55,305 nt of DNA from Campylobacterales bacterium (GCA_027065125.1 JAMOOV010000050.1:1-55305); one strand, 5' to 3'; counted from the first letter of the stretch, positions 1-55,305 are shown. The notes: generated by a model from the letters alone, not told the origin. Program-made: numbers and translations.

Positions 1-563
1 GTGAAGGTAATTTTATAGCACTTGATGCCAAGATAGGATTTGACGATAATGCTCTTTATAGACATCCTGATATAGAAGCTATGAGAGATCTTAGCGAAGA
101 GGTTCCGACTGAAACAGAAGCTAAGAAATATGGTCTAAGCTATATAAAACTTGACGGTGATGTAGGATGTATGGTAAACGGAGCTGGACTTGCTATGGGT
201 ACTATGGATACTATAAACTATGTAGGCGGAACTCCTGCAAACTTTCTTGATGTGGGCGGTGGAGCCAATCCTGAAACCGTTGCAAAAGGTTTTGAGATCA
301 TCTTAAGTGATCCAAATGTTAAGTCAATATTTGTAAATATTTTCGGCGGAATTGTAAGATGCGACAGGATTGCAAACGGTATCATAGAAGCAACAAAAAA
401 AGTTGATGTTCATGTTCCGGTGGTAGTAAGACTTGATGGCACGAATGCTCCGGAAGCCGAAGAGATTTTGAAAAATTCAAACATAAGCAATATCATAAGT
501 GCTACCGATCTACTTGACGGAGCAAAAAAAGCGGTAGCAGCGGCAAGAGGAGAGTTAGCATGA
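1..563 (+). CDS. sucC: Succinyl-CoA synthetase beta subunit, 3' part (ADP/GDP-forming)
   Basis: The open frame enters at the window edge (first whole codon at base 3) and reads to a TGA at 561-563, so the N-terminal ATP-grasp part is missing. The visible C-terminal part has the glycine-rich [13 protein letters not shown] and [13 protein letters not shown] motifs of the SucC ligase domain, which pairs with SucD to interconvert succinyl-CoA and succinate with nucleotide phosphorylation. An internal ATG at 81 is not the true start, because typical SucC sequence ([20 protein letters not shown]) lies upstream of it. The stop overlaps the sucD start by 4 bases (ATGA), implying translational coupling. 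Next to oorDABC the pair fits the TCA or reverse TCA step between 2-oxoglutarate and succinate. Confidence 0.95.
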
Positions 564-1435
564 GTATTTTAGTAAATAAAGATACAAAAGTAATAGTTCA
601 AGGTTTTACCGGTAAAGAGGGTAGTTTTCATGCTGAACAGTGTTTGGCATACGGTACCAAGATAGTAGGCGGTGTAACTCCCGGGAAAGGTGGTATAACT
701 CACCTTGGTCAACCTGTCTTCAATACTGTTAAAGAAGCGGTTAAAGAAACAGGTGCAACTGTAAGTATGATATTTGTTCCACCTGCTTTTGTAGCTGATG
801 CGGTTATGGAGGCAGCTGATGCAGGTATCGAGCTTGGAGTTATCATCACCGAAGGTGCTCCTGTACAAGATATGATGAAGGCAAAAGCTTATGCTACTAA
901 AAACGGCATGAAAACTATAGGGCCTAATTGTCCCGGTATTGTAACTGCCGAAGAGTGCAAGATAGGTATTATGCCCGGAATGATATTTAAAAAAGGTGTA
1001 GTCGGACTTATCTCAAAAAGCGGTACTTTAACTTATGAGGCGGCAAATCAAGTTTGTGTAGAGGGTCATGGTATAACAACTGCCGTAGGTATAGGCGGAG
1101 ATCCTATCATAGGTCTTAGTTATCTACAACTTTTACCTATGTTCGAAAATGATCCCGAAACAAAAGCTATCGTTATGATAGGTGAGATAGGTGGCGACCT
1201 TGAGATTCAAGCAGCAAAATATATAAAAGAGCATATTACTAAACCGGTTGTTGCTTTTATAGCAGGTCAAACCGCTCCGAAAGGAAAAAGAATGGGGCAT
1301 GCCGGAGCTATCGTAAGCGGTAGTAGCGGTACTGCTAAAGAAAAAATGGATGCTCTTGAGGCTGCGGGAGTAAAAGTTGTCGTTAGTCCGGCTGAAATCG
1401 GAAAAGCTGTTAGCGAAGTAATGAGTAAAAATTAA
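560..1435 (+). CDS. sucD: Succinyl-CoA synthetase alpha subunit
   Basis: A 291-residue protein, the usual SucD length. It starts with the CoA-binding Rossmann domain ([17 protein letters not shown], residues about 12-28) and carries the phosphohistidine loop [18 protein letters not shown], with the His near residue 247, corresponding to His246 of the E. coli enzyme. SucD accepts the phosphoryl group and binds CoA; the beta subunit supplies the nucleotide site. The ATG overlaps the sucC stop. The next gene, oorD, follows after 14 bases, so sucCD and oorDABC are probably one transcript, giving coordinated supply and use of succinyl-CoA. Confidence 0.97.
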
Positions 1436-1449
1436 TAAGAGGAGAGAGT

Positions 1450-1767
1450 ATGAGTAATATGAAAGCTCCGGAAAATACACCGGTTTGGGTGGATACAAGC
1501 AGATGTAAAGCTTGTGATATATGTGTTGAAATGTGTCCTGCGGGAGTGCTGGCTATGGTTCCTGCGGATACTACGATACTTGGAGCAACTATATCTGTTG
1601 AACACCCTGAGGCTTGTATAGGCTGTAGAGATTGTGAACTTCATTGTCCCGATTTTGCGATATATGTTGCTGAAAGAAGTGAAGTAAAGTTTGCAAAATT
1701 GACACCTGAAGCTAAAGCAAGAGCTGAAGCTATAAAGAAAAATCATTATATGAAATTAAGTGCTTAA
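1450..1767 (+). CDS. oorD: 2-oxoglutarate:acceptor oxidoreductase, delta (ferredoxin) subunit
   Basis: A 105-residue ferredoxin-like subunit with two CxxCxxCxxxCP clusters at about residues 19-30 and 56-67, each able to bind one [4Fe-4S]. In the four-subunit OorDABC enzyme this subunit passes electrons between the thiamine-diphosphate site and a soluble carrier. A GGAGAG ribosome site at about 1441-1446 precedes the ATG. The gene order D-A-B-C immediately after sucCD is the arrangement seen for the Campylobacter/Helicobacter 2-oxoglutarate:acceptor oxidoreductase, which favours 2-oxoglutarate over pyruvate as substrate; that assignment is by family and context. Confidence 0.93.
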   Translation: MSNMKAPENTPVWVDTSRCKACDICVEMCPAGVLAMVPADTTILGATISVEHPEACIGCRDCELHCPDFAIYVAERSEVKFAKLTPEAKARAEAIKKNHYMKLSA

Positions 1768-1776
1768 GGAGAATTG

Positions 1777-2904
1777 ATGGCAAGAGAAGTTATTTCAACG
1801 GGAAATAAGCTCGCCGCCCAAGCAGCGGTAGAGTGCGGATGTAGATTTTTTGGTGGCTATCCTTTGACTCCTTCAAGTGAAGTTGCTCATGATAGTAGTG
1901 TATTGTTGCCAAAAGTAGGTGGTAAATTTATACAGATGGAAGATGAGATAGGCGGTATCTCTGTGGCTCTTGGAGCTTCTATGAGCGGTGTAAAAGCGAT
2001 GACTGCTACAAGTGGACCGGGAATTAGTTTGAAGTCTGAACAGATAGGATATGCTTTTATAGCTGAGATTCCTTTGGTTATTGTAAATGTTATGAGAGGC
2101 GGACCAAGTACAGGTCTTCCTACAAGAGTTTCTCAAGCAGATATTGGACAAGCAAAATATCCAACTCATGGCGACTATGCTTCTATAGCTCTTTGTCCGG
2201 GAAGTTTGGAAGAAGCTTATACTGAAACTGTTAGAGCATTTAATCTTGCTGAAAAATATATGACACCGGTATTTGTTTTGCTTGATGAAACATTGGGGCA
2301 TATGCAAGGAAAGGCTATACTTCCGGATATAGAAGAGCTTGAGATAATAAATAGAGAAGAGTTTACAGGTGATCCAAAAGATTATCTTCCTTATGATGCT
2401 CCTATGGATAAACCGGCAGTTTTAAACCCTTTCTTTAAAGGATATAAATACCATGTAACAGGACTTCATCACGGATCTACCGGATTTCCTACCGAAGATG
2501 CTGAGCAATGTGAATTTAATATAGAAAGACTTACCGGTAAGATAAATAATAATGTTGAAGATATAGTATCTTACGAAGAGTACAAGCTTGATGATGCTGA
2601 AGTTTGTATCATAGCATACGGAAGTATCAGTAGAGGTGCAAAAGAGGCGGTTGAAAAACTAAGAGAAGATGGTATAAAAGCCGGACTTTTTAGACCTATT
2701 ACTATTTGGCCAAGTCCTCAGGCAAAATTAAAAGAGATAGGTGAGAGATTTGAGAAGATTTTTGTAACCGAGCTAAATATGGGTCAATATCTTGAAGAGA
2801 TTCAAAGAGTTACAAAAAGAGATGATTTTAAAACTCTACATAAAGCAAACGGAAGACCTATCGCACCAAGTGAAATGGTAGCAAAAGTTAAGGAGATGTT
2901 CTAA
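1777..2904 (+). CDS. oorA: 2-oxoglutarate:acceptor oxidoreductase, alpha subunit
   Basis: A 375-residue subunit containing the N-terminal domain of the pyruvate/2-oxoacid:ferredoxin oxidoreductase alpha family (GGYPLTPSSEV near residues 25-35, then the ATSGPGISLKSEQ segment) and the transketolase C-terminal-like domain (EVCIIAYGSISRGAKEAVE). I chose the ATG at 1777 over an in-frame TTG at 1774 because AAGGAG at 1766-1771 then sits at a better distance. Together with OorB it forms the thiamine-diphosphate core that interconverts 2-oxoglutarate plus CoA with succinyl-CoA plus CO2 and reduced carrier. The stop overlaps oorB by one base (TAATG). Confidence 0.95.
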   Translation: MAREVISTGNKLAAQAAVECGCRFFGGYPLTPSSEVAHDSSVLLPKVGGKFIQMEDEIGGISVALGASMSGVKAMTATSGPGISLKSEQIGYAFIAEIPLVIVNVMRGGPSTGLPTRVSQADIGQAKYPTHGDYASIALCPGSLEEAYTETVRAFNLAEKYMTPVFVLLDETLGHMQGKAILPDIEELEIINREEFTGDPKDYLPYDAPMDKPAVLNPFFKGYKYHVTGLHHGSTGFPTEDAEQCEFNIERLTGKINNNVEDIVSYEEYKLDDAEVCIIAYGSISRGAKEAVEKLREDGIKAGLFRPITIWPSPQAKLKEIGERFEKIFVTELNMGQYLEEIQRVTKRDDFKTLHKANGRPIAPSEMVAKVKEMF

Positions 2905-3734
2905 TGGCTTTTAATTATGATAAATATTTAAGAACGGATAAGATGCCAACACTTTGGTGTTGGGGATGTGGTGACGGAGTTATACTAAAGTCTATCATAA
3001 GAGCTATAGATAAGCTTGGATGGGATATGGATGATGTTTGTGTTGTTTCCGGTATAGGATGTAGCGGAAGACTTAGTTCTTATGTTAACTGCAATACGGT
3101 TCACACTACTCACGGAAGAGCGATAGCTTATGCAACAGGTATCAAACTTGCAAACCCTGATAAGCATGTTATAGTTGTTACCGGCGACGGCGATGGTTTA
3201 GCAATAGGCGGTAATCATACAATCCATGGATGTAGAAGAAATATTGATCTAAATCATGTTGTTATCAATAACTTTATATATGGTTTGACAAACTCTCAAA
3301 CAAGTCCTACTACTCCTCAGGGAATGTGGACGGTAACTATGCAGTATGGAAATATAGATCCTACATTTGATGCTTGTAAATTGGCTGAAGGTGCGGGAGC
3401 TACTTTTATAGCAAGAGAGAGTGTTTTGGATCCTAAAAAACTTGAGAAAATTTTTGTAGATGGTTTTACTCATAAAGGATACTCTTTCTTTGATATTTTT
3501 TCAAACTGTCACATAAATCTTGGAAGAAAAAATAAAATGGGAGAGGCTGCTCAGTGTCTTAACTGGATAGATGGCAGAACAGTTCCCAAAAGAAAATTTG
3601 ATGCTTTAAGTGAAGAGGAAAAAGTAGATAAATTCCCAACAGGAGTTTTGAAAAAAGTTGAACAGCCGGAGTATTGTGAACTTTATGATAAAGTTATCGA
3701 AGCTGCTCAAACAAAATCAAAAGTTAAATTATAA
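2904..3734 (+). CDS. oorB: 2-oxoglutarate:acceptor oxidoreductase, beta subunit
   Basis: A 276-residue beta subunit. It has the TLWCWGCGDG segment near residues 16-25, whose cysteines help bind a [4Fe-4S] cluster, and the thiamine-diphosphate/Mg site VTGDGDGLAIGGNH...NN near residues 92-120. The TSPTTPQG motif following the cofactor site is typical of 2-oxoacid oxidoreductase beta subunits. It provides cofactor binding for reversible oxidative decarboxylation of 2-oxoglutarate and acts in the cytoplasm. It is tightly packed between oorA (1-base overlap) and oorC (10-base gap with an AAGGAG site). Confidence 0.95.
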   Translation: MAFNYDKYLRTDKMPTLWCWGCGDGVILKSIIRAIDKLGWDMDDVCVVSGIGCSGRLSSYVNCNTVHTTHGRAIAYATGIKLANPDKHVIVVTGDGDGLAIGGNHTIHGCRRNIDLNHVVINNFIYGLTNSQTSPTTPQGMWTVTMQYGNIDPTFDACKLAEGAGATFIARESVLDPKKLEKIFVDGFTHKGYSFFDIFSNCHINLGRKNKMGEAAQCLNWIDGRTVPKRKFDALSEEEKVDKFPTGVLKKVEQPEYCELYDKVIEAAQTKSKVKL

Positions 3735-3744
3735 GGAGAATTAC

Positions 3745-4305
3745 ATGAGACATCAATTAAGATTTACAGGTGTTGGTGGTCAAGGTGTTCTCCTTGCGGG
3801 AGAGATTTTGGCTGCGGCTAAGATAAAAGAGGGCGGATATGGTGTAAAGGCTGCAACTTATACTTCTCAAGTTAGAGGAGGACCTACGAAGGTTGATATC
3901 TTGCTTGACGACAAAGAGATACTCTATCCTTATGCAAATGAAGGAGAGATAGAGTTTATGTTATCTGTTGCTCAAGTAAGCTATAACTCTTTTAAAAGTG
4001 GTGTAAAAGAGGGTGGCATTATTGTAATTGATCCTAAGCTAGTTCATCCTACCGATGAAGATAGAAAAAAGTGGAGGATATATGAAATACCTCTTATCAC
4101 CATAGCTAAAGAAGAGGTGGGAAATGTTGTAACTCAATCTGTTGTGGCACTTGGTATAACACTAACTATGACAAAAGTTATGGACAGAGATTTTGTTTTC
4201 AATACAATGATAGAGAAAGTTCCTCCAAAATTTGTAGAGTTAAATAAAAAAGCTTTTGAGGTGGGTGAGAAATATGCCCTTGAAGCTCTTGAAAAAGAAA
4301 AATAG
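3745..4305 (+). CDS. oorC: 2-oxoglutarate:acceptor oxidoreductase, gamma subunit
   Basis: The ATG at 3745, preceded by AAGGAG at 3733-3738, gives a 186-residue protein starting MRHQLRFTGVGGQGVLLAGE, the family's usual N-terminus. An upstream in-frame ATG at 3658 lies inside oorB and is rejected. The GxGGQGxxxAGxxLxxA motif and the later TYTSQVRGGPTKVD segment mark the gamma domain, which contributes to the CoA/substrate site of 2-oxoacid:acceptor oxidoreductases. It is the last gene of the sucCD-oorDABC set: an 11-bp inverted repeat follows its stop and the next gene is convergent. Confidence 0.95.
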   Translation: MRHQLRFTGVGGQGVLLAGEILAAAKIKEGGYGVKAATYTSQVRGGPTKVDILLDDKEILYPYANEGEIEFMLSVAQVSYNSFKSGVKEGGIIVIDPKLVHPTDEDRKKWRIYEIPLITIAKEEVGNVVTQSVVALGITLTMTKVMDRDFVFNTMIEKVPPKFVELNKKAFEVGEKYALEALEKEK

Positions 4306-4317
4306 TATTTTGATATT

Positions 4318-4347
4318 AGCATAATCCCTTTTTATAGGGATTATGCT
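4318..4347. terminator. Bidirectional hairpin between oorC and the convergent GGDEF gene
   Basis: A perfect 11-bp inverted repeat, AGCATAATCCC (4318-4328) and GGGATTATGCT (4337-4347), with an 8-base T-rich loop. It starts 13 bases after the oorC stop and its right arm covers the stop codon of the convergent GGDEF gene, so one structure could serve both transcripts. Neither side has a strong T-tract, so whether it terminates intrinsically is inference. Confidence 0.6.
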
Positions 4348-5582
4348 ATCTCTACTCTATTTCTTCCACTATTTTTCGCTTCATAAAGAGCTTCATCCGC
4401 TTTTTTCAAAATATCTTCTATCTTATCACCATCTTCTTTGAAAGCAACTCCTATCGAAACAGTCATTTTAATTTTCTCGTTATTTACTGCTACTATTTTT
4501 TCTGATATGATTCTTCTTATCTTTACAAAAAATCCTACTGCACTTTTTTTATCAATATTTCTTAAGGCTATACAAAATTCTTCCCCGCCAAATCTCGCTA
4601 CTATATCGGAGCCTTTTGTTTCGTTTTTTAATACTTTGGCAATCTCTTTTATAACTTCATCTCCTACATCATGACCATATCTATCATTTATCTTTTTAAA
4701 ATGATCTATATCGAGCATACCGATTGCAAAACCGTTTTTATCTTTTAAAAAATCTTCTATATTGTCAAAAAAGTATCTTCTATTGTAGAGATCGGTTAAA
4801 AAGTCAAGATGAGCCATATTTGTCATTTTGGTAATATATTCTTTAGCTTCAATCATATTATGAACTCTACATATCAACTCTTCATCGCTAAAAGGTTTGT
4901 TGATAAAATCGTTTGCTCCTATTTTTAAAAATTTTGCCGATATTAATTGCTCATTGCTACTTGTTACGGAGATTATGATAAGTTGGTTTTTATCATATTT
5001 TTTTCTTATCTCTTTGGTCAATTCAAGTCCATTTATGACCGGCATATTATAATCTGTCAAGATAAGTTCAATATCAGGATTGCTTTCCAGATAATTTAAA
5101 GCTTCTTCTCCATGTGCGGCAACTATAACTTTAAACATCTGTTTTTCCAACACTTTTTTTATCTTATTTCTTATTACTTGAGAATCGTCCACAACCATAA
5201 CTTTTATATATCTATTTTTAGATAATCTTTTAATAAGAGAAAATATATAATTCACATCATCCATATTGCCTTTATATACATAGTCAATGATATTTTTAGA
5301 TATCATCTCTTCTCTAATATTGTCATCAATCGTACCTGTAAGTATTATTGAAGGGATATTATATGAGAGGATAAAGTCCACAATTTCACCATTTGGAGCA
5401 TCGGGTAAATTCAAATCAAGAAGAGCAATAAAAAAGTCATCATTATCCTCTAAAATCTCTTCAGCCTCTCTGTAACTGTAAGCCTGTATTACTTCATAGT
5501 TTAAATTTTGCTCCATTTTTCTTCTTACCAAATTGGAAAGTGCCTTGTTGTCCTCTACAAGTAAAATTCTCTCTTTTATCAT
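4341..5582 (-). CDS. Diguanylate cyclase response regulator, REC-REC-GGDEF (PleD-like layout)
   Basis: A 413-residue protein with two receiver domains and an output cyclase. REC1 (about 1-115) has LLVEDN and the phospho-acceptor Asp in LLDLNLPD. REC2 (about 127-245) has VMVVDDSQ, LTDYNMP and the INKPF lysine. The GGDEF domain (about 255-413) carries GMLDIDHFKKINDRYGHDVG and an intact GGEEF active site at 332-336, so it should make cyclic di-GMP from two GTP. The inhibitory I-site normally reads RxxD just before the active site; here it is KGSD, with Lys for Arg, so product inhibition may be weakened. The start overlaps the stop of the upstream HIT gene (ATGA), indicating coupled translation. 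No histidine kinase lies beside it. Confidence 0.92.
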   Translation of the reverse strand: MIKERILLVEDNKALSNLVRRKMEQNLNYEVIQAYSYREAEEILEDNDDFFIALLDLNLPDAPNGEIVDFILSYNIPSIILTGTIDDNIREEMISKNIIDYVYKGNMDDVNYIFSLIKRLSKNRYIKVMVVDDSQVIRNKIKKVLEKQMFKVIVAAHGEEALNYLESNPDIELILTDYNMPVINGLELTKEIRKKYDKNQLIIISVTSSNEQLISAKFLKIGANDFINKPFSDEELICRVHNMIEAKEYITKMTNMAHLDFLTDLYNRRYFFDNIEDFLKDKNGFAIGMLDIDHFKKINDRYGHDVGDEVIKEIAKVLKNETKGSDIVARFGGEEFCIALRNIDKKSAVGFFVKIRRIISEKIVAVNNEKIKMTVSIGVAFKEDGDKIEDILKKADEALYEAKNSGRNRVEIA

Positions 5583-5947
5583 AATTTCTCCAGTAAAAGT
5601 TTTATAAAAGTATCAAAATCAGGTAGTTTCAGTTTGGAATCTCTCTGTTTTTTACCCCACATAGGTTCAGGAAAATGGGAATCATTTTTAAATCTTGCCA
5701 TAATATGTATATGAAGTTTTGGTAGATAGTTTCCAAATATTGCTATATTTATCTTTTCAGGCTTATAATACTCAATCATAGTTTTTTCTACTATCAATAC
5801 AACATTGAACAATCTTTCTCTTGTTTGCTTATCACAATCAGATAACTCCTTGCAATTTTGTTTTGAAAATATCTTTAACCAAGGTATTTCGGAATCTTCT
5901 TTGACGATATATAATAAACTATTTTCATACAATTTTACACTATCCAC
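5579..5947 (-). CDS. HIT-family nucleotide-binding protein (Ap4A hydrolase-like subgroup)
   Basis: A 122-residue protein starting at a GTG (5947-5945). The histidine-triad region reads PKLHIHIMARFKND (K77, H79, H81). Relative to the canonical HxHxHxx, the first His is Lys, while the middle, catalytic His is kept. From memory, a proteobacterial subgroup with Q/K-L-H-x-H-x-x-ARF and a downstream FPEPMWG motif has this form; the FPEPMWG motif is present here. Such proteins hydrolyse or transfer nucleotidyl groups, for example on diadenosine polyphosphates. The substrate is unknown. It is the first gene of a two-gene operon with the GGDEF protein, 4-base overlap, with a TATAAT promoter about 30 bases upstream. 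Confidence 0.8.
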   Translation of the reverse strand: MDSVKLYENSLLYIVKEDSEIPWLKIFSKQNCKELSDCDKQTRERLFNVVLIVEKTMIEYYKPEKINIAIFGNYLPKLHIHIMARFKNDSHFPEPMWGKKQRDSKLKLPDFDTFIKLLLEKL

Positions 5948-6438
5948 ACTATTTCCAATAAATGTTCTTGATATAATTATACTTATTTTTTGTTGAAATT
6001 AAGATATATGCTGATAAAAATATAGCTAAAAATAGAAAAATTTATCTCTAATTGGACTGAAACTATTTCTTAGTTTTCTATATTTTTTAGCAATGGACTT
6101 CAAAGATATATAAGATAATATTATTTCATAAAACTTGTTTACACAAAGCAGGGTAAAATCATAATAATTTAAGACTTAATTAAGAATGTAGTGTCTAAAT
6201 ATTTTATAGAAGTCCGTATTTATGGACTTTAGAGAGGTTTCATGTTCTAAGTAGAAAATTGAATCCTGGGAATATTTGAGAATTAATTATTATAGATCAT
6301 ATGAGTGAATTGAAAGTACCGGATAATATCGGAGTATATCAAAAAGTAAAAAATAAAAAGTTTGGAAAAACTACTATTAAAATATCCGATTGATATTATA
6401 GAAGTTGCTACTGTCGTTATTGTTATTTTTGTTGTTTG
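5948..6438. other. 491-bp gap without a convincing gene
   Basis: The gap holds the HIT-GGDEF promoter at its left end and then AT-rich sequence with scattered stops. A short hairpin, AAGTCC (6210-6215) and GGACTT (6224-6229), lacks a T-tract. A 30-codon ORF from the ATG at 6301 has no ribosome site; its stop is followed in the +1 frame by a short hydrophobic reading that ends in the downstream gene's 3' region. The segment may be the remains of a lost gene, but I recognise no family. Confidence 0.5.
5976..5981 (-). promoter_or_regulatory. Candidate -10 box for the HIT-GGDEF operon
   Basis: On the minus strand, AGTATAATTATA places a TATAAT hexamer at 5981-5976, about 29 bases upstream of the GTG start. 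AT-rich sequence lies further upstream, as in Campylobacterota sigma-70 promoters, which rely on the -10 rather than a defined -35. Confidence 0.5.
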
Positions 6439-6774
6439 CTATTTTTTAGGTATTTCATACAGATAATTGGCTATACCTTTTAAAGTATCTTTGTCTATCC
6501 CAAGATCAGGCATAAGTCCGTAGTGCTTTACAGCTTTTGGGAATAGGGCGGTTTTTTTATCGGGAGAGGCTACCCAGTTTGATAGATGAGAGACAAACTC
6601 CTCTTTTTTCGGGTATTTGGCTTTGTACCTTTTTGCCACTCTGTTTATAAACGGTGCAGAGTCCTCATCGGTGGCATTGTGACAAGCTCTGCAATTTCCG
6701 TCAAATATGGTTTCGTAAATCCCTGCCGAATACAAAGAGGAAATAAGCAAGGAAATAAGAGCTACTTTTCCCAT
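6439..6774 (-). CDS. Small periplasmic monoheme c-type cytochrome
   Basis: A 111-residue protein with an N-terminal signal peptide ([17 protein letters not shown]), one CRACH heme-c motif near residues 29-33 and a probable axial Met in YGLMPDLG near the C-terminus. The mature part is about 94 residues, the size of class I cytochromes c that shuttle electrons in the periplasm. The ATG lies inside the 3' end of cysS, in a different frame, with a 13-base overlap, so it is probably co-transcribed with cysS. The redox partner is unknown. Confidence 0.88.
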
Positions 6775-8147
6775 ACCGTTCCTTTTGGTGTATCCATGAT
6801 CTTTATATCCATACTCAAAAGCTCATCTCGTATCTTATCCGCTTTTTGATAATCTTTGGCTTTTTTGGCTTCATCTCTCTCTTGCAAAAGAGTCTCTATC
6901 TTCTCTTTTTCCTCTTTTGAGATACCGAGTTGAAAATACTCATAAGCATCCATAAGCCCTATACCAAGCACTCTTGAGATAAGTTCCAAGTTGGCAACTA
7001 TCTCTTTTTGAAAAGCTTTATCTTTTGGATTTTTATCGAGTTTGTCATTTGCAAAAGAGGTCATTTTATCTATCACACTCAAAGCTTTTGAGATGTTCAG
7101 ATCGTCGCTTAAAGCCTCTAAAAGATCACTTTTAAACTCTTTTTGCGGTGCAGAAGCTTTTTTGTCATAAACTCTTTTTTTGAGTCTATATATCTTATCG
7201 AGTCTTTTTTTTGAGTCAAGCAAGTCTATCTCATTGAAGTTAAAATTGCTTCGGTAATGGGTAGAAAGTAGATAAAATCTCAATATCTCTCCATCATAAG
7301 CCTTTAGAGCATCTTTGGTAAAAAAGCTATTGCCAAGCGATTTACTCATCTTTTCGCCATTTATATTGACAAAACTGTTATGCATCCAATATTTAGATAG
7401 TGTTTGGTCGGTAGCACATCTTGTTTGAGCTGCCTCATTTTCGTGGTGAGGAAAAAAGAGATCTGCTCCGCCTCCGTGAATGTCTATCTGATACTCTCCT
7501 TCGTTTGCGATATGCTTTTTTATCATACAAGAGCACTCTATATGCCATCCAGGTCGCCCCTCTCCAAAAGGTGCATCATAGCTTGGTTCATCTGATTTTG
7601 GAAATTTCCAAAGAGCAAAATCCTTTTGATCTTTTTTTCCGAAATGGCATTCGACTCTATTTTGTGTATCTTCGTCAATTTTTTGACTTAAAGTTAGATA
7701 CTTTTTATCTTTTGTGGTGTCAAAATATATACCGTCATCAAGTTTATAGGCATACCCCTTATCAAGCAAAACAGAGACCATATCCACTATCTCCTCAATG
7801 GTTTCTGTGGCTTTTGGCTCTATGTCGGCATCAAGCACATTTAAAGCTCTCATGTCCTCTTTGTATCTTTGTATATAGTGTGTCGTTATCTCCGAGAGGC
7901 TTTGTCCGGTTTGATTCATCTTGTTTATGATCTTGTCGTCTATATCGGTAAAATTTTTGACAAAAATTACTTTATAGCCAAGCTCTTTTAAAACCCTTCT
8001 TAAAAGATCAAAGACTATAGAGCTTCTGGCATGTCCTAAGTGAGCATCGTCATATACGGTAGGTCCGCAAACATACATGGATATTTTGCCGGGTACTATC
8101 GGCTCAAGTTTTACCTTTTTTTTAAGATGAGAGTCAAATATATGCAT
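6762..8147 (-). CDS. cysS: Cysteinyl-tRNA synthetase
   Basis: A 461-residue class I aminoacyl-tRNA synthetase of normal length. It has the zinc-ligand Cys27 in [10 protein letters not shown], the HLGH form of the HIGH motif at 36-39, the WHIECSCM segment with further zinc ligands, and the KMSKS loop ([10 protein letters not shown]) near residue 265. It charges tRNA-Cys in the cytoplasm. It overlaps murJ upstream by 14 bases and the cytochrome gene downstream by 13 bases, so the three genes form a compact minus-strand operon. Confidence 0.97.
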
Positions 8148-9543
8148 CTATAAAATCCTTAAAAATAAATAGTATAATTACTTCAAAAAATAGCATCAAA
8201 ATAAGATATATCGCTTTTTTGTCGACAATTATATCTAAAAAGTGCTTCAAACCGAACTCTTTTATAGTCAAATAAAATAAAATAAAGCCCGAAACCGAAC
8301 TGGCGATCGCCAAACCCGCCGCTTTTAAAGGGATGATGAAAGCTAAAGAGAGGAGGATATTTACCCCAAGAGAAATAGATGAGATTTTGGCAGCTGTTTT
8401 TTGCTTGTGTAGAGAGTAGAGCCACAATGAGAATATCTTTGATAATCCAAAAGGCAATAATCCCACCATATACATACTTAATACAAAGGCACTTTTTGCG
8501 GTATCGACCGAAGTAAAAGCTCCTCTTTGAAAAAGAAGAAAAATGATCTCTTTTGAGAGTATCATACCGCCTACGGTTGATAAAGATAGCAAAAAAGCCA
8601 ATAGCCAAAAGCTCTCTTTTATCATTTCGTGGGCTTTTTGGGTATCTTTATTTTTTAAATATTTGGCAACTCTCGGAAATATGGCAACCGATACCGCTAT
8701 GGCAAAGAGTGCCAAAGGTAGCTGGAAGACTCTGTTGGCATAGTATAGATAGCTGATACTTCCGGCGGTTAAAAAAGTTGCAAGATAGGTATCTATAAAA
8801 GCTGATAGTTGAGCTGTGGAGTTGCCGAGGATAGATGGAAAAAAACGACTGTAAAAGTGGTTTAATTCATCTTTTAAATCATACTTTTTTCGTCTCAAGG
8901 CTTCAAAACCTACGATAAAGAGCCTATCAAGCCCCAACTTTTTTATCGCTATAAAGTGTGTTATAAGCTGTAAAATACCGCCGACAACTACGGCATAGCT
9001 CATGTAATAAACTATAACCTTAGAAGGCAATCCTTTGGAGAGGAGTAAAGAGCCTATGATGCTGATATTTAAAAGAGTCGTCGAAAAAGCGGTGGTAGCA
9101 AAATGATTTTTGTATTGAAGTAGAGTAGCAAGAAAGGTGACGAAAAATATAAGAATTAGATAGTAAAAGTTGATAGCCACCAAAGGTGCCGCCTCTTTGA
9201 TAACTTCAGGCGAAAAACCCATGGCTATAAACTTTGTAAAAAAGGTATCGAAAATATTAACTAAAGCGGTAAATACGGCAAGGATAGTTAAAAATCTTAT
9301 CAGTATGGATACTACAAAAGCTCCCTTGTTTTTAGACTTGGCAAAAGCGGGTAGAAAACTTTGGGTAAAAGCTCCTTCGGCAAATATCCTTCTAAAGAGA
9401 TTTGGCAGTTTAAAAGCTACGAAAAACATATCACTATATATGTTTGCTCCGAGTATCGAAGCGGTTAGTAAATCTCTGATAAGCCCGAAAACCCTTGAAG
9501 TTAGTATGCCAAAACTGTTTGTAAAGATTGATTTTAGAAACAT
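8134..9543 (-). CDS. murJ: Lipid II flippase MurJ (MviN)
   Basis: Starting at the ATG complementary to 9541-9543, the protein is 469 residues and begins [20 protein letters not shown], the usual MurJ N-terminus. Longer in-frame starts up to 9654 add an unlikely leader and run toward the divergent gene, so I reject them. It shows the GLIRDLL motif, many hydrophobic segments (a 14-helix MOP-superfamily fold is expected) and [13 protein letters not shown]. MurJ moves lipid-linked peptidoglycan precursor across the inner membrane, fitting the nearby ddl and murF genes. Confidence 0.94.
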
Positions 9544-9602
9544 ATAATGTACTTTTTTATGAAATAATAGCAAAGATTTACTTAAATTTAATCTATTTTG
9601 AA

Positions 9603-9608
9603 TATAAT
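9603..9608 (+). promoter_or_regulatory. Candidate -10 box for the fapA-ruvA-ddl operon
   Basis: TATAAT at 9603-9608 lies 23 bases before the TTG start at 9632, in the AT-rich divergent region shared with murJ (9544-9631). No clear -35 is visible, as is usual in Campylobacterota. Confidence 0.5.
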
Positions 9609-9631
9609 AATGCTTAAAAAAAGGTGTTGCT

Positions 9632-11545
9632 TTGAGTCTGTTTGGAAAAGCCAAGGAAGAAAAAAAACATATTGAAAAAGAGAAGCAAAAAGAATTTCAA
9701 AATATTATTGTAGATACTGAAAATGTAAATATAGAGCTTAAAAGTATTTCCTCTGTAAAAAATATCCCTCTTAATAAATTAGATTTTTCTATCATATCTT
9801 TCAAAAGTGTTTTTAAGACTCATAAAGATGATGAATGGATGGAAATCAACAAAGAAAATATATTTCAATTTAGAGATGAAGATTTTTTACTTAATGAGGA
9901 GTTGCAAATCAAGCAACAGTATAAAGTAGAAATTTTTATGAAAAACAAGGAAGGTAAACCTCCCCTTGAGATAATTTTGGGTGGAAATAAATACTTAACA
10001 AAAGTTGTTTCCACAGTTAAAAAAAATCTTGATATCAAATATAGTAGTAAATTAAAAAGTTATATATTGGAGCAAATAAATAAAAGATTGGTAAAACAAT
10101 CAATGTTTATCTCTATTTTTCAAAGTGAAACCAAAAAAGAAATTGATAAAATAGTATCAAAAATTAGAGTGAATGGATTTCTTGAAGAAGACTTTAACTT
10201 TGTGGTTTGCAAATGTGTAGATCCTATCAGATCTATTGATGATAATTTGATATTTCATTACAAAAAAAATATAAATAAAAAAGATACACAAGGTAGGATA
10301 GATTATTCAAAAAGAGGCTATATCCAGGCCGTAAAAGAAGGTGATATAATCATAGAATATATCAAAGCTAAGCCGGGTAGAAATGGCAGAAATTGTAAAG
10401 GTGAATTTTTAAAAGTCAAAGAGCCCAAACAAAGATATAGTATAGATTTTAGTATTAGTGAAAATATAGAGAAAAAAGAGGATGATGATAAGATTATTTT
10501 TGTCGCCAAAAAAGATGGATATGTCAATAAAGAGGGTGATAAGTATGATATAAATGATAAAATGGAACTTGATGAGATATCATTTAAAACAACAGGTTCA
10601 ATTGAGGCAAATATGGAATCTAATGTAAAAATCAATATCAAAGAGAGCGATATTTTAAAAGATGCCATAGGACCCGGTATGAATGTAGAAACAACCGAGA
10701 TAAAAGTAGAAGGAAATATCGGAAGTGGTGCAATTGTAAAAGCAAAAAAAGCTGAAATAGGAGGACAAACACACAAAACAGCTAAAATATATGCTGATGA
10801 TTTAACGGCAACTGTACATAGAGGATATGCAGAGGGAGAAAAAATTACAGTTAAAAGGCTTGAGGGTGGAAAAATTAATGCAAAAATTGCGAAAATAGAT
10901 CAAGCAATTGGAGGAGAAATTATCGCAGAAAAAATTTTTATTAAACAGTTAGTATCAAATGTTACAATGATTGCTTCTAATTTGATTGAAATTTCTGAAT
11001 TAAAAGGAACAAATAATAAATTTATCATTGATCCATCTCTTGTGCTTGGTTTTCATGAAAAAATAGAAGAGTTAAATAAAAAATTAAAAAAAATAGAAAC
11101 AATGATACATTTTACTAAAAAAAGCATTAAAGAGAAAAAATTAATTATAGAAAAAAATAGAGAACCGGCAGAAATGGTAAAAGAGAGGATATTGGAGTTA
11201 AAAAAGATGGGGCGAGAACCTGCAAAAACTCTTTTGAAAAAAATTAGAGATTTTCAACAAATGATAAAATCATATAATGAAACAATAAAACAGTATAAAA
11301 AAGAGCAGAGCGAAAAAGATGAAATAAAAAAAGAGATAGAGAGCATACAATCATCTATCTTAAATGCAAAGATTATAAATCACTCTCTTTGGACTGAATA
11401 TAATGAGATAAAGTTTGTCTTACTTTCTCCTAAAATTGAAGTGGTGCATACTACGAAAGAGGGTGAAATTGCTAAAGTTATTACACTTAAAGAGATAGAA
11501 GATGGCAAATATAACATTTCAAGAAAAAATGAGTTTGATAGCTGA
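9632..11545 (+). CDS. FapA / DUF342 family protein
   Basis: A 637-residue cytoplasmic-looking protein of the DUF342 (FapA) family. The conserved N-terminal part includes the GDIIIEYIKAKPGRNGRNCKGE segment near residues 237-257, then a glycine-rich repeated beta-helix region (KVEGNIGSGAIVKAKKAEIGG, HRGYAEGEKITVKRLEGGKI), and a long Lys/Glu coiled coil from about residue 475 to 590. In other bacteria FapA-type proteins affect flagellar assembly or act as polar scaffolds; the role here is not shown. The start is a TTG with AAAAAGGTG upstream. Its stop overlaps the ruvA start by one base (TGATG). No flagellar gene is adjacent. Confidence 0.82.
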   Translation: MSLFGKAKEEKKHIEKEKQKEFQNIIVDTENVNIELKSISSVKNIPLNKLDFSIISFKSVFKTHKDDEWMEINKENIFQFRDEDFLLNEELQIKQQYKVEIFMKNKEGKPPLEIILGGNKYLTKVVSTVKKNLDIKYSSKLKSYILEQINKRLVKQSMFISIFQSETKKEIDKIVSKIRVNGFLEEDFNFVVCKCVDPIRSIDDNLIFHYKKNINKKDTQGRIDYSKRGYIQAVKEGDIIIEYIKAKPGRNGRNCKGEFLKVKEPKQRYSIDFSISENIEKKEDDDKIIFVAKKDGYVNKEGDKYDINDKMELDEISFKTTGSIEANMESNVKINIKESDILKDAIGPGMNVETTEIKVEGNIGSGAIVKAKKAEIGGQTHKTAKIYADDLTATVHRGYAEGEKITVKRLEGGKINAKIAKIDQAIGGEIIAEKIFIKQLVSNVTMIASNLIEISELKGTNNKFIIDPSLVLGFHEKIEELNKKLKKIETMIHFTKKSIKEKKLIIEKNREPAEMVKERILELKKMGREPAKTLLKKIRDFQQMIKSYNETIKQYKKEQSEKDEIKKEIESIQSSILNAKIINHSLWTEYNEIKFVLLSPKIEVVHTTKEGEIAKVITLKEIEDGKYNISRKNEFDS

Positions 11546-12096
11546 TGATAGTAGCTATTGAGGGCGAAGTTGTTAAAAAAGAGCCTACAGTTATATACTT
11601 AAAAACCTATGGTATAACAAGAGCGATTAATGTTTCTTTAAATTGTAGTTCAAAAATAGAAGGACAAAATATATCTCTTTATATTACACAAATCATAAAA
11701 GAGGATAGTGATAATCTTTACGGATTTCTTGACATGCAAGAAAAGTTTATGTTTGATAAAGTGATAAAGATAAATGGCATAGGACCAAGCACGGCTCTTG
11801 CTATATGTTCGACCTTTACACCTGAGGTTTTTGCGAAAATTATTGCTTCAAATGATGTGGGAAGTATCAAAATGGTTCCGGGTATTGGTCCTAAAACCGC
11901 AAAAAGAGTGCTTGTAGAGTTGAGCGACTTTTCTCTTGGTACTTTTGACAGCAGAGAGGATAAAGCTTTTGTCGAAGCTTCCCAAGCTTTACAGAGTCTA
12001 GGCTTCAAGAAAGAGAGTATAAACAAAATTCTTTCAAGCTGCACTTCAAAAGATACTCCGTCTCTTATAAAAGAGGCACTTAAAAAATTAAGTTAG
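11545..12096 (+). CDS. ruvA: Holliday junction DNA helicase subunit RuvA
   Basis: A 183-residue RuvA. It has an N-terminal OB-fold (MIVAIEGEVVKKEPT), two helix-hairpin-helix motifs (INGIGPSTALAI and VPGIGPKTAKRVLVEL) around residues 75-130, and the short C-terminal domain that contacts RuvB (ALQSLGFKKESINKIL). It binds four-way junctions as a tetramer and loads RuvB for branch migration. It begins by a one-base overlap with the FapA-like gene and is 11 bases before ddl. ruvB is not in the window. Confidence 0.96.
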   Translation: MIVAIEGEVVKKEPTVIYLKTYGITRAINVSLNCSSKIEGQNISLYITQIIKEDSDNLYGFLDMQEKFMFDKVIKINGIGPSTALAICSTFTPEVFAKIIASNDVGSIKMVPGIGPKTAKRVLVELSDFSLGTFDSREDKAFVEASQALQSLGFKKESINKILSSCTSKDTPSLIKEALKKLS

Positions 12097-12107
12097 ATTG
12101 GATATAC

Positions 12108-13148
12108 ATGAGTAGATATGCGATAATATTCGGCGGAGAGAGCTATGAACATGAGATAAGCATAGTTAGTGCTATAACTATAAAAGATGTTTTAAAAAGT
12201 GATTTGGTTTTTATATTTTGTGACGATAGGCATACTTTTTACCTGATAAATGAAAAAGATATGAAAGCTAAATATTTTAGCTCTATGGGATATAAAAAAA
12301 GCAAAGAGTTGTCTCTAAAAAAAGGTGGCTTTTACAAAAAAACTTTTTTAAAAGAGAAGATTGTAGAGTTTGATATAGCTATCAATTTGATACATGGAAA
12401 AGATGGCGAGGACGGTACGATATCCTCTTTGCTTGATTTTTACGATATCTCATATATAGGTCCAAGGGTAGAAGGGTGCTGTATCAGTTACGACAAGCAC
12501 TTTACAAAGCTATATGCAAAAAGTAAAAATGTAGATATATTGCCTTATGAGATACTAAATAAAAGCTCCGATAGGGTTATAGATATGGATTATCCTATCA
12601 TTATAAAACCTTTAAGGCTAGGAAGTTCTATCGGGCTTAGTGTGGTAAAAGATGAAAAAGAGTTGGACTATTCTCTTGATGTAGCCTTTGAATTTGATGA
12701 CGATGTGCTTATTGAACCGTATTATGAAAATATCAAAGAGTATAATATAGCAGGTATCAAGTCTAAAAACGGATATATCTTTTCAATGATAGAGGAGCCT
12801 AAAAAAAGCGGTATTTTGGACTTTGATAAAAAGTATCTTGACTTTTCAAGAAGCGAAGGGGCATCAAAAGCTGTTTTATCCGAAGAGATGAAAGAGAAGA
12901 TATATAGCTCATTTAAAAGAGTATATGGAGAACTTTTTAACGGAGCTATTATGAGGTGTGATTTTTTCATTAAAGATGATACCATATACCTAAATGAGAT
13001 AAATCCGGTTCCCGGAAGTCTTGCAAATTATTTGTTTGAAGATTTTAATGCCATTGTAGAAGAGATTTCATTAAATTTGCCTAAAAAAAGAAAAATTTCA
13101 GTAGGTTATCGATATATAAACTCTATAAATGTCGCAAAAGGAAAATAA
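12108..13148 (+). CDS. ddl: D-alanine--D-alanine ligase
   Basis: A 346-residue ATP-grasp ligase. The N-terminus has the FGGESYEHEISIVSA motif typical of Ddl, followed by the LIHGKDGEDGTISSLLDFYDI segment, the IIKPLRLGSSIGLSVV ATP loop, and the metal-binding end YLNEINPVPGSLANYLF. It joins two D-alanines with ATP hydrolysis; MurF, encoded downstream, adds the dipeptide to the UDP-muramyl tripeptide. It follows ruvA closely. A new promoter appears in the 52-base gap after it. Confidence 0.96.
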   Translation: MSRYAIIFGGESYEHEISIVSAITIKDVLKSDLVFIFCDDRHTFYLINEKDMKAKYFSSMGYKKSKELSLKKGGFYKKTFLKEKIVEFDIAINLIHGKDGEDGTISSLLDFYDISYIGPRVEGCCISYDKHFTKLYAKSKNVDILPYEILNKSSDRVIDMDYPIIIKPLRLGSSIGLSVVKDEKELDYSLDVAFEFDDDVLIEPYYENIKEYNIAGIKSKNGYIFSMIEEPKKSGILDFDKKYLDFSRSEGASKAVLSEEMKEKIYSSFKRVYGELFNGAIMRCDFFIKDDTIYLNEINPVPGSLANYLFEDFNAIVEEISLNLPKKRKISVGYRYINSINVAKGK

Positions 13149-13153
13149 TTTGT

Positions 13154-13159
13154 TATAAT
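13154..13159 (+). promoter_or_regulatory. Candidate -10 box for the Phd-like / hydrolase / murF operon
   Basis: TATAAT at 13154-13159 follows a T-rich run (TTTGT). It starts 6 bases after the ddl stop and 47 bases before the ATG at 13201, so the downstream genes have a probable promoter of their own. Confidence 0.5.
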
Positions 13160-13170
13160 AGATATAAAAA

Positions 13171-13188
13171 TATATAAAATTTTATATA
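13171..13188. promoter_or_regulatory. Perfect 18-bp palindrome, candidate autoregulatory operator
   Basis: TATATAAAATTTTATATA is a perfect inverted repeat lying 11 bases after the -10 hexamer and ending just before the ribosome site (AAAAAGG) of the Phd/YefM-like gene. Antitoxins of that family commonly repress their own promoter by binding short AT-rich palindromes. In such AT-rich DNA a palindrome of this length is less rare than usual, so function is inferred. Confidence 0.5.
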
Positions 13189-13200
13189 AAAAGGTTTATT

Positions 13201-13425
13201 ATGGCAACCCTATATGATAAAAATGAAATTTATACTGCAACAGAGGTGGTAAGAAAATTTAGTTCAATATTGAAAAAAATCATAAATAAAGAACAAAAGA
13301 GGGCAGTTATCGTAAAAAATAATAGATTTGAAGCAGTTATTTTACATATTGATGAATATGAAAAATTTAAAGATGCTTATGATATTTTACAAAAAATATA
13401 TGAGCAAAAATTGATAAAATCATAA
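13201..13425 (+). CDS. Phd/YefM-like antitoxin-family protein without an adjacent toxin
   Basis: A 74-residue protein. The pattern TATEVVRKFSSILKKI...KRAVIVKNNRFEAVILHIDEYEKF matches the N-terminal DNA-binding/dimerisation fold of Phd/YefM antitoxins, including the conserved VIxxNxxxxAVxL strand region; the C-terminal toxin-binding tail is short (about 20 residues, helical, charged). The next gene starts 13 bases later and is an alpha/beta hydrolase, not a known toxin. From memory, a small gene occupies the same place between ddl and a hydrolase in C. jejuni. It may be a stand-alone regulator of the operon that leads to murF. Confidence 0.72.
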   Translation: MATLYDKNEIYTATEVVRKFSSILKKIINKEQKRAVIVKNNRFEAVILHIDEYEKFKDAYDILQKIYEQKLIKS

Positions 13426-13438
13426 ACAGGGGTTTCTT

Positions 13439-14170
13439 GTGGCAATAAAAGAGATATTTTATAACGATAAAAATTTCAAGATAAGTTATGAAATAGTAAA
13501 TCAAGGTAAACTGGTAGATATTATCATTCTTCATGGCTGGGGCAGCAATAAAGAGATTATGAAGCAAGCTTTTAGTGCATACTTGCAAGGTTTTAGACAT
13601 ATATATGTGGATTTGCCGGGTTTTGGAAATAGTAGCAATGATGCCATACTTGATAGTTTTGATTATGCTAAAATCCTAAATATATTTTTGAGCGATAAAA
13701 AGATAAAAAAAGATATTATTGTAGGACACTCTTTTGGTGGAAAAATTGCCACTTTGCTTGATCCCAATTTGTTGGTACTCTTAAGCAGTGCCGGTATAGT
13801 TGCAAAAAAACCTTTGTCCATTAAACTAAAAATTTCTCTTTTTAAATTTTTAAAAAATATCGGACTTGGAAAATTTTATAAATATTTTGCTTCTAAAGAT
13901 GTCGAAAACCTAAGTCAAAATATGTATGAAACTTTTAAAAAAGTTGTAAATGAGGATTTTATTACTATTTTTAAAAAATTTAAAAAAGATGCTTTAATTT
14001 TTTGGGGAAAAGAGGATACCGCAACACCATTGTCATCTGGCAAAGAGATAAGTAAGCTTATTAAAAACAGCCGATTTTATGTACTCGACGGAGATCATTT
14101 CTTCTTTTTAAAACATTCGAAGTTTATATCCGATAAAATTTTAGAATTTCCTTTTAAAAACTCTTTGTAG
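13439..14170 (+). CDS. Alpha/beta-fold hydrolase
   Basis: A 243-residue protein with a GTG start after an AGGGG ribosome site. It has the oxyanion-hole segment ILHGWGSNKEI near residue 30-40, the nucleophile elbow GHSFGG (Ser about 97), an acid in FWGKEDTATPL and a C-terminal His in LDGDHFFFL: a complete Ser-Asp-His set in family order. The substrate is unknown; esterase, lipase and peptidase activities are all possible. There is no signal peptide, so it is cytoplasmic. It lies between the Phd-like gene and murF, 8 bases before murF, so a link to envelope metabolism is suggested by position only. Confidence 0.85.
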   Translation: MAIKEIFYNDKNFKISYEIVNQGKLVDIIILHGWGSNKEIMKQAFSAYLQGFRHIYVDLPGFGNSSNDAILDSFDYAKILNIFLSDKKIKKDIIVGHSFGGKIATLLDPNLLVLLSSAGIVAKKPLSIKLKISLFKFLKNIGLGKFYKYFASKDVENLSQNMYETFKKVVNEDFITIFKKFKKDALIFWGKEDTATPLSSGKEISKLIKNSRFYVLDGDHFFFLKHSKFISDKILEFPFKNSL

Positions 14171-14178
14171 GAGCATAA

Positions 14179-15621
14179 ATGTATCTAAAGATTTTTGAAT
14201 TGCTTTCGCATATCATTTTTACACTCTCTCTTGGATGGTATATCATGACCAATCTGCAATGGTATAACTATAAACTTGATAGAGTTGTTTTTAAGCATAA
14301 AAAGCCGTTATGGCATATTTTTATGTTTATAGTTCCTGTGTTTGCCTACTATTTAACAGGAGTTTATTTTTGGATATACTTTTATTTTGCACTTTTGCCT
14401 ACCTATTATATATGGCAAAGAAAACTTGATAAGAAACTTGTATTTACAGATAGAGTAAAAAGATTTTTTCTGTTTTTAACTATTGCTATTATTTTTCAAG
14501 ATACTCTCTGTTTTATTACAAATAAGTGTTATATGCTTGGAGTTATACTCCCTTTGGCGGTAGCTTTGTCGGTGGGTTATCTATTTGAAAAGATACTTTT
14601 TGAGGGCTTTAAAAAAGAGGCGAGAAAAAAGTTAAAAAGTATAAAAGATATAAAGATAGTAGCTATCACTGCAAGTTACGGTAAAACAAGTATAAAAAAT
14701 TTTCTATACCAAATAATTTCATCAAAATACAATGCCTACATGACACCCAAAAGTGTAAACACTGAAGCCGGTATAGTCAAGGATATAAACACCTCTTTGC
14801 CGAACAATACGGAAGTTTATATAGCCGAAGCCGGAGCGAGAGAGAAGGGTGATATAAAAAAGATAGTGGATATCTTGCAAAACCACTATGCCATAGTGGG
14901 AAAGATAGGACCGGCACATATAGAGTATTTTAAAACGATTGAAAATATAAGAGATACAAAGATGGAGATCGTAGACAGTCCTCATCTTATAAAAGCTTTC
15001 GTATACAAATCGGCAAATGTAAAACCAAACGACAAAGTAAAGGTATTTGGAGATGAGATAAGAAATGTAAACTCTACACTTAAGGGACTATCCTTTGAGC
15101 TTGAGATAGATGGAAAGTTGCATGGCTTTAAAGCTAAAAATATCCTTGGAGAGTTCAATGCTATCAATATAACGGCGGCGATCTTTATGGCTTTGGAGCT
15201 TGGCTTGGATATGGATGAGATAAAAAGAAAAGTTTTGCACCTAAAGCAGGTGGAGCATAGACTCCAAAAGATAGAAGCGGGCGGAAAATTTATCATAGAC
15301 GATAGCTACAACGGCAATCTTGAGGGCATGATAGGCTCATATGAGCTTGTCTCAAGCTATGAAGGAAGAAAAGTTATCATAACTCCGGGTATCATGGAGA
15401 GTACCAAAGAGGCAAATGAAACTTTGGCTAAAAAGATAGATGAAGTTTTTGACCTTTGTATCATTACCGGCAAGGTAAACAGTATGATACTCTTTGACAA
15501 TATCAAAAAGTGCAAAAAACTTCCCCTAACCGATAAAGATAAGCTTCAAGAGCTATTGGCGAAAGAGACGAAAGAGGGGGATTTGATACTCTTTTCCAAT
15601 GATGCTCCGTCGTTTTTGTGA
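14179..15621 (+). CDS. murF: UDP-N-acetylmuramoyl-tripeptide--D-alanyl-D-alanine ligase with N-terminal membrane domain
   Basis: A 480-residue protein. The first about 145 residues contain several hydrophobic helices (for example IFTLSLGWYIM, IFMFIVPVFAYYL, FLFLTIAIIFQDT, LGVILPLAVALSVG), unlike E. coli MurF, which is soluble. The ligase part starts near residue 155 with a P-loop reading ITASYGKTSIKNF at about 160; the usual form is GSxGKTT, so Ser replaces the second Thr. Then come NTEAGIV, AEAGAREKGDI and the C-terminal QVEHRLQKI and IDDSYNGN motifs of Mur ligases. It adds D-Ala-D-Ala, made by Ddl, to the UDP-MurNAc tripeptide. Its end overlaps the earliest possible start of the next frame; the next gene's chosen start follows 1 base after the stop. 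Confidence 0.9.
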   Translation: MYLKIFELLSHIIFTLSLGWYIMTNLQWYNYKLDRVVFKHKKPLWHIFMFIVPVFAYYLTGVYFWIYFYFALLPTYYIWQRKLDKKLVFTDRVKRFFLFLTIAIIFQDTLCFITNKCYMLGVILPLAVALSVGYLFEKILFEGFKKEARKKLKSIKDIKIVAITASYGKTSIKNFLYQIISSKYNAYMTPKSVNTEAGIVKDINTSLPNNTEVYIAEAGAREKGDIKKIVDILQNHYAIVGKIGPAHIEYFKTIENIRDTKMEIVDSPHLIKAFVYKSANVKPNDKVKVFGDEIRNVNSTLKGLSFELEIDGKLHGFKAKNILGEFNAINITAAIFMALELGLDMDEIKRKVLHLKQVEHRLQKIEAGGKFIIDDSYNGNLEGMIGSYELVSSYEGRKVIITPGIMESTKEANETLAKKIDEVFDLCIITGKVNSMILFDNIKKCKKLPLTDKDKLQELLAKETKEGDLILFSNDAPSFL

Positions 15622-15622
15622 T

Positions 15623-17131
15623 ATGGATATAGTTCTTCTTGGTATCAATGCCAGATACTCACACACCTCTCTCGGACTTAGATATATAAGAGCCAATCTA
15701 AAAGAGTTAAAAGATCGCTCCATTATTGTAGAGAGAACGATAAACGAGGATATCTACTCCATAGTAGAGGAGGTGTTGGCTTATAAACCCGCTATCGTAG
15801 GTATCGGGACATATATCTGGAATGCTTTGTCGGTAAAAAGGGTGTGTGAAGTCATCAAGAAAGTCTCTCCCGAAACATTTGTGATACTCGGCGGTCCGGA
15901 AGTGAGCCATTTTCCTTTGAGGGTGGACTTTGGCTATGCAAATTACATCATAGCGGGTGAGGGTGAAGTGAGCTTTTATGAGAGCTCTAAAGCGATACTT
16001 TCAGGCAACCCGCCCAAAGATAAGTTTATACGATCGATGCCGGTGGATGTCAAGAGTATAAAACTACCCTATGATGAATATACCAAAGAGGATATTGCTC
16101 ATAGATATATCTATGTGGAGAGTAGCAGAGGGTGTCCTTTTAGCTGCGAATTTTGTCTGAGTGCTGTCGATAAAGGTGTTCGCTACTTTAACCTTGAGTT
16201 GATACTAAAGGAGTTTGAAAAGCTTTGGGATAGGGGAGTTAGACGGTTTAAATTTATAGATAGGACTTTTAACCTAAATATCAAATTTGCCCTAAAGTTA
16301 CTTGAGTTTTTTCTCTCCAAAGATGAGCCGTACTCTTTGCATTTTGAAGTGGTACCGGATAACTTTCCAAATAGACTTAAAGAGAAGCTAAAGCTCTTTC
16401 CCGCAGGCTCTTTGCAACTTGAGATAGGACTTCAAAGCTTGGATGAAAAGATACTCTCCAACATCAATAGAAAGATGAATATAGAAAAGACCAAAGCCAA
16501 TATAGCCTTTTTGGAGAGCCAAACACATGCACACTTGCACCTTGACTTAATAATAGGCTTACCCGGAGAGAGCTTAGATGGCTTTGCGAAAAATCTTAAC
16601 GAATTAAAAAGCATTACAAAAAGCGAGATACAGCTTGGTATTCTAAAAAAGCTTTCAGGTACAACCATATCAAGATGGGATGAAGTTTGCGGAATGATTT
16701 ATAGTGACGAACCTCCCTACGAGATACTTCAAAACGATTTTATATCCTTTGAAAAGATGCAGGAGATGAAGAGATTTGTTAGATTTTGGGATATATTTTA
16801 TAACAGCGGAAATTTTCATAAAACCGTAGAGTATATTTGGCAAAACGATACGGTTTTTGAGTCGTTTTTAGACTTTGCAAGATGGATATACTCTCAAACC
16901 AAGTCCACCTACCAAATATCATTAATGAGGCAAAGCGAACTTATCTTTAACTATTTGACGGACTACAAAAGATTTGATAAAAAGACTATAGCCGACACCA
17001 TCTTAAAAGACATCATAAAAGTAAAAGGGCGAAAAGTTCCCGGATTTTTACACGAGCATCTTGAGCATATACCCAACTTAAAAAGGCTATACTTGGATAA
17101 AGCCAGAAAAAGGCAGATGCTTAGAAGGTAG
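15623..17131 (+). CDS. B12-binding domain radical SAM protein (DUF4080-type)
   Basis: A 502-residue protein. I chose the ATG at 15623 (MDIVLLGINARYSHTSLG) rather than 15599, as the family starts at that strand. The N-terminal about 140 residues form a cobalamin-binding-like Rossmann domain (VILGGPEVSHFP), but no DxHxxG motif for base-off B12 is visible. The radical SAM cluster motif is CPFSCEFC, cysteines near 170, 174 and 177, in SSRGCPFSCEFCLSA. A C-terminal DUF4080-like part follows (HLDLIIGLPGES, then the region to the end). The substrate is unknown. It follows murF by one base, so coupled expression is likely. Confidence 0.85.
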   Translation: MDIVLLGINARYSHTSLGLRYIRANLKELKDRSIIVERTINEDIYSIVEEVLAYKPAIVGIGTYIWNALSVKRVCEVIKKVSPETFVILGGPEVSHFPLRVDFGYANYIIAGEGEVSFYESSKAILSGNPPKDKFIRSMPVDVKSIKLPYDEYTKEDIAHRYIYVESSRGCPFSCEFCLSAVDKGVRYFNLELILKEFEKLWDRGVRRFKFIDRTFNLNIKFALKLLEFFLSKDEPYSLHFEVVPDNFPNRLKEKLKLFPAGSLQLEIGLQSLDEKILSNINRKMNIEKTKANIAFLESQTHAHLHLDLIIGLPGESLDGFAKNLNELKSITKSEIQLGILKKLSGTTISRWDEVCGMIYSDEPPYEILQNDFISFEKMQEMKRFVRFWDIFYNSGNFHKTVEYIWQNDTVFESFLDFARWIYSQTKSTYQISLMRQSELIFNYLTDYKRFDKKTIADTILKDIIKVKGRKVPGFLHEHLEHIPNLKRLYLDKARKRQMLRR

Positions 17132-17208
17132 ATAGAGGTGAAGTATTAAGTTTTAATTTGAGCTGGTAGAATTTAATAATCTTTAAGTCATATTATGTTA
17201 GTTTTATG

Positions 17209-17214
17209 TATAAT
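17209..17214 (+). promoter_or_regulatory. Candidate -10 box for the ComEA-like gene
   Basis: TATAAT at 17209-17214, preceded by TG (TATGTATAAT), lies 24 bases before the GTG start at 17238. A T-rich run lies upstream. Confidence 0.45.
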
Positions 17215-17237
17215 AAAAATATTTAAAGGGATATAGT

Positions 17238-17486
17238 GTGAGGATATTATTAGTTTTGTTTCTATGTTTCGGTTTTATATTTGCTTCAATTGATGTCAAT
17301 AAGGCAAATGAGAAAGATTTTGCATCTTTGAAAGGCATTGGAAATAAAAAAGCTCTCATGATCATTCAGTACAGAAAGACAAACGGATGTTTTAAATCTA
17401 TTGATGATTTGAGAAAAGTAAAAGGTATAGGCAAGAAGATAATAGAGAAAAACAGAGAGGAGCTAACTATCTCGGAGTGTAAATAA
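17238..17486 (+). CDS. Exported ComEA-like helix-hairpin-helix DNA-binding protein
   Basis: An 82-residue protein. A signal peptide (MRILLVLFLCFGFIFA) is followed by a ComEA-type domain: DVNKANEKDFASLKGIGNKKA and the second hairpin LRKVKGIGKKIIEKN, each with the GIG turn that contacts the DNA backbone. ComEA-type proteins bind incoming DNA in the periplasm during natural transformation; small ones like this are common in Campylobacterota. The start is a GTG with AAAGGG upstream. It has its own promoter and no competence gene beside it, so the role in DNA uptake is inferred from the family. Confidence 0.85.
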   Translation: MRILLVLFLCFGFIFASIDVNKANEKDFASLKGIGNKKALMIIQYRKTNGCFKSIDDLRKVKGIGKKIIEKNREELTISECK

Positions 17487-17511
17487 TGCATACTTAAAGA
17501 TTAAGAATAAC

Positions 17512-17530
17512 GAAAGGGTTTCTTTTTTTT
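17512..17530 (+). terminator. Weak candidate terminator after the ComEA-like gene
   Basis: GAAA-GGG-TTTC (17512-17522) is followed at once by a run of eight T. The stem has only four base pairs, so this is a weak intrinsic terminator at best. Confidence 0.3.
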
Positions 17531-17626
17531 GTCTCTATAGCAAAGATTTAGAGAGAATAATTTTATTGGGATTTACTTTCAATAAAGGGAGATTTTGGGT
17601 GAAAAATTAGGAATCGTAAATTTTTG

Positions 17627-17861
17627 CTTGTCGTATCTTTTTATTTTTCAAGTTTCCTTATTTGCTCTTTATACTCTTTAACAACAGCACTCTTATCAAA
17701 TGTTAAAGAAGAATTCTCCAAGAATTGCTTTTTCTACTGTTGTAAATTTTTAAGCAATAAATCATATTTGTTTGCAATTTCATTTAATATCTTTTTGTCT
17801 TCTAAAAGTTCTAAAACTACTTTGGTTTTAAATTTTGCACTAAAGTTTCTTTTTTGCTCAT
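17627..17861 (-). pseudogene. Decayed IS3-family transposase OrfA remnant
   Basis: Read on the minus strand from the ATG at 17861-17859 (GGAG ribosome site upstream), the frame is lost by one missing A in the A-run after codon 2. The shifted frame gives RNFSAKFKTKVVLELLEDKK, then ILNEIANKYDLLLKNLQQ, a stop where relatives have Trp, then KKQFLENSSLTFDKSAVVK and EYKEQIRKLEK followed by a second stop. This is the helix-turn-helix OrfA of IS3-type elements found widely in Campylobacterota. orfB is absent. Three disabling changes in about 78 codons show an old insertion. Confidence 0.85.
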
Positions 17862-17977
17862 CTTGAAATCTCCAATTGCTTATGTTTACACTATTTTATA
17901 TTATATTTACTGGTATCAAATAAAGACAAAATTAAAGTAAAATTTCAAGAATTATTTTAGCCTTAAATTTGACACTA
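17627..17977 (-). mobile_element. IS3-family insertion sequence fragment with one probable end
   Basis: The fragment covers the broken orfA and about 115 bases upstream of it. On the minus strand the outer edge reads TAGTGTCAAATTTAAGGC (17977-17960), the position and look of an IS3-type left end. The rest of orfA, all of orfB and the other end are missing. From 17487 to about 17626 the sequence is not recognisable. The edge at 17977 is a guess from the distance to orfA. Confidence 0.55.
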
Positions 17978-18042
17978 AAAAATTGATAATTAAACAACTA
18001 AAAAAATTATTTTAAAAATTATTTTTTTGAAAGGGGATATAT

Positions 18043-18066
18043 AAGACCGCTAAATATAGCGGTCTT
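18043..18066. terminator. Hairpin downstream of the RRM gene
   Basis: A perfect 10-bp inverted repeat, AAGACCGCTA (18043-18052) and TAGCGGTCTT (18057-18066), with loop AATA. It ends 5 bases beyond the stop of the minus-strand RRM gene. A T-rich run (TATTTTT) follows on the plus strand, so it looks at least as good a terminator for rightward transcripts from the IS remnant side. Confidence 0.65.
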
Positions 18067-18071
18067 TATTT

Positions 18072-18347
18072 TTAGTATCTACTGTTGAAGTTTCTTGGTC
18101 TTTCTTCTCTTGGTTTTGCTTCGTTAACTCTTAAAGTTCTTCCTTCAAATTCTTTTCCATCAAGATCTTCTATAGCACTTTTACCAGCACTCTCGTCATT
18201 CATAGTAATAAAACCGAATCCTTTGGCTCTTCCTGTTTCTCTATCTGTTATGATCTTTACAGCTTCTACTTCACCATAATTGCCAAATAACTCTCTTAAA
18301 CCCTCTTCTGTTGTCCCGTAAGACATGTTTCCAACATAAATCTGCAT
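18072..18347 (-). CDS. RRM-type RNA-binding protein
   Basis: A 91-residue protein made of one RNA recognition motif. RNP2 is IYVGNM at residues 3-8 and RNP1 is RAKGFGFI near 43-50, with the aromatic residues needed to stack on RNA bases. A short basic tail (KPREERPRNFNSRY) follows. Similar single-RRM proteins in cyanobacteria and Campylobacterota are often cold- or stress-induced and bind mRNA. A strong AAAGGA ribosome site precedes the ATG. The leader of about 108 bases is highly structured (see the separate entry), suggesting control at the RNA level. It is monocistronic, with a hairpin after the stop. Confidence 0.92.
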   Translation of the reverse strand: MQIYVGNMSYGTTEEGLRELFGNYGEVEAVKIITDRETGRAKGFGFITMNDESAGKSAIEDLDGKEFEGRTLRVNEAKPREERPRNFNSRY

Positions 18348-18366
18348 GTGTCTCTTTTCCTTTGAA

Positions 18367-18440
18367 ATATTATATTGTTTTGTTAAGATTTATATAATAA
18401 ATCTATTTGCTAAAAAGCAAATAGAAACAAAATATAATAT
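18367..18440 (-). promoter_or_regulatory. Structured 5' leader of the RRM gene: three-way junction
   Basis: Reading the minus strand, an outer stem joins 18440-18425 to 18384-18367 (10 bp, a 3-base bulge, then 5 bp). Inside are two perfect hairpins: CTATTTGC/GCAAATAG (8 bp, 6-base loop, 18424-18403) and GATTTAT/ATAAATC (7 bp, 3-base loop, 18403-18387). The AAAGGA ribosome site begins right after the outer stem. A segment further 5', AATATTGTTT (18455-18446), can pair with nine bases of the outer stem's 3' arm instead, giving two exclusive folds. Confidence 0.6.
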
Positions 18441-18461
18441 CTCTTAAACAATATTAACGAC

Positions 18462-18467
18462 ATTGTA
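18462..18467 (-). promoter_or_regulatory. Candidate -10 box for the RRM gene
   Basis: On the minus strand, TTATGGTACAATG gives an extended -10 form (TGG-TACAAT) at 18467-18462. A start about seven bases on gives a leader of roughly 108 bases containing the whole three-way junction. Confidence 0.45.
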
Positions 18468-18568
18468 CCATAAAAAAGATAATATATAGCATGTTTTTAA
18501 AAAAAATATCAAATTATAGTAAAATTTCTATCCTAAATATTGAAATGACTTACTTTTGATAAAATTTA

Positions 18569-20926
18569 TTATGAAAAAGGCTTAAATCTAATAATTAAAA
18601 TCGGTAAAAGGATAAGAGCACACAAAAGAGCAAAAAACATTGCAACTACAGTCAATAAACCAAAATATATAGTAGGTATAAAATTTGATGTTACAAGTAT
18701 GCTAAAACCTATGATAATGGCTATAGATGTATAGTACATAGCATAACCGATACTTTCATGAGATCTTCTCATTGCCAAAAGATAGTTTTTATCTTTTTTA
18801 AACTCTTCTTTAAATCTATGAATATAGTGTATAGTGTCATCAACTCCTATACCTATACTTATGGCAGCTATGGTTATAGTCATCATATCAAGAGGTATTT
18901 CTCCCCAGCCCATTACACCAAAAATTACTCCGATAGGAACAATATTTGAAAGAAGAGCTATGGTAGCAACTTTTACGGATTTAAATAGCATAATAAACAT
19001 GACAAAAAGAGCAAAAAGAGTGGCTTCAAGAGTTAAGATTTGAGATTTGAAGAGTGATTGGAGCATATTGTTGTAAAGTATCATCATATTGCCGAGTTTA
19101 ACCGTAGCAAATTTTGGATCTACTATCTTTTTTAAATCTTTCTCTATTTTATGTATAAGTTTATTTCTTCTAAGTGTTTTATCCGAATCTTTTATCCTCA
19201 TAGCTACTCTTAATTCATTTTTTTCTATATTAATATATGGAAAGAGAAGTATCTTTTTAAACTTTTCAGGCAGTTTTTCATATATAACGGCAAGTTCAAA
19301 ATTGCCAAGAGGTTTTCCGTGCTGTATGGTTTTGCCTAACTTTAAAAGGGTTGCCAAAGAGTGTACACTACCGATATATGGGATAGATTGCATATAGTTA
19401 TACACTTTTTCTACAAGATTGAGCTTGGTCGGGGTGAACCAATACTTAGGATCATTGGCATCCGTTTTATATTCGCTTTCAAAATCATCAAAACTATCCT
19501 CTTCGTCATCTTTCATTTTGGCGACAGTTTGTTTTTTTTGCTCTTTTAGTATGATTATGATATCAAGCGGAGTTGTTCCTCCAAGCTCTTGATCTATGGT
19601 TTTTAAACTTTTATAAATTTCTGTTGACGATTTAAAGTAGTTAATAAAGCTGTTTTCAACTATGAGTTTCGGGATACCCGTAAGGCTAAAAACTATAATG
19701 ATAAAAGTAACGATATATACAATATTTGCTCTTTTTTCTACTATGTGAATGATGTGGTGTATAAAAGAAAAACTATTTTTATTTGCAACTTCCTCTTCTT
19801 TGTAGTTTCTTTTAAATAGCATCATAATGGCTGAAAACATAATAAATGATACTATCAAAGAGACCGATATACCTATACTCATCATAAGTCCGAGATAGAT
19901 AACGGGTTTTATACCCGAAAGTGTCAAAGAGGCAAATCCGACAACGGTAGTGGCTATGGCATAAAAAGATGGTTTTGCTTTTGAAGTGATAGTTGTAAGT
20001 ACTAACTCTTTTTGAGAAAATTTTGGCTCAACTCTTTCAAGCTCTCTATATCTTACTATCAAGTGTAGTATGATAGATAGAGTGATGATAAGTTGCAAAG
20101 AAACAAAGTTTGACGATATGACTGTAACATCCCATCCGAAAAGCACGATCAAAGCGGCTGTTGTTGCGATAGATAGCACGGATATAAGCATAGGCATAAA
20201 GACCCATTTTATCTCTCTAAAAATCGTCCATAGTATGGCTATGAGCAGTATTGTTAAAGTAAATCCATATAGAAATATATCGTTTTTTACAAAGCCTATC
20301 ATATCATCGGCTATCATATCTACACCGCCGAGAAATAGCTTGCCTTTGTTTTTATACAGAGATAGATAGTCTCTTATCTTTTGCAAATATTCGTGTCTTG
20401 AGAGCAATCCTTTGGAGTTTGATTTTAGGTTTATCACAAGAGCGGTAGTAGTAAAATCGGAACTAACAAGAGCATTCTTGTATAGCGGACTTGTTAAAAA
20501 CTCTTTTTTTGCAAGAGTCAGATTGACATCTTTGCTTTGGAGTGTAGGTACTTTATCTACAAGATCAGTAATGGGGATATCTTTGTTTTCAAGTAAAGGT
20601 ACGGTTAGTATGGATGTTATGGATAGGATATTGGGTATCTTTTTAAGATCGTTTGATAGATTTTTAATGGTATCTAAACTCTCTTTTGATAAAAGAGGGG
20701 CTTTTGGTGTAAATGTAACAAGTAAAATATCGGGATTGTAAAAGTCTTTATCTATTTTTTTTAAAAATGCGAGATCGGGATCATTGTTCATTAAGAGACT
20801 TTTCGATGTGGCATCTATCTTTAAATGAGTGCTAACATATCCAAAATATAAAAAAAACGGTATTAATGATACAAGTATAAATTTTGGATATTTAAGTATA
20901 AAGCCGTCAAAAATTTTTTTAAGCAT
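18569..20926 (-). CDS. RND/MMPL-superfamily exporter, probable lipid transporter (HpnN-like)
   Basis: A 785-residue membrane protein with the internal duplication of small RND exporters: one helix, a large periplasmic loop and five helices, twice. The signature ISIGIGVDDTIHYIHRF in the second half, with acidic residues in a helix, is typical of MMPL/HpnN-type pumps driven by protons. The second periplasmic loop has an acidic insert (DDEEDSFDDFESEY). Its start overlaps the mlaC end by 8 bases and mlaA is just upstream, so it probably moves phospholipid between inner membrane and periplasmic carrier. MlaFEDB genes are absent here. From memory, the same three-gene set is Cj1371-Cj1373 in C. jejuni. 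Confidence 0.85.
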   Translation of the reverse strand: MLKKIFDGFILKYPKFILVSLIPFFLYFGYVSTHLKIDATSKSLLMNNDPDLAFLKKIDKDFYNPDILLVTFTPKAPLLSKESLDTIKNLSNDLKKIPNILSITSILTVPLLENKDIPITDLVDKVPTLQSKDVNLTLAKKEFLTSPLYKNALVSSDFTTTALVINLKSNSKGLLSRHEYLQKIRDYLSLYKNKGKLFLGGVDMIADDMIGFVKNDIFLYGFTLTILLIAILWTIFREIKWVFMPMLISVLSIATTAALIVLFGWDVTVISSNFVSLQLIITLSIILHLIVRYRELERVEPKFSQKELVLTTITSKAKPSFYAIATTVVGFASLTLSGIKPVIYLGLMMSIGISVSLIVSFIMFSAIMMLFKRNYKEEEVANKNSFSFIHHIIHIVEKRANIVYIVTFIIIVFSLTGIPKLIVENSFINYFKSSTEIYKSLKTIDQELGGTTPLDIIIILKEQKKQTVAKMKDDEEDSFDDFESEYKTDANDPKYWFTPTKLNLVEKVYNYMQSIPYIGSVHSLATLLKLGKTIQHGKPLGNFELAVIYEKLPEKFKKILLFPYINIEKNELRVAMRIKDSDKTLRRNKLIHKIEKDLKKIVDPKFATVKLGNMMILYNNMLQSLFKSQILTLEATLFALFVMFIMLFKSVKVATIALLSNIVPIGVIFGVMGWGEIPLDMMTITIAAISIGIGVDDTIHYIHRFKEEFKKDKNYLLAMRRSHESIGYAMYYTSIAIIIGFSILVTSNFIPTIYFGLLTVVAMFFALLCALILLPILIIRFKPFS

Positions 20927-21518
20927 TACTGTTTTTGATATTGGCTTTTTTTATCTTTTTTAGAAAATCGTCAAAATCCATATTGTTTAATAAATCACTA
21001 AATTGTTCTCTATAGCTTTTGATGATACTAACATCGGAAACGATAACATCATATATAATCCAACCTCTTTTTTTTGAGTGGTAAAATTTATATATTATAT
21101 TTACAGTATCTTTTTTTCCTACAAGTTTGGTTAGTAATTTTGCTCTATTTGCTCTATTTTTTATAAAATCTTTGATAACTATATCTTGGTTGTTGTACAA
21201 TTTTAATTTTTCTATGAAAGATTGTTTTAGTAGAGAAATGAAAGTTTTTATATATCTTTCTTTTTCATCTTTAGAAATATTTATCCAATGTTTTTTTCCA
21301 AGAGAGAGTCTTGCCATCAAGTTGTAGTCAAATGCCTCATTAAACATTTTAAATATTTCTTGTGCTTTTAATTTGTTACTCTCTTTTTTATGTTTGAGTA
21401 TATTTAAAGCTGAATGTATTTTTGTACTCATTGTCTCTTTTATATTACCTTCAAGAGCATTTGCAGTTGTTGCTAATAGTGTAAATAAAACTATAGTATA
21501 TATTATTTTCTTTATCAT
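20919..21518 (-). CDS. MlaC/Ttg2D-family periplasmic phospholipid-binding protein
   Basis: A 199-residue protein with a signal peptide (MIKKIIYTIVLFTLLATTANA) and a mature part matching the MlaC/Ttg2D family: FKMFNEAFDYNLMARLSLGKKHW, EKERYIKTFISLLKQSF and the beta region with VNIIYKFYHSKKRGWIIYDV. MlaC carries phospholipid across the periplasm between the outer-membrane MlaA complex and an inner-membrane transporter. It lies between mlaA (3-base gap) and the RND exporter (8-base overlap). The inner-membrane partner is therefore probably the RND protein rather than an MlaFEDB ABC transporter. Confidence 0.88.
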   Translation of the reverse strand: MIKKIIYTIVLFTLLATTANALEGNIKETMSTKIHSALNILKHKKESNKLKAQEIFKMFNEAFDYNLMARLSLGKKHWINISKDEKERYIKTFISLLKQSFIEKLKLYNNQDIVIKDFIKNRANRAKLLTKLVGKKDTVNIIYKFYHSKKRGWIIYDVIVSDVSIIKSYREQFSDLLNNMDFDDFLKKIKKANIKNSNA

Positions 21519-21521
21519 TTT

Positions 21522-22259
21522 TTACTCTCTTATAAGTTTTTTTCTATGTTTTTCATAAAAGTTTTTCAATATGGGATATAAAACAACATTGCCTTTTTTT
21601 ATGGCTTTATATTTTTTATAGTCAAAAGAGGTTTTGTTTATAATTCTGAAAGTTCCTATAACTAAAGATTGATCGTCATTATCGCTTAAATTGTATCCTC
21701 TGTTGTTTATATATGGTATAGGATCAAGCATATAATCACCTACAAAACCAATGGTATCTCTTAAATTAGAAGGTCCCAAAATAGGCCAAACTATATACAA
21801 TCTATCCCCCATACCATAATATCCAAGTGTTTGCCCAAAATCCTCATTATGAGATTTTATATGAAATTTATTTATTGCTACATCAAACAATCCTGCTATG
21901 CCGATTGTGCTATTTAACACAAATCTTTGAGTCTCTTCAAAAGAATTTTTGATTTTTAATTGCAAAAGATTGTTTAAAAATCTAACAGGAAAAAAAAGAT
22001 TATTAAAAAAGTTAGATACGGAATTCCTGGCGAGTGTAGGAACAATTTTCTTATATCCCTTTGCTATCGGAAAAAGAATATATGTATAAAATTTATCGTT
22101 TAAATTTGTCATAAATACATTGTATCCTTTTATTGGATCGGAATTCTCCTTTTTTTGTACAGTATATTCGCTATCAAAGCTATCAGCTATACTATCTTGG
22201 ATATCCGAAGATGCAAAAGCTACAGATAGGAGTAACAATAGCGATAAAAAAATCTTCAT
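21522..22259 (-). CDS. MlaA/VacJ-family outer-membrane phospholipid protein lacking a lipobox
   Basis: A 245-residue protein of the MlaA (VacJ) family: NDKFYTYILFPIAKGYKKIVP, RFLNNLLQLK, TIGIAGLFDVA, DFGQTLGYYG and GPILGPSNLRDTIGF-like motifs (here WPILGPSNLRDTIG). MlaA removes mislocalised phospholipids from the outer leaflet of the outer membrane. The signal sequence MKIFLSLLLLLSVAFASSDI has no Cys in lipobox position, although MlaA proteins are usually lipoproteins; this one appears to be cleaved at an ordinary site. It is the first gene of the mlaA-mlaC-RND set, 63 bases after valS. Confidence 0.88.
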   Translation of the reverse strand: MKIFLSLLLLLSVAFASSDIQDSIADSFDSEYTVQKKENSDPIKGYNVFMTNLNDKFYTYILFPIAKGYKKIVPTLARNSVSNFFNNLFFPVRFLNNLLQLKIKNSFEETQRFVLNSTIGIAGLFDVAINKFHIKSHNEDFGQTLGYYGMGDRLYIVWPILGPSNLRDTIGFVGDYMLDPIPYINNRGYNLSDNDDQSLVIGTFRIINKTSFDYKKYKAIKKGNVVLYPILKNFYEKHRKKLIRE

Positions 22260-22322
22260 ATCCTATACCTTTTTAAATATTGACTACAATTATAGCAAAA
22301 AAAATAGATTTTCAAAAATTTT

Positions 22323-24950
22323 TCAGAAACTTTTTAATCTTATGTTAATTTTCTCTAAAGTCTCTTCAGCTTTTTTTAGAGCCTCTTTGTTTTCTTGAAC
22401 AACTTTTTCGGGTGCATTTTGCAAAAACCTCTCGTTTGAAAGCATACTATTTAATTTTGCTATCTCTTTTTCCACTTTTGCTTTTTGGTTTTCAAGCCTT
22501 TTTATGACAGGAGTTAGATCGACACCTTCCAAAGGTATAAATACTTCAAGATTTTTGCTTACATCGCTTACGGCATTTTCAACTGACAAATTGCTAAAAC
22601 TTATCGTACTGACTTTGGCAAGCAACTCTATATATTTTTTTACCGATTTTAACTTATCGGTATTTTCGATTTTGATGATAGCATTTTCTATCTTTTTATT
22701 GCCAAGTTCAATATTTGCTTTTGCTCTTCTTATGGATATGATAGCCTCGATAGCAAGCGAAAACAATTCTTCTATCTCCTTCTCTCTTTCCGAGATAGTA
22801 GGATATCTTGATACCATTATAGAGCTGTTCTCTTCCAAAGTGGTATCGGATAAACTTTGGTAAATATATTCGCTGATAAATGGCATAAACGGATGAAGTA
22901 ACTTCATCGCTTCTTTGTAAACCGCTCCCAACTCTTTTATACTCTCTTTATTTGCTTTACTTAGCTCTATACCCCAGTCGCAAAATTCACCCCATAAAAA
23001 TCTATATAGAGTTGTTGCCGCATCATTAAATCTATAAACATCTAAAAACTCTCTTGTCTCTTTGATGGCTACGGATAGCCTGCTTTTCATATATTTGCCA
23101 AGATCGGTTTTAAACTCCATCTTATCCATATCTTCAAAACTATGATGATTTAAAAGAAGATATCTTGAAGCATTAAAAAGTTTATTGGTAAAGTTTCTTA
23201 TCTGTTCGGTTTTCTCTTTGGATAGTTTTATATCTCTTCCTTGTACCGCTAAAACCGCAAGAGTAAATCTCAAAGTATCGGCACTATACTCCTCTATCAT
23301 ATCTAAAGGATCTACAACATTGCCTTTTGATTTGCTCATTTTTTGACCATGTTCGTCTTTGACAAGTGCATGAAGATAGATATCTTTAAAAGGAAGTTCA
23401 CCAAGAAAATGCTCCCCGCTAAACATCATCCTTGCAACCCAGAAAAAGAGTATGTCAAAACCGGTTATAAGTATGGAGTTGGGGTAAAACTCTTTTAGAT
23501 CATTTTCAAACCACTTTATACCCTTTAGCTCTTCGCCATTGCCCCATCCCAGAGTAGAAAACGGCCACAATCCGCTACTAAACCAAGTATCAAGTACATC
23601 GGGGTCTTGATGGAAATTTTTACTTTTGCATTTTGGACACTCTTTTGGCTCATCCTCTTCATCCGCCCACTCATTACCGCACTCGTCGCAGTAAAAAACG
23701 GGTATTCTATGCCCCCACCATAGCTGTCTTGAGATACACCAATCTCTTAGATCTTTCATCCATGCATTATATGAATTTATCCAGTGAGAGGGATAAAATG
23801 TCGCTTCGCCTTCATTTGTCTTTTTTATAGCTCCGTCGGCTATCTCCTTTTTTATAAACCACTGTTTTGAGATATAAGGCTCAACTACATTTTTGCATCT
23901 ATAACAGTGTCCCACTTGATTAGTATAATCCTCGATTTTTTCGACAAATCCCTCGTCTTGAAGTTTTTTTGCCACTATATCTCTGGCTTCAAGCCTCTCA
24001 AGTCCTTTAAACTCACCAGTATAATCGTTTAGATACCCTTTTTCGTCAAAAACGGTGATAAACTCCAAATTATGCCTTTTTCCTACTTCGTAGTCATTGG
24101 GATCGTGAGCCGGAGTTACTTTAACCGCACCGGTTCCAAACTCCATATCGACATGTTCGTCGGCTATCACTTTTATCTCTCTGTTTACCAAAGGAAGTAT
24201 AATGCTTTTTCCTATAAGTTTTTGATATCTTTTATCATTTGGGTTTACCATGACGGCGGTATCGCCAAAGTAAGTCTCAGGTCTTGTGGTGGCTACCGTT
24301 ACAAAATCATTGCTATTTTTTACGGGATATTTCAAATAGTATAGCTTTTGGCGGTTTTCTTCATACTCCACCTCTATATCACTTAAGGCTCCGTCATGAG
24401 TACACCAGTTTACCATATAGTTGCCTCTTACGATAAGCCCCTCTTTATAGAGTTGAACAAAAGCTTTTTTAACCGCTTTTTTTAACCCCTCATCCATTGT
24501 AAATCTCTCTCTACTCCATGCCGGAGAGATACCCAGTTTTCTCATTTGATGTACAATCGTACCGCCACTAAACTTTTTCCACTCCCAAACTCTTTTTAAA
24601 AACTCCTCTCTTCCTATCTCCTCTTTGGTTTTCCCCTCTTTTAAGAGCTGTTTTTCTACTACATTTTGAGTAGCGATACCCGCATGATCGGTTCCGGGTT
24701 GCCAAAGAGTTTTATAGCCGTCCATTCTTTTATATCTTGTTAAAATATCTTGCAATGTAAATGTTAGAGCATGTCCTATATGTAGGCTTCCCGTGACATT
24801 GGGAGGAGGCATCATAATGCAAAATGTTTTATCTTTTTCTTGGATATATTTATTGCCGTCTATCTCAAAATATCCTCTCTCTTCCCAAATTTTATAAAAC
24901 TTATCTTCTATCTCTTTTGGATTGTAAATTGTACTTTTTTCGCTACTCAT
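22323..24950 (-). CDS. valS: Valyl-tRNA synthetase
   Basis: An 875-residue class I synthetase. It has the HIGH motif (PPNVTGSLHIGHAL, near residues 50-63), the editing domain (TTRPETYFGDTAVMVNP), zinc-ribbon pairs (CYRCKNV, CDECGNEW, CPKCKS), KMSKS (GQKMSKSKGN) near 540 and the C-terminal coiled coil that binds tRNA (about 800-875). It charges tRNA-Val and removes misacylated threonine. It starts at 24950 with a TATAAT-type promoter 29 bases upstream, divergent from thiC. Confidence 0.97.
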   Translation of the reverse strand: MSSEKSTIYNPKEIEDKFYKIWEERGYFEIDGNKYIQEKDKTFCIMMPPPNVTGSLHIGHALTFTLQDILTRYKRMDGYKTLWQPGTDHAGIATQNVVEKQLLKEGKTKEEIGREEFLKRVWEWKKFSGGTIVHQMRKLGISPAWSRERFTMDEGLKKAVKKAFVQLYKEGLIVRGNYMVNWCTHDGALSDIEVEYEENRQKLYYLKYPVKNSNDFVTVATTRPETYFGDTAVMVNPNDKRYQKLIGKSIILPLVNREIKVIADEHVDMEFGTGAVKVTPAHDPNDYEVGKRHNLEFITVFDEKGYLNDYTGEFKGLERLEARDIVAKKLQDEGFVEKIEDYTNQVGHCYRCKNVVEPYISKQWFIKKEIADGAIKKTNEGEATFYPSHWINSYNAWMKDLRDWCISRQLWWGHRIPVFYCDECGNEWADEEDEPKECPKCKSKNFHQDPDVLDTWFSSGLWPFSTLGWGNGEELKGIKWFENDLKEFYPNSILITGFDILFFWVARMMFSGEHFLGELPFKDIYLHALVKDEHGQKMSKSKGNVVDPLDMIEEYSADTLRFTLAVLAVQGRDIKLSKEKTEQIRNFTNKLFNASRYLLLNHHSFEDMDKMEFKTDLGKYMKSRLSVAIKETREFLDVYRFNDAATTLYRFLWGEFCDWGIELSKANKESIKELGAVYKEAMKLLHPFMPFISEYIYQSLSDTTLEENSSIMVSRYPTISEREKEIEELFSLAIEAIISIRRAKANIELGNKKIENAIIKIENTDKLKSVKKYIELLAKVSTISFSNLSVENAVSDVSKNLEVFIPLEGVDLTPVIKRLENQKAKVEKEIAKLNSMLSNERFLQNAPEKVVQENKEALKKAEETLEKINIRLKSF

Positions 24951-24978
24951 TATAACTCTCTTGTGATAATTTTCGCGA

Positions 24979-24984
24979 ATTATA
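24979..24984 (-). promoter_or_regulatory. Candidate -10 box for valS
   Basis: On the minus strand, GATATAATTCGCG places TATAAT at 24984-24979, about 29 bases upstream of the valS ATG, in the divergent valS-thiC spacer. Confidence 0.5.
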
Positions 24985-25034
24985 TCTAAAACTCACTTTA
25001 AATAGTCTTTAAGTTGAGTTTTATAAAAGATAGG

Positions 25035-25040
25035 TATAAT
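25035..25040 (+). promoter_or_regulatory. Candidate -10 box for the thiC transcript
   Basis: TATAAT at 25035-25040 (AGGTATAATC). A start near 25047 leaves room for the whole TPP riboswitch before the thiC start. Confidence 0.55.
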
Positions 25041-25063
25041 CTTTTAAAATTTTACTACTACTG

Positions 25064-27686
<2,623 letters not shown>

Positions 27687-27781
27687 AATGATGCTACTAT
27701 ATTCAAAAAAATTTCTATTTTAAGCTTTTATTTAATGATTAAAATGTTAGAATTACAAATATATTATTTTTAGGAATCATA

Positions 27782-28024
27782 ATGAATGATGCTACACTTG
27801 TCGAAGAAGGCTTAAAGTTTTTAGTCTTGGGTATGACTACGGTATATGCTTTTTTGTATCTTATGGTCATAGTTCTTAAAATCGAATCAAAAATAGTAAA
27901 AAAATATTTTCTTTCTGTAAAGAAAATTTCCCCTCCTTGTAAAAAATCTCAAATACAAACAGCAAATGAAGATGAGATAGTAGCAGCCATTACGGCTGCT
28001 ATCATAGAGCATAGAAAACAATAA
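27782..28024 (+). CDS. oadG: Oxaloacetate decarboxylase gamma subunit
   Basis: An 80-residue protein with one N-terminal membrane helix (LKFLVLGMTTVYAFLYLMVIVL) and a polar C-terminus ending EDEIVAAITAAIIEHRK, which matches OadG. In Na+-pumping decarboxylases this subunit anchors the alpha subunit to the beta pump and helps bind zinc. It opens an oadG-oadA-oadB operon, with oadA beginning 9 bases after its stop. Confidence 0.88.
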   Translation: MNDATLVEEGLKFLVLGMTTVYAFLYLMVIVLKIESKIVKKYFLSVKKISPPCKKSQIQTANEDEIVAAITAAIIEHRKQ

Positions 28025-28033
28025 GGAAAAAAT

Positions 28034-29833
28034 ATGGCAAAAAAACTCATAGATATAATGGATACGAGTTTTAGAGATGGCTTTCAGTCTGTATTTGGTG
28101 CAAGAGTTTTGCTTGAAGATTTTATTGATGTCGTATCGGTTGCAAAAGAGGCGGGTATTAGTCATTTTGAATTTGGAGGAGGAGCGAGATTTCAAAGTCC
28201 GTTTTTCTATCTAAATGAAAATGCTTTTGACATGATGGATAAATTTAGAGAAGTAGTGGGTTCTGAAACAAATCTACAAACTCTTGCAAGAGGTGTAAAT
28301 ACCGTAGCTCTTGATACTGCAAGTAGCGAAATTATTGATTTGCATGCAAAGCTTTTTAAAAAACACGGAACTACTACCATAAGAAATTTTGATGCATTAA
28401 ATGATGTGGAAAATCTCAAATATAGCGGAGAATGTATAAAAAGATATGGATTGAAGCATGAGATAGTTGTTACAATGATGGAGTTGCCTCCCGGATGTTC
28501 AGGTGCTCATGATGTAGCTTTTTATGAAAAAGTTTTAAGAAATATTCTTGATAGCGGTATAGAGTATGATAGTGTATGTTTTAAAGATGCCAGTGGTACT
28601 TCAAATCCTAAAAAAATTTACGAAACTATAAAAATGGCAAAAAAACTTCTTCCGGAAAATATTCATATCAGACTTCATACACATGAAACGGCAGGTGTAA
28701 GTGTTGCTTCTTATCTTGCTGCACTTGATGCGGGTGCGGATGGTATAGATCTTGCGGCAGCTCCTGTTAGCGGTGGTACTTCTCAACCGGATATTTTAAC
28801 TTTACTACATGCTACAAAAGGTACTGCTTATGATCTTGGCGGTCTTGATATAGAAAAAATATTAAAATACGAAACATACTTTAAAGAAAAAATGAAAGAT
28901 TATTTTATCCCTCCGGAGGCTACTGCGGTATCTCCTATCATACCTTTTTCGCCTATGCCGGGAGGTGCATTGACTGCAAATACTCAGATGATGAGAGACA
29001 ACAATATACTTGATAAATTTCCTGAAGTTATAGTAGCTATGAGAGAAGTTGTCGAAAAGGGAGGATACGGTACAAGTGTAACTCCTGTCAGTCAATTTTA
29101 TTTTCAACAAGCTTTCAATAATGTAATGTTCGGACCTTGGAAAAAGATAGCCGAAGGATACGGCAAAATGGTGCTTGGATACTTCGGGAAAACTCCGGTT
29201 GAACCGGATAAAGAGATAGTGGAGTTATCAAGCAAACAGTTAAAGCTTGAGCCTACGAAAAAAACTGCACTTGAACTTGCAAATGAAGATCCTGAAAAGT
29301 CAAAAGATTATTTTGTAAAAATGCTCGAAGATGAAGGATTGGAAATAACTGAGGAAAATATCTTTATCGCAGCCGCTTGTAAAGAAAAGGGTATAGCATT
29401 TCTAAAAGGTGAAGCGAAGATTAATGTTAGAAAAATAAGTCAAATGAAAGAAAACATAAAAAAAGGTGGAGAAAAAATGAGTGGAAGTTATACTGTTGTT
29501 GTAAATGGTAAAAAATATAATGTTGATGTAATTGAAGGAAAAGATTCAAACATTTCTGTTGCTCCTGCAAAACAGCATGAAGAGATAAAAAATGAAGCTT
29601 CTGTAGAGATTAATTCTGTTGAAGGAGAGGATGTAACCGCCACACTGCCCGGAACCGTTTTTAAGATATTGGCAAATGTCGGCGATAGTGTGAAAAAGGA
29701 TCAAGTTGTGATAATACTCGAAGCTATGAAGATGGAGATAGAGATTGTTGCACCAAAAGATGGTACCATAAAGTCCATCAATGTAAGTCAGGGTGAAAGT
29801 GTGGAAAACGGTCAACTGCTTTTTGTATTGTAG
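28034..29833 (+). CDS. oadA: Oxaloacetate decarboxylase alpha subunit / pyruvate carboxylase subunit B
   Basis: A 599-residue biotin enzyme. The N-terminal carboxyltransferase TIM barrel begins MDTSFRDGFQSV, has the CFKDASG lysine segment and metal ligands HTHETAG near 215, and the PMPGGALTANT block. After a linker, the C-terminal biotinyl domain carries EAMKMEIE with the biotinylated Lys at 566. It moves CO2 between oxaloacetate and biotin. With oadG and oadB on both sides it fits a Na+-coupled oxaloacetate decarboxylase; in Campylobacter a close relative is called PycB and works as half of pyruvate carboxylase, so the direction is open. Confidence 0.92.
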   Translation: MAKKLIDIMDTSFRDGFQSVFGARVLLEDFIDVVSVAKEAGISHFEFGGGARFQSPFFYLNENAFDMMDKFREVVGSETNLQTLARGVNTVALDTASSEIIDLHAKLFKKHGTTTIRNFDALNDVENLKYSGECIKRYGLKHEIVVTMMELPPGCSGAHDVAFYEKVLRNILDSGIEYDSVCFKDASGTSNPKKIYETIKMAKKLLPENIHIRLHTHETAGVSVASYLAALDAGADGIDLAAAPVSGGTSQPDILTLLHATKGTAYDLGGLDIEKILKYETYFKEKMKDYFIPPEATAVSPIIPFSPMPGGALTANTQMMRDNNILDKFPEVIVAMREVVEKGGYGTSVTPVSQFYFQQAFNNVMFGPWKKIAEGYGKMVLGYFGKTPVEPDKEIVELSSKQLKLEPTKKTALELANEDPEKSKDYFVKMLEDEGLEITEENIFIAAACKEKGIAFLKGEAKINVRKISQMKENIKKGGEKMSGSYTVVVNGKKYNVDVIEGKDSNISVAPAKQHEEIKNEASVEINSVEGEDVTATLPGTVFKILANVGDSVKKDQVVIILEAMKMEIEIVAPKDGTIKSINVSQGESVENGQLLFVL

Positions 29834-29854
29834 GAAAATTTTAAGGAAATTATG

Positions 29855-31189
29855 ATGAAAAAAATCCTTTATATTGTATTGATTGCAACTCTATTTTTGG
29901 GTGTAGTAAATTTGTCTGCTATGGAGAATGAAAAAAATTTAAAACAAAATGCAAAACAAGAGAATTATTCAAAAGAGTACAAATCAATTTCGATAGCACA
30001 ACTATTTAAAAATTTTTATAAAACAACTGGTATATATGCTGTTTTAAATCCGAGAGATGGTGTTAAAAATGCTCTTGGCGAACCTCTTAGCAAATTTGCT
30101 CAGAGTTGGGGCAGAGTTATTATGGTATTGATAACATTTTTACTTTTTTATCTTGCTATTGCCAAAGAATTTGAACCTCTTTTGTTGCTTCCGATTGCCT
30201 TTGGAGGATTGCTTTCTAATATTCCTCTGGCAAATATCATAGGACATGAGGGTTTTATAGGTACTATTTTTGATGCCGGAATAAAAAATGAACTTTTTCC
30301 ATTGATAATATTTATGGGAGTGGGTGCAATGACAGATTTTGGTCCTCTGCTTGCCAATCCTAAAACCGCATTTCTTGGAGCTGCTGCACAGTTTGGCATA
30401 TTTGGTTCGCTCTTGGGTGCACTTTTACTTAGTCAATATACTCCATTTTTTGACTTTACTCTAAAAGATGCTTCGGCTATATCTATCATTGGTGGAGCAG
30501 ATGGTCCTACTTCTATATTTGTAGCATCAAAACTTTCTCCGGATCTTATGGGTGCTATAGCTGTTGCGGCATATTCATATATGGCACTTGTGCCTATTAT
30601 CCAGCCTCCTATAATGAGATTTTTTACAACCAAAGAAGAGAGAAAGATAAAAATGAAACAGTTAAGAGAAGTTAGCAAACTTGAAAAACTGCTTTTCCCA
30701 TTAACTGTTTTGATGTTATCTATCTTAATACTTCCCGAATCTACTCCTTTGATAGGAGCTTTAACTTTTGGAAATTTTGCAAAGGTTTCCGGAGTTGTGG
30801 ATAGACTTTCTAATACTATGCAAAACTCTTTGATAAATATAGTTACTATATTTCTTGGACTTGGAGTAGGTTCAAAACTTGCAGCTGAAAAATTTTTGGT
30901 AGCCGATACTTTGGGTATTCTTATTCTTGGTCTTTTTGCTTTTGCTCTTGGCACTGTTGCTGGAGTTTTAATGGCAAAGATAATGAATAAAATTTCAAAA
31001 GATCCGATCAATCCGCTAATAGGATCAGCCGGAGTTAGTGCCGTGCCAATGGCAGCAAGAGTTTCAAATAAAGTGGGAATGGAAGAGGATAAAACCAATA
31101 TGCTTTTGATGCATGCTATGGGTCCAAATGTTGCCGGAGTTATTGGTTCGGCCGTGGCAGCTGGTGTATTGCTGTCTATATTTAAATAA
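29855..31189 (+). CDS. oadB: Oxaloacetate decarboxylase beta subunit (Na+ pump)
   Basis: A 444-residue membrane protein, with starts possible at 29852 or 29855; the second suits AAGGA at 29843-29847 better. An N-terminal signal-like helix precedes a polar stretch (about residues 20-70) and then the polytopic core with the [17 protein letters not shown] motif, containing the conserved Asp of Na+-translocating carboxylate decarboxylases, and [17 protein letters not shown]. It decarboxylates carboxybiotin on OadA and exports Na+. It is followed 14 bases later by pckA. Confidence 0.92.
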
Positions 31190-31203
31190 AGGAGTTTTTT
31201 AAA

Positions 31204-32781
31204 ATGTCAGTTATTGATGAACTGGGGGAAGTTGGAGTTAATGATGTAAAAAAAGTTTATCACAATATAAGCTATGATAAACTTTTTGATCTTGAGTTAA
31301 GAAATAAAGAGGGAAGTGTAACTGACAATGGTACTATGAGTGTCGATACTGGGGTTTTTACGGGAAGAAGTCCTAAAGATAAGTATTTTGTTGATCAGCC
31401 ACCTTCAAATAAATATATAGCTTGGGGAGAGATAAACCATCCTATAAAAAAAGAGATATTTGATGAACTTTTTGAAGTAGCCAAAAAACAACTCTCCGGT
31501 AAAGAACTTTTTGTGCAAGATGTTTTTTGCGGAGCAAGTGAAAATAGCAAAAAAAGCATAAGAGTTATCTCCGAAGTGGCTTGGCAGGCACACTTTGTAA
31601 AAAATATGTTTATTGTTCCGAGTGATGAAGAGTTGAAGAACTTCAAGCCCGATTTTACTCTGTTTGTAGCTAGTAAAACAACAAACGAAAAGTGGAAAGA
31701 GCATGGATTAAACTCCGAAGTTTTTGTTGTTTTTAATATCGAAGAAAACATAGCGGTAATAGGTGGTACTTGGTATGGCGGAGAGATAAAAAAAGGTGTA
31801 TTTTCTATGATGAACTATTGGCTTCCTCTTGAAGGAAAGCTTGGTATGCACTGTTCGGCAAATGTAGGAAAAGAGGGTGATGTAGCACTATTTTTTGGAC
31901 TTAGTGGAACAGGAAAAACAACTCTTTCAACAGATCCAAATCGCGCTTTGATAGGTGACGATGAGCATGGTTGGGACGATAAAGGTGTTTTTAACTTTGA
32001 AGGCGGGTGCTATGCAAAAGTTATAAACTTAGATCCAAATAGCGAACCCGAGATATATGCGGCCATAAGAAGAAATGCACTTTTGGAAAATGTTGTTATG
32101 GATGAAAACGGCAAAGTTGATTATTCCGATAAATCCAAAACCGAAAATACAAGAGTTTCGTACCCTATAAATCATATAGAAAATCATTGTTCTACACTTC
32201 AAGCCGGTCATCCGAAAAATATCATCTTTTTGACTGCAGATGCTTTTGGTGTACTACCTCCTGTTAGTAAACTCACAAAAGAGCAAGCAATGTACTATTT
32301 CTTAAGTGGATATACTGCAAAAGTAGCGGGAACTGAAAGAGGCATAACCGAGCCGGTTGCAACATTTAGCTCTTGCTTTGGGGAGCCTTTCTTGCCACTT
32401 CATCCTACAGTTTATGCGAAATTGCTTGGTGAAAAGATAGATGAGCATAATGTTAATGTATTTTTAGTCAATACCGGTTGGAGTGGCGGAAGTTACGGAG
32501 TGGGTAAAAGAATGAGCATAAAAGCTACGAGAAATTGTATAACTGCAATTCTTGACGGGAGTATAAATAGTAGCGATTTTGAAACTTTGCCAGTATTTAA
32601 TTTGTCTGTTCCTAAAAGTCTTGAAGGAGTAGATAGCAATATCTTAAATCCAAGAAACACTTGGGCGGATAAAAAAGAGTATGACTCAACAAGAGATAAA
32701 CTCGCCTCAATGTTTATAAAAAACTTTCAAAAATATATCACAAAAGAGAGTGATTACTCAAAATATGGTCCAAAGCTGTAA
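31204..32781 (+). CDS. pckA: Phosphoenolpyruvate carboxykinase (ATP)
   Basis: A 525-residue enzyme of normal length. It has the P-loop (kinase-1a) [14 protein letters not shown] near residues 232-245, DDEHGW (metal site) shortly after, FTGRSPKDK near the N-terminus, and [19 protein letters not shown]. It interconverts oxaloacetate plus ATP with PEP plus CO2 plus ADP in the cytoplasm. It follows oadB closely, so oxaloacetate-handling enzymes are expressed together. A strong hairpin separates it from argH. Confidence 0.96.
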
Positions 32782-32821
32782 GATATTTGGAGTTTGGAGA
32801 AAATTCAAACTCCAAAATCTT
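32780..32821 (+). terminator. Hairpin after pckA
   Basis: A long stem, TTTGGAGTTTG (32786-32796) with CAAACTCCAAA (32806-32816), extended by AAGAT and ATCTT at the ends, loop of 9 bases. It begins at the pckA stop. The tract after it is not T-rich, so it may end or only process the transcript before argH. Confidence 0.6.
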
Positions 32822-32847
32822 AAACCAACTACATAAAAGGAAATATA

Positions 32848-34236
32848 TTGTCAAAAGTTGCTTCCGGAAAAATCAAGGGTCCAACCGCAAAACTCTTAGA
32901 TGAATTTAATGCCTCTATAATGTTTGATAAAGAGCTTTATAGCGAAGATATAGAGGGTTCTATAGCTCATGTAAAGATGCTTTGTAAGCAGAAAATTATC
33001 GATGAAAACAGTAGAGATAAGATAATAAATGGGCTTTTGACTATAAAAAAAGAGATAGAAGATGGAAAATATAAATTTGATATAAAAGATGAAGATATCC
33101 ATATGTCTATAGAAAATCGACTAACCGAACTTATAGGCAAAGATGCCAAAAAAATGCATACCGCAAGAAGTAGAAATGACCAAGTTGCACTCGATTTTAG
33201 GTTATTTGTACTTAGAAAAAATTATGAAATTGTAGATTTGCTATTGTCACTGCAAAAAGTTTTGCTTAATATAGCCACAAAAAATATAGATACCTTGTTA
33301 CCCGGTATGACCCACTTGCAACATGCTCAACCGATAAATTTTGCATATCATATATTGGCATATATGTCGATGTTTAAAAGAGATATAGAGAGATTTGAAA
33401 ACTCCAAAGAGAGAAACAATATTTCTCCTATAGGGTGTGCCGCTCTTGCGGGAACACCATATCCCACGGATAGAGAGTATGAGGCTAAGCTTCTTGGTTT
33501 TGATAGTGTTAGCATAAACTGTCTAGATACCGTAAGTGATAGAGATTTTGCACTTGAGATACTCTTTAACATATCTGTTTTAATGATGCATATCTCAAGA
33601 CTTTCGGAGGAGATTATACTTTGGAGTAGCAGTGAGTTTGGTTTTGTGGAGCTTAGTGATGAATACTCCACAAGTAGCTCCATTATGCCTCAAAAGAAAA
33701 ATCCCGATGTACCCGAACTTTTAAGAGGAAAAACCGGTAGAGTATATGGTAATCTAATCTCTCTTTTAACGGTTTTAAAAGGTTTGCCTCTGGCATACAA
33801 TAAAGACATGCAAGAGGATAAAGAGGGTGTGTTCGATAGTGTTAAAACTGCTGAAATATCCATAAAAATATTGACAAAAGCTGTTGAGAGTATGAGTATC
33901 AAAAAAGAGGCTATGCAAAAAGCTACAAAAATAGGGCATTTAAGTGCTACCGATCTGGCTGATTATTTAACTCAAAAATGCGGATATGCTTTTAGAGATG
34001 CTTATAAATTGACAGGGGAAATAGTTGGTTATGCCGATGAAAATGATAAAGATGTAAGCGAATTAACTTTAGAGGAGATACAAAAGTTCGAACCCTCTGT
34101 AAAAGAGGATATTGTTGATATATTGCAACTTAAAAATTCGATGAATGCAAGAAACTCTCAAGGCGGAACTTCTAAAGATAGTACAAAAAAACAGATAGAG
34201 TATTTTCAAAAGTGGATTAATGAGGCTGCTATATAG
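32848..34236 (+). CDS. argH: Argininosuccinate lyase
   Basis: A 462-residue member of the fumarase/aspartase superfamily. It has [10 protein letters not shown] near residue 104, the [10 protein letters not shown] segment near 152, and the superfamily signature [12 protein letters not shown] near 275-286. It splits argininosuccinate into arginine and fumarate, the last step of arginine synthesis. The start is a TTG with AAAAGG seven bases upstream. A hairpin terminator overlaps its stop codon. Confidence 0.96.
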
Positions 34237-34250
34237 TAGCCTCATTTTAT
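34222..34250 (+). terminator. Terminator overlapping the argH stop
   Basis: GAGGCTGCTA (34222-34231) pairs with TAGTAGCCTC (34234-34243), 8-10 bp with one G-T pair, followed by ATTTTAT. The stem begins within the last codons of argH. The next gene (HIT) is convergent. Confidence 0.65.
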
Positions 34251-34348
34251 AAGCTCAAAAGCTGTAGAAAAATCCATTGAAAATACTTTAAAATCTTATA
34301 GTAATAATATAAATGGTACTATTAAATTGTATGAAATGGTATCATTCT

Positions 34349-34705
34349 CTATAAAAACTTTTTACTTTCATCGGGAGCGAGTTGAGGCCAAGTTAATTTT
34401 GTACCTCCAAGTAGATGGAAATGTAGATGCATAACTTCTTGTCCTCCATCTTCTCCGTTATTGACTATCAGTCTGTATCCTCTATTATCTAGCTCAAGTT
34501 TTTTTGCTATTTCTTGTATAAAAGGAGTCATGTTTGCCATCATTTCAGAAGTTGTATCTTGAAATCTCTCGACATGCTCTTTTGGTATAATAAGGATATG
34601 TATAGGAGCTTTTGGGTTTATATCGTGAAATGCTAAAAAATTATCATTTTCATATACTTTATTACAAGGAATTTCACCTTTTGCTATTTTACAAAAAATA
34701 CACAT
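34349..34705 (-). CDS. HIT-family protein (HinT/HinT-like nucleoside phosphoramidase)
   Basis: A 118-residue protein from the ATG at 34705, preferred over 34717 because GGAG then lies at ribosome-site distance and the family starts MCIFCKI. It has the two Cys of the zinc/structural CxxC (C2, C5), the adenosine-binding FHDINPKAPIHILIIPK and the intact histidine triad HLHFHLL (H93, H95, H97). HinT proteins hydrolyse nucleoside phosphoramidates such as AMP-lysine. It contrasts with the other HIT gene in the window, which lost the first triad His. Confidence 0.92.
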   Translation of the reverse strand: MCIFCKIAKGEIPCNKVYENDNFLAFHDINPKAPIHILIIPKEHVERFQDTTSEMMANMTPFIQEIAKKLELDNRGYRLIVNNGEDGGQEVMHLHFHLLGGTKLTWPQLAPDESKKFL

Positions 34706-34728
34706 ATGTTTCTCCATTTTTTCTTTTT

Positions 34729-34734
34729 ATTATA
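34729..34734 (-). promoter_or_regulatory. Candidate -10 box for the HinT gene
   Basis: On the minus strand, TTGGTATAATAAAAAG puts TATAAT at 34734-34729, 24 bases before the chosen ATG, with T-rich sequence upstream. Confidence 0.5.
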
Positions 34735-34780
34735 CCAAAAAAATATTATAATTTGTCAAAAAAATAGATATATTGATAAA

Positions 34781-34931
34781 ATTTAGCTATGAACAATAAA
34801 GGCTGTTTTTTAGAAAAGATGAGATTTACTAAAATTTAATATATTTTAGGATAAAATGTACCTTTTATTACAAAATCTAAATATCGAATGGCTTATATAT
34901 GTAATTTGATATTTAGCTATAAACACTAAGG
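34781..34931 (+). repeat. Imperfect direct repeat upstream of pheS
   Basis: ATTTAGCTATGAACAATAAA (34781-34800, then GG) recurs 130 bases on as ATTTAGCTATAAACACTAAGG (34911-34931), differing at two positions and one deleted A. The second copy contains the ribosome site for the TTG start of pheS. A TAAAAT candidate -10 at 34852-34857 lies between the copies. Confidence 0.45.
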
Positions 34932-34940
34932 TGAAATAGT

Positions 34941-35933
34941 TTGAGAGATTATATACAAAAGATAAAATCCGCTATGGATTTAAATGAGCTTGAGAAGCTT
35001 AGGGTTGAAATATTTGGTAAAAAAGGGGTTCTTGCGGCTTCTTTTTCTAAATTAAAGAGTTTGTCAAACGATGAGAAAAAAGAGTTTGCAAAAGAGTTAA
35101 ATGTCTTAAAAACACAGTTAAGCAATCTATTGCAAGAGAAAAAAGAGTCTTTAAATAAAAAAGCAATGGAAATCTCTATGCAAAAAGATGGAGTAGATGT
35201 TACTTTGTTTGATGCTGCTTGTGAAAATGGTGCATTACATCCTGTTCAAGCTACGATGGATAAAATGATTGAGTACTTTTTCGGTTTGAATTTTGAAATA
35301 CAAGAGGGACCTTTGGTTGAGGACGATTTTCACAATTTCGAAGCTCTAAACCTTCCAGAATTTCACCCTGCAAGAGATATGCAAGATACATTTTATTTTA
35401 AAGATTCAAAGCTTTTAAGAACACACACATCTCCTGTTCAGATAAGGACAATGTTAAAGGAAAAACCACCGATTAGGATCATAAGTCCGGGAGCAGTTTT
35501 TAGAAGAGATTTGGATATTACCCATACTCCACAGTTTCATCAGATAGAGGGATTGGTTGTGGAGGAGGGCAATAAAGTCTCTTTTGCCAATTTAAAATTT
35601 ATCCTTGAAAATTTTTTAACTCATATGTTTGGAGATGTTAAGGTTAGATTTAGACCGAGTTTTTTTCCTTTTACGGAACCAAGTGCCGAAGTAGATATAA
35701 GCTGTATATTTTGTAAAGGCAAAGGCTGTAGAGTCTGTTCTCATACCGGATGGATAGAGATACTTGGTTGTGGCATGGTTGATCCTAATGTTTTTAAAGC
35801 TGTGGGATATGAAGATGTAAGTGGTTATGCATTTGGACTTGGTGTTGAAAGGGTTGCAATGCTATTGCATCAAATTCCGGATTTAAGATCTCTTTATGAG
35901 GGCGATTTGAGACTGTTGGAGCAATTTAAATGA
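34941..35933 (+). CDS. pheS: Phenylalanyl-tRNA synthetase alpha subunit
   Basis: A 330-residue class II synthetase subunit. The N-terminal coiled coil (about 1-85) binds tRNA. The catalytic part has motif 1 region [24 protein letters not shown]-like blocks, [13 protein letters not shown], motif 2 ([17 protein letters not shown]) and motif 3 ([16 protein letters not shown]). The start is a TTG after AAGGTG. It pairs with PheT in an alpha2-beta2 enzyme that charges tRNA-Phe; the stop overlaps pheT by 4 bases. Confidence 0.96.
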
Positions 35934-38263
35934 TAATTACGAGAAATTGGTTAAGTGAGTGGATGGATATAGGCGATGTATCTACCGAAAAGATTTGTGA
36001 TACTCTAAACTCAATAGGTTTAGAAGTTGATAGTGTTAAAAAGATAAGAGTACCTAAAAATGTTGTAGTTGGATATGTAAGCAAATGCGAAAAACATCCC
36101 AATGCAGATAAACTTTCAGTTTGTCAAGTTGATGTCGGTAATGAAGTAGTACAGATTGTTTGTGGGGCAAAAAATGTAAAAGCCGGACAGTATGTGCCTG
36201 TGGCAAAGATAGGTGCAATACTTGGAGATAATTTTAAAATCAAAAAAGCAAAACTAAGAGGTGTTGAATCTCACGGTATGATATGTTCCGCAGAAGAGAT
36301 AGGTTTGCCGAAATTAAACGACGGTATTTTAGAACTTGATGAGAGTATAGGTAAGTTGGTTGTTGGTAAAGAGTTAAGTCAATATCAAGAGATAAATGAT
36401 GATATTATTGATATAGAACTAACTGCAAATAGAGGAGATTGTCTTAGTGTTTTCGGGATTGCAAGGGATTTGAGTGCAGCACTTGATAAAGCCATATATC
36501 ATATTGAAAATATAGAAGATGAAGAGGGAGGTCTTGGCATAGGTAGGATTTTATCTTTAAATGTCAAAGATAAAGCTTCGGTATCTTTGCTATATAAGAT
36601 TTTTTCTCCGAAAGAGATAAAAAATTCTTTACTGATTGATCTTAGATTATCATTTGTGGACAAAAAGCAAAATAGTATTTTTGATTCTTATAAAGTGTAT
36701 GCTATGCATTCTACTGGGGTCATTATAAAATTATATTCATGTGATAAACTAATAAATAAAACAACAAAAAAATGTGAAATAACTATACAAAAAGATAAAA
36801 ATGGTGCTGAATATGTTGAAATATTAGATAAAATATCCTATATAGGAATGGATGAAGATGATGATTTAAAGCCAAGCGAAAATGATGAAAGAGTTATATT
36901 TGAAGGAAGTTATATAAACCCAAATACAATTTCAAAAGCCGGAAAATATTTAAAGACAAAAAATGATAAAACTTTTTATCATGCAAGTAGAGGAAGTGAG
37001 CCAAATATTGAATTTGGTTCAAGGTACTTTAAAGTTCTTATGAATAAATTTGCAAATGTCAATTGGTACAACGGTGTAGAAACCATAGATAATTTGCCTG
37101 AAGAAAATATTATAAATATTCATATTGATAAAATTAACTCTTTGATAGGGCAATCTATAGAAAAAGTTACTGTAGTAAATATTTTGAAAAAATTGGGTTT
37201 TGAAGTTGAGATGAGAGATGAGTTTGATTTATTAAGTGTGAAGATTCCAATTTTTAGACACGATGTGCAAAATCAACAAGATATTACTGAGGAGATAGTT
37301 AGAATTATCGGCATAGATAATATCAAGTCTTTACCACTTAAATATATAGAATCAAATAACCAAAATGATGCTTTTAAAAAATATCAAAAGAAACTATTTT
37401 ACAGGAAAAAGGCTTCTGCTGTAGGCTTTTTTGAAGTTGTAAATTATATTTTTACTGATGGAAAAAAAATAGATCAATTCTATTTAGATAAAATAGATGA
37501 AAATAAAAAGTTGATAAATCCAGTTACAAATGAGTTGGATACTTTAAGAAGTTCTCTTATTGTAGGCTTAATAGAAACGGTAGAGAGAAATATAAAATAT
37601 GGCAAAAAAAGTATAAGACTTTTTGAAGTGGGATCTGCTTTTGATAAAAATAGAGATGAGAGCTTGAAGATTTCTTTTATTTTTAGTGGAGAGGTTGAAA
37701 GACCGGCTTTAAGAAATCATGGCAAACCTAAAGTTATAGATTTTTTCACATTTTCTCAAAAAATATCATCTATTGTAGGTAATTTTGAGATCGAAAAGAG
37801 TGACGATGTGCCGAGCTTTATATCTCCTTATGAATATGGTATCATTGTAAAAGATGGTGTAAAAATCGGCTATATAGGTAGGGTTCATATTGATGTAGAA
37901 AAGAAATATAGTTTGTATAAAACTTATATTTGTGAGATAGATTTTGATAAATTGAGATTGTCTGATATTAAAGTCAAAGCTTATTCTAAATATCCGTCCA
38001 TAGAGAGAGATTTTAGTTTTCTTGTTCCTGAAAATATATCATATAAGGATATTAAAGAGATAATATACAAAAACAAACCAAAAGAAATCATCAATGTTTA
38101 TCCTATTGATATTTTTAAAAGTTCTTCTTTTAAAAATAGTATCAGTTTAACTATAAAATTTATAATGCAGTCAGACAAAAAAACACTAAATGATAATGAT
38201 GTGAATACAATTTTATCTCCTATACTTGATAATTTAAAAGAGATAGGTGTGGATATCAGATGA
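35930..38263 (+). CDS. pheT: Phenylalanyl-tRNA synthetase beta subunit
   Basis: A 777-residue subunit. The EMAP/B2 tRNA-binding domain is clear ([36 protein letters not shown]), as are [19 protein letters not shown], the B5 domain and the C-terminal anticodon-binding FDX-ACB domain ([15 protein letters not shown]). The B3/4 region (about residues 200-370) is degenerate: the canonical NYVMLELGQPMHAFD block is replaced by [18 protein letters not shown] and the GIMGG editing loop is not seen. It overlaps pheS and aroA by ATGA at both ends. Confidence 0.93.
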
Positions 38264-39552
38264 GTTTCTTAGAGATAGAGAAATGTGACGATTTTGATTT
38301 GGAGATAAAATCCATAGCGAGTGATAAATCCATCTCTCATAGATCTGCTATATTTTCTTTATTGAGTGATAAACCTTCAAGGATAAAAAATTATTTACAA
38401 GCAGAAGATACTCTAAATACTTTAAAAATTGTTGAAAAGCTTGGTGCAAAAATAGAAGAAAATAGTGAATTTTTAAAAATAACTCCTCCTAAAGATATAA
38501 AAGAGCCTGATGATGTGCTTGATTGTGGTAATTCTGGTACTGCTATGAGATTGATGTGCGGTTTTTTGTCGAACAAAAAAGGCTTTTTTGTTCTTCACGG
38601 AGATAAGTATCTTTCGCAAAGACCAATGAACAGAGTTATAAAACCTTTAAAAAATATTGGAGCTAAAATTGATGGAAGAGACGAGGGCAGCTATTCTCCG
38701 TTGGCTATAAGAGGATCAAAACTTACTTCATTTAAATATAAAAGTCCTATAGCTTCTGCTCAAGTAAAAAGTGCTATGATTCTTTCTGTTTTGAGATCTG
38801 CCGATAAAATATCATACTATAAGGAGCCTCATCTTAGTAGAGATCATACTGAGAGGATGTTAAACGGTATGGGGGCAAAAATTATAACAAATGAAAAATC
38901 TGAAATTGAGATATATCCATCATTACAACCTTTGAAACCATTAGATATATATATTCCTTCTGATCCCTCAAGTGCATTTTTCTTTGCCGTGGCTACGGCA
39001 ATTTCAAAAAATTCTAAAATCATTTTAAAAAATGTACTTTTAAATCCTACAAGGATAGAGGCTTTTGAAGTACTTAAAAGAATGGGTGCGGATATAAAGT
39101 ATATAATCAAAGATGAAAAATATGAAATAGTTGGAGATATAGTAGTAAAAAGCTCTAAGTTGAAGGGGATTGAAGTTGGCGAAAATATAGCTTGGTTAAT
39201 AGATGAACTTCCTGCTTTATCTATAGCTATGAGTTGTGCGAAAGGCAAAAGTGTAGTAAAAAATGCCAAAGAGCTTAGAGTAAAAGAGAGCGATAGGATA
39301 AAAACAGTAGTTGATAACCTGCAAAAGTGTGGCATAAAAACTAAAGAATATAAAGATGGGTATGAGATAATTGGCGGAGAAATTAAAAGTGCTGAAATCA
39401 ATAGCTTTGGAGATCATAGGATAGCCATGAGTTTTGCTATTGCCGGTCTTGTAGATGGTATGAAAGTGAATGATACAGAGTGTATAAAAACTTCTTTTCC
39501 AAATTTTATAGATATACTTAAAAAGATAACAAGGATTAAAATTGGAAATTAG
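38260..39552 (+). CDS. aroA: 3-phosphoshikimate 1-carboxyvinyltransferase (EPSP synthase)
   Basis: A 430-residue enzyme of the shikimate pathway. It has [13 protein letters not shown] near residue 22, [15 protein letters not shown] near 86, [10 protein letters not shown] near 122, the SSAFFFAVA segment and [11 protein letters not shown] near 344. It condenses shikimate-3-phosphate with PEP. It sits in the pheS-pheT-aroA-ispH chain with 4-base and 11-base overlaps, so translation is coupled; the pathway feeds phenylalanine, the substrate of PheST. Confidence 0.96.
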
Positions 39553-40366
39553 GCTTGCAAAAAATTATGGATTTTGTTTTGGAGTAAAAAGAGCTATTAA
39601 AATGGCGGAAGAGTCTCCAAATAGTACAACAATTGGTCCGTTGATACATAATAACGAAGAGATAAATAGACTTAAAACATCTTTTAATGTGGATAATGTA
39701 AATAATTTTTCTGAAGTAAAAAATATAAAAAAAGCGATTATTAGAACCCATGGTATTACAAAAGATAATTTAAAAGAGTTAAAAGAGAGAAATATTGATA
39801 TAATAGATGCAACTTGTCCATTTGTTTCAAAACCTCAAAAAATTTGTGAAGAGATGAGCGAAAAAGGGTATCAGATAATAATTTTCGGAGATATAAATCA
39901 TCCTGAGGTCAAAGGAGTGATGAGCTATGCTAAAGATGGTGCTATCGTAGCATTAACACCTAAAGAGCTTGAGGATAAAAAAATTAAGCATAAAGTTGCC
40001 ATTATAGCTCAAACAACAAGAAAATTTTCAGAGTATATTGATATAGTCAATTATATAATGCCAAGATGTAAAGAGATTAGAGTTTTTAATACTATTTGCA
40101 ATGCAACTTTTGAAAATCAAGAAGCTGTTAGAGAGTTATCTTCAGAGTGTGATATTATGATTATAGTAGGAGGCAAAAATTCATCCAATACAAAGCAACT
40201 TTATACTATATCGAAAACAAATTGCACAGATAGTTATCTTATAGAAAACGAAAAAGAGCTTGAAAAAAAATGGTTTGAAAATAAAAAAGTTTGCGGTATA
40301 AGTGCTGGAGCTTCGACTCCTGATTGGATTATTCAAAAAGTTATGAGGAAAATAAAAGAATTTTAA
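39542..40366 (+). CDS. ispH: 4-hydroxy-3-methylbut-2-enyl diphosphate reductase
   Basis: A 274-residue [4Fe-4S] enzyme. The three cluster cysteines are in GFCFGVKRA (about residue 12), DATCPFV (about 96) and [14 protein letters not shown] (about 188), together with the HNNEEINRL and RTHGI substrate blocks and [10 protein letters not shown]-like segment ([12 protein letters not shown]). It makes isopentenyl and dimethylallyl diphosphate in the non-mevalonate pathway. The start is a TTG inside the 3' end of aroA (11-base overlap). The rpsA promoter begins right after its stop. Confidence 0.95.
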
Positions 40367-40369
40367 TGC

Positions 40370-40375
40370 TATAAT
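40370..40375 (+). promoter_or_regulatory. Candidate -10 box for rpsA
   Basis: TATAAT at 40370-40375 in ATGCTATAATAAAACG, with TG preceding, an extended -10. It sits 4 bases after the ispH stop and gives a leader of about 108 bases before the rpsA ATG. Confidence 0.55.
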
Positions 40376-40424
40376 AAAACGAATGTGTCAATTTAATAGT
40401 TTGTATTTATAAAAAGTTTTGTAC

Positions 40425-40446
40425 TAAGAGATAGAATTATCTCTTA
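40425..40446 (+). promoter_or_regulatory. Hairpin in the rpsA leader
   Basis: TAAGAGATA (40425-40433) and TATCTCTTA (40438-40446) form a perfect 9-bp stem with a GAAT loop. A second short stem (GCTTT/AAAGC) follows at about 40454-40466. The leader may be the site of S1 autoregulation, which is known in E. coli though with different sequence. Confidence 0.5.
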
Positions 40447-40489
40447 TTTCAGGGCTTTTAAAAAGCTAAATTTTATATAAGGAAGTGTA

Positions 40490-42175
40490 ATGGCAGAGGT
40501 GAACAAGAAAGTTCTATCAAATCAAGAGGTAAGTGAAAATGAAGAGCATGTTGAAGATTTTGCAACAATGCTTGAAGAGTCTTTTAAAAAAGAGACAAGT
40601 GGTGAAAATATTGTTGAGGGTGTTATTGTTGAAATCAATGACAATATAGCTCTTGTCGATGTTGGTAAGAAAAGCGAAGGTGTACTAAATATTTCTGAAA
40701 TTACCGATAGTGAAGGTAATGTAAAATATACTGTCGGAGATAAAATCAAAGTTATTATTACAGGTTTTAGAAATGAAAGACCAAGTGTTTCTCACAGAAA
40801 AGCTCTTAAAAAAGAGAAAGTTAAAGAGTTTATTGAAAATTATAACGAAGAGAGTGAAATTGTAGTAGACGGTAAAGTCGTGGGCAAAAATAGAGGTGGA
40901 TTTATAGTTGAAAATGATGAAGCTATAGAGTTCTTTTTACCAAGATCTCAAGCTGCTTATAGAGATGTAAATGCACTTGTAGGCAAGAGAATAAAAGCTA
41001 AAATTATAAAAGTAGATAAAGATAGTGAATCAATTATTATTTCAAGAAAAAAATTTCTTGATGATGAAAGAAAGAAGAAAAGAGAGTTGATCGAAAAACT
41101 TCTTGAAAATGATGAGATAGTAGAGGGTGTAATCAAAAAGATAACTACATACGGAATGTTCGTTGATATCGGTGGAGTTGACGGTCTTGTTCACTATAGT
41201 GAAATAAGCTATAAAGGTCCGGTTAATCCTGCAAACCTATACAAAGAGGGAGAGACCGTAGCGGTTAAAGCTATCAAATATGATAAAGAAAAAAGACATT
41301 TATCGCTATCTATTAAAGCTGTACAAGAGGATCCTTGGGAAGGCATCAAAGATCAACTTGAAGTAGGTGATGTTATTAAAGTTGCCGTAAGCAATATAGA
41401 ACCTTATGGTGTATTTGTTGATATTGGTAACGATATAGAAGGATTTTTGCATATTAGTGAAATATCTTGGGATAAAAATATAAAAAATCCCAAAGAGTAT
41501 GTTGAGATGGGTGAAGAGCTTGATGTTGAAGTTATAGAGATAGATACTGAAAGCAGAAGACTTAGAGTCAGTCTTAAAAATCTTAAACCTAAGCCTTTTG
41601 AAGAGTTTTTACAAAAATATAAAGCAGGTGATGTCGTAAAAGGTGTTATTACAACTATCACAAACTTCGGAGCATTTGTTAAAATTGATGGAGTTGAAGG
41701 TTTGCTTCATAATGAAGATACTTCATGGAATAGAAATGATAAGTGTAAAGATTTATATGAAGTAGGACAAGAGATAGAAGTTAAGATTACAAAAATAGAT
41801 AGAGAAAACGAAAAGATATCTCTAAGTGTTAAAGAATTGCTTGAAAATCCTGTACAGCAGTATGCCAAATCTCATAAAGTTGGAGAGATTATTGAGGGTG
41901 TCGTTAGAGATATAAAAGATTTTGGTGTTTTTGTGGAACTTGATGATAATGTAGATGCTCTTATAAGAAAAGAGGATCTTGGAGAATTAAATCTTGAAGA
42001 TATAAAAGTTGGTGACAAAATAGAATCTGTTATTGATTTTATAGATGGACATAGAAATAGAATTAGACTTTCAGTTAGAAAATTGGCTAAGATGAAAGAA
42101 AAAGCTATGCTTAATGAGATCAATAAAGATGACAAAATGACACTTGGAGATATATTGCAAGATCAATTAAAATAG
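40490..42175 (+). CDS. rpsA: 30S ribosomal protein S1
   Basis: A 561-residue protein with six S1 (OB-fold) domains in series, seen as repeated G-x-I-V-E-x-I/T-x-x-G-x-F/A-V-x-x-x-x-x-G-L/F-L/I-H/N units: near residues 40, 120, 205, 290, 375 and 460. S1 helps load mRNA on the 30S subunit. It follows its own promoter and a hairpin-bearing leader, with an AAGGAAG ribosome site. A small membrane protein gene begins 2 bases after its stop. Confidence 0.97.
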   Translation: MAEVNKKVLSNQEVSENEEHVEDFATMLEESFKKETSGENIVEGVIVEINDNIALVDVGKKSEGVLNISEITDSEGNVKYTVGDKIKVIITGFRNERPSVSHRKALKKEKVKEFIENYNEESEIVVDGKVVGKNRGGFIVENDEAIEFFLPRSQAAYRDVNALVGKRIKAKIIKVDKDSESIIISRKKFLDDERKKKRELIEKLLENDEIVEGVIKKITTYGMFVDIGGVDGLVHYSEISYKGPVNPANLYKEGETVAVKAIKYDKEKRHLSLSIKAVQEDPWEGIKDQLEVGDVIKVAVSNIEPYGVFVDIGNDIEGFLHISEISWDKNIKNPKEYVEMGEELDVEVIEIDTESRRLRVSLKNLKPKPFEEFLQKYKAGDVVKGVITTITNFGAFVKIDGVEGLLHNEDTSWNRNDKCKDLYEVGQEIEVKITKIDRENEKISLSVKELLENPVQQYAKSHKVGEIIEGVVRDIKDFGVFVELDDNVDALIRKEDLGELNLEDIKVGDKIESVIDFIDGHRNRIRLSVRKLAKMKEKAMLNEINKDDKMTLGDILQDQLK

Positions 42176-42177
42176 AT

Positions 42178-42669
42178 ATGCAAAAAAAGGTATTATTTTC
42201 TATTTTTTCACTATTGTTGCTATGTGTTGTTGCTTTATTGGTTTTGCTGATAAACGGTACAGATAGTACACCAAACAAATATATACCAAATAAAAATAGT
42301 GCTAAAAATGAAAATAATACCAAAAAAACAACTATTAATTGGGCGAAAAAATTATCCATATATAAAAAAAGTAATTATTTATTGCCGGTTACGGATCTTT
42401 ATATTAAAGTTAAATGCAAAAATATAATCAAAAAAAGCATTCAAAAAAAAGAGAAGTTGTTTAACTTAAGTATTCACAAGCTTAATAATTATTCTCTTTT
42501 TTGTATTTTGCGAATTTTAGAAGATGGAAATATTCCTTTTGTCATAGAGAATAGTTATGAGAATTCTAAAATATATATAAATGTTAAAAAAGAGAGTGAG
42601 CTGAGTGATATTTCAAAAAAACTCAAACAGTATAATATCGATTTTACAATCAAAACTGTTGAGAAATAA
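42178..42669 (+). CDS. Small membrane-anchored protein, function unknown
   Basis: A 163-residue protein. One N-terminal membrane helix (VLFSIFSLLLLCVVALLVLLI) is followed by a Lys/Asn-rich linker (about 30-55) and a soluble, basic domain of about 105 residues. The C-terminal half (GNIPFVIENSYENSKIYINVKK, LSDISKKLKQYNIDFTIKTV) has the strand-helix-strand feel of SPOR-like domains, but no diagnostic residues allow a firm call. From memory, a small unknown gene sits here between rpsA and serA in C. jejuni also. It starts 2 bases after rpsA. Confidence 0.7.
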   Translation: MQKKVLFSIFSLLLLCVVALLVLLINGTDSTPNKYIPNKNSAKNENNTKKTTINWAKKLSIYKKSNYLLPVTDLYIKVKCKNIIKKSIQKKEKLFNLSIHKLNNYSLFCILRILEDGNIPFVIENSYENSKIYINVKKESELSDISKKLKQYNIDFTIKTVEK

Positions 42670-42690
42670 TTTATATTAAAGGGTTTAGAT

Positions 42691-44277
42691 ATGAATGTAA
42701 AAAAAATTATAGTTTGTGATACTATACACGAAAAGGGAATAAAGCAATTAGAAAATGAAGAGGATATAGAGGTATTTAATGCCGCATCTTTGCCAAAAGA
42801 TGAACTTTTGGCTCATCTTGGAGAGTATGATATAGCTATAACGAGAAGTTCAACTCCTGTTAACTCTGCATTTTTGGAAAATGCAACAAATTTAAAAGCT
42901 ATAGTTAGAGCCGGTGTTGGAGTTGATAATGTAGATATGGAGGGGTGCAGTAAAAGAGGTATTATTGTTATGAATGTACCTACGGCTAATACTATAGCTG
43001 CTGTAGAAATGACAATGGCTCATCTTTTGGCAACTGCGAGATCTTTTCCGAATGCAAATAACCATTTAAAACTTGATAGAATATGGAAAAGAGAAAAGTG
43101 GTACGGAGTAGAGCTTTTTGAGAAAAAACTTGGTATTATCGGATTTGGTAATATAGGTAGTAGAGTGGGTATTAGAGCTAAAGCTTTCGGTATGGAAGTT
43201 ATAACCTACGATCCCTATATAGATCCTAAAAAAGCTATAGATTTGGGTGTAAAATATACCGAAAATTTTGATGATATTTTATCTTGTGATTTTATAACCA
43301 TCCATACACCTAAAAATAAAGAAACCATAGATATGATATCTTTTGAAGAGATAAAAAAGATGAAAGACGGTGTGAGACTTGTAAATTGTGCAAGAGGCGG
43401 TCTTTATAATGAAGATGCTTTGTATGATGGATTGAAGAGTGGGAAAATAGCTTATGCAGGTATTGATGTTTTTATAAAAGAACCGGCTATTGACAATAAG
43501 CTTCTTGATCTTGAAAATATCTCGGCTACTCCGCATCTTGGAGCAAATACTTATGAATCTCAACAAAAAATAGCCACTCAGGCGGCTTCTCAAGCTATTA
43601 GTGCGGCAAGAGGAAGTAGTTATCCTAATGCTTTAAATTTACCTATAGATGAGAGTAAAATGCCTTCTTTTGTTAAGCCTTATCTTGAGCTTATTCAAAA
43701 AATGGGTTCATTTGCTGCACAAGTCAATAAATCTTCTGTTTTGACTATAAAAATTGTAGCGGAGGGTGAAATAGCCAAATTTTTAGATTCGCTATTGACA
43801 TTTGCGATAGTTGGAGCTTTAAGAGAGTCAATGGGAGAGCAGGTAAATTATGTGAATGCAGAGTTTATTGCTAAAGAAAAAGATGTAAAAATGATAACTG
43901 AAATTTCTACTTCTAATAGTGCTTTTAAAAATAGAATAGATATGTATCTGACAACTTCAAAAGGTACTACTAAAATACGAGGAACGGTATTTGGAGATGA
44001 TGTTCAAAGAATTGTGAAGATAGATGAATTTAATTTGGATATAGAACCGAAAGGTAAAATGATAATCTTTAAAAATACTGATATTCCGGGAGTTATTGGA
44101 GAGCTTGGTACCATTTTGGCTAAACATGGTGTCAATATAGCAGATTTTAGGCTTGGAAGAGACAATAAAAATCATGCTTTGGCTGTTATTTTAGTTGATA
44201 ACAATATATCTAAAAAGATTATACAAGATCTTTCAAAGCTCGATGCATGCATAAGTGTAGCTTATGTTGTATTATAG
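42691..44277 (+). CDS. serA: D-3-phosphoglycerate dehydrogenase
   Basis: A 528-residue long-form enzyme. The substrate domain includes RAGVGVDNVD and the NAD-binding Rossmann domain GIIGFGNIGSRVG near residues 146-158, then the catalytic set Arg (NCARGG), Glu, and His (TPHLGANTYE). An intervening domain and a C-terminal ACT domain (PGVIGELGTILAKHGVNIADF) follow, which usually gives serine feedback control. It oxidises 3-phosphoglycerate in the first step of serine synthesis. An AAAGGG ribosome site precedes the ATG. Confidence 0.96.
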   Translation: MNVKKIIVCDTIHEKGIKQLENEEDIEVFNAASLPKDELLAHLGEYDIAITRSSTPVNSAFLENATNLKAIVRAGVGVDNVDMEGCSKRGIIVMNVPTANTIAAVEMTMAHLLATARSFPNANNHLKLDRIWKREKWYGVELFEKKLGIIGFGNIGSRVGIRAKAFGMEVITYDPYIDPKKAIDLGVKYTENFDDILSCDFITIHTPKNKETIDMISFEEIKKMKDGVRLVNCARGGLYNEDALYDGLKSGKIAYAGIDVFIKEPAIDNKLLDLENISATPHLGANTYESQQKIATQAASQAISAARGSSYPNALNLPIDESKMPSFVKPYLELIQKMGSFAAQVNKSSVLTIKIVAEGEIAKFLDSLLTFAIVGALRESMGEQVNYVNAEFIAKEKDVKMITEISTSNSAFKNRIDMYLTTSKGTTKIRGTVFGDDVQRIVKIDEFNLDIEPKGKMIIFKNTDIPGVIGELGTILAKHGVNIADFRLGRDNKNHALAVILVDNNISKKIIQDLSKLDACISVAYVVL

Positions 44278-44316
44278 AAATCATTATATCAATAATATGT
44301 ATAAAATTTATTATTC

Positions 44317-44339
44317 ATTAAGTTGCAACTTAATATAAT
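44317..44339 (+). promoter_or_regulatory. Palindromic operator overlapping the -10 box of the efflux operon
   Basis: ATTAAGTTGCAACTTAAT (44317-44334) is a perfect 18-bp palindrome. Its last base is the first of a TATAAT hexamer (44334-44339), so it fills the spacer of the promoter for the TolC-adaptor-RND operon. The shape (AGTTGCAACT core) resembles sites bound by MarR/TetR-type repressors. No regulator gene is beside it. Confidence 0.65.
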
Positions 44340-44360
44340 TGTGCTTTTAAAGGAGTAATA

Positions 44361-45776
44361 ATGAGAATTATTTTCGTTTTCCTTTTCGCGATCTCATTTC
44401 TGTTTGCCGGAAGGCAAAATTTGACACTTAACGAGGCTATATCTTTATTGAAAAAAAATAGTAGCAATATAAAAATTGCCAAATTTAATGAGAAGGTAGC
44501 ACTCTTTAAGAGAAAAATCGCAAAAAGTTACAACTATGGAAATTTGGACTATATGCTTAATGCGATAAGAAGCAATGATGCGGGAAATGTTTTTGGATTT
44601 AAACTTCAAAGCAGAGAGGCGGCATTTAGGGATTTTGGTTTTAGTGATTTTTTAGGAGGTGTGGGACAAGCACTAAACATGTCGCCTAATTTCACTACTT
44701 TTAAAGGCATGATGACAAATCCCGCTATGGCTAATCAACTTTTAGATACCCAGCCGCATGATTTGAATTACCCCGGATATAGAAACCATTTTCAAAATAA
44801 ATTGACATATAAAGTGCCTCTTTTTACCGGTTATAAATTGACTCAGTATGAAGTTATCATGAAAGATATGCAAAAACTTTCAAAGCTTGATACGAAAAAG
44901 ATAATCAATGAAGAGATATATCAGACAAAAAAGACATTTTACAATATTTCTCTTGTTGAAAACTATATCAAAAACTTAAAAAAACTTAAAAACAATATAG
45001 ATAAACTTGAAGATATCATCAGAGCCTTTAAAAAAGAGGGATATGCTAAAGATACGGATATTTTTGAAGTGGAGGCAAAAAAAGCAAGTGTGCTTAGCTA
45101 TCTAAATCAAGCAAAACTCAATAGAGACTTAGCTTATCAATATCTTGAGTTTTTAATAGGTGTAAAAGAAATTGATTCTATTTCACATACGAATGAGTTG
45201 GCACCACTTCCTGAAAAAACTATAGATCAGATGGTCGAAGAGTGTATAGACTTAAAAAGAGCGAAAATGGGATATAAGATCACTAAAGAGAATATCAAAC
45301 TTAAAAAAAGTGCATATTACCCTATGATAGGTGCTTTTGGAGAGTATTCTACGGCTGATGATAAACCTTTTAACGATTTTACCAAACACGACAGTGTTAC
45401 ATTTGGTGCTCAGCTGAAATGGAATCTCTTTGACGGAGGCAAAAAATCGGCAGAGCTTCAAGAGGCAAAGATAGAGCATATGAAAATGGCGGAAAAGCTG
45501 AGCCTTGCAAAAAGAGGATTGGCTTTAAAAATTAGACAGATTATCACCGAGGTAAAAAGTAAAGATTTTGATGTTAAAGCAAAGCAAAAAGAGTTTGAAT
45601 TTACCAAGAAAGTTTTTGAGCAGTTTGAGGGAAAGTATAAAGAGGGGCTTGAGAAGATCAGCGATGTTCTTATAAAGCATTCAGAGGAGATCAAAGCCCT
45701 TTTGGAGCTTTTGAAAGTTAAAACAGCAAGAAATCAAAAAGTATTCGAATTAGAAAGTTTATTGGAGGAGAGATAA
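44361..45776 (+). CDS. TolC-family outer-membrane efflux protein
   Basis: A 471-residue protein with a signal peptide (MRIIFVFLFAISFLFA) and the duplicated coiled-coil layout of TolC-like channels: LTLNEAISLLKKNSSNIKIA at the start of repeat one and YPMIGAFGEYS plus LKWNLFDGGKKSAEL opening repeat two, with long helices around 185-250 and 370-450. It should form the outer-membrane duct of the efflux pump encoded next. An insert near residues 70-125 (DAGNVFGFKLQSREA and the following Met/Asn-rich part) is typical of Campylobacterota members. AAAGGAG precedes the ATG. Confidence 0.88.
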   Translation: MRIIFVFLFAISFLFAGRQNLTLNEAISLLKKNSSNIKIAKFNEKVALFKRKIAKSYNYGNLDYMLNAIRSNDAGNVFGFKLQSREAAFRDFGFSDFLGGVGQALNMSPNFTTFKGMMTNPAMANQLLDTQPHDLNYPGYRNHFQNKLTYKVPLFTGYKLTQYEVIMKDMQKLSKLDTKKIINEEIYQTKKTFYNISLVENYIKNLKKLKNNIDKLEDIIRAFKKEGYAKDTDIFEVEAKKASVLSYLNQAKLNRDLAYQYLEFLIGVKEIDSISHTNELAPLPEKTIDQMVEECIDLKRAKMGYKITKENIKLKKSAYYPMIGAFGEYSTADDKPFNDFTKHDSVTFGAQLKWNLFDGGKKSAELQEAKIEHMKMAEKLSLAKRGLALKIRQIITEVKSKDFDVKAKQKEFEFTKKVFEQFEGKYKEGLEKISDVLIKHSEEIKALLELLKVKTARNQKVFELESLLEER

Positions 45777-45777
45777 A

Positions 45778-46572
45778 ATGAAAAAGGTATTGATTCTGTT
45801 TTTTGCCGTTATAGTGACGGCATTTTCATCAAATCTGAAGCTTTCCGGTACGGTGATTAGCGATGATACTAAAATGATAGCAAGTAGATTTATGGGTTTT
45901 GTGAAAAATGTTTATGTCGATGAGGGTGATTTTGTAAAAAAGGGAAAACTTTTGTATGTTATCGACTCCAAAGAGATAGATCTTGCCAAATCTCAAGTGG
46001 AGCTTGCCATATCTCAAGCAAGACTTGCTGTGCAGATGAATCAAAATATGTACAATAATGTCCACATGAATTATGAAAGATATAAAAGACTCTATAAAAA
46101 AGGTTATGTTTCAAAATATGATCTTGAAAATATGCAGTTAATGGAAAAAAACACAAAAGATATGGTTTCAATTTCAAAAAAGCAGTTGGCTCAAGCAAAG
46201 GCCAAACTAAAAGAGGTTATGCACCAATATGAATATTTAAAGTTAAAAGCCCCCAATGACGGAGTTATTATACAAAAAAATATAAAAGTGGGACAGATAG
46301 CCATACCCGGAATGCCGGCACTTATTTTAACTTCGTTAAATGATTTGAAAGTTGTGGTTCAAATAGGCGAAAGCAATTTGAAAGATATAAAAATAGGTAA
46401 AAAAGTTAGCATAAACATACCCTCTATCGGATTTCAAAGTATTGGAAAAATATCCTCCATCATTCCCGCTTCTAATCCTATGACACATAAATTTAAGGTA
46501 AAAATATCCTTTAAAAAAGATAGCTCTAAAATGATAATTCCCGGAATGTATGCTGAGATAAGCATCAAATAG
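45778..46572 (+). CDS. RND periplasmic adaptor (membrane fusion) protein
   Basis: A 264-residue protein, at the short end for the family. A signal peptide (MKKVLILFFAVIVTAFSS) is followed by a lipoyl half-motif (GFVKNVYVDEGDFVKKGKLLYVID), a helical hairpin (about 70-135), the second lipoyl half (LKAPNDGVIIQKNIKVGQIA) and a beta-barrel domain ending near PGMYAEISIK. It should bridge the TolC-like channel and the RND permease. It starts 1 base after the TolC-like gene and 8 bases before the first permease gene. Confidence 0.88.
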   Translation: MKKVLILFFAVIVTAFSSNLKLSGTVISDDTKMIASRFMGFVKNVYVDEGDFVKKGKLLYVIDSKEIDLAKSQVELAISQARLAVQMNQNMYNNVHMNYERYKRLYKKGYVSKYDLENMQLMEKNTKDMVSISKKQLAQAKAKLKEVMHQYEYLKLKAPNDGVIIQKNIKVGQIAIPGMPALILTSLNDLKVVVQIGESNLKDIKIGKKVSINIPSIGFQSIGKISSIIPASNPMTHKFKVKISFKKDSSKMIIPGMYAEISIK

Positions 46573-46580
46573 GGGGCGGT

Positions 46581-48209
46581 ATGGAAAAAAAGTTAAACTA
46601 TAAACCAAAAGATTATGCGGGAAAGTTGGCGATTTCGTTTTTGCATAGTCCTTTGACGGCTCTTTTGGCTGTTTTTGTATTGGCTATCGGATATCTCGCT
46701 TTAGAGATAATGCCAAGAGAGGAGGATCCTCAGATAGCTATAAGCGGCGGAGCTATCATCGTGCCGATGCCCGGAGCTACTCCCAAAGAGATAGAAAATG
46801 TAATAGTAAAGCCTTTAGAGAGAAGAATTAGGGAGATTGCCGGAGTTGAGCATATATATGGTATGGCGATGCATAATGTAGGTATCGTAAATGTTCAGTA
46901 TTATATAGGTCAAGATAGACAGATATCCAATCTAAAGCTTTATGACAAAGTTATGCAACATATGGATGAGATGCCTAAGAATGCTATGCATCCCATAGTA
47001 AAACCTTTCGATATAGATATTGACATACCGATACTATCTTTTGCTTTTTATAAAAAAGATAAAAAATTGAGCGATGCGAAACTATTTAAAATAGTTAAAG
47101 ATATACAGTATCAAATAAACGGTATAAAAAATGTTTCAAAAACGGAACTAAAAGGTGCCCATAAGAGGCAGTTTAATATATTGGTCGATATAAATAAGCT
47201 AAAAGGATACCACATATCTCTCGGGCAAATTATGCAAGCTGTCAGTTCAATAGCAAAAGAGGTTCCGGAGGTTAAAAACAGAACTAAAGATAATAAGATA
47301 GTCATATTTGGTATTCCAAATGCCATAGAAAGTGTAAAAGATGTCAAAAATATAATGGTAGCAAATTATATGAACTCCCCGATATATATAAAAGACATTG
47401 CAACGGTGGAGGATGGTATCGATATACAAAATTTTAAAAGCACTACCGTATGGAGTAAAGATATAAAAGATGATGTAGTGCAATTTACTTTAACGATAGC
47501 AAAATTAAAAGGAACAAATGCCGTTTTTGTTGCAAATGATGTCTTAGCTAAGATAAAAGAGTTAAAGCCTATGCTTGAAAAAGAGGGGATAGGGTATGTT
47601 TTGACAAGAAATTATGGTAAAAGAGCCGATGATGCCGTTAATGAGCTTGTAGATCACATTCTTATCACTATCGGTGTTATTGCCATAATGCTTGTATTTT
47701 TTCTCGGACTCAGAGAGGCTGCTATCGTCACATTTACGGTTCCGGCTATTTTGGCAATAACACTCTTTATAGCCTATATCACAGGGCAAACCATAAACCG
47801 TATCACACTTTTTGCATTTTTGCTCTCTATGGGACTTTTGGTTGATGCGGCGATTATAGTGATAGAAAATATCCATAGACATCTACATTCGCACGATGCT
47901 GTAGATAAAGATATGGATGAGATACTTATAGAGGCGACGGATGAGATAGGATCTCCTACCAATATTGCCACACTTGCAATCATACTTACAATGATACCTA
48001 TGGCTTTTGTCGGAGGCATGATGGGAGAATTTATGAAGCCGATACCTCAAAATGTCCCCGTAGCTTTGATAGCTTCTTTGTTTATAGCATATATATTTAC
48101 ACCATATCTTTCAAGATTGTTGCTTAAAAAACCAAAGATGCACCATCATAACCATTTTCAAAAGAAAAAACATGACAAAAAGCTCTCTTGTGAAGGGGGT
48201 GAGAAATGA
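46581..48209 (+). CDS. RND efflux permease, N-terminal half
   Basis: A 542-residue protein equal to the first half of an AcrB-like permease: helix 1 (SPLTALLAVFVLAIGYLAL), a porter domain (about 45-345) and helices 2-6 (VLITIGVIAIMLVFFLGL, AAIVTFTVPAILAITLFIA, LFAFLLSMGLLVDAAIIVIEN, ATLAIILTMIPMAFVGG, VALIASLFIAYIFTPYL). It ends in a His/Lys-rich cytoplasmic tail (KMHHHNHFQKKKHDKK), perhaps metal-binding. In helix 4 the AcrB pair D407-D408 reads D-A. The second half is a separate gene overlapping by 4 bases. Confidence 0.9.
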   Translation: MEKKLNYKPKDYAGKLAISFLHSPLTALLAVFVLAIGYLALEIMPREEDPQIAISGGAIIVPMPGATPKEIENVIVKPLERRIREIAGVEHIYGMAMHNVGIVNVQYYIGQDRQISNLKLYDKVMQHMDEMPKNAMHPIVKPFDIDIDIPILSFAFYKKDKKLSDAKLFKIVKDIQYQINGIKNVSKTELKGAHKRQFNILVDINKLKGYHISLGQIMQAVSSIAKEVPEVKNRTKDNKIVIFGIPNAIESVKDVKNIMVANYMNSPIYIKDIATVEDGIDIQNFKSTTVWSKDIKDDVVQFTLTIAKLKGTNAVFVANDVLAKIKELKPMLEKEGIGYVLTRNYGKRADDAVNELVDHILITIGVIAIMLVFFLGLREAAIVTFTVPAILAITLFIAYITGQTINRITLFAFLLSMGLLVDAAIIVIENIHRHLHSHDAVDKDMDEILIEATDEIGSPTNIATLAIILTMIPMAFVGGMMGEFMKPIPQNVPVALIASLFIAYIFTPYLSRLLLKKPKMHHHNHFQKKKHDKKLSCEGGEK

Positions 48210-49885
48210 AAATGTATGAGAAGTTCGTATATGCTATCATAAACAGTAGATTTAATAAATTTGCAGTTATCGTTATAACTCTTTTGGCACTTTTGGGTTC
48301 GGTTTTGATGATAGCACCTACAAAAATAGTACTTGTAAAAATGCTACCGGGTAAAAGTGCAAATACATATAGTGCCTATGTTGATCTTCCGAGTGGAAGT
48401 TCGATAGAGCAGACGAAAAAAGTCGGCAAATGTGTTGTAAATATACTTAAAAAAGAGAAAGAGGTTACCGATATAGAGGGTTATTACGGGGATGGTGCCC
48501 CGCTTGATTATGCAGGTTTGGTAAAAGGAAGCGGATTTAAAAATAGTGAAAATGTAGCTGAATTTGTCGTAAATCTTACCGATAAGCATGAAAGAGAGGA
48601 GAGAAGCTACGAGATGGTGCATAGGATTAGACCTATCATCAAAAAAAGTTGTGAAAAATTGGTTAAGGGAACCGTTATAAAGATGATAGAGCAGCCCGCC
48701 GGTCCTCCTACACTTGCAGCTATTGTTACCGAAATATATGGACAAAATCTAAGCTCAATTAGAAAATTATCTAAAAGAGTGGCAAATATACTTAAAAATA
48801 CAAAAGGTTTGGTAGATATAGACATTATGGATGATGATGTCTATACGAAATATAATGTTTTGCCCAATATTGACAAGATTCAAAAAAGTGGACTTTCTGT
48901 GGAGCAGGTTCAAAAGATACTCTATCTTGCTTTTGAAGGAATGGGAGTAGGGGTTAAAAATAGCGAAAACTATCCCACTCAAATAGAGCTTTTCATAAGA
49001 CTTAGCGATAAAACAAGAAGATTTAATACTTCATCTTTAAAAGATGTCAAGAGTAAACTTGCCACTTTCGAACTTATGAACCAGAAGGGTATGATGGTGC
49101 CATTAAGCGAGGTTGTGGATATAGTTAAAAGTATAAACAAGCAGACTATAACTCATAAAAATCTTAGAAGATATATAAATGTTATTGCCGAAGCGGATGA
49201 AGTTTCTCAAGTTTATCCGCTTTTGGATGCAAGAGAAAAGATGATGAAAGAGTTATCAAAATATTATGATATTAAAGAAGATAGTATCAAAAACTTTACT
49301 CACATGTTCGATCTTCATTTAACGGATAAAAAAACGGGAGAAAAGCTTGATATAGTATGGGACGGAGAGATGAAAGTGACCCTTGATACTTTTAGAGATT
49401 TGGGGCTTGCTTTTATCGCGGCACTTGTGATGATATACTTTCTTATGGTTATCTACTATAAAAGCTATTCTATAAGCAGTATTATAATGGCAGGAAGCTT
49501 TTTGTCAATCATCGGTGTTATAGTGGGGCATTGGGTTGCCGATCTTGTTACTAAAGATACCTTTTTTCTTACATCAACGAGTTTGATAGGGTTTATTGCC
49601 CTTATGGGTATAAGTTCAAGAAACTCTTTGCTTTTAGTGGATTTTGCAAAAGCACTTATAGAGGAAAAGGGGATTGAGAAAAAAAGAGCCATAGCTGTAG
49701 CAACGGCAACAAGGGCAAAGCCTATTGTGTTAACGGCTATAGCTATTATACTTGGTTCGGCTTTACTTGCGAGTGATCCGATATTCGGAGGACTTGGTGT
49801 GGCACTTATAGGAGGTACCGTTGCAGCGGTAGCGGTATCATTGATATTTATTCCGGTTTTGATGGATAATACAAAAGCAATTTAA
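48206..49885 (+). CDS. RND efflux permease, C-terminal half
   Basis: A 559-residue protein matching the second half of an RND permease: helix 7 ([18 protein letters not shown]), the second porter domain (about 40-385) and helices 8-12 ([97 protein letters not shown]). At the AcrB K940 site it has Arg (SSRNSLL) and at R971 Lys (RAKPIVL). Its ATG overlaps the stop of the first half (ATGA) and has a GGGGGTGAG ribosome site in it, so it is a true separate gene. The two should form one pump with the adaptor and TolC-like protein. Confidence 0.9.
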
Positions 49886-49898
49886 TATAGGAGATTTG

Positions 49899-50462
49899 AT
49901 GGCAACATATTCAATGAGTGATTTGAAAAAAGGTTTAAAAATAGAGTTAAATGGTATTCCTTATAAGATAGTGGAGTATCAACATGTAAAACCCGGTAAA
50001 GGTGCGGCATTTGTAAGAGTTAAAATAAAGTCATATCTAAACGGTAAAGTGATAGATAAAACTTTTCATGCTGGTGATAAGTGCGAAGCACCAGATCTTG
50101 AAGATAAAAAGATGCAATATCTTTATAATGATGGAGAAATGTTACATTTTATGGATACGGCAACTTACGATCAGATAGCATTAAGTGAAGATCAGGTTGG
50201 AGATGCTCAAAAGTGGTTTATAGATGGTATGAATGTAGATATTTTATTTCATAACGGAGAGGCTATAGGTGTTGAAGCTCCATCAGTTGTCGAATTAAAA
50301 GTTGTGGATACTCCGCCGAATTTTAAAGGTGATTCACAAGGCGGAAAAAAACCTGCAACTCTTGAAAGCGGAGCAGTAGTGCAGATACCGTATCATATCT
50401 TAGAGGGAGATACCATAAGAGTCGATACTGCAAAAGGCGAGTATCTCGAAAAAGTTAAATAA
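49899..50462 (+). CDS. efp: Elongation factor P
   Basis: A 187-residue protein. I chose the ATG at 49899 over a TTG at 49896 (AGGAG lies at 49889-49893). It has three beta-barrel domains: KOW-like N-terminal, and two OB-folds. The tip loop [14 protein letters not shown] places Lys34 where EF-P is often modified by beta-lysine. EF-P relieves stalling at polyproline runs. It begins 13 bases after the efflux operon, which lacks a terminator before it. Confidence 0.96.
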
Positions 50463-50480
50463 ATTTTTCAAGGAGAGACG

Positions 50481-51038
50481 ATGGCAAAAGTTTTAGTTCC
50501 TTTGGCAAACGGATTTGAAGAGATAGAGGCGATGAGTATCATAGATGTTTTAGGTAGAGCAGGAGTTGATGTTATCGTTGCCGGTCTTGAGAAAAAAGAG
50601 GTTGAGGGTTCAAATACCGGATTGAAATTTATAGCTCATACTGTTTTGGATGATGTTGACATTTCCTCTCTTGACATGATAGTACTTCCAGGAGGACTTC
50701 CTGGAAGCGAGTATCTTGCAAAAAGTGAAAAGATTAAAAATATTATAAAAACTTTATCTGATAAAGGAAAGCCCGTAGGTGCTATATGTGCTGCTCCTTG
50801 GGCATTAAAAGAAGCGGGAGTGCTTGATGGCAAAAAGCATACCAATTATCCCGGATTTGAAGAGCATACCGGAAAAGAGTGCTATGTAAGTGATCAAAAA
50901 GTTGTTATAGATAGTAATGTTATTACTTCAAGAGGTCCCGGTACGGCTATATGTTTTGCTCTTGAGATTGTTAAGATGTTGCAAGGCGAAGAGGTTTATA
51001 ATCAATTAAAAGAGGGATTATTGGTCGATTATTGCTAA
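50481..51038 (+). CDS. DJ-1/PfpI/ThiJ-family protein
   Basis: A 185-residue protein of the DJ-1/PfpI superfamily. The nucleophile elbow AICAAPWAL contains Cys103, in the position of the redox-active DJ-1 Cys106, and the partner Glu is near residue 15 (GFEEIEAM). Family members act as deglycase, glyoxalase or chaperones in stress; the activity of this one is not determined. It starts 18 bases after efp, with AAGGAGAG upstream. Confidence 0.9.
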   Translation: MAKVLVPLANGFEEIEAMSIIDVLGRAGVDVIVAGLEKKEVEGSNTGLKFIAHTVLDDVDISSLDMIVLPGGLPGSEYLAKSEKIKNIIKTLSDKGKPVGAICAAPWALKEAGVLDGKKHTNYPGFEEHTGKECYVSDQKVVIDSNVITSRGPGTAICFALEIVKMLQGEEVYNQLKEGLLVDYC

Positions 51039-51061
51039 ACTGATAAACATAAGGAGGGATT

Positions 51062-51218
51062 ATGATCAATCTCTCCAAAATATTTAAGGCATATTATAGG
51101 AATTTGTCTTGCTTACATTTATACTATTTTCTTCTTATTATCACTATTTACTCTAAAACATAACTTGATTTATGACAAATATGTACCTTTTTTACTGAGT
51201 AAATTTAAAAATTTGTAA
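51062..51218 (+). pseudogene. Small membrane protein gene with a +1 frameshift
   Basis: An ATG at 51062 follows a very strong ribosome site (AAGGAGGGATT). The first frame codes MINLSKIFK and then runs to a stop at 51163. One base over, the frame continues HIIGICLAYIYTIFFLLLSL, a clear membrane helix, then FTLKHNLIYDKYVPFLLSKF and a stop at 51216-51218. Removing one G after AAG would give one protein of about 52 residues. It may be a real frameshift or a sequencing error. Confidence 0.5.
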
Positions 51219-51246
51219 TAATATTATTTGAATATATACTCATAAA

Positions 51247-51262
51247 ATGAATAATTATTCAT
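51247..51262. promoter_or_regulatory. 16-bp palindrome upstream of the HD-GYP gene
   Basis: ATGAATAATTATTCAT is a perfect inverted repeat about 22 bases upstream of a TATATT candidate -10 box. It is a candidate regulator site, though AT-rich DNA yields such repeats more easily by chance. Confidence 0.35.
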
Positions 51263-51289
51263 AAAATTAAATAAATATTTATCATATAT

Positions 51290-51317
51290 TCTATAAACTT
51301 TCAAAATAGTTTATAGA
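51290..51317 (+). promoter_or_regulatory. Hairpin in the leader of the HD-GYP gene
   Basis: TCTATAAACT (51290-51299) and AGTTTATAGA (51308-51317) form a perfect 10-bp stem with an 8-base loop, between the candidate -10 (51285-51290) and the TTG start at 51345. It has no T-tract and lies within the expected leader. Confidence 0.4.
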
Positions 51318-51344
51318 GTAAAAATTAACAAGCAAGGTAATAAT

Positions 51345-53024
51345 TTGTCCAAAGAGATCTTCCATTTAAAATATTTCAAAAAAACTATGATTGTTGTTGC
51401 ATTGTTTTGGTCATTGATGACTATAGTGTTTTTTATTTATCAAGTTGAAAATGAGAATATACATTTAAAAAATAATACTATATCAAAAATTAAAAATCTT
51501 GCAAATGAGTCCAAAGCATTAGTGTATTGGGCATATGCACAAAAAGTAAGGGAAATGCATATGCATAAAAATAGCAACAATAATGCAAAACCCGGTTTTT
51601 CTATAAGAGATATGTTGAATAATGCAATGAAAAACGAGAAGATTAAGTATGATATAAACTTGAATTTTGATGAAGATGATCTTTCTGAATTATCAAAAAA
51701 TATAGCTGATGTTATAAGAAATATGCAAAATACACAAAAAGATCAATATACGATATATAAGAATAATAATAAAAAATATATATTTTATACTACGGCTTTG
51801 ATTGCAAATAGAAACTGTATTAGTTGTCATATTCACTCAGAAGATAATATTGGAAGTGTAATAGGCGGTATCACTTTTAAAAAAGATATACCAATATTTC
51901 AAAATGAAAATCCAAAAATTTTCTATTTTTTAATTTTTTCATATTCTCTTACTTGGTTGATAGGTATTTTAGGTATCTATTTGATTTATAAAAGAGGTAT
52001 GAAAGCTTTCAATGACAATTTGAAAAATTTTGAAAATAGCATATATAGACTTGTTAATATGGTGGAAAAAAGAGATGCATATACTGCTGGTCACAGTAAA
52101 AGAGTGGCTGTTTATGCAAAACTTATTGCAGAAAAAATGTGGTGTAATACAAAAGATATAGATTTTGTTTACAAAGCCGGCATATTGCACGATATAGGGA
52201 AAATTGAAATCCCTGATGCATTATTGCTAAAACCTGAAAAATTAAATGAATTAGAGTATTCACTTATTCAAAGACATCCGGAAACCGGCTATAATTTACT
52301 AAATAAAAAGCCGTTTAAAGAATTGGCTGAAATTGTTTTGTATCATCATGAAAGATATGACGGAAAGGGATATCCAAAAGGTTTAAAGTCAAAAGAGATA
52401 CCTTTACTATCAAGAATTATTGCTATAGCAGATGCTTTTGATGCAATGACTACCAATAGATCATATAGAGAAGCATTGAGTGTGGAGGAGGCGGTGGAGA
52501 TAATTTGCAGAGAAAAAGGAAAACAGTTTGATCCCAAGATAGTTAATGTTGCGAAAGATATACTACTAAGCCAAAAGCCTCCTGTCGGTATCAGTCAGTT
52601 ACCAAAAGATAAGTTTGAAGAATTTAAATTTTATTACTATTTGAAAGATCAACTAACCGGTCTTTACAATATGAACTATGTGGCATTTTTGTTAACTCAT
52701 GTATCTAAAAATGATAATATTTTTGTAAATCACATAAGCTTGTCCAATTTTGCCGAATACAACAAAAAAATGGGTTGGAGAGGAGGAGATGAGCTACTTA
52801 AAAATTTTGCAAATAAACTATTGGAATATTTTTCCGAAGAAAAAGTGGTTAGATTTGCCGGAGATCATTTTCTTGTAATAAGCTATAAGGATTATATAAA
52901 ATTTGACTGTGATGATTTTAAGAAAAAATTTAATTTGAAATATATTGATATAAAATGCAAACACTTTATTATAGAAAAAGGAAAAAAGATTACATTAGAA
53001 AAATTTGAGGAGTATATTCGCTAA
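51345..53024 (+). CDS. Membrane heme-c sensor HD-GYP phosphodiesterase with degenerate GGDEF tail
   Basis: A 559-residue protein. Helix 1 (MIVVALFWSLMTIVFFIY), a periplasmic region of about 155 residues with a heme-c motif CISCH (about 158-162) in a DUF3365/Tll0287-like setting, helix 2 (IFYFLIFSYSLTWLIGILGIYL), then an HD-GYP domain (about 235-420) with HDIGKIEIPDALLLKP (HD at 282-283) and HHERYDGKGYP (GYP at 342-344). The C-terminal part (about 430-559) resembles GGDEF but reads FAGDHF at the active site, so it should not cyclise GTP. It probably breaks down cyclic di-GMP under redox or gas control. The start is a TTG. Confidence 0.88.
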   Translation: MSKEIFHLKYFKKTMIVVALFWSLMTIVFFIYQVENENIHLKNNTISKIKNLANESKALVYWAYAQKVREMHMHKNSNNNAKPGFSIRDMLNNAMKNEKIKYDINLNFDEDDLSELSKNIADVIRNMQNTQKDQYTIYKNNNKKYIFYTTALIANRNCISCHIHSEDNIGSVIGGITFKKDIPIFQNENPKIFYFLIFSYSLTWLIGILGIYLIYKRGMKAFNDNLKNFENSIYRLVNMVEKRDAYTAGHSKRVAVYAKLIAEKMWCNTKDIDFVYKAGILHDIGKIEIPDALLLKPEKLNELEYSLIQRHPETGYNLLNKKPFKELAEIVLYHHERYDGKGYPKGLKSKEIPLLSRIIAIADAFDAMTTNRSYREALSVEEAVEIICREKGKQFDPKIVNVAKDILLSQKPPVGISQLPKDKFEEFKFYYYLKDQLTGLYNMNYVAFLLTHVSKNDNIFVNHISLSNFAEYNKKMGWRGGDELLKNFANKLLEYFSEEKVVRFAGDHFLVISYKDYIKFDCDDFKKKFNLKYIDIKCKHFIIEKGKKITLEKFEEYIR

Positions 53025-53053
53025 GTTTTACCTAATGATAATGCAATTTATTC

Positions 53054-53059
53054 TATAAT
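53054..53059 (+). promoter_or_regulatory. Candidate -10 box for dnaE
   Basis: TATAAT at 53054-53059 in the short gap after the HD-GYP gene, 26 bases before the ATG at 53085. Confidence 0.5.
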
Positions 53060-53084
53060 AATATAAAAAACAGTAGGTAAAATA

Positions 53085-55305
53085 ATGGATCAAGTAAAAT
53101 TTACTCATCTTCATCTCCACACCGAATACTCATTGCTTGATGGTGCCAATAAAATAAAACTTTTAGCTAAGAAACTTAAAGAACAAGGTGTTACAAGTGT
53201 TGCTATAACCGACCATGGCAATATGTTTGGAGCCCTTGATTTTTATAAAACTATGAAATCTGAAGGTATCAAGCCTATCATCGGCATAGAGGCTTATATA
53301 CACAATAGTGATGATATTGGAGATAAAACAACAAGACAAAGATTTCATCTTTGCTTATTTGCAAAAAATGAGATCGGTTATAAAAATCTTATGTATTTGA
53401 GTTCTCAGAGTTATATTAATGGCTTTTACTACTATCCAAGAATAAATAAAAAACTTTTAAAAGAGCATAGCGAGGGGCTTATATGTTCATCTGCCTGCTT
53501 GCAGGGAGAAGTGAATTGGCATTTAAATACAAATAGTGAAAGAAATAGAAAATTCGGAGCAAAAGGGTATGAAAAGGCAAAAGAGGTAGCCCTTGAGTAT
53601 AAAGAGATATTTGGGGAGGATTTTTACCTTGAGCTTATGAGGCATGGTATAAACGATCAGCTATTTATAGATAATCAAACTATTAAACTATCCCTTGAAA
53701 CGGGCATCAAGATAATAGCTACAAATGATACTCACTATCTAAGACAAGAGGAGGCTGATGCGCATGAAGCCTTTATGTGTATAGCGATGAATAAAGAATT
53801 TGACGACCCTAAAAGATTAAGGCACTCTGTTCATGAATTTTATCTCAAATCTCCTGAAGAGATGGCAAAACTATATGCCGATATACCCGAAGCTATAGAA
53901 AATACTCAAGAGATTGTCGAAAAATGTAATCTTGAGTTGCATCTTGGCAATCCGACACCTCCAAAGTTTAAATTTACCGAAGAGTATGCAAAAAAAGAGG
54001 GGCTGGACTTTCATAGTGATGAAGAATATTTTACTTACAAGTGTCAAAAGGGACTTGAAAAAAGGCTTGAACATATTCCTGAAAATGAGCATCAAAGATA
54101 TAAAGATAGATTACAAAGAGAGATAGAGATTATCAATGAAATGAAATTTCCCGGATATATGCTTATAGTTTGGGATTTTACAAGAGAGGCGAAAAAAAGA
54201 AGTATTCCTGTAGGACCAGGAAGAGGATCTGCTGCAGGAAGTCTTGTGGCATATTCGCTTTTTATAACCGATATAGATCCTTTAAAATACAATCTTCTTT
54301 TTGAGAGATTTTTAAATCCCGAGAGAGTAAGCATGCCTGATATTGATATGGATTTTTGCCAGGCAAGAAGAGGGGAGATTATCAACTATGTTGTTGAAAA
54401 ATATGGTAGATATAATGTGGCTCAAGTTATTACATTTGGTAAGCTTTTGGCAAAGGGAGTTATTAGAGATACTGCAAGAGTTCTTGGTATGCCTTATGCT
54501 GAAGCGGATAGGATGGCTAAACTTATACCGGATGAAATCGGTATTACTCTTGAAAAGGCTTATGAAAAGGAACCTAAATTAAGAGAACTCATAGAAAAAG
54601 ATAGAGCGGCCGCAAGGGTTTGGAAGTTTGCTCTATCTTTGGAAGGGTTAAATAGAAATGCAGGTATGCATGCAGCTGGAGTTGTGTTAAGCAATGAAGA
54701 ACTTTGGCACAAAACTCCACTATATAAACCATCGGGAGAAGAAACCCTTATAACTCAATACTCTTTAAAGTATCTTGAAGATGTTGATCTTATAAAATTT
54801 GACTTTTTGGGACTTAAAACTCTAACTGTTATAGACAATGCTTTGAAACTAATAAAAAAAAGATATAACAAAGATATAAATTTATCTTTGCTTGATGTAA
54901 ATGACAAAAAAGTTTATGAGCTTATTCAAAGTGGAAATACTTTGGGATTGTTTCAAATAGAATCAAGTGGAATGAGGCAGTTAAATGAAAAGTTGAAGCC
55001 TACAACTTTTGAGGACATTATTGCTGTTTTGGCTCTTTATCGTCCAGGTCCTATGGAGAGTGGTATGCTTGATGATTTTGTTGAAAGAAAGCATGGAAGA
55101 GCCGAGATAACATATATGTTTGATGAGCTTGAACCGATACTAAAACCGACTTATGGAGTTATAGTTTATCAAGAGCAAGTTATGCAAATAGTGCAAACCA
55201 TAGGTGGCTTTTCACTTGGCGGGGCTGATGTGGTCAGAAGAGCTATGGGTAAAAAGATAAAGTCTGAAATGGATAGGTTAAAGGGAGAGTTTGCCGATGG
55301 AGCGG
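53085..55305 (+). CDS. dnaE: DNA polymerase III alpha subunit, 5' part
   Basis: The frame opens at the ATG at 53085 and remains open to the window edge, giving the first 740 residues; the 3' part lies outside. The PHP domain starts THLHLHTEYSLLDGANKI. The polymerase part has GPGRGSAAGSLVAYSL, the catalytic pair in MPDIDMDF (Asp 419 and 421), and later the RPGPMESGMLDDFVERKHG block. It is the replicative polymerase subunit. A weak AGGT ribosome site precedes the ATG. Confidence 0.95.
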   Translation, partial: MDQVKFTHLHLHTEYSLLDGANKIKLLAKKLKEQGVTSVAITDHGNMFGALDFYKTMKSEGIKPIIGIEAYIHNSDDIGDKTTRQRFHLCLFAKNEIGYKNLMYLSSQSYINGFYYYPRINKKLLKEHSEGLICSSACLQGEVNWHLNTNSERNRKFGAKGYEKAKEVALEYKEIFGEDFYLELMRHGINDQLFIDNQTIKLSLETGIKIIATNDTHYLRQEEADAHEAFMCIAMNKEFDDPKRLRHSVHEFYLKSPEEMAKLYADIPEAIENTQEIVEKCNLELHLGNPTPPKFKFTEEYAKKEGLDFHSDEEYFTYKCQKGLEKRLEHIPENEHQRYKDRLQREIEIINEMKFPGYMLIVWDFTREAKKRSIPVGPGRGSAAGSLVAYSLFITDIDPLKYNLLFERFLNPERVSMPDIDMDFCQARRGEIINYVVEKYGRYNVAQVITFGKLLAKGVIRDTARVLGMPYAEADRMAKLIPDEIGITLEKAYEKEPKLRELIEKDRAAARVWKFALSLEGLNRNAGMHAAGVVLSNEELWHKTPLYKPSGEETLITQYSLKYLEDVDLIKFDFLGLKTLTVIDNALKLIKKRYNKDINLSLLDVNDKKVYELIQSGNTLGLFQIESSGMRQLNEKLKPTTFEDIIAVLALYRPGPMESGMLDDFVERKHGRAEITYMFDELEPILKPTYGVIVYQEQVMQIVQTIGGFSLGGADVVRRAMGKKIKSEMDRLKGEFADGA

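Follow-up and report, generated by a model that had tools for sequence, protein, structure and literature searches.

Gene content of the mlaA-mlaC-RND locus

The window analysed here, a stretch of 55,305 nucleotides from a Campylobacterales bacterium (GCA_027065125.1, JAMOOV010000050.1:1-55305), carries mlaA, mlaC and a gene for an RND protein as a single minus-strand unit, transcribed in that order. The features of the locus are:

21522..22259, minus strand: mlaA, 245 aa; PF04333 at E 1.1e-62, over the Pfam cut-off
20919..21518, minus strand: mlaC, periplasmic lipid carrier, 199 aa; PF05494 at E 1.6e-33, over the Pfam cut-off
18569..20926, minus strand: RND protein, MMPL/HAE3 type, 785 aa; PF03176 at E 4.8e-26, over the Pfam cut-off
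22284..22300 (approximate), minus strand: TGCTATAAT-like -10 box in the valS-mlaA gap; consensus match only
18402..18425, minus strand: terminator-like hairpin with a T-rich tail, 3' of the RND gene; consensus match only

Open-frame reading of the window gave a gap of 3 bases between mlaA and mlaC (21519-21521) and an overlap of 8 bases between mlaC and the RND gene (20919-20926), and the close packing described in the original prediction was exact by open frames and Pfam matches, as was the absence of mlaF, mlaE, mlaD and mlaB beside these genes at the locus. The TATAAT-like box before mlaA is probably the promoter of all three genes and, as consensus matches, box and hairpin fit a three-gene transcription unit.

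The N-terminus of the window MlaA resembles a signal peptide, and the 245 aa of the protein include no cysteine, which means that it is not a lipoprotein and has no lipid anchor. The Campylobacterota MlaA proteins examined mostly had the same signal-peptide-like N-terminus and no lipobox cysteine, unlike E. coli MlaA; a lipobox cysteine was present in several MlaA proteins of Desulfobacterota and Planctomycetota. MlaC is single-copy in the genome of the window, its profile matches solved MlaC/Ttg2D structures, and against NCBIfam models it scored higher for HpnM (56.0 of 160.1 bits) than for E. coli-type MlaC (31.0 bits), both being under cut-off.

The RND protein scored 91.9 bits against PF03176 (MMPL; cut-off 20.5) and had been described as HpnN-type. 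Its kinship to HpnN in sequence and fold was borne out, but the label is a loose one, as the NCBIfam HpnN models (97.7 of 751.9 and 89.6 of 1100 bits) were bettered by the HAE3 model TIGR00921 (148.8 of 351.9 bits), with all of these scores under cut-off. For the AlphaFold2 model of the protein (pLDDT 84.8, pTM 0.79), the nearest solved folds found by Foldseek were MmpL4/5/3, NPC1-type proteins and HpnN, with query TM-scores of approximately 0.65-0.74 to MmpL3/4/5 and NPC1 at 11-15% identity. A proton-relay acid is present in the membrane core as Asp696 of TM10, which was kept in 109 of 110 RND sequences, and the matching TM4 position (Ser284 in the window protein) was acidic in none of the 110; His288 was invariant across the same set, and TM4 and TM10 each hold a conserved His. 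HpnN alignments displayed the reverse pattern (GVDF in TM4, GVGVAF in TM10), so that the relay acid lies in the opposite half and the family is related to HpnN yet distinct from it. A second, unlinked RND copy was observed beside the linked one in some genomes (G126, locus L053; G163, loci L106 and L189).

These comparisons bear on whether MlaC and the RND protein could be an HpnM-HpnN pair that moves hopanoids or some other polycyclic lipid. The HpnM score of MlaC does exceed its score for the E. coli type, and the RND protein has HpnN among its relatives, but both proteins fall far below the HpnM and HpnN family cut-offs, the relay acid is in the other half of the protein, MlaA belongs to the unit, and a search of 160 Campylobacterota genomes for a squalene-hopene cyclase over cut-off found none (0/160). 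The missing cyclase argues that MlaA-MlaC-RND is not the hopanoid HpnM-HpnN system; hopanoid export was ruled out on this and on the low family scores, leaving the polycyclic-lipid reading as a whole extremely improbable. Nor is it at all probable that a drug or bile-salt efflux RND came to adjoin mlaAC by accident: the protein is a member of the RND superfamily, and bile salt lowers mlaA and mlaC expression in C. jejuni according to the expression results of one study (PMC6549495), but the unit has no periplasmic adaptor or outer-membrane factor gene, the fold and size of the protein are those of the MMPL/lipid branch, and it is conserved with MlaC across five phyla (below).

MlaEFD elsewhere in the same genome

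The genome of the window (209 contigs, listed as 100% complete) was found to encode mlaE on one further contig, C3, while another, C1, holds mlaF and mlaD together with a gene for an ABC_trans_aux-like lipoprotein. MlaE is 373 aa long (L002:1033-2154, on C3), with an N-terminal extension that weakly matches STAS (E 0.0021, 18.2 of 22.6 bits). No separate MlaB gene was found beside mlaE, mlaF or mlaD in this genome, and the STAS-like stretch suggests that MlaB is perhaps fused to MlaE. Open frames for an MlaE of approximately 370 aa are widespread in Campylobacterota, a phylum that papers describe as being without MlaB, and such a fusion may occur there more generally. MlaD is long (331 aa) and unlinked to mlaC. 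The ends of C1 (L001) and C3 (L002) overlap in mlaE and mlaF; the overlapping copies differ slightly, as would be expected from a mixture of two strains in the assembly, and the mlaEFD operon is broken there.

The original prediction placed the RND gene in the stead of MlaFEDB and took its product for the only candidate inner-membrane partner of MlaC. Neither view survived the finding of MlaE with its STAS-like part, MlaF and MlaD on C3 and C1, an outcome that the prediction itself had set as its refutation: a replacement of MlaFEDB in this genome was ruled out, the RND protein does not simply substitute for that complex, and MlaC has a second potential partner encoded in the same cell. A classical Mla system split over two loci, in which MlaA and MlaC feed MlaEFD while the RND protein is a passenger or an independent exporter, would agree with this gene content. 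It is also the assignment published for C. jejuni, where mlaAC and mlaEFD (Cj1646-1648) lie at separate loci; the passage concerned makes no mention of Cj1373 (PMC6549495). The order Cj1371-1373, given in the original prediction as matching the window, is borne out in part by two papers (PMC6549495, PMC11955535), which name Cj1371 as MlaA, Cj1372 as MlaC and Cj1373 as an integral membrane protein. A translated small ORF of 26 aa has been reported antisense to this C. jejuni RND gene (PMC11955535).

Co-occurrence and linkage of MlaC and RND

Among 160 Campylobacterota genomes, MlaC was carried by 83, MlaA by 87, MlaE by 157 and MlaD by 159. RND orthologs (threshold, E below 1e-100) were found in exactly the 83 MlaC genomes with no exceptions, so the suggestion that the mlaA-mlaC-RND system is general in the phylum holds wherever MlaC exists. 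MlaE did not track MlaC (p 0.25), being present in 80 of the 83 MlaC genomes, as a split classical system would have it, and also in 77 genomes that have no MlaC. Both MlaA and MlaC were missing in 73 genomes, and four genomes from three genera (G020, G023, G106 and G152) had MlaA only, with MlaC and RND both missing. In 78 of these 83 genomes the RND gene immediately follows mlaC and shares its strand, which argues that the arrangement is not due to chance, and in the other five (G139, and G109, G123, G056 and G146 from a single genus, g24) it was kept though unlinked from mlaAC.

Presence of MlaC and RND changed concordantly each time: counting only the well-supported branches of a RecA tree gave at least 4 changes, and the best tree gave 11; the RecA tree, used for counting gains and losses, is weakly supported, and one of its rows (G145), with a huge branch and odd composition, is probably a wrong-frame translation. 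Genus and family labels alone imply approximately 9 changes. Co-loss partly reflects linkage, as a single deletion can remove both adjacent genes, and since the genes are usually adjacent the co-occurrence is evidence for a unit and not proof of contact.

The few genomes without a match to MlaE were of several kinds. G122, a closed genome of one contig (3.2 Mb), had MlaA-MlaC-RND and seven MCE-domain matches, which probably belong to one multi-MCE (LetB-like) protein; G089, a draft, had MlaA, MlaC and RND with neither MlaE nor MlaD; G046 kept MlaD. Genomes without MlaA and MlaC (genera in families f5, f6, f9 and f10) often had an MlaE of 265-290 aa and an MlaD of 450-525 aa, perhaps a bridge-type Mla. 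MlaD length was rejected as a marker of MlaC use, as lengths were similar with and without MlaC among genomes with a STAS-fused MlaE.

A scan of a genome collection, of which the best 80 loci were taken, revealed mlaC directly upstream of an RND gene in Desulfobacterota, Myxococcota, Nitrospirota and Planctomycetota as well (record labels as deposited). Gene orders were A-C-R and C-R-A, and flanking genes, for example those for menaquinone synthesis or Trk, were unrelated between loci. Among the genomes from outside the phylum, MlaC was over the Pfam cut-off in 40/40 and MlaE was found in 24/40, absences being soft because most of these genomes were binned from metagenomes and their completeness is not known. 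The linked pair occurred in approximately 30/40 (with the second copy in G163 counted); in approximately 10/40 no MlaC adjoined the RND gene, and these had mlaA-mlaC pairs at other loci or a classical mlaEFDC operon; in G184, among others, the only MlaC was of the classical mlaEFDC type. The MlaD that adjoins MlaC in the classical operons is short (148-158 aa). RND-linked and unlinked MlaC proteins are split by a branch with SH-aLRT 99, and the MlaC branch of the linked pair is separate from that of the classical operons. An apparent natural MlaC-RND fusion (L149) was an artefact, with 5000 masked Ns upstream.

The RND protein is thus a conserved companion of MlaA and MlaC, in five phyla, and is a good candidate for the inner-membrane partner of MlaC; judged by co-occurrence, it appears better supported in this role than MlaEFD. 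A classical Mla split over two loci is unlikely against this background, in view of the 77 genomes that retain MlaE without MlaC, the retention of MlaC and RND without MlaE in G122 and G089, and the persistence of a supposed passenger in 83/83 genomes, even where unlinked, and across phyla; MlaD, moreover, is long and unlinked here, and short and beside MlaC in classical operons.

A candidate lipid shuttle and its relation to known systems

We favour, with a probability of roughly 0.57, the reading that MlaA, MlaC and the RND protein act as a lipid shuttle, with a proton-driven RND protein as the inner-membrane partner of MlaC, alongside a largely MlaC-independent MlaEFD. MlaA in the outer membrane would exchange phospholipid with the periplasmic carrier MlaC, which would dock on the RND protein at the inner membrane, and the latter would move lipid between MlaC and the inner membrane at the expense of the proton gradient, via Asp696 in TM10 and the His residues of TM4 and TM10. 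MlaE(STAS), MlaF, the long MlaD and the lipoprotein would form the second pathway. Against this shuttle, the presence of MlaE in nearly all MlaC genomes (80/83) means that MlaC may act with MlaEFD, either in addition to the RND protein or in its place. The outside genomes in which RND has no MlaC next to it (approximately 10/40), some of them with a classical MlaC only, also count against it.

The same figure is what would be expected if MlaC were a carrier shared by both inner-membrane systems working in opposite directions, for example with RND export and MlaEFD return, and the closest solved folds do include the exporters MmpL3/4/5 and HpnN. MlaE is, however, kept in 77 MlaC-less genomes, which indicates that the MlaEFD system works without MlaC, and the long MlaD is of a type interpreted elsewhere (PMC10665443) as a bridge that needs no carrier, the likeness here being one of length; a shared carrier is distinctly unlikely.

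Within the shuttle reading, lipid flow may be retrograde, from outer to inner membrane, a direction modestly favoured by analogy, with export as the main alternative. Two parallels favour retrograde flow: in E. coli Mla, extraction from the outer leaflet falls to MlaA, and NPC2, a soluble carrier, unloads its lipid onto the RND-fold protein NPC1. So does the increased vesicle output of the C. jejuni mlaA deletion mutant, whereas its unchanged detergent sensitivity and permeability in the same published description speak against the shuttle (PMC6549495). A bolder form of the shuttle reading, in which a free-standing, proton-driven MlaA-MlaC-RND system exists in five phyla or more, has an MlaC subfamily of its own and an RND family with the relay acid in the other half from HpnN, MlaC never works with MlaEFD there and Campylobacter "Mla" is two pathways, is tentative and falls a little short of an even chance.

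The MlaC-RND association is real and underappreciated. Neither a link of MlaA or MlaC to an RND gene nor interaction, substrate or mutant results for this RND protein were found in the literature searched, in which coverage of subscription papers and preprints was small. The direction and mechanism of phospholipid movement between Gram-negative membranes are still disputed, and a carrier family tied to a proton-driven RND protein would, if confirmed, separate the role of MlaA and MlaC from that of MlaFEDB and give a new reading to published C. jejuni studies in which mlaA, mlaC and mlaEFD form a single pathway and Cj1373 goes unmentioned. As far as gene content can tell, the pairing across many bacteria points to a second way of powering intermembrane lipid traffic.

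With E. coli Mla (MlaA-MlaC-MlaFEDB), a system of lipid exchange between membranes, the locus shares the MlaA and MlaC families; it differs in that the neighbour of mlaC is an RND gene and not mlaFED, that MlaEFD is encoded at another place, with an MlaD of 331 aa, and that MlaA has neither cysteine nor lipid anchor. HpnM-HpnN of Rhodopseudomonas and Burkholderia likewise pairs an RND transporter for lipids with a carrier of the MlaC family, but here there is no hopene cyclase, scores are far below cut-offs, MlaA is included and the relay acid is in TM10 and not TM4. MmpL3/4/5 and NPC1 have in common with the window protein the RND fold of lipid transporters, and differ in lipids, partners and sequence (11-15% identity). 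Handover of lipid from a carrier to an RND protein has precedents in HpnM-HpnN and NPC2-NPC1. A further precedent is the Bst sterol system of Methylococcus, which has the same three-part layout for lipids, with BstA as the RND protein, BstB periplasmic and BstC in the outer membrane, although its carrier and outer-membrane parts come from other families and its substrate is a sterol (PMC10942540). H. pylori has been reported to possess MlaEFD without MlaA and MlaC (PMC11756786). The 73 Campylobacterota genomes missing both proteins resemble Veillonella, in which MlaEFD with a long MlaD operates without MlaA and MlaC (PMC10665443), whereas in the genome of the window MlaEFD, with its MlaD of 331 aa, coexists with them.
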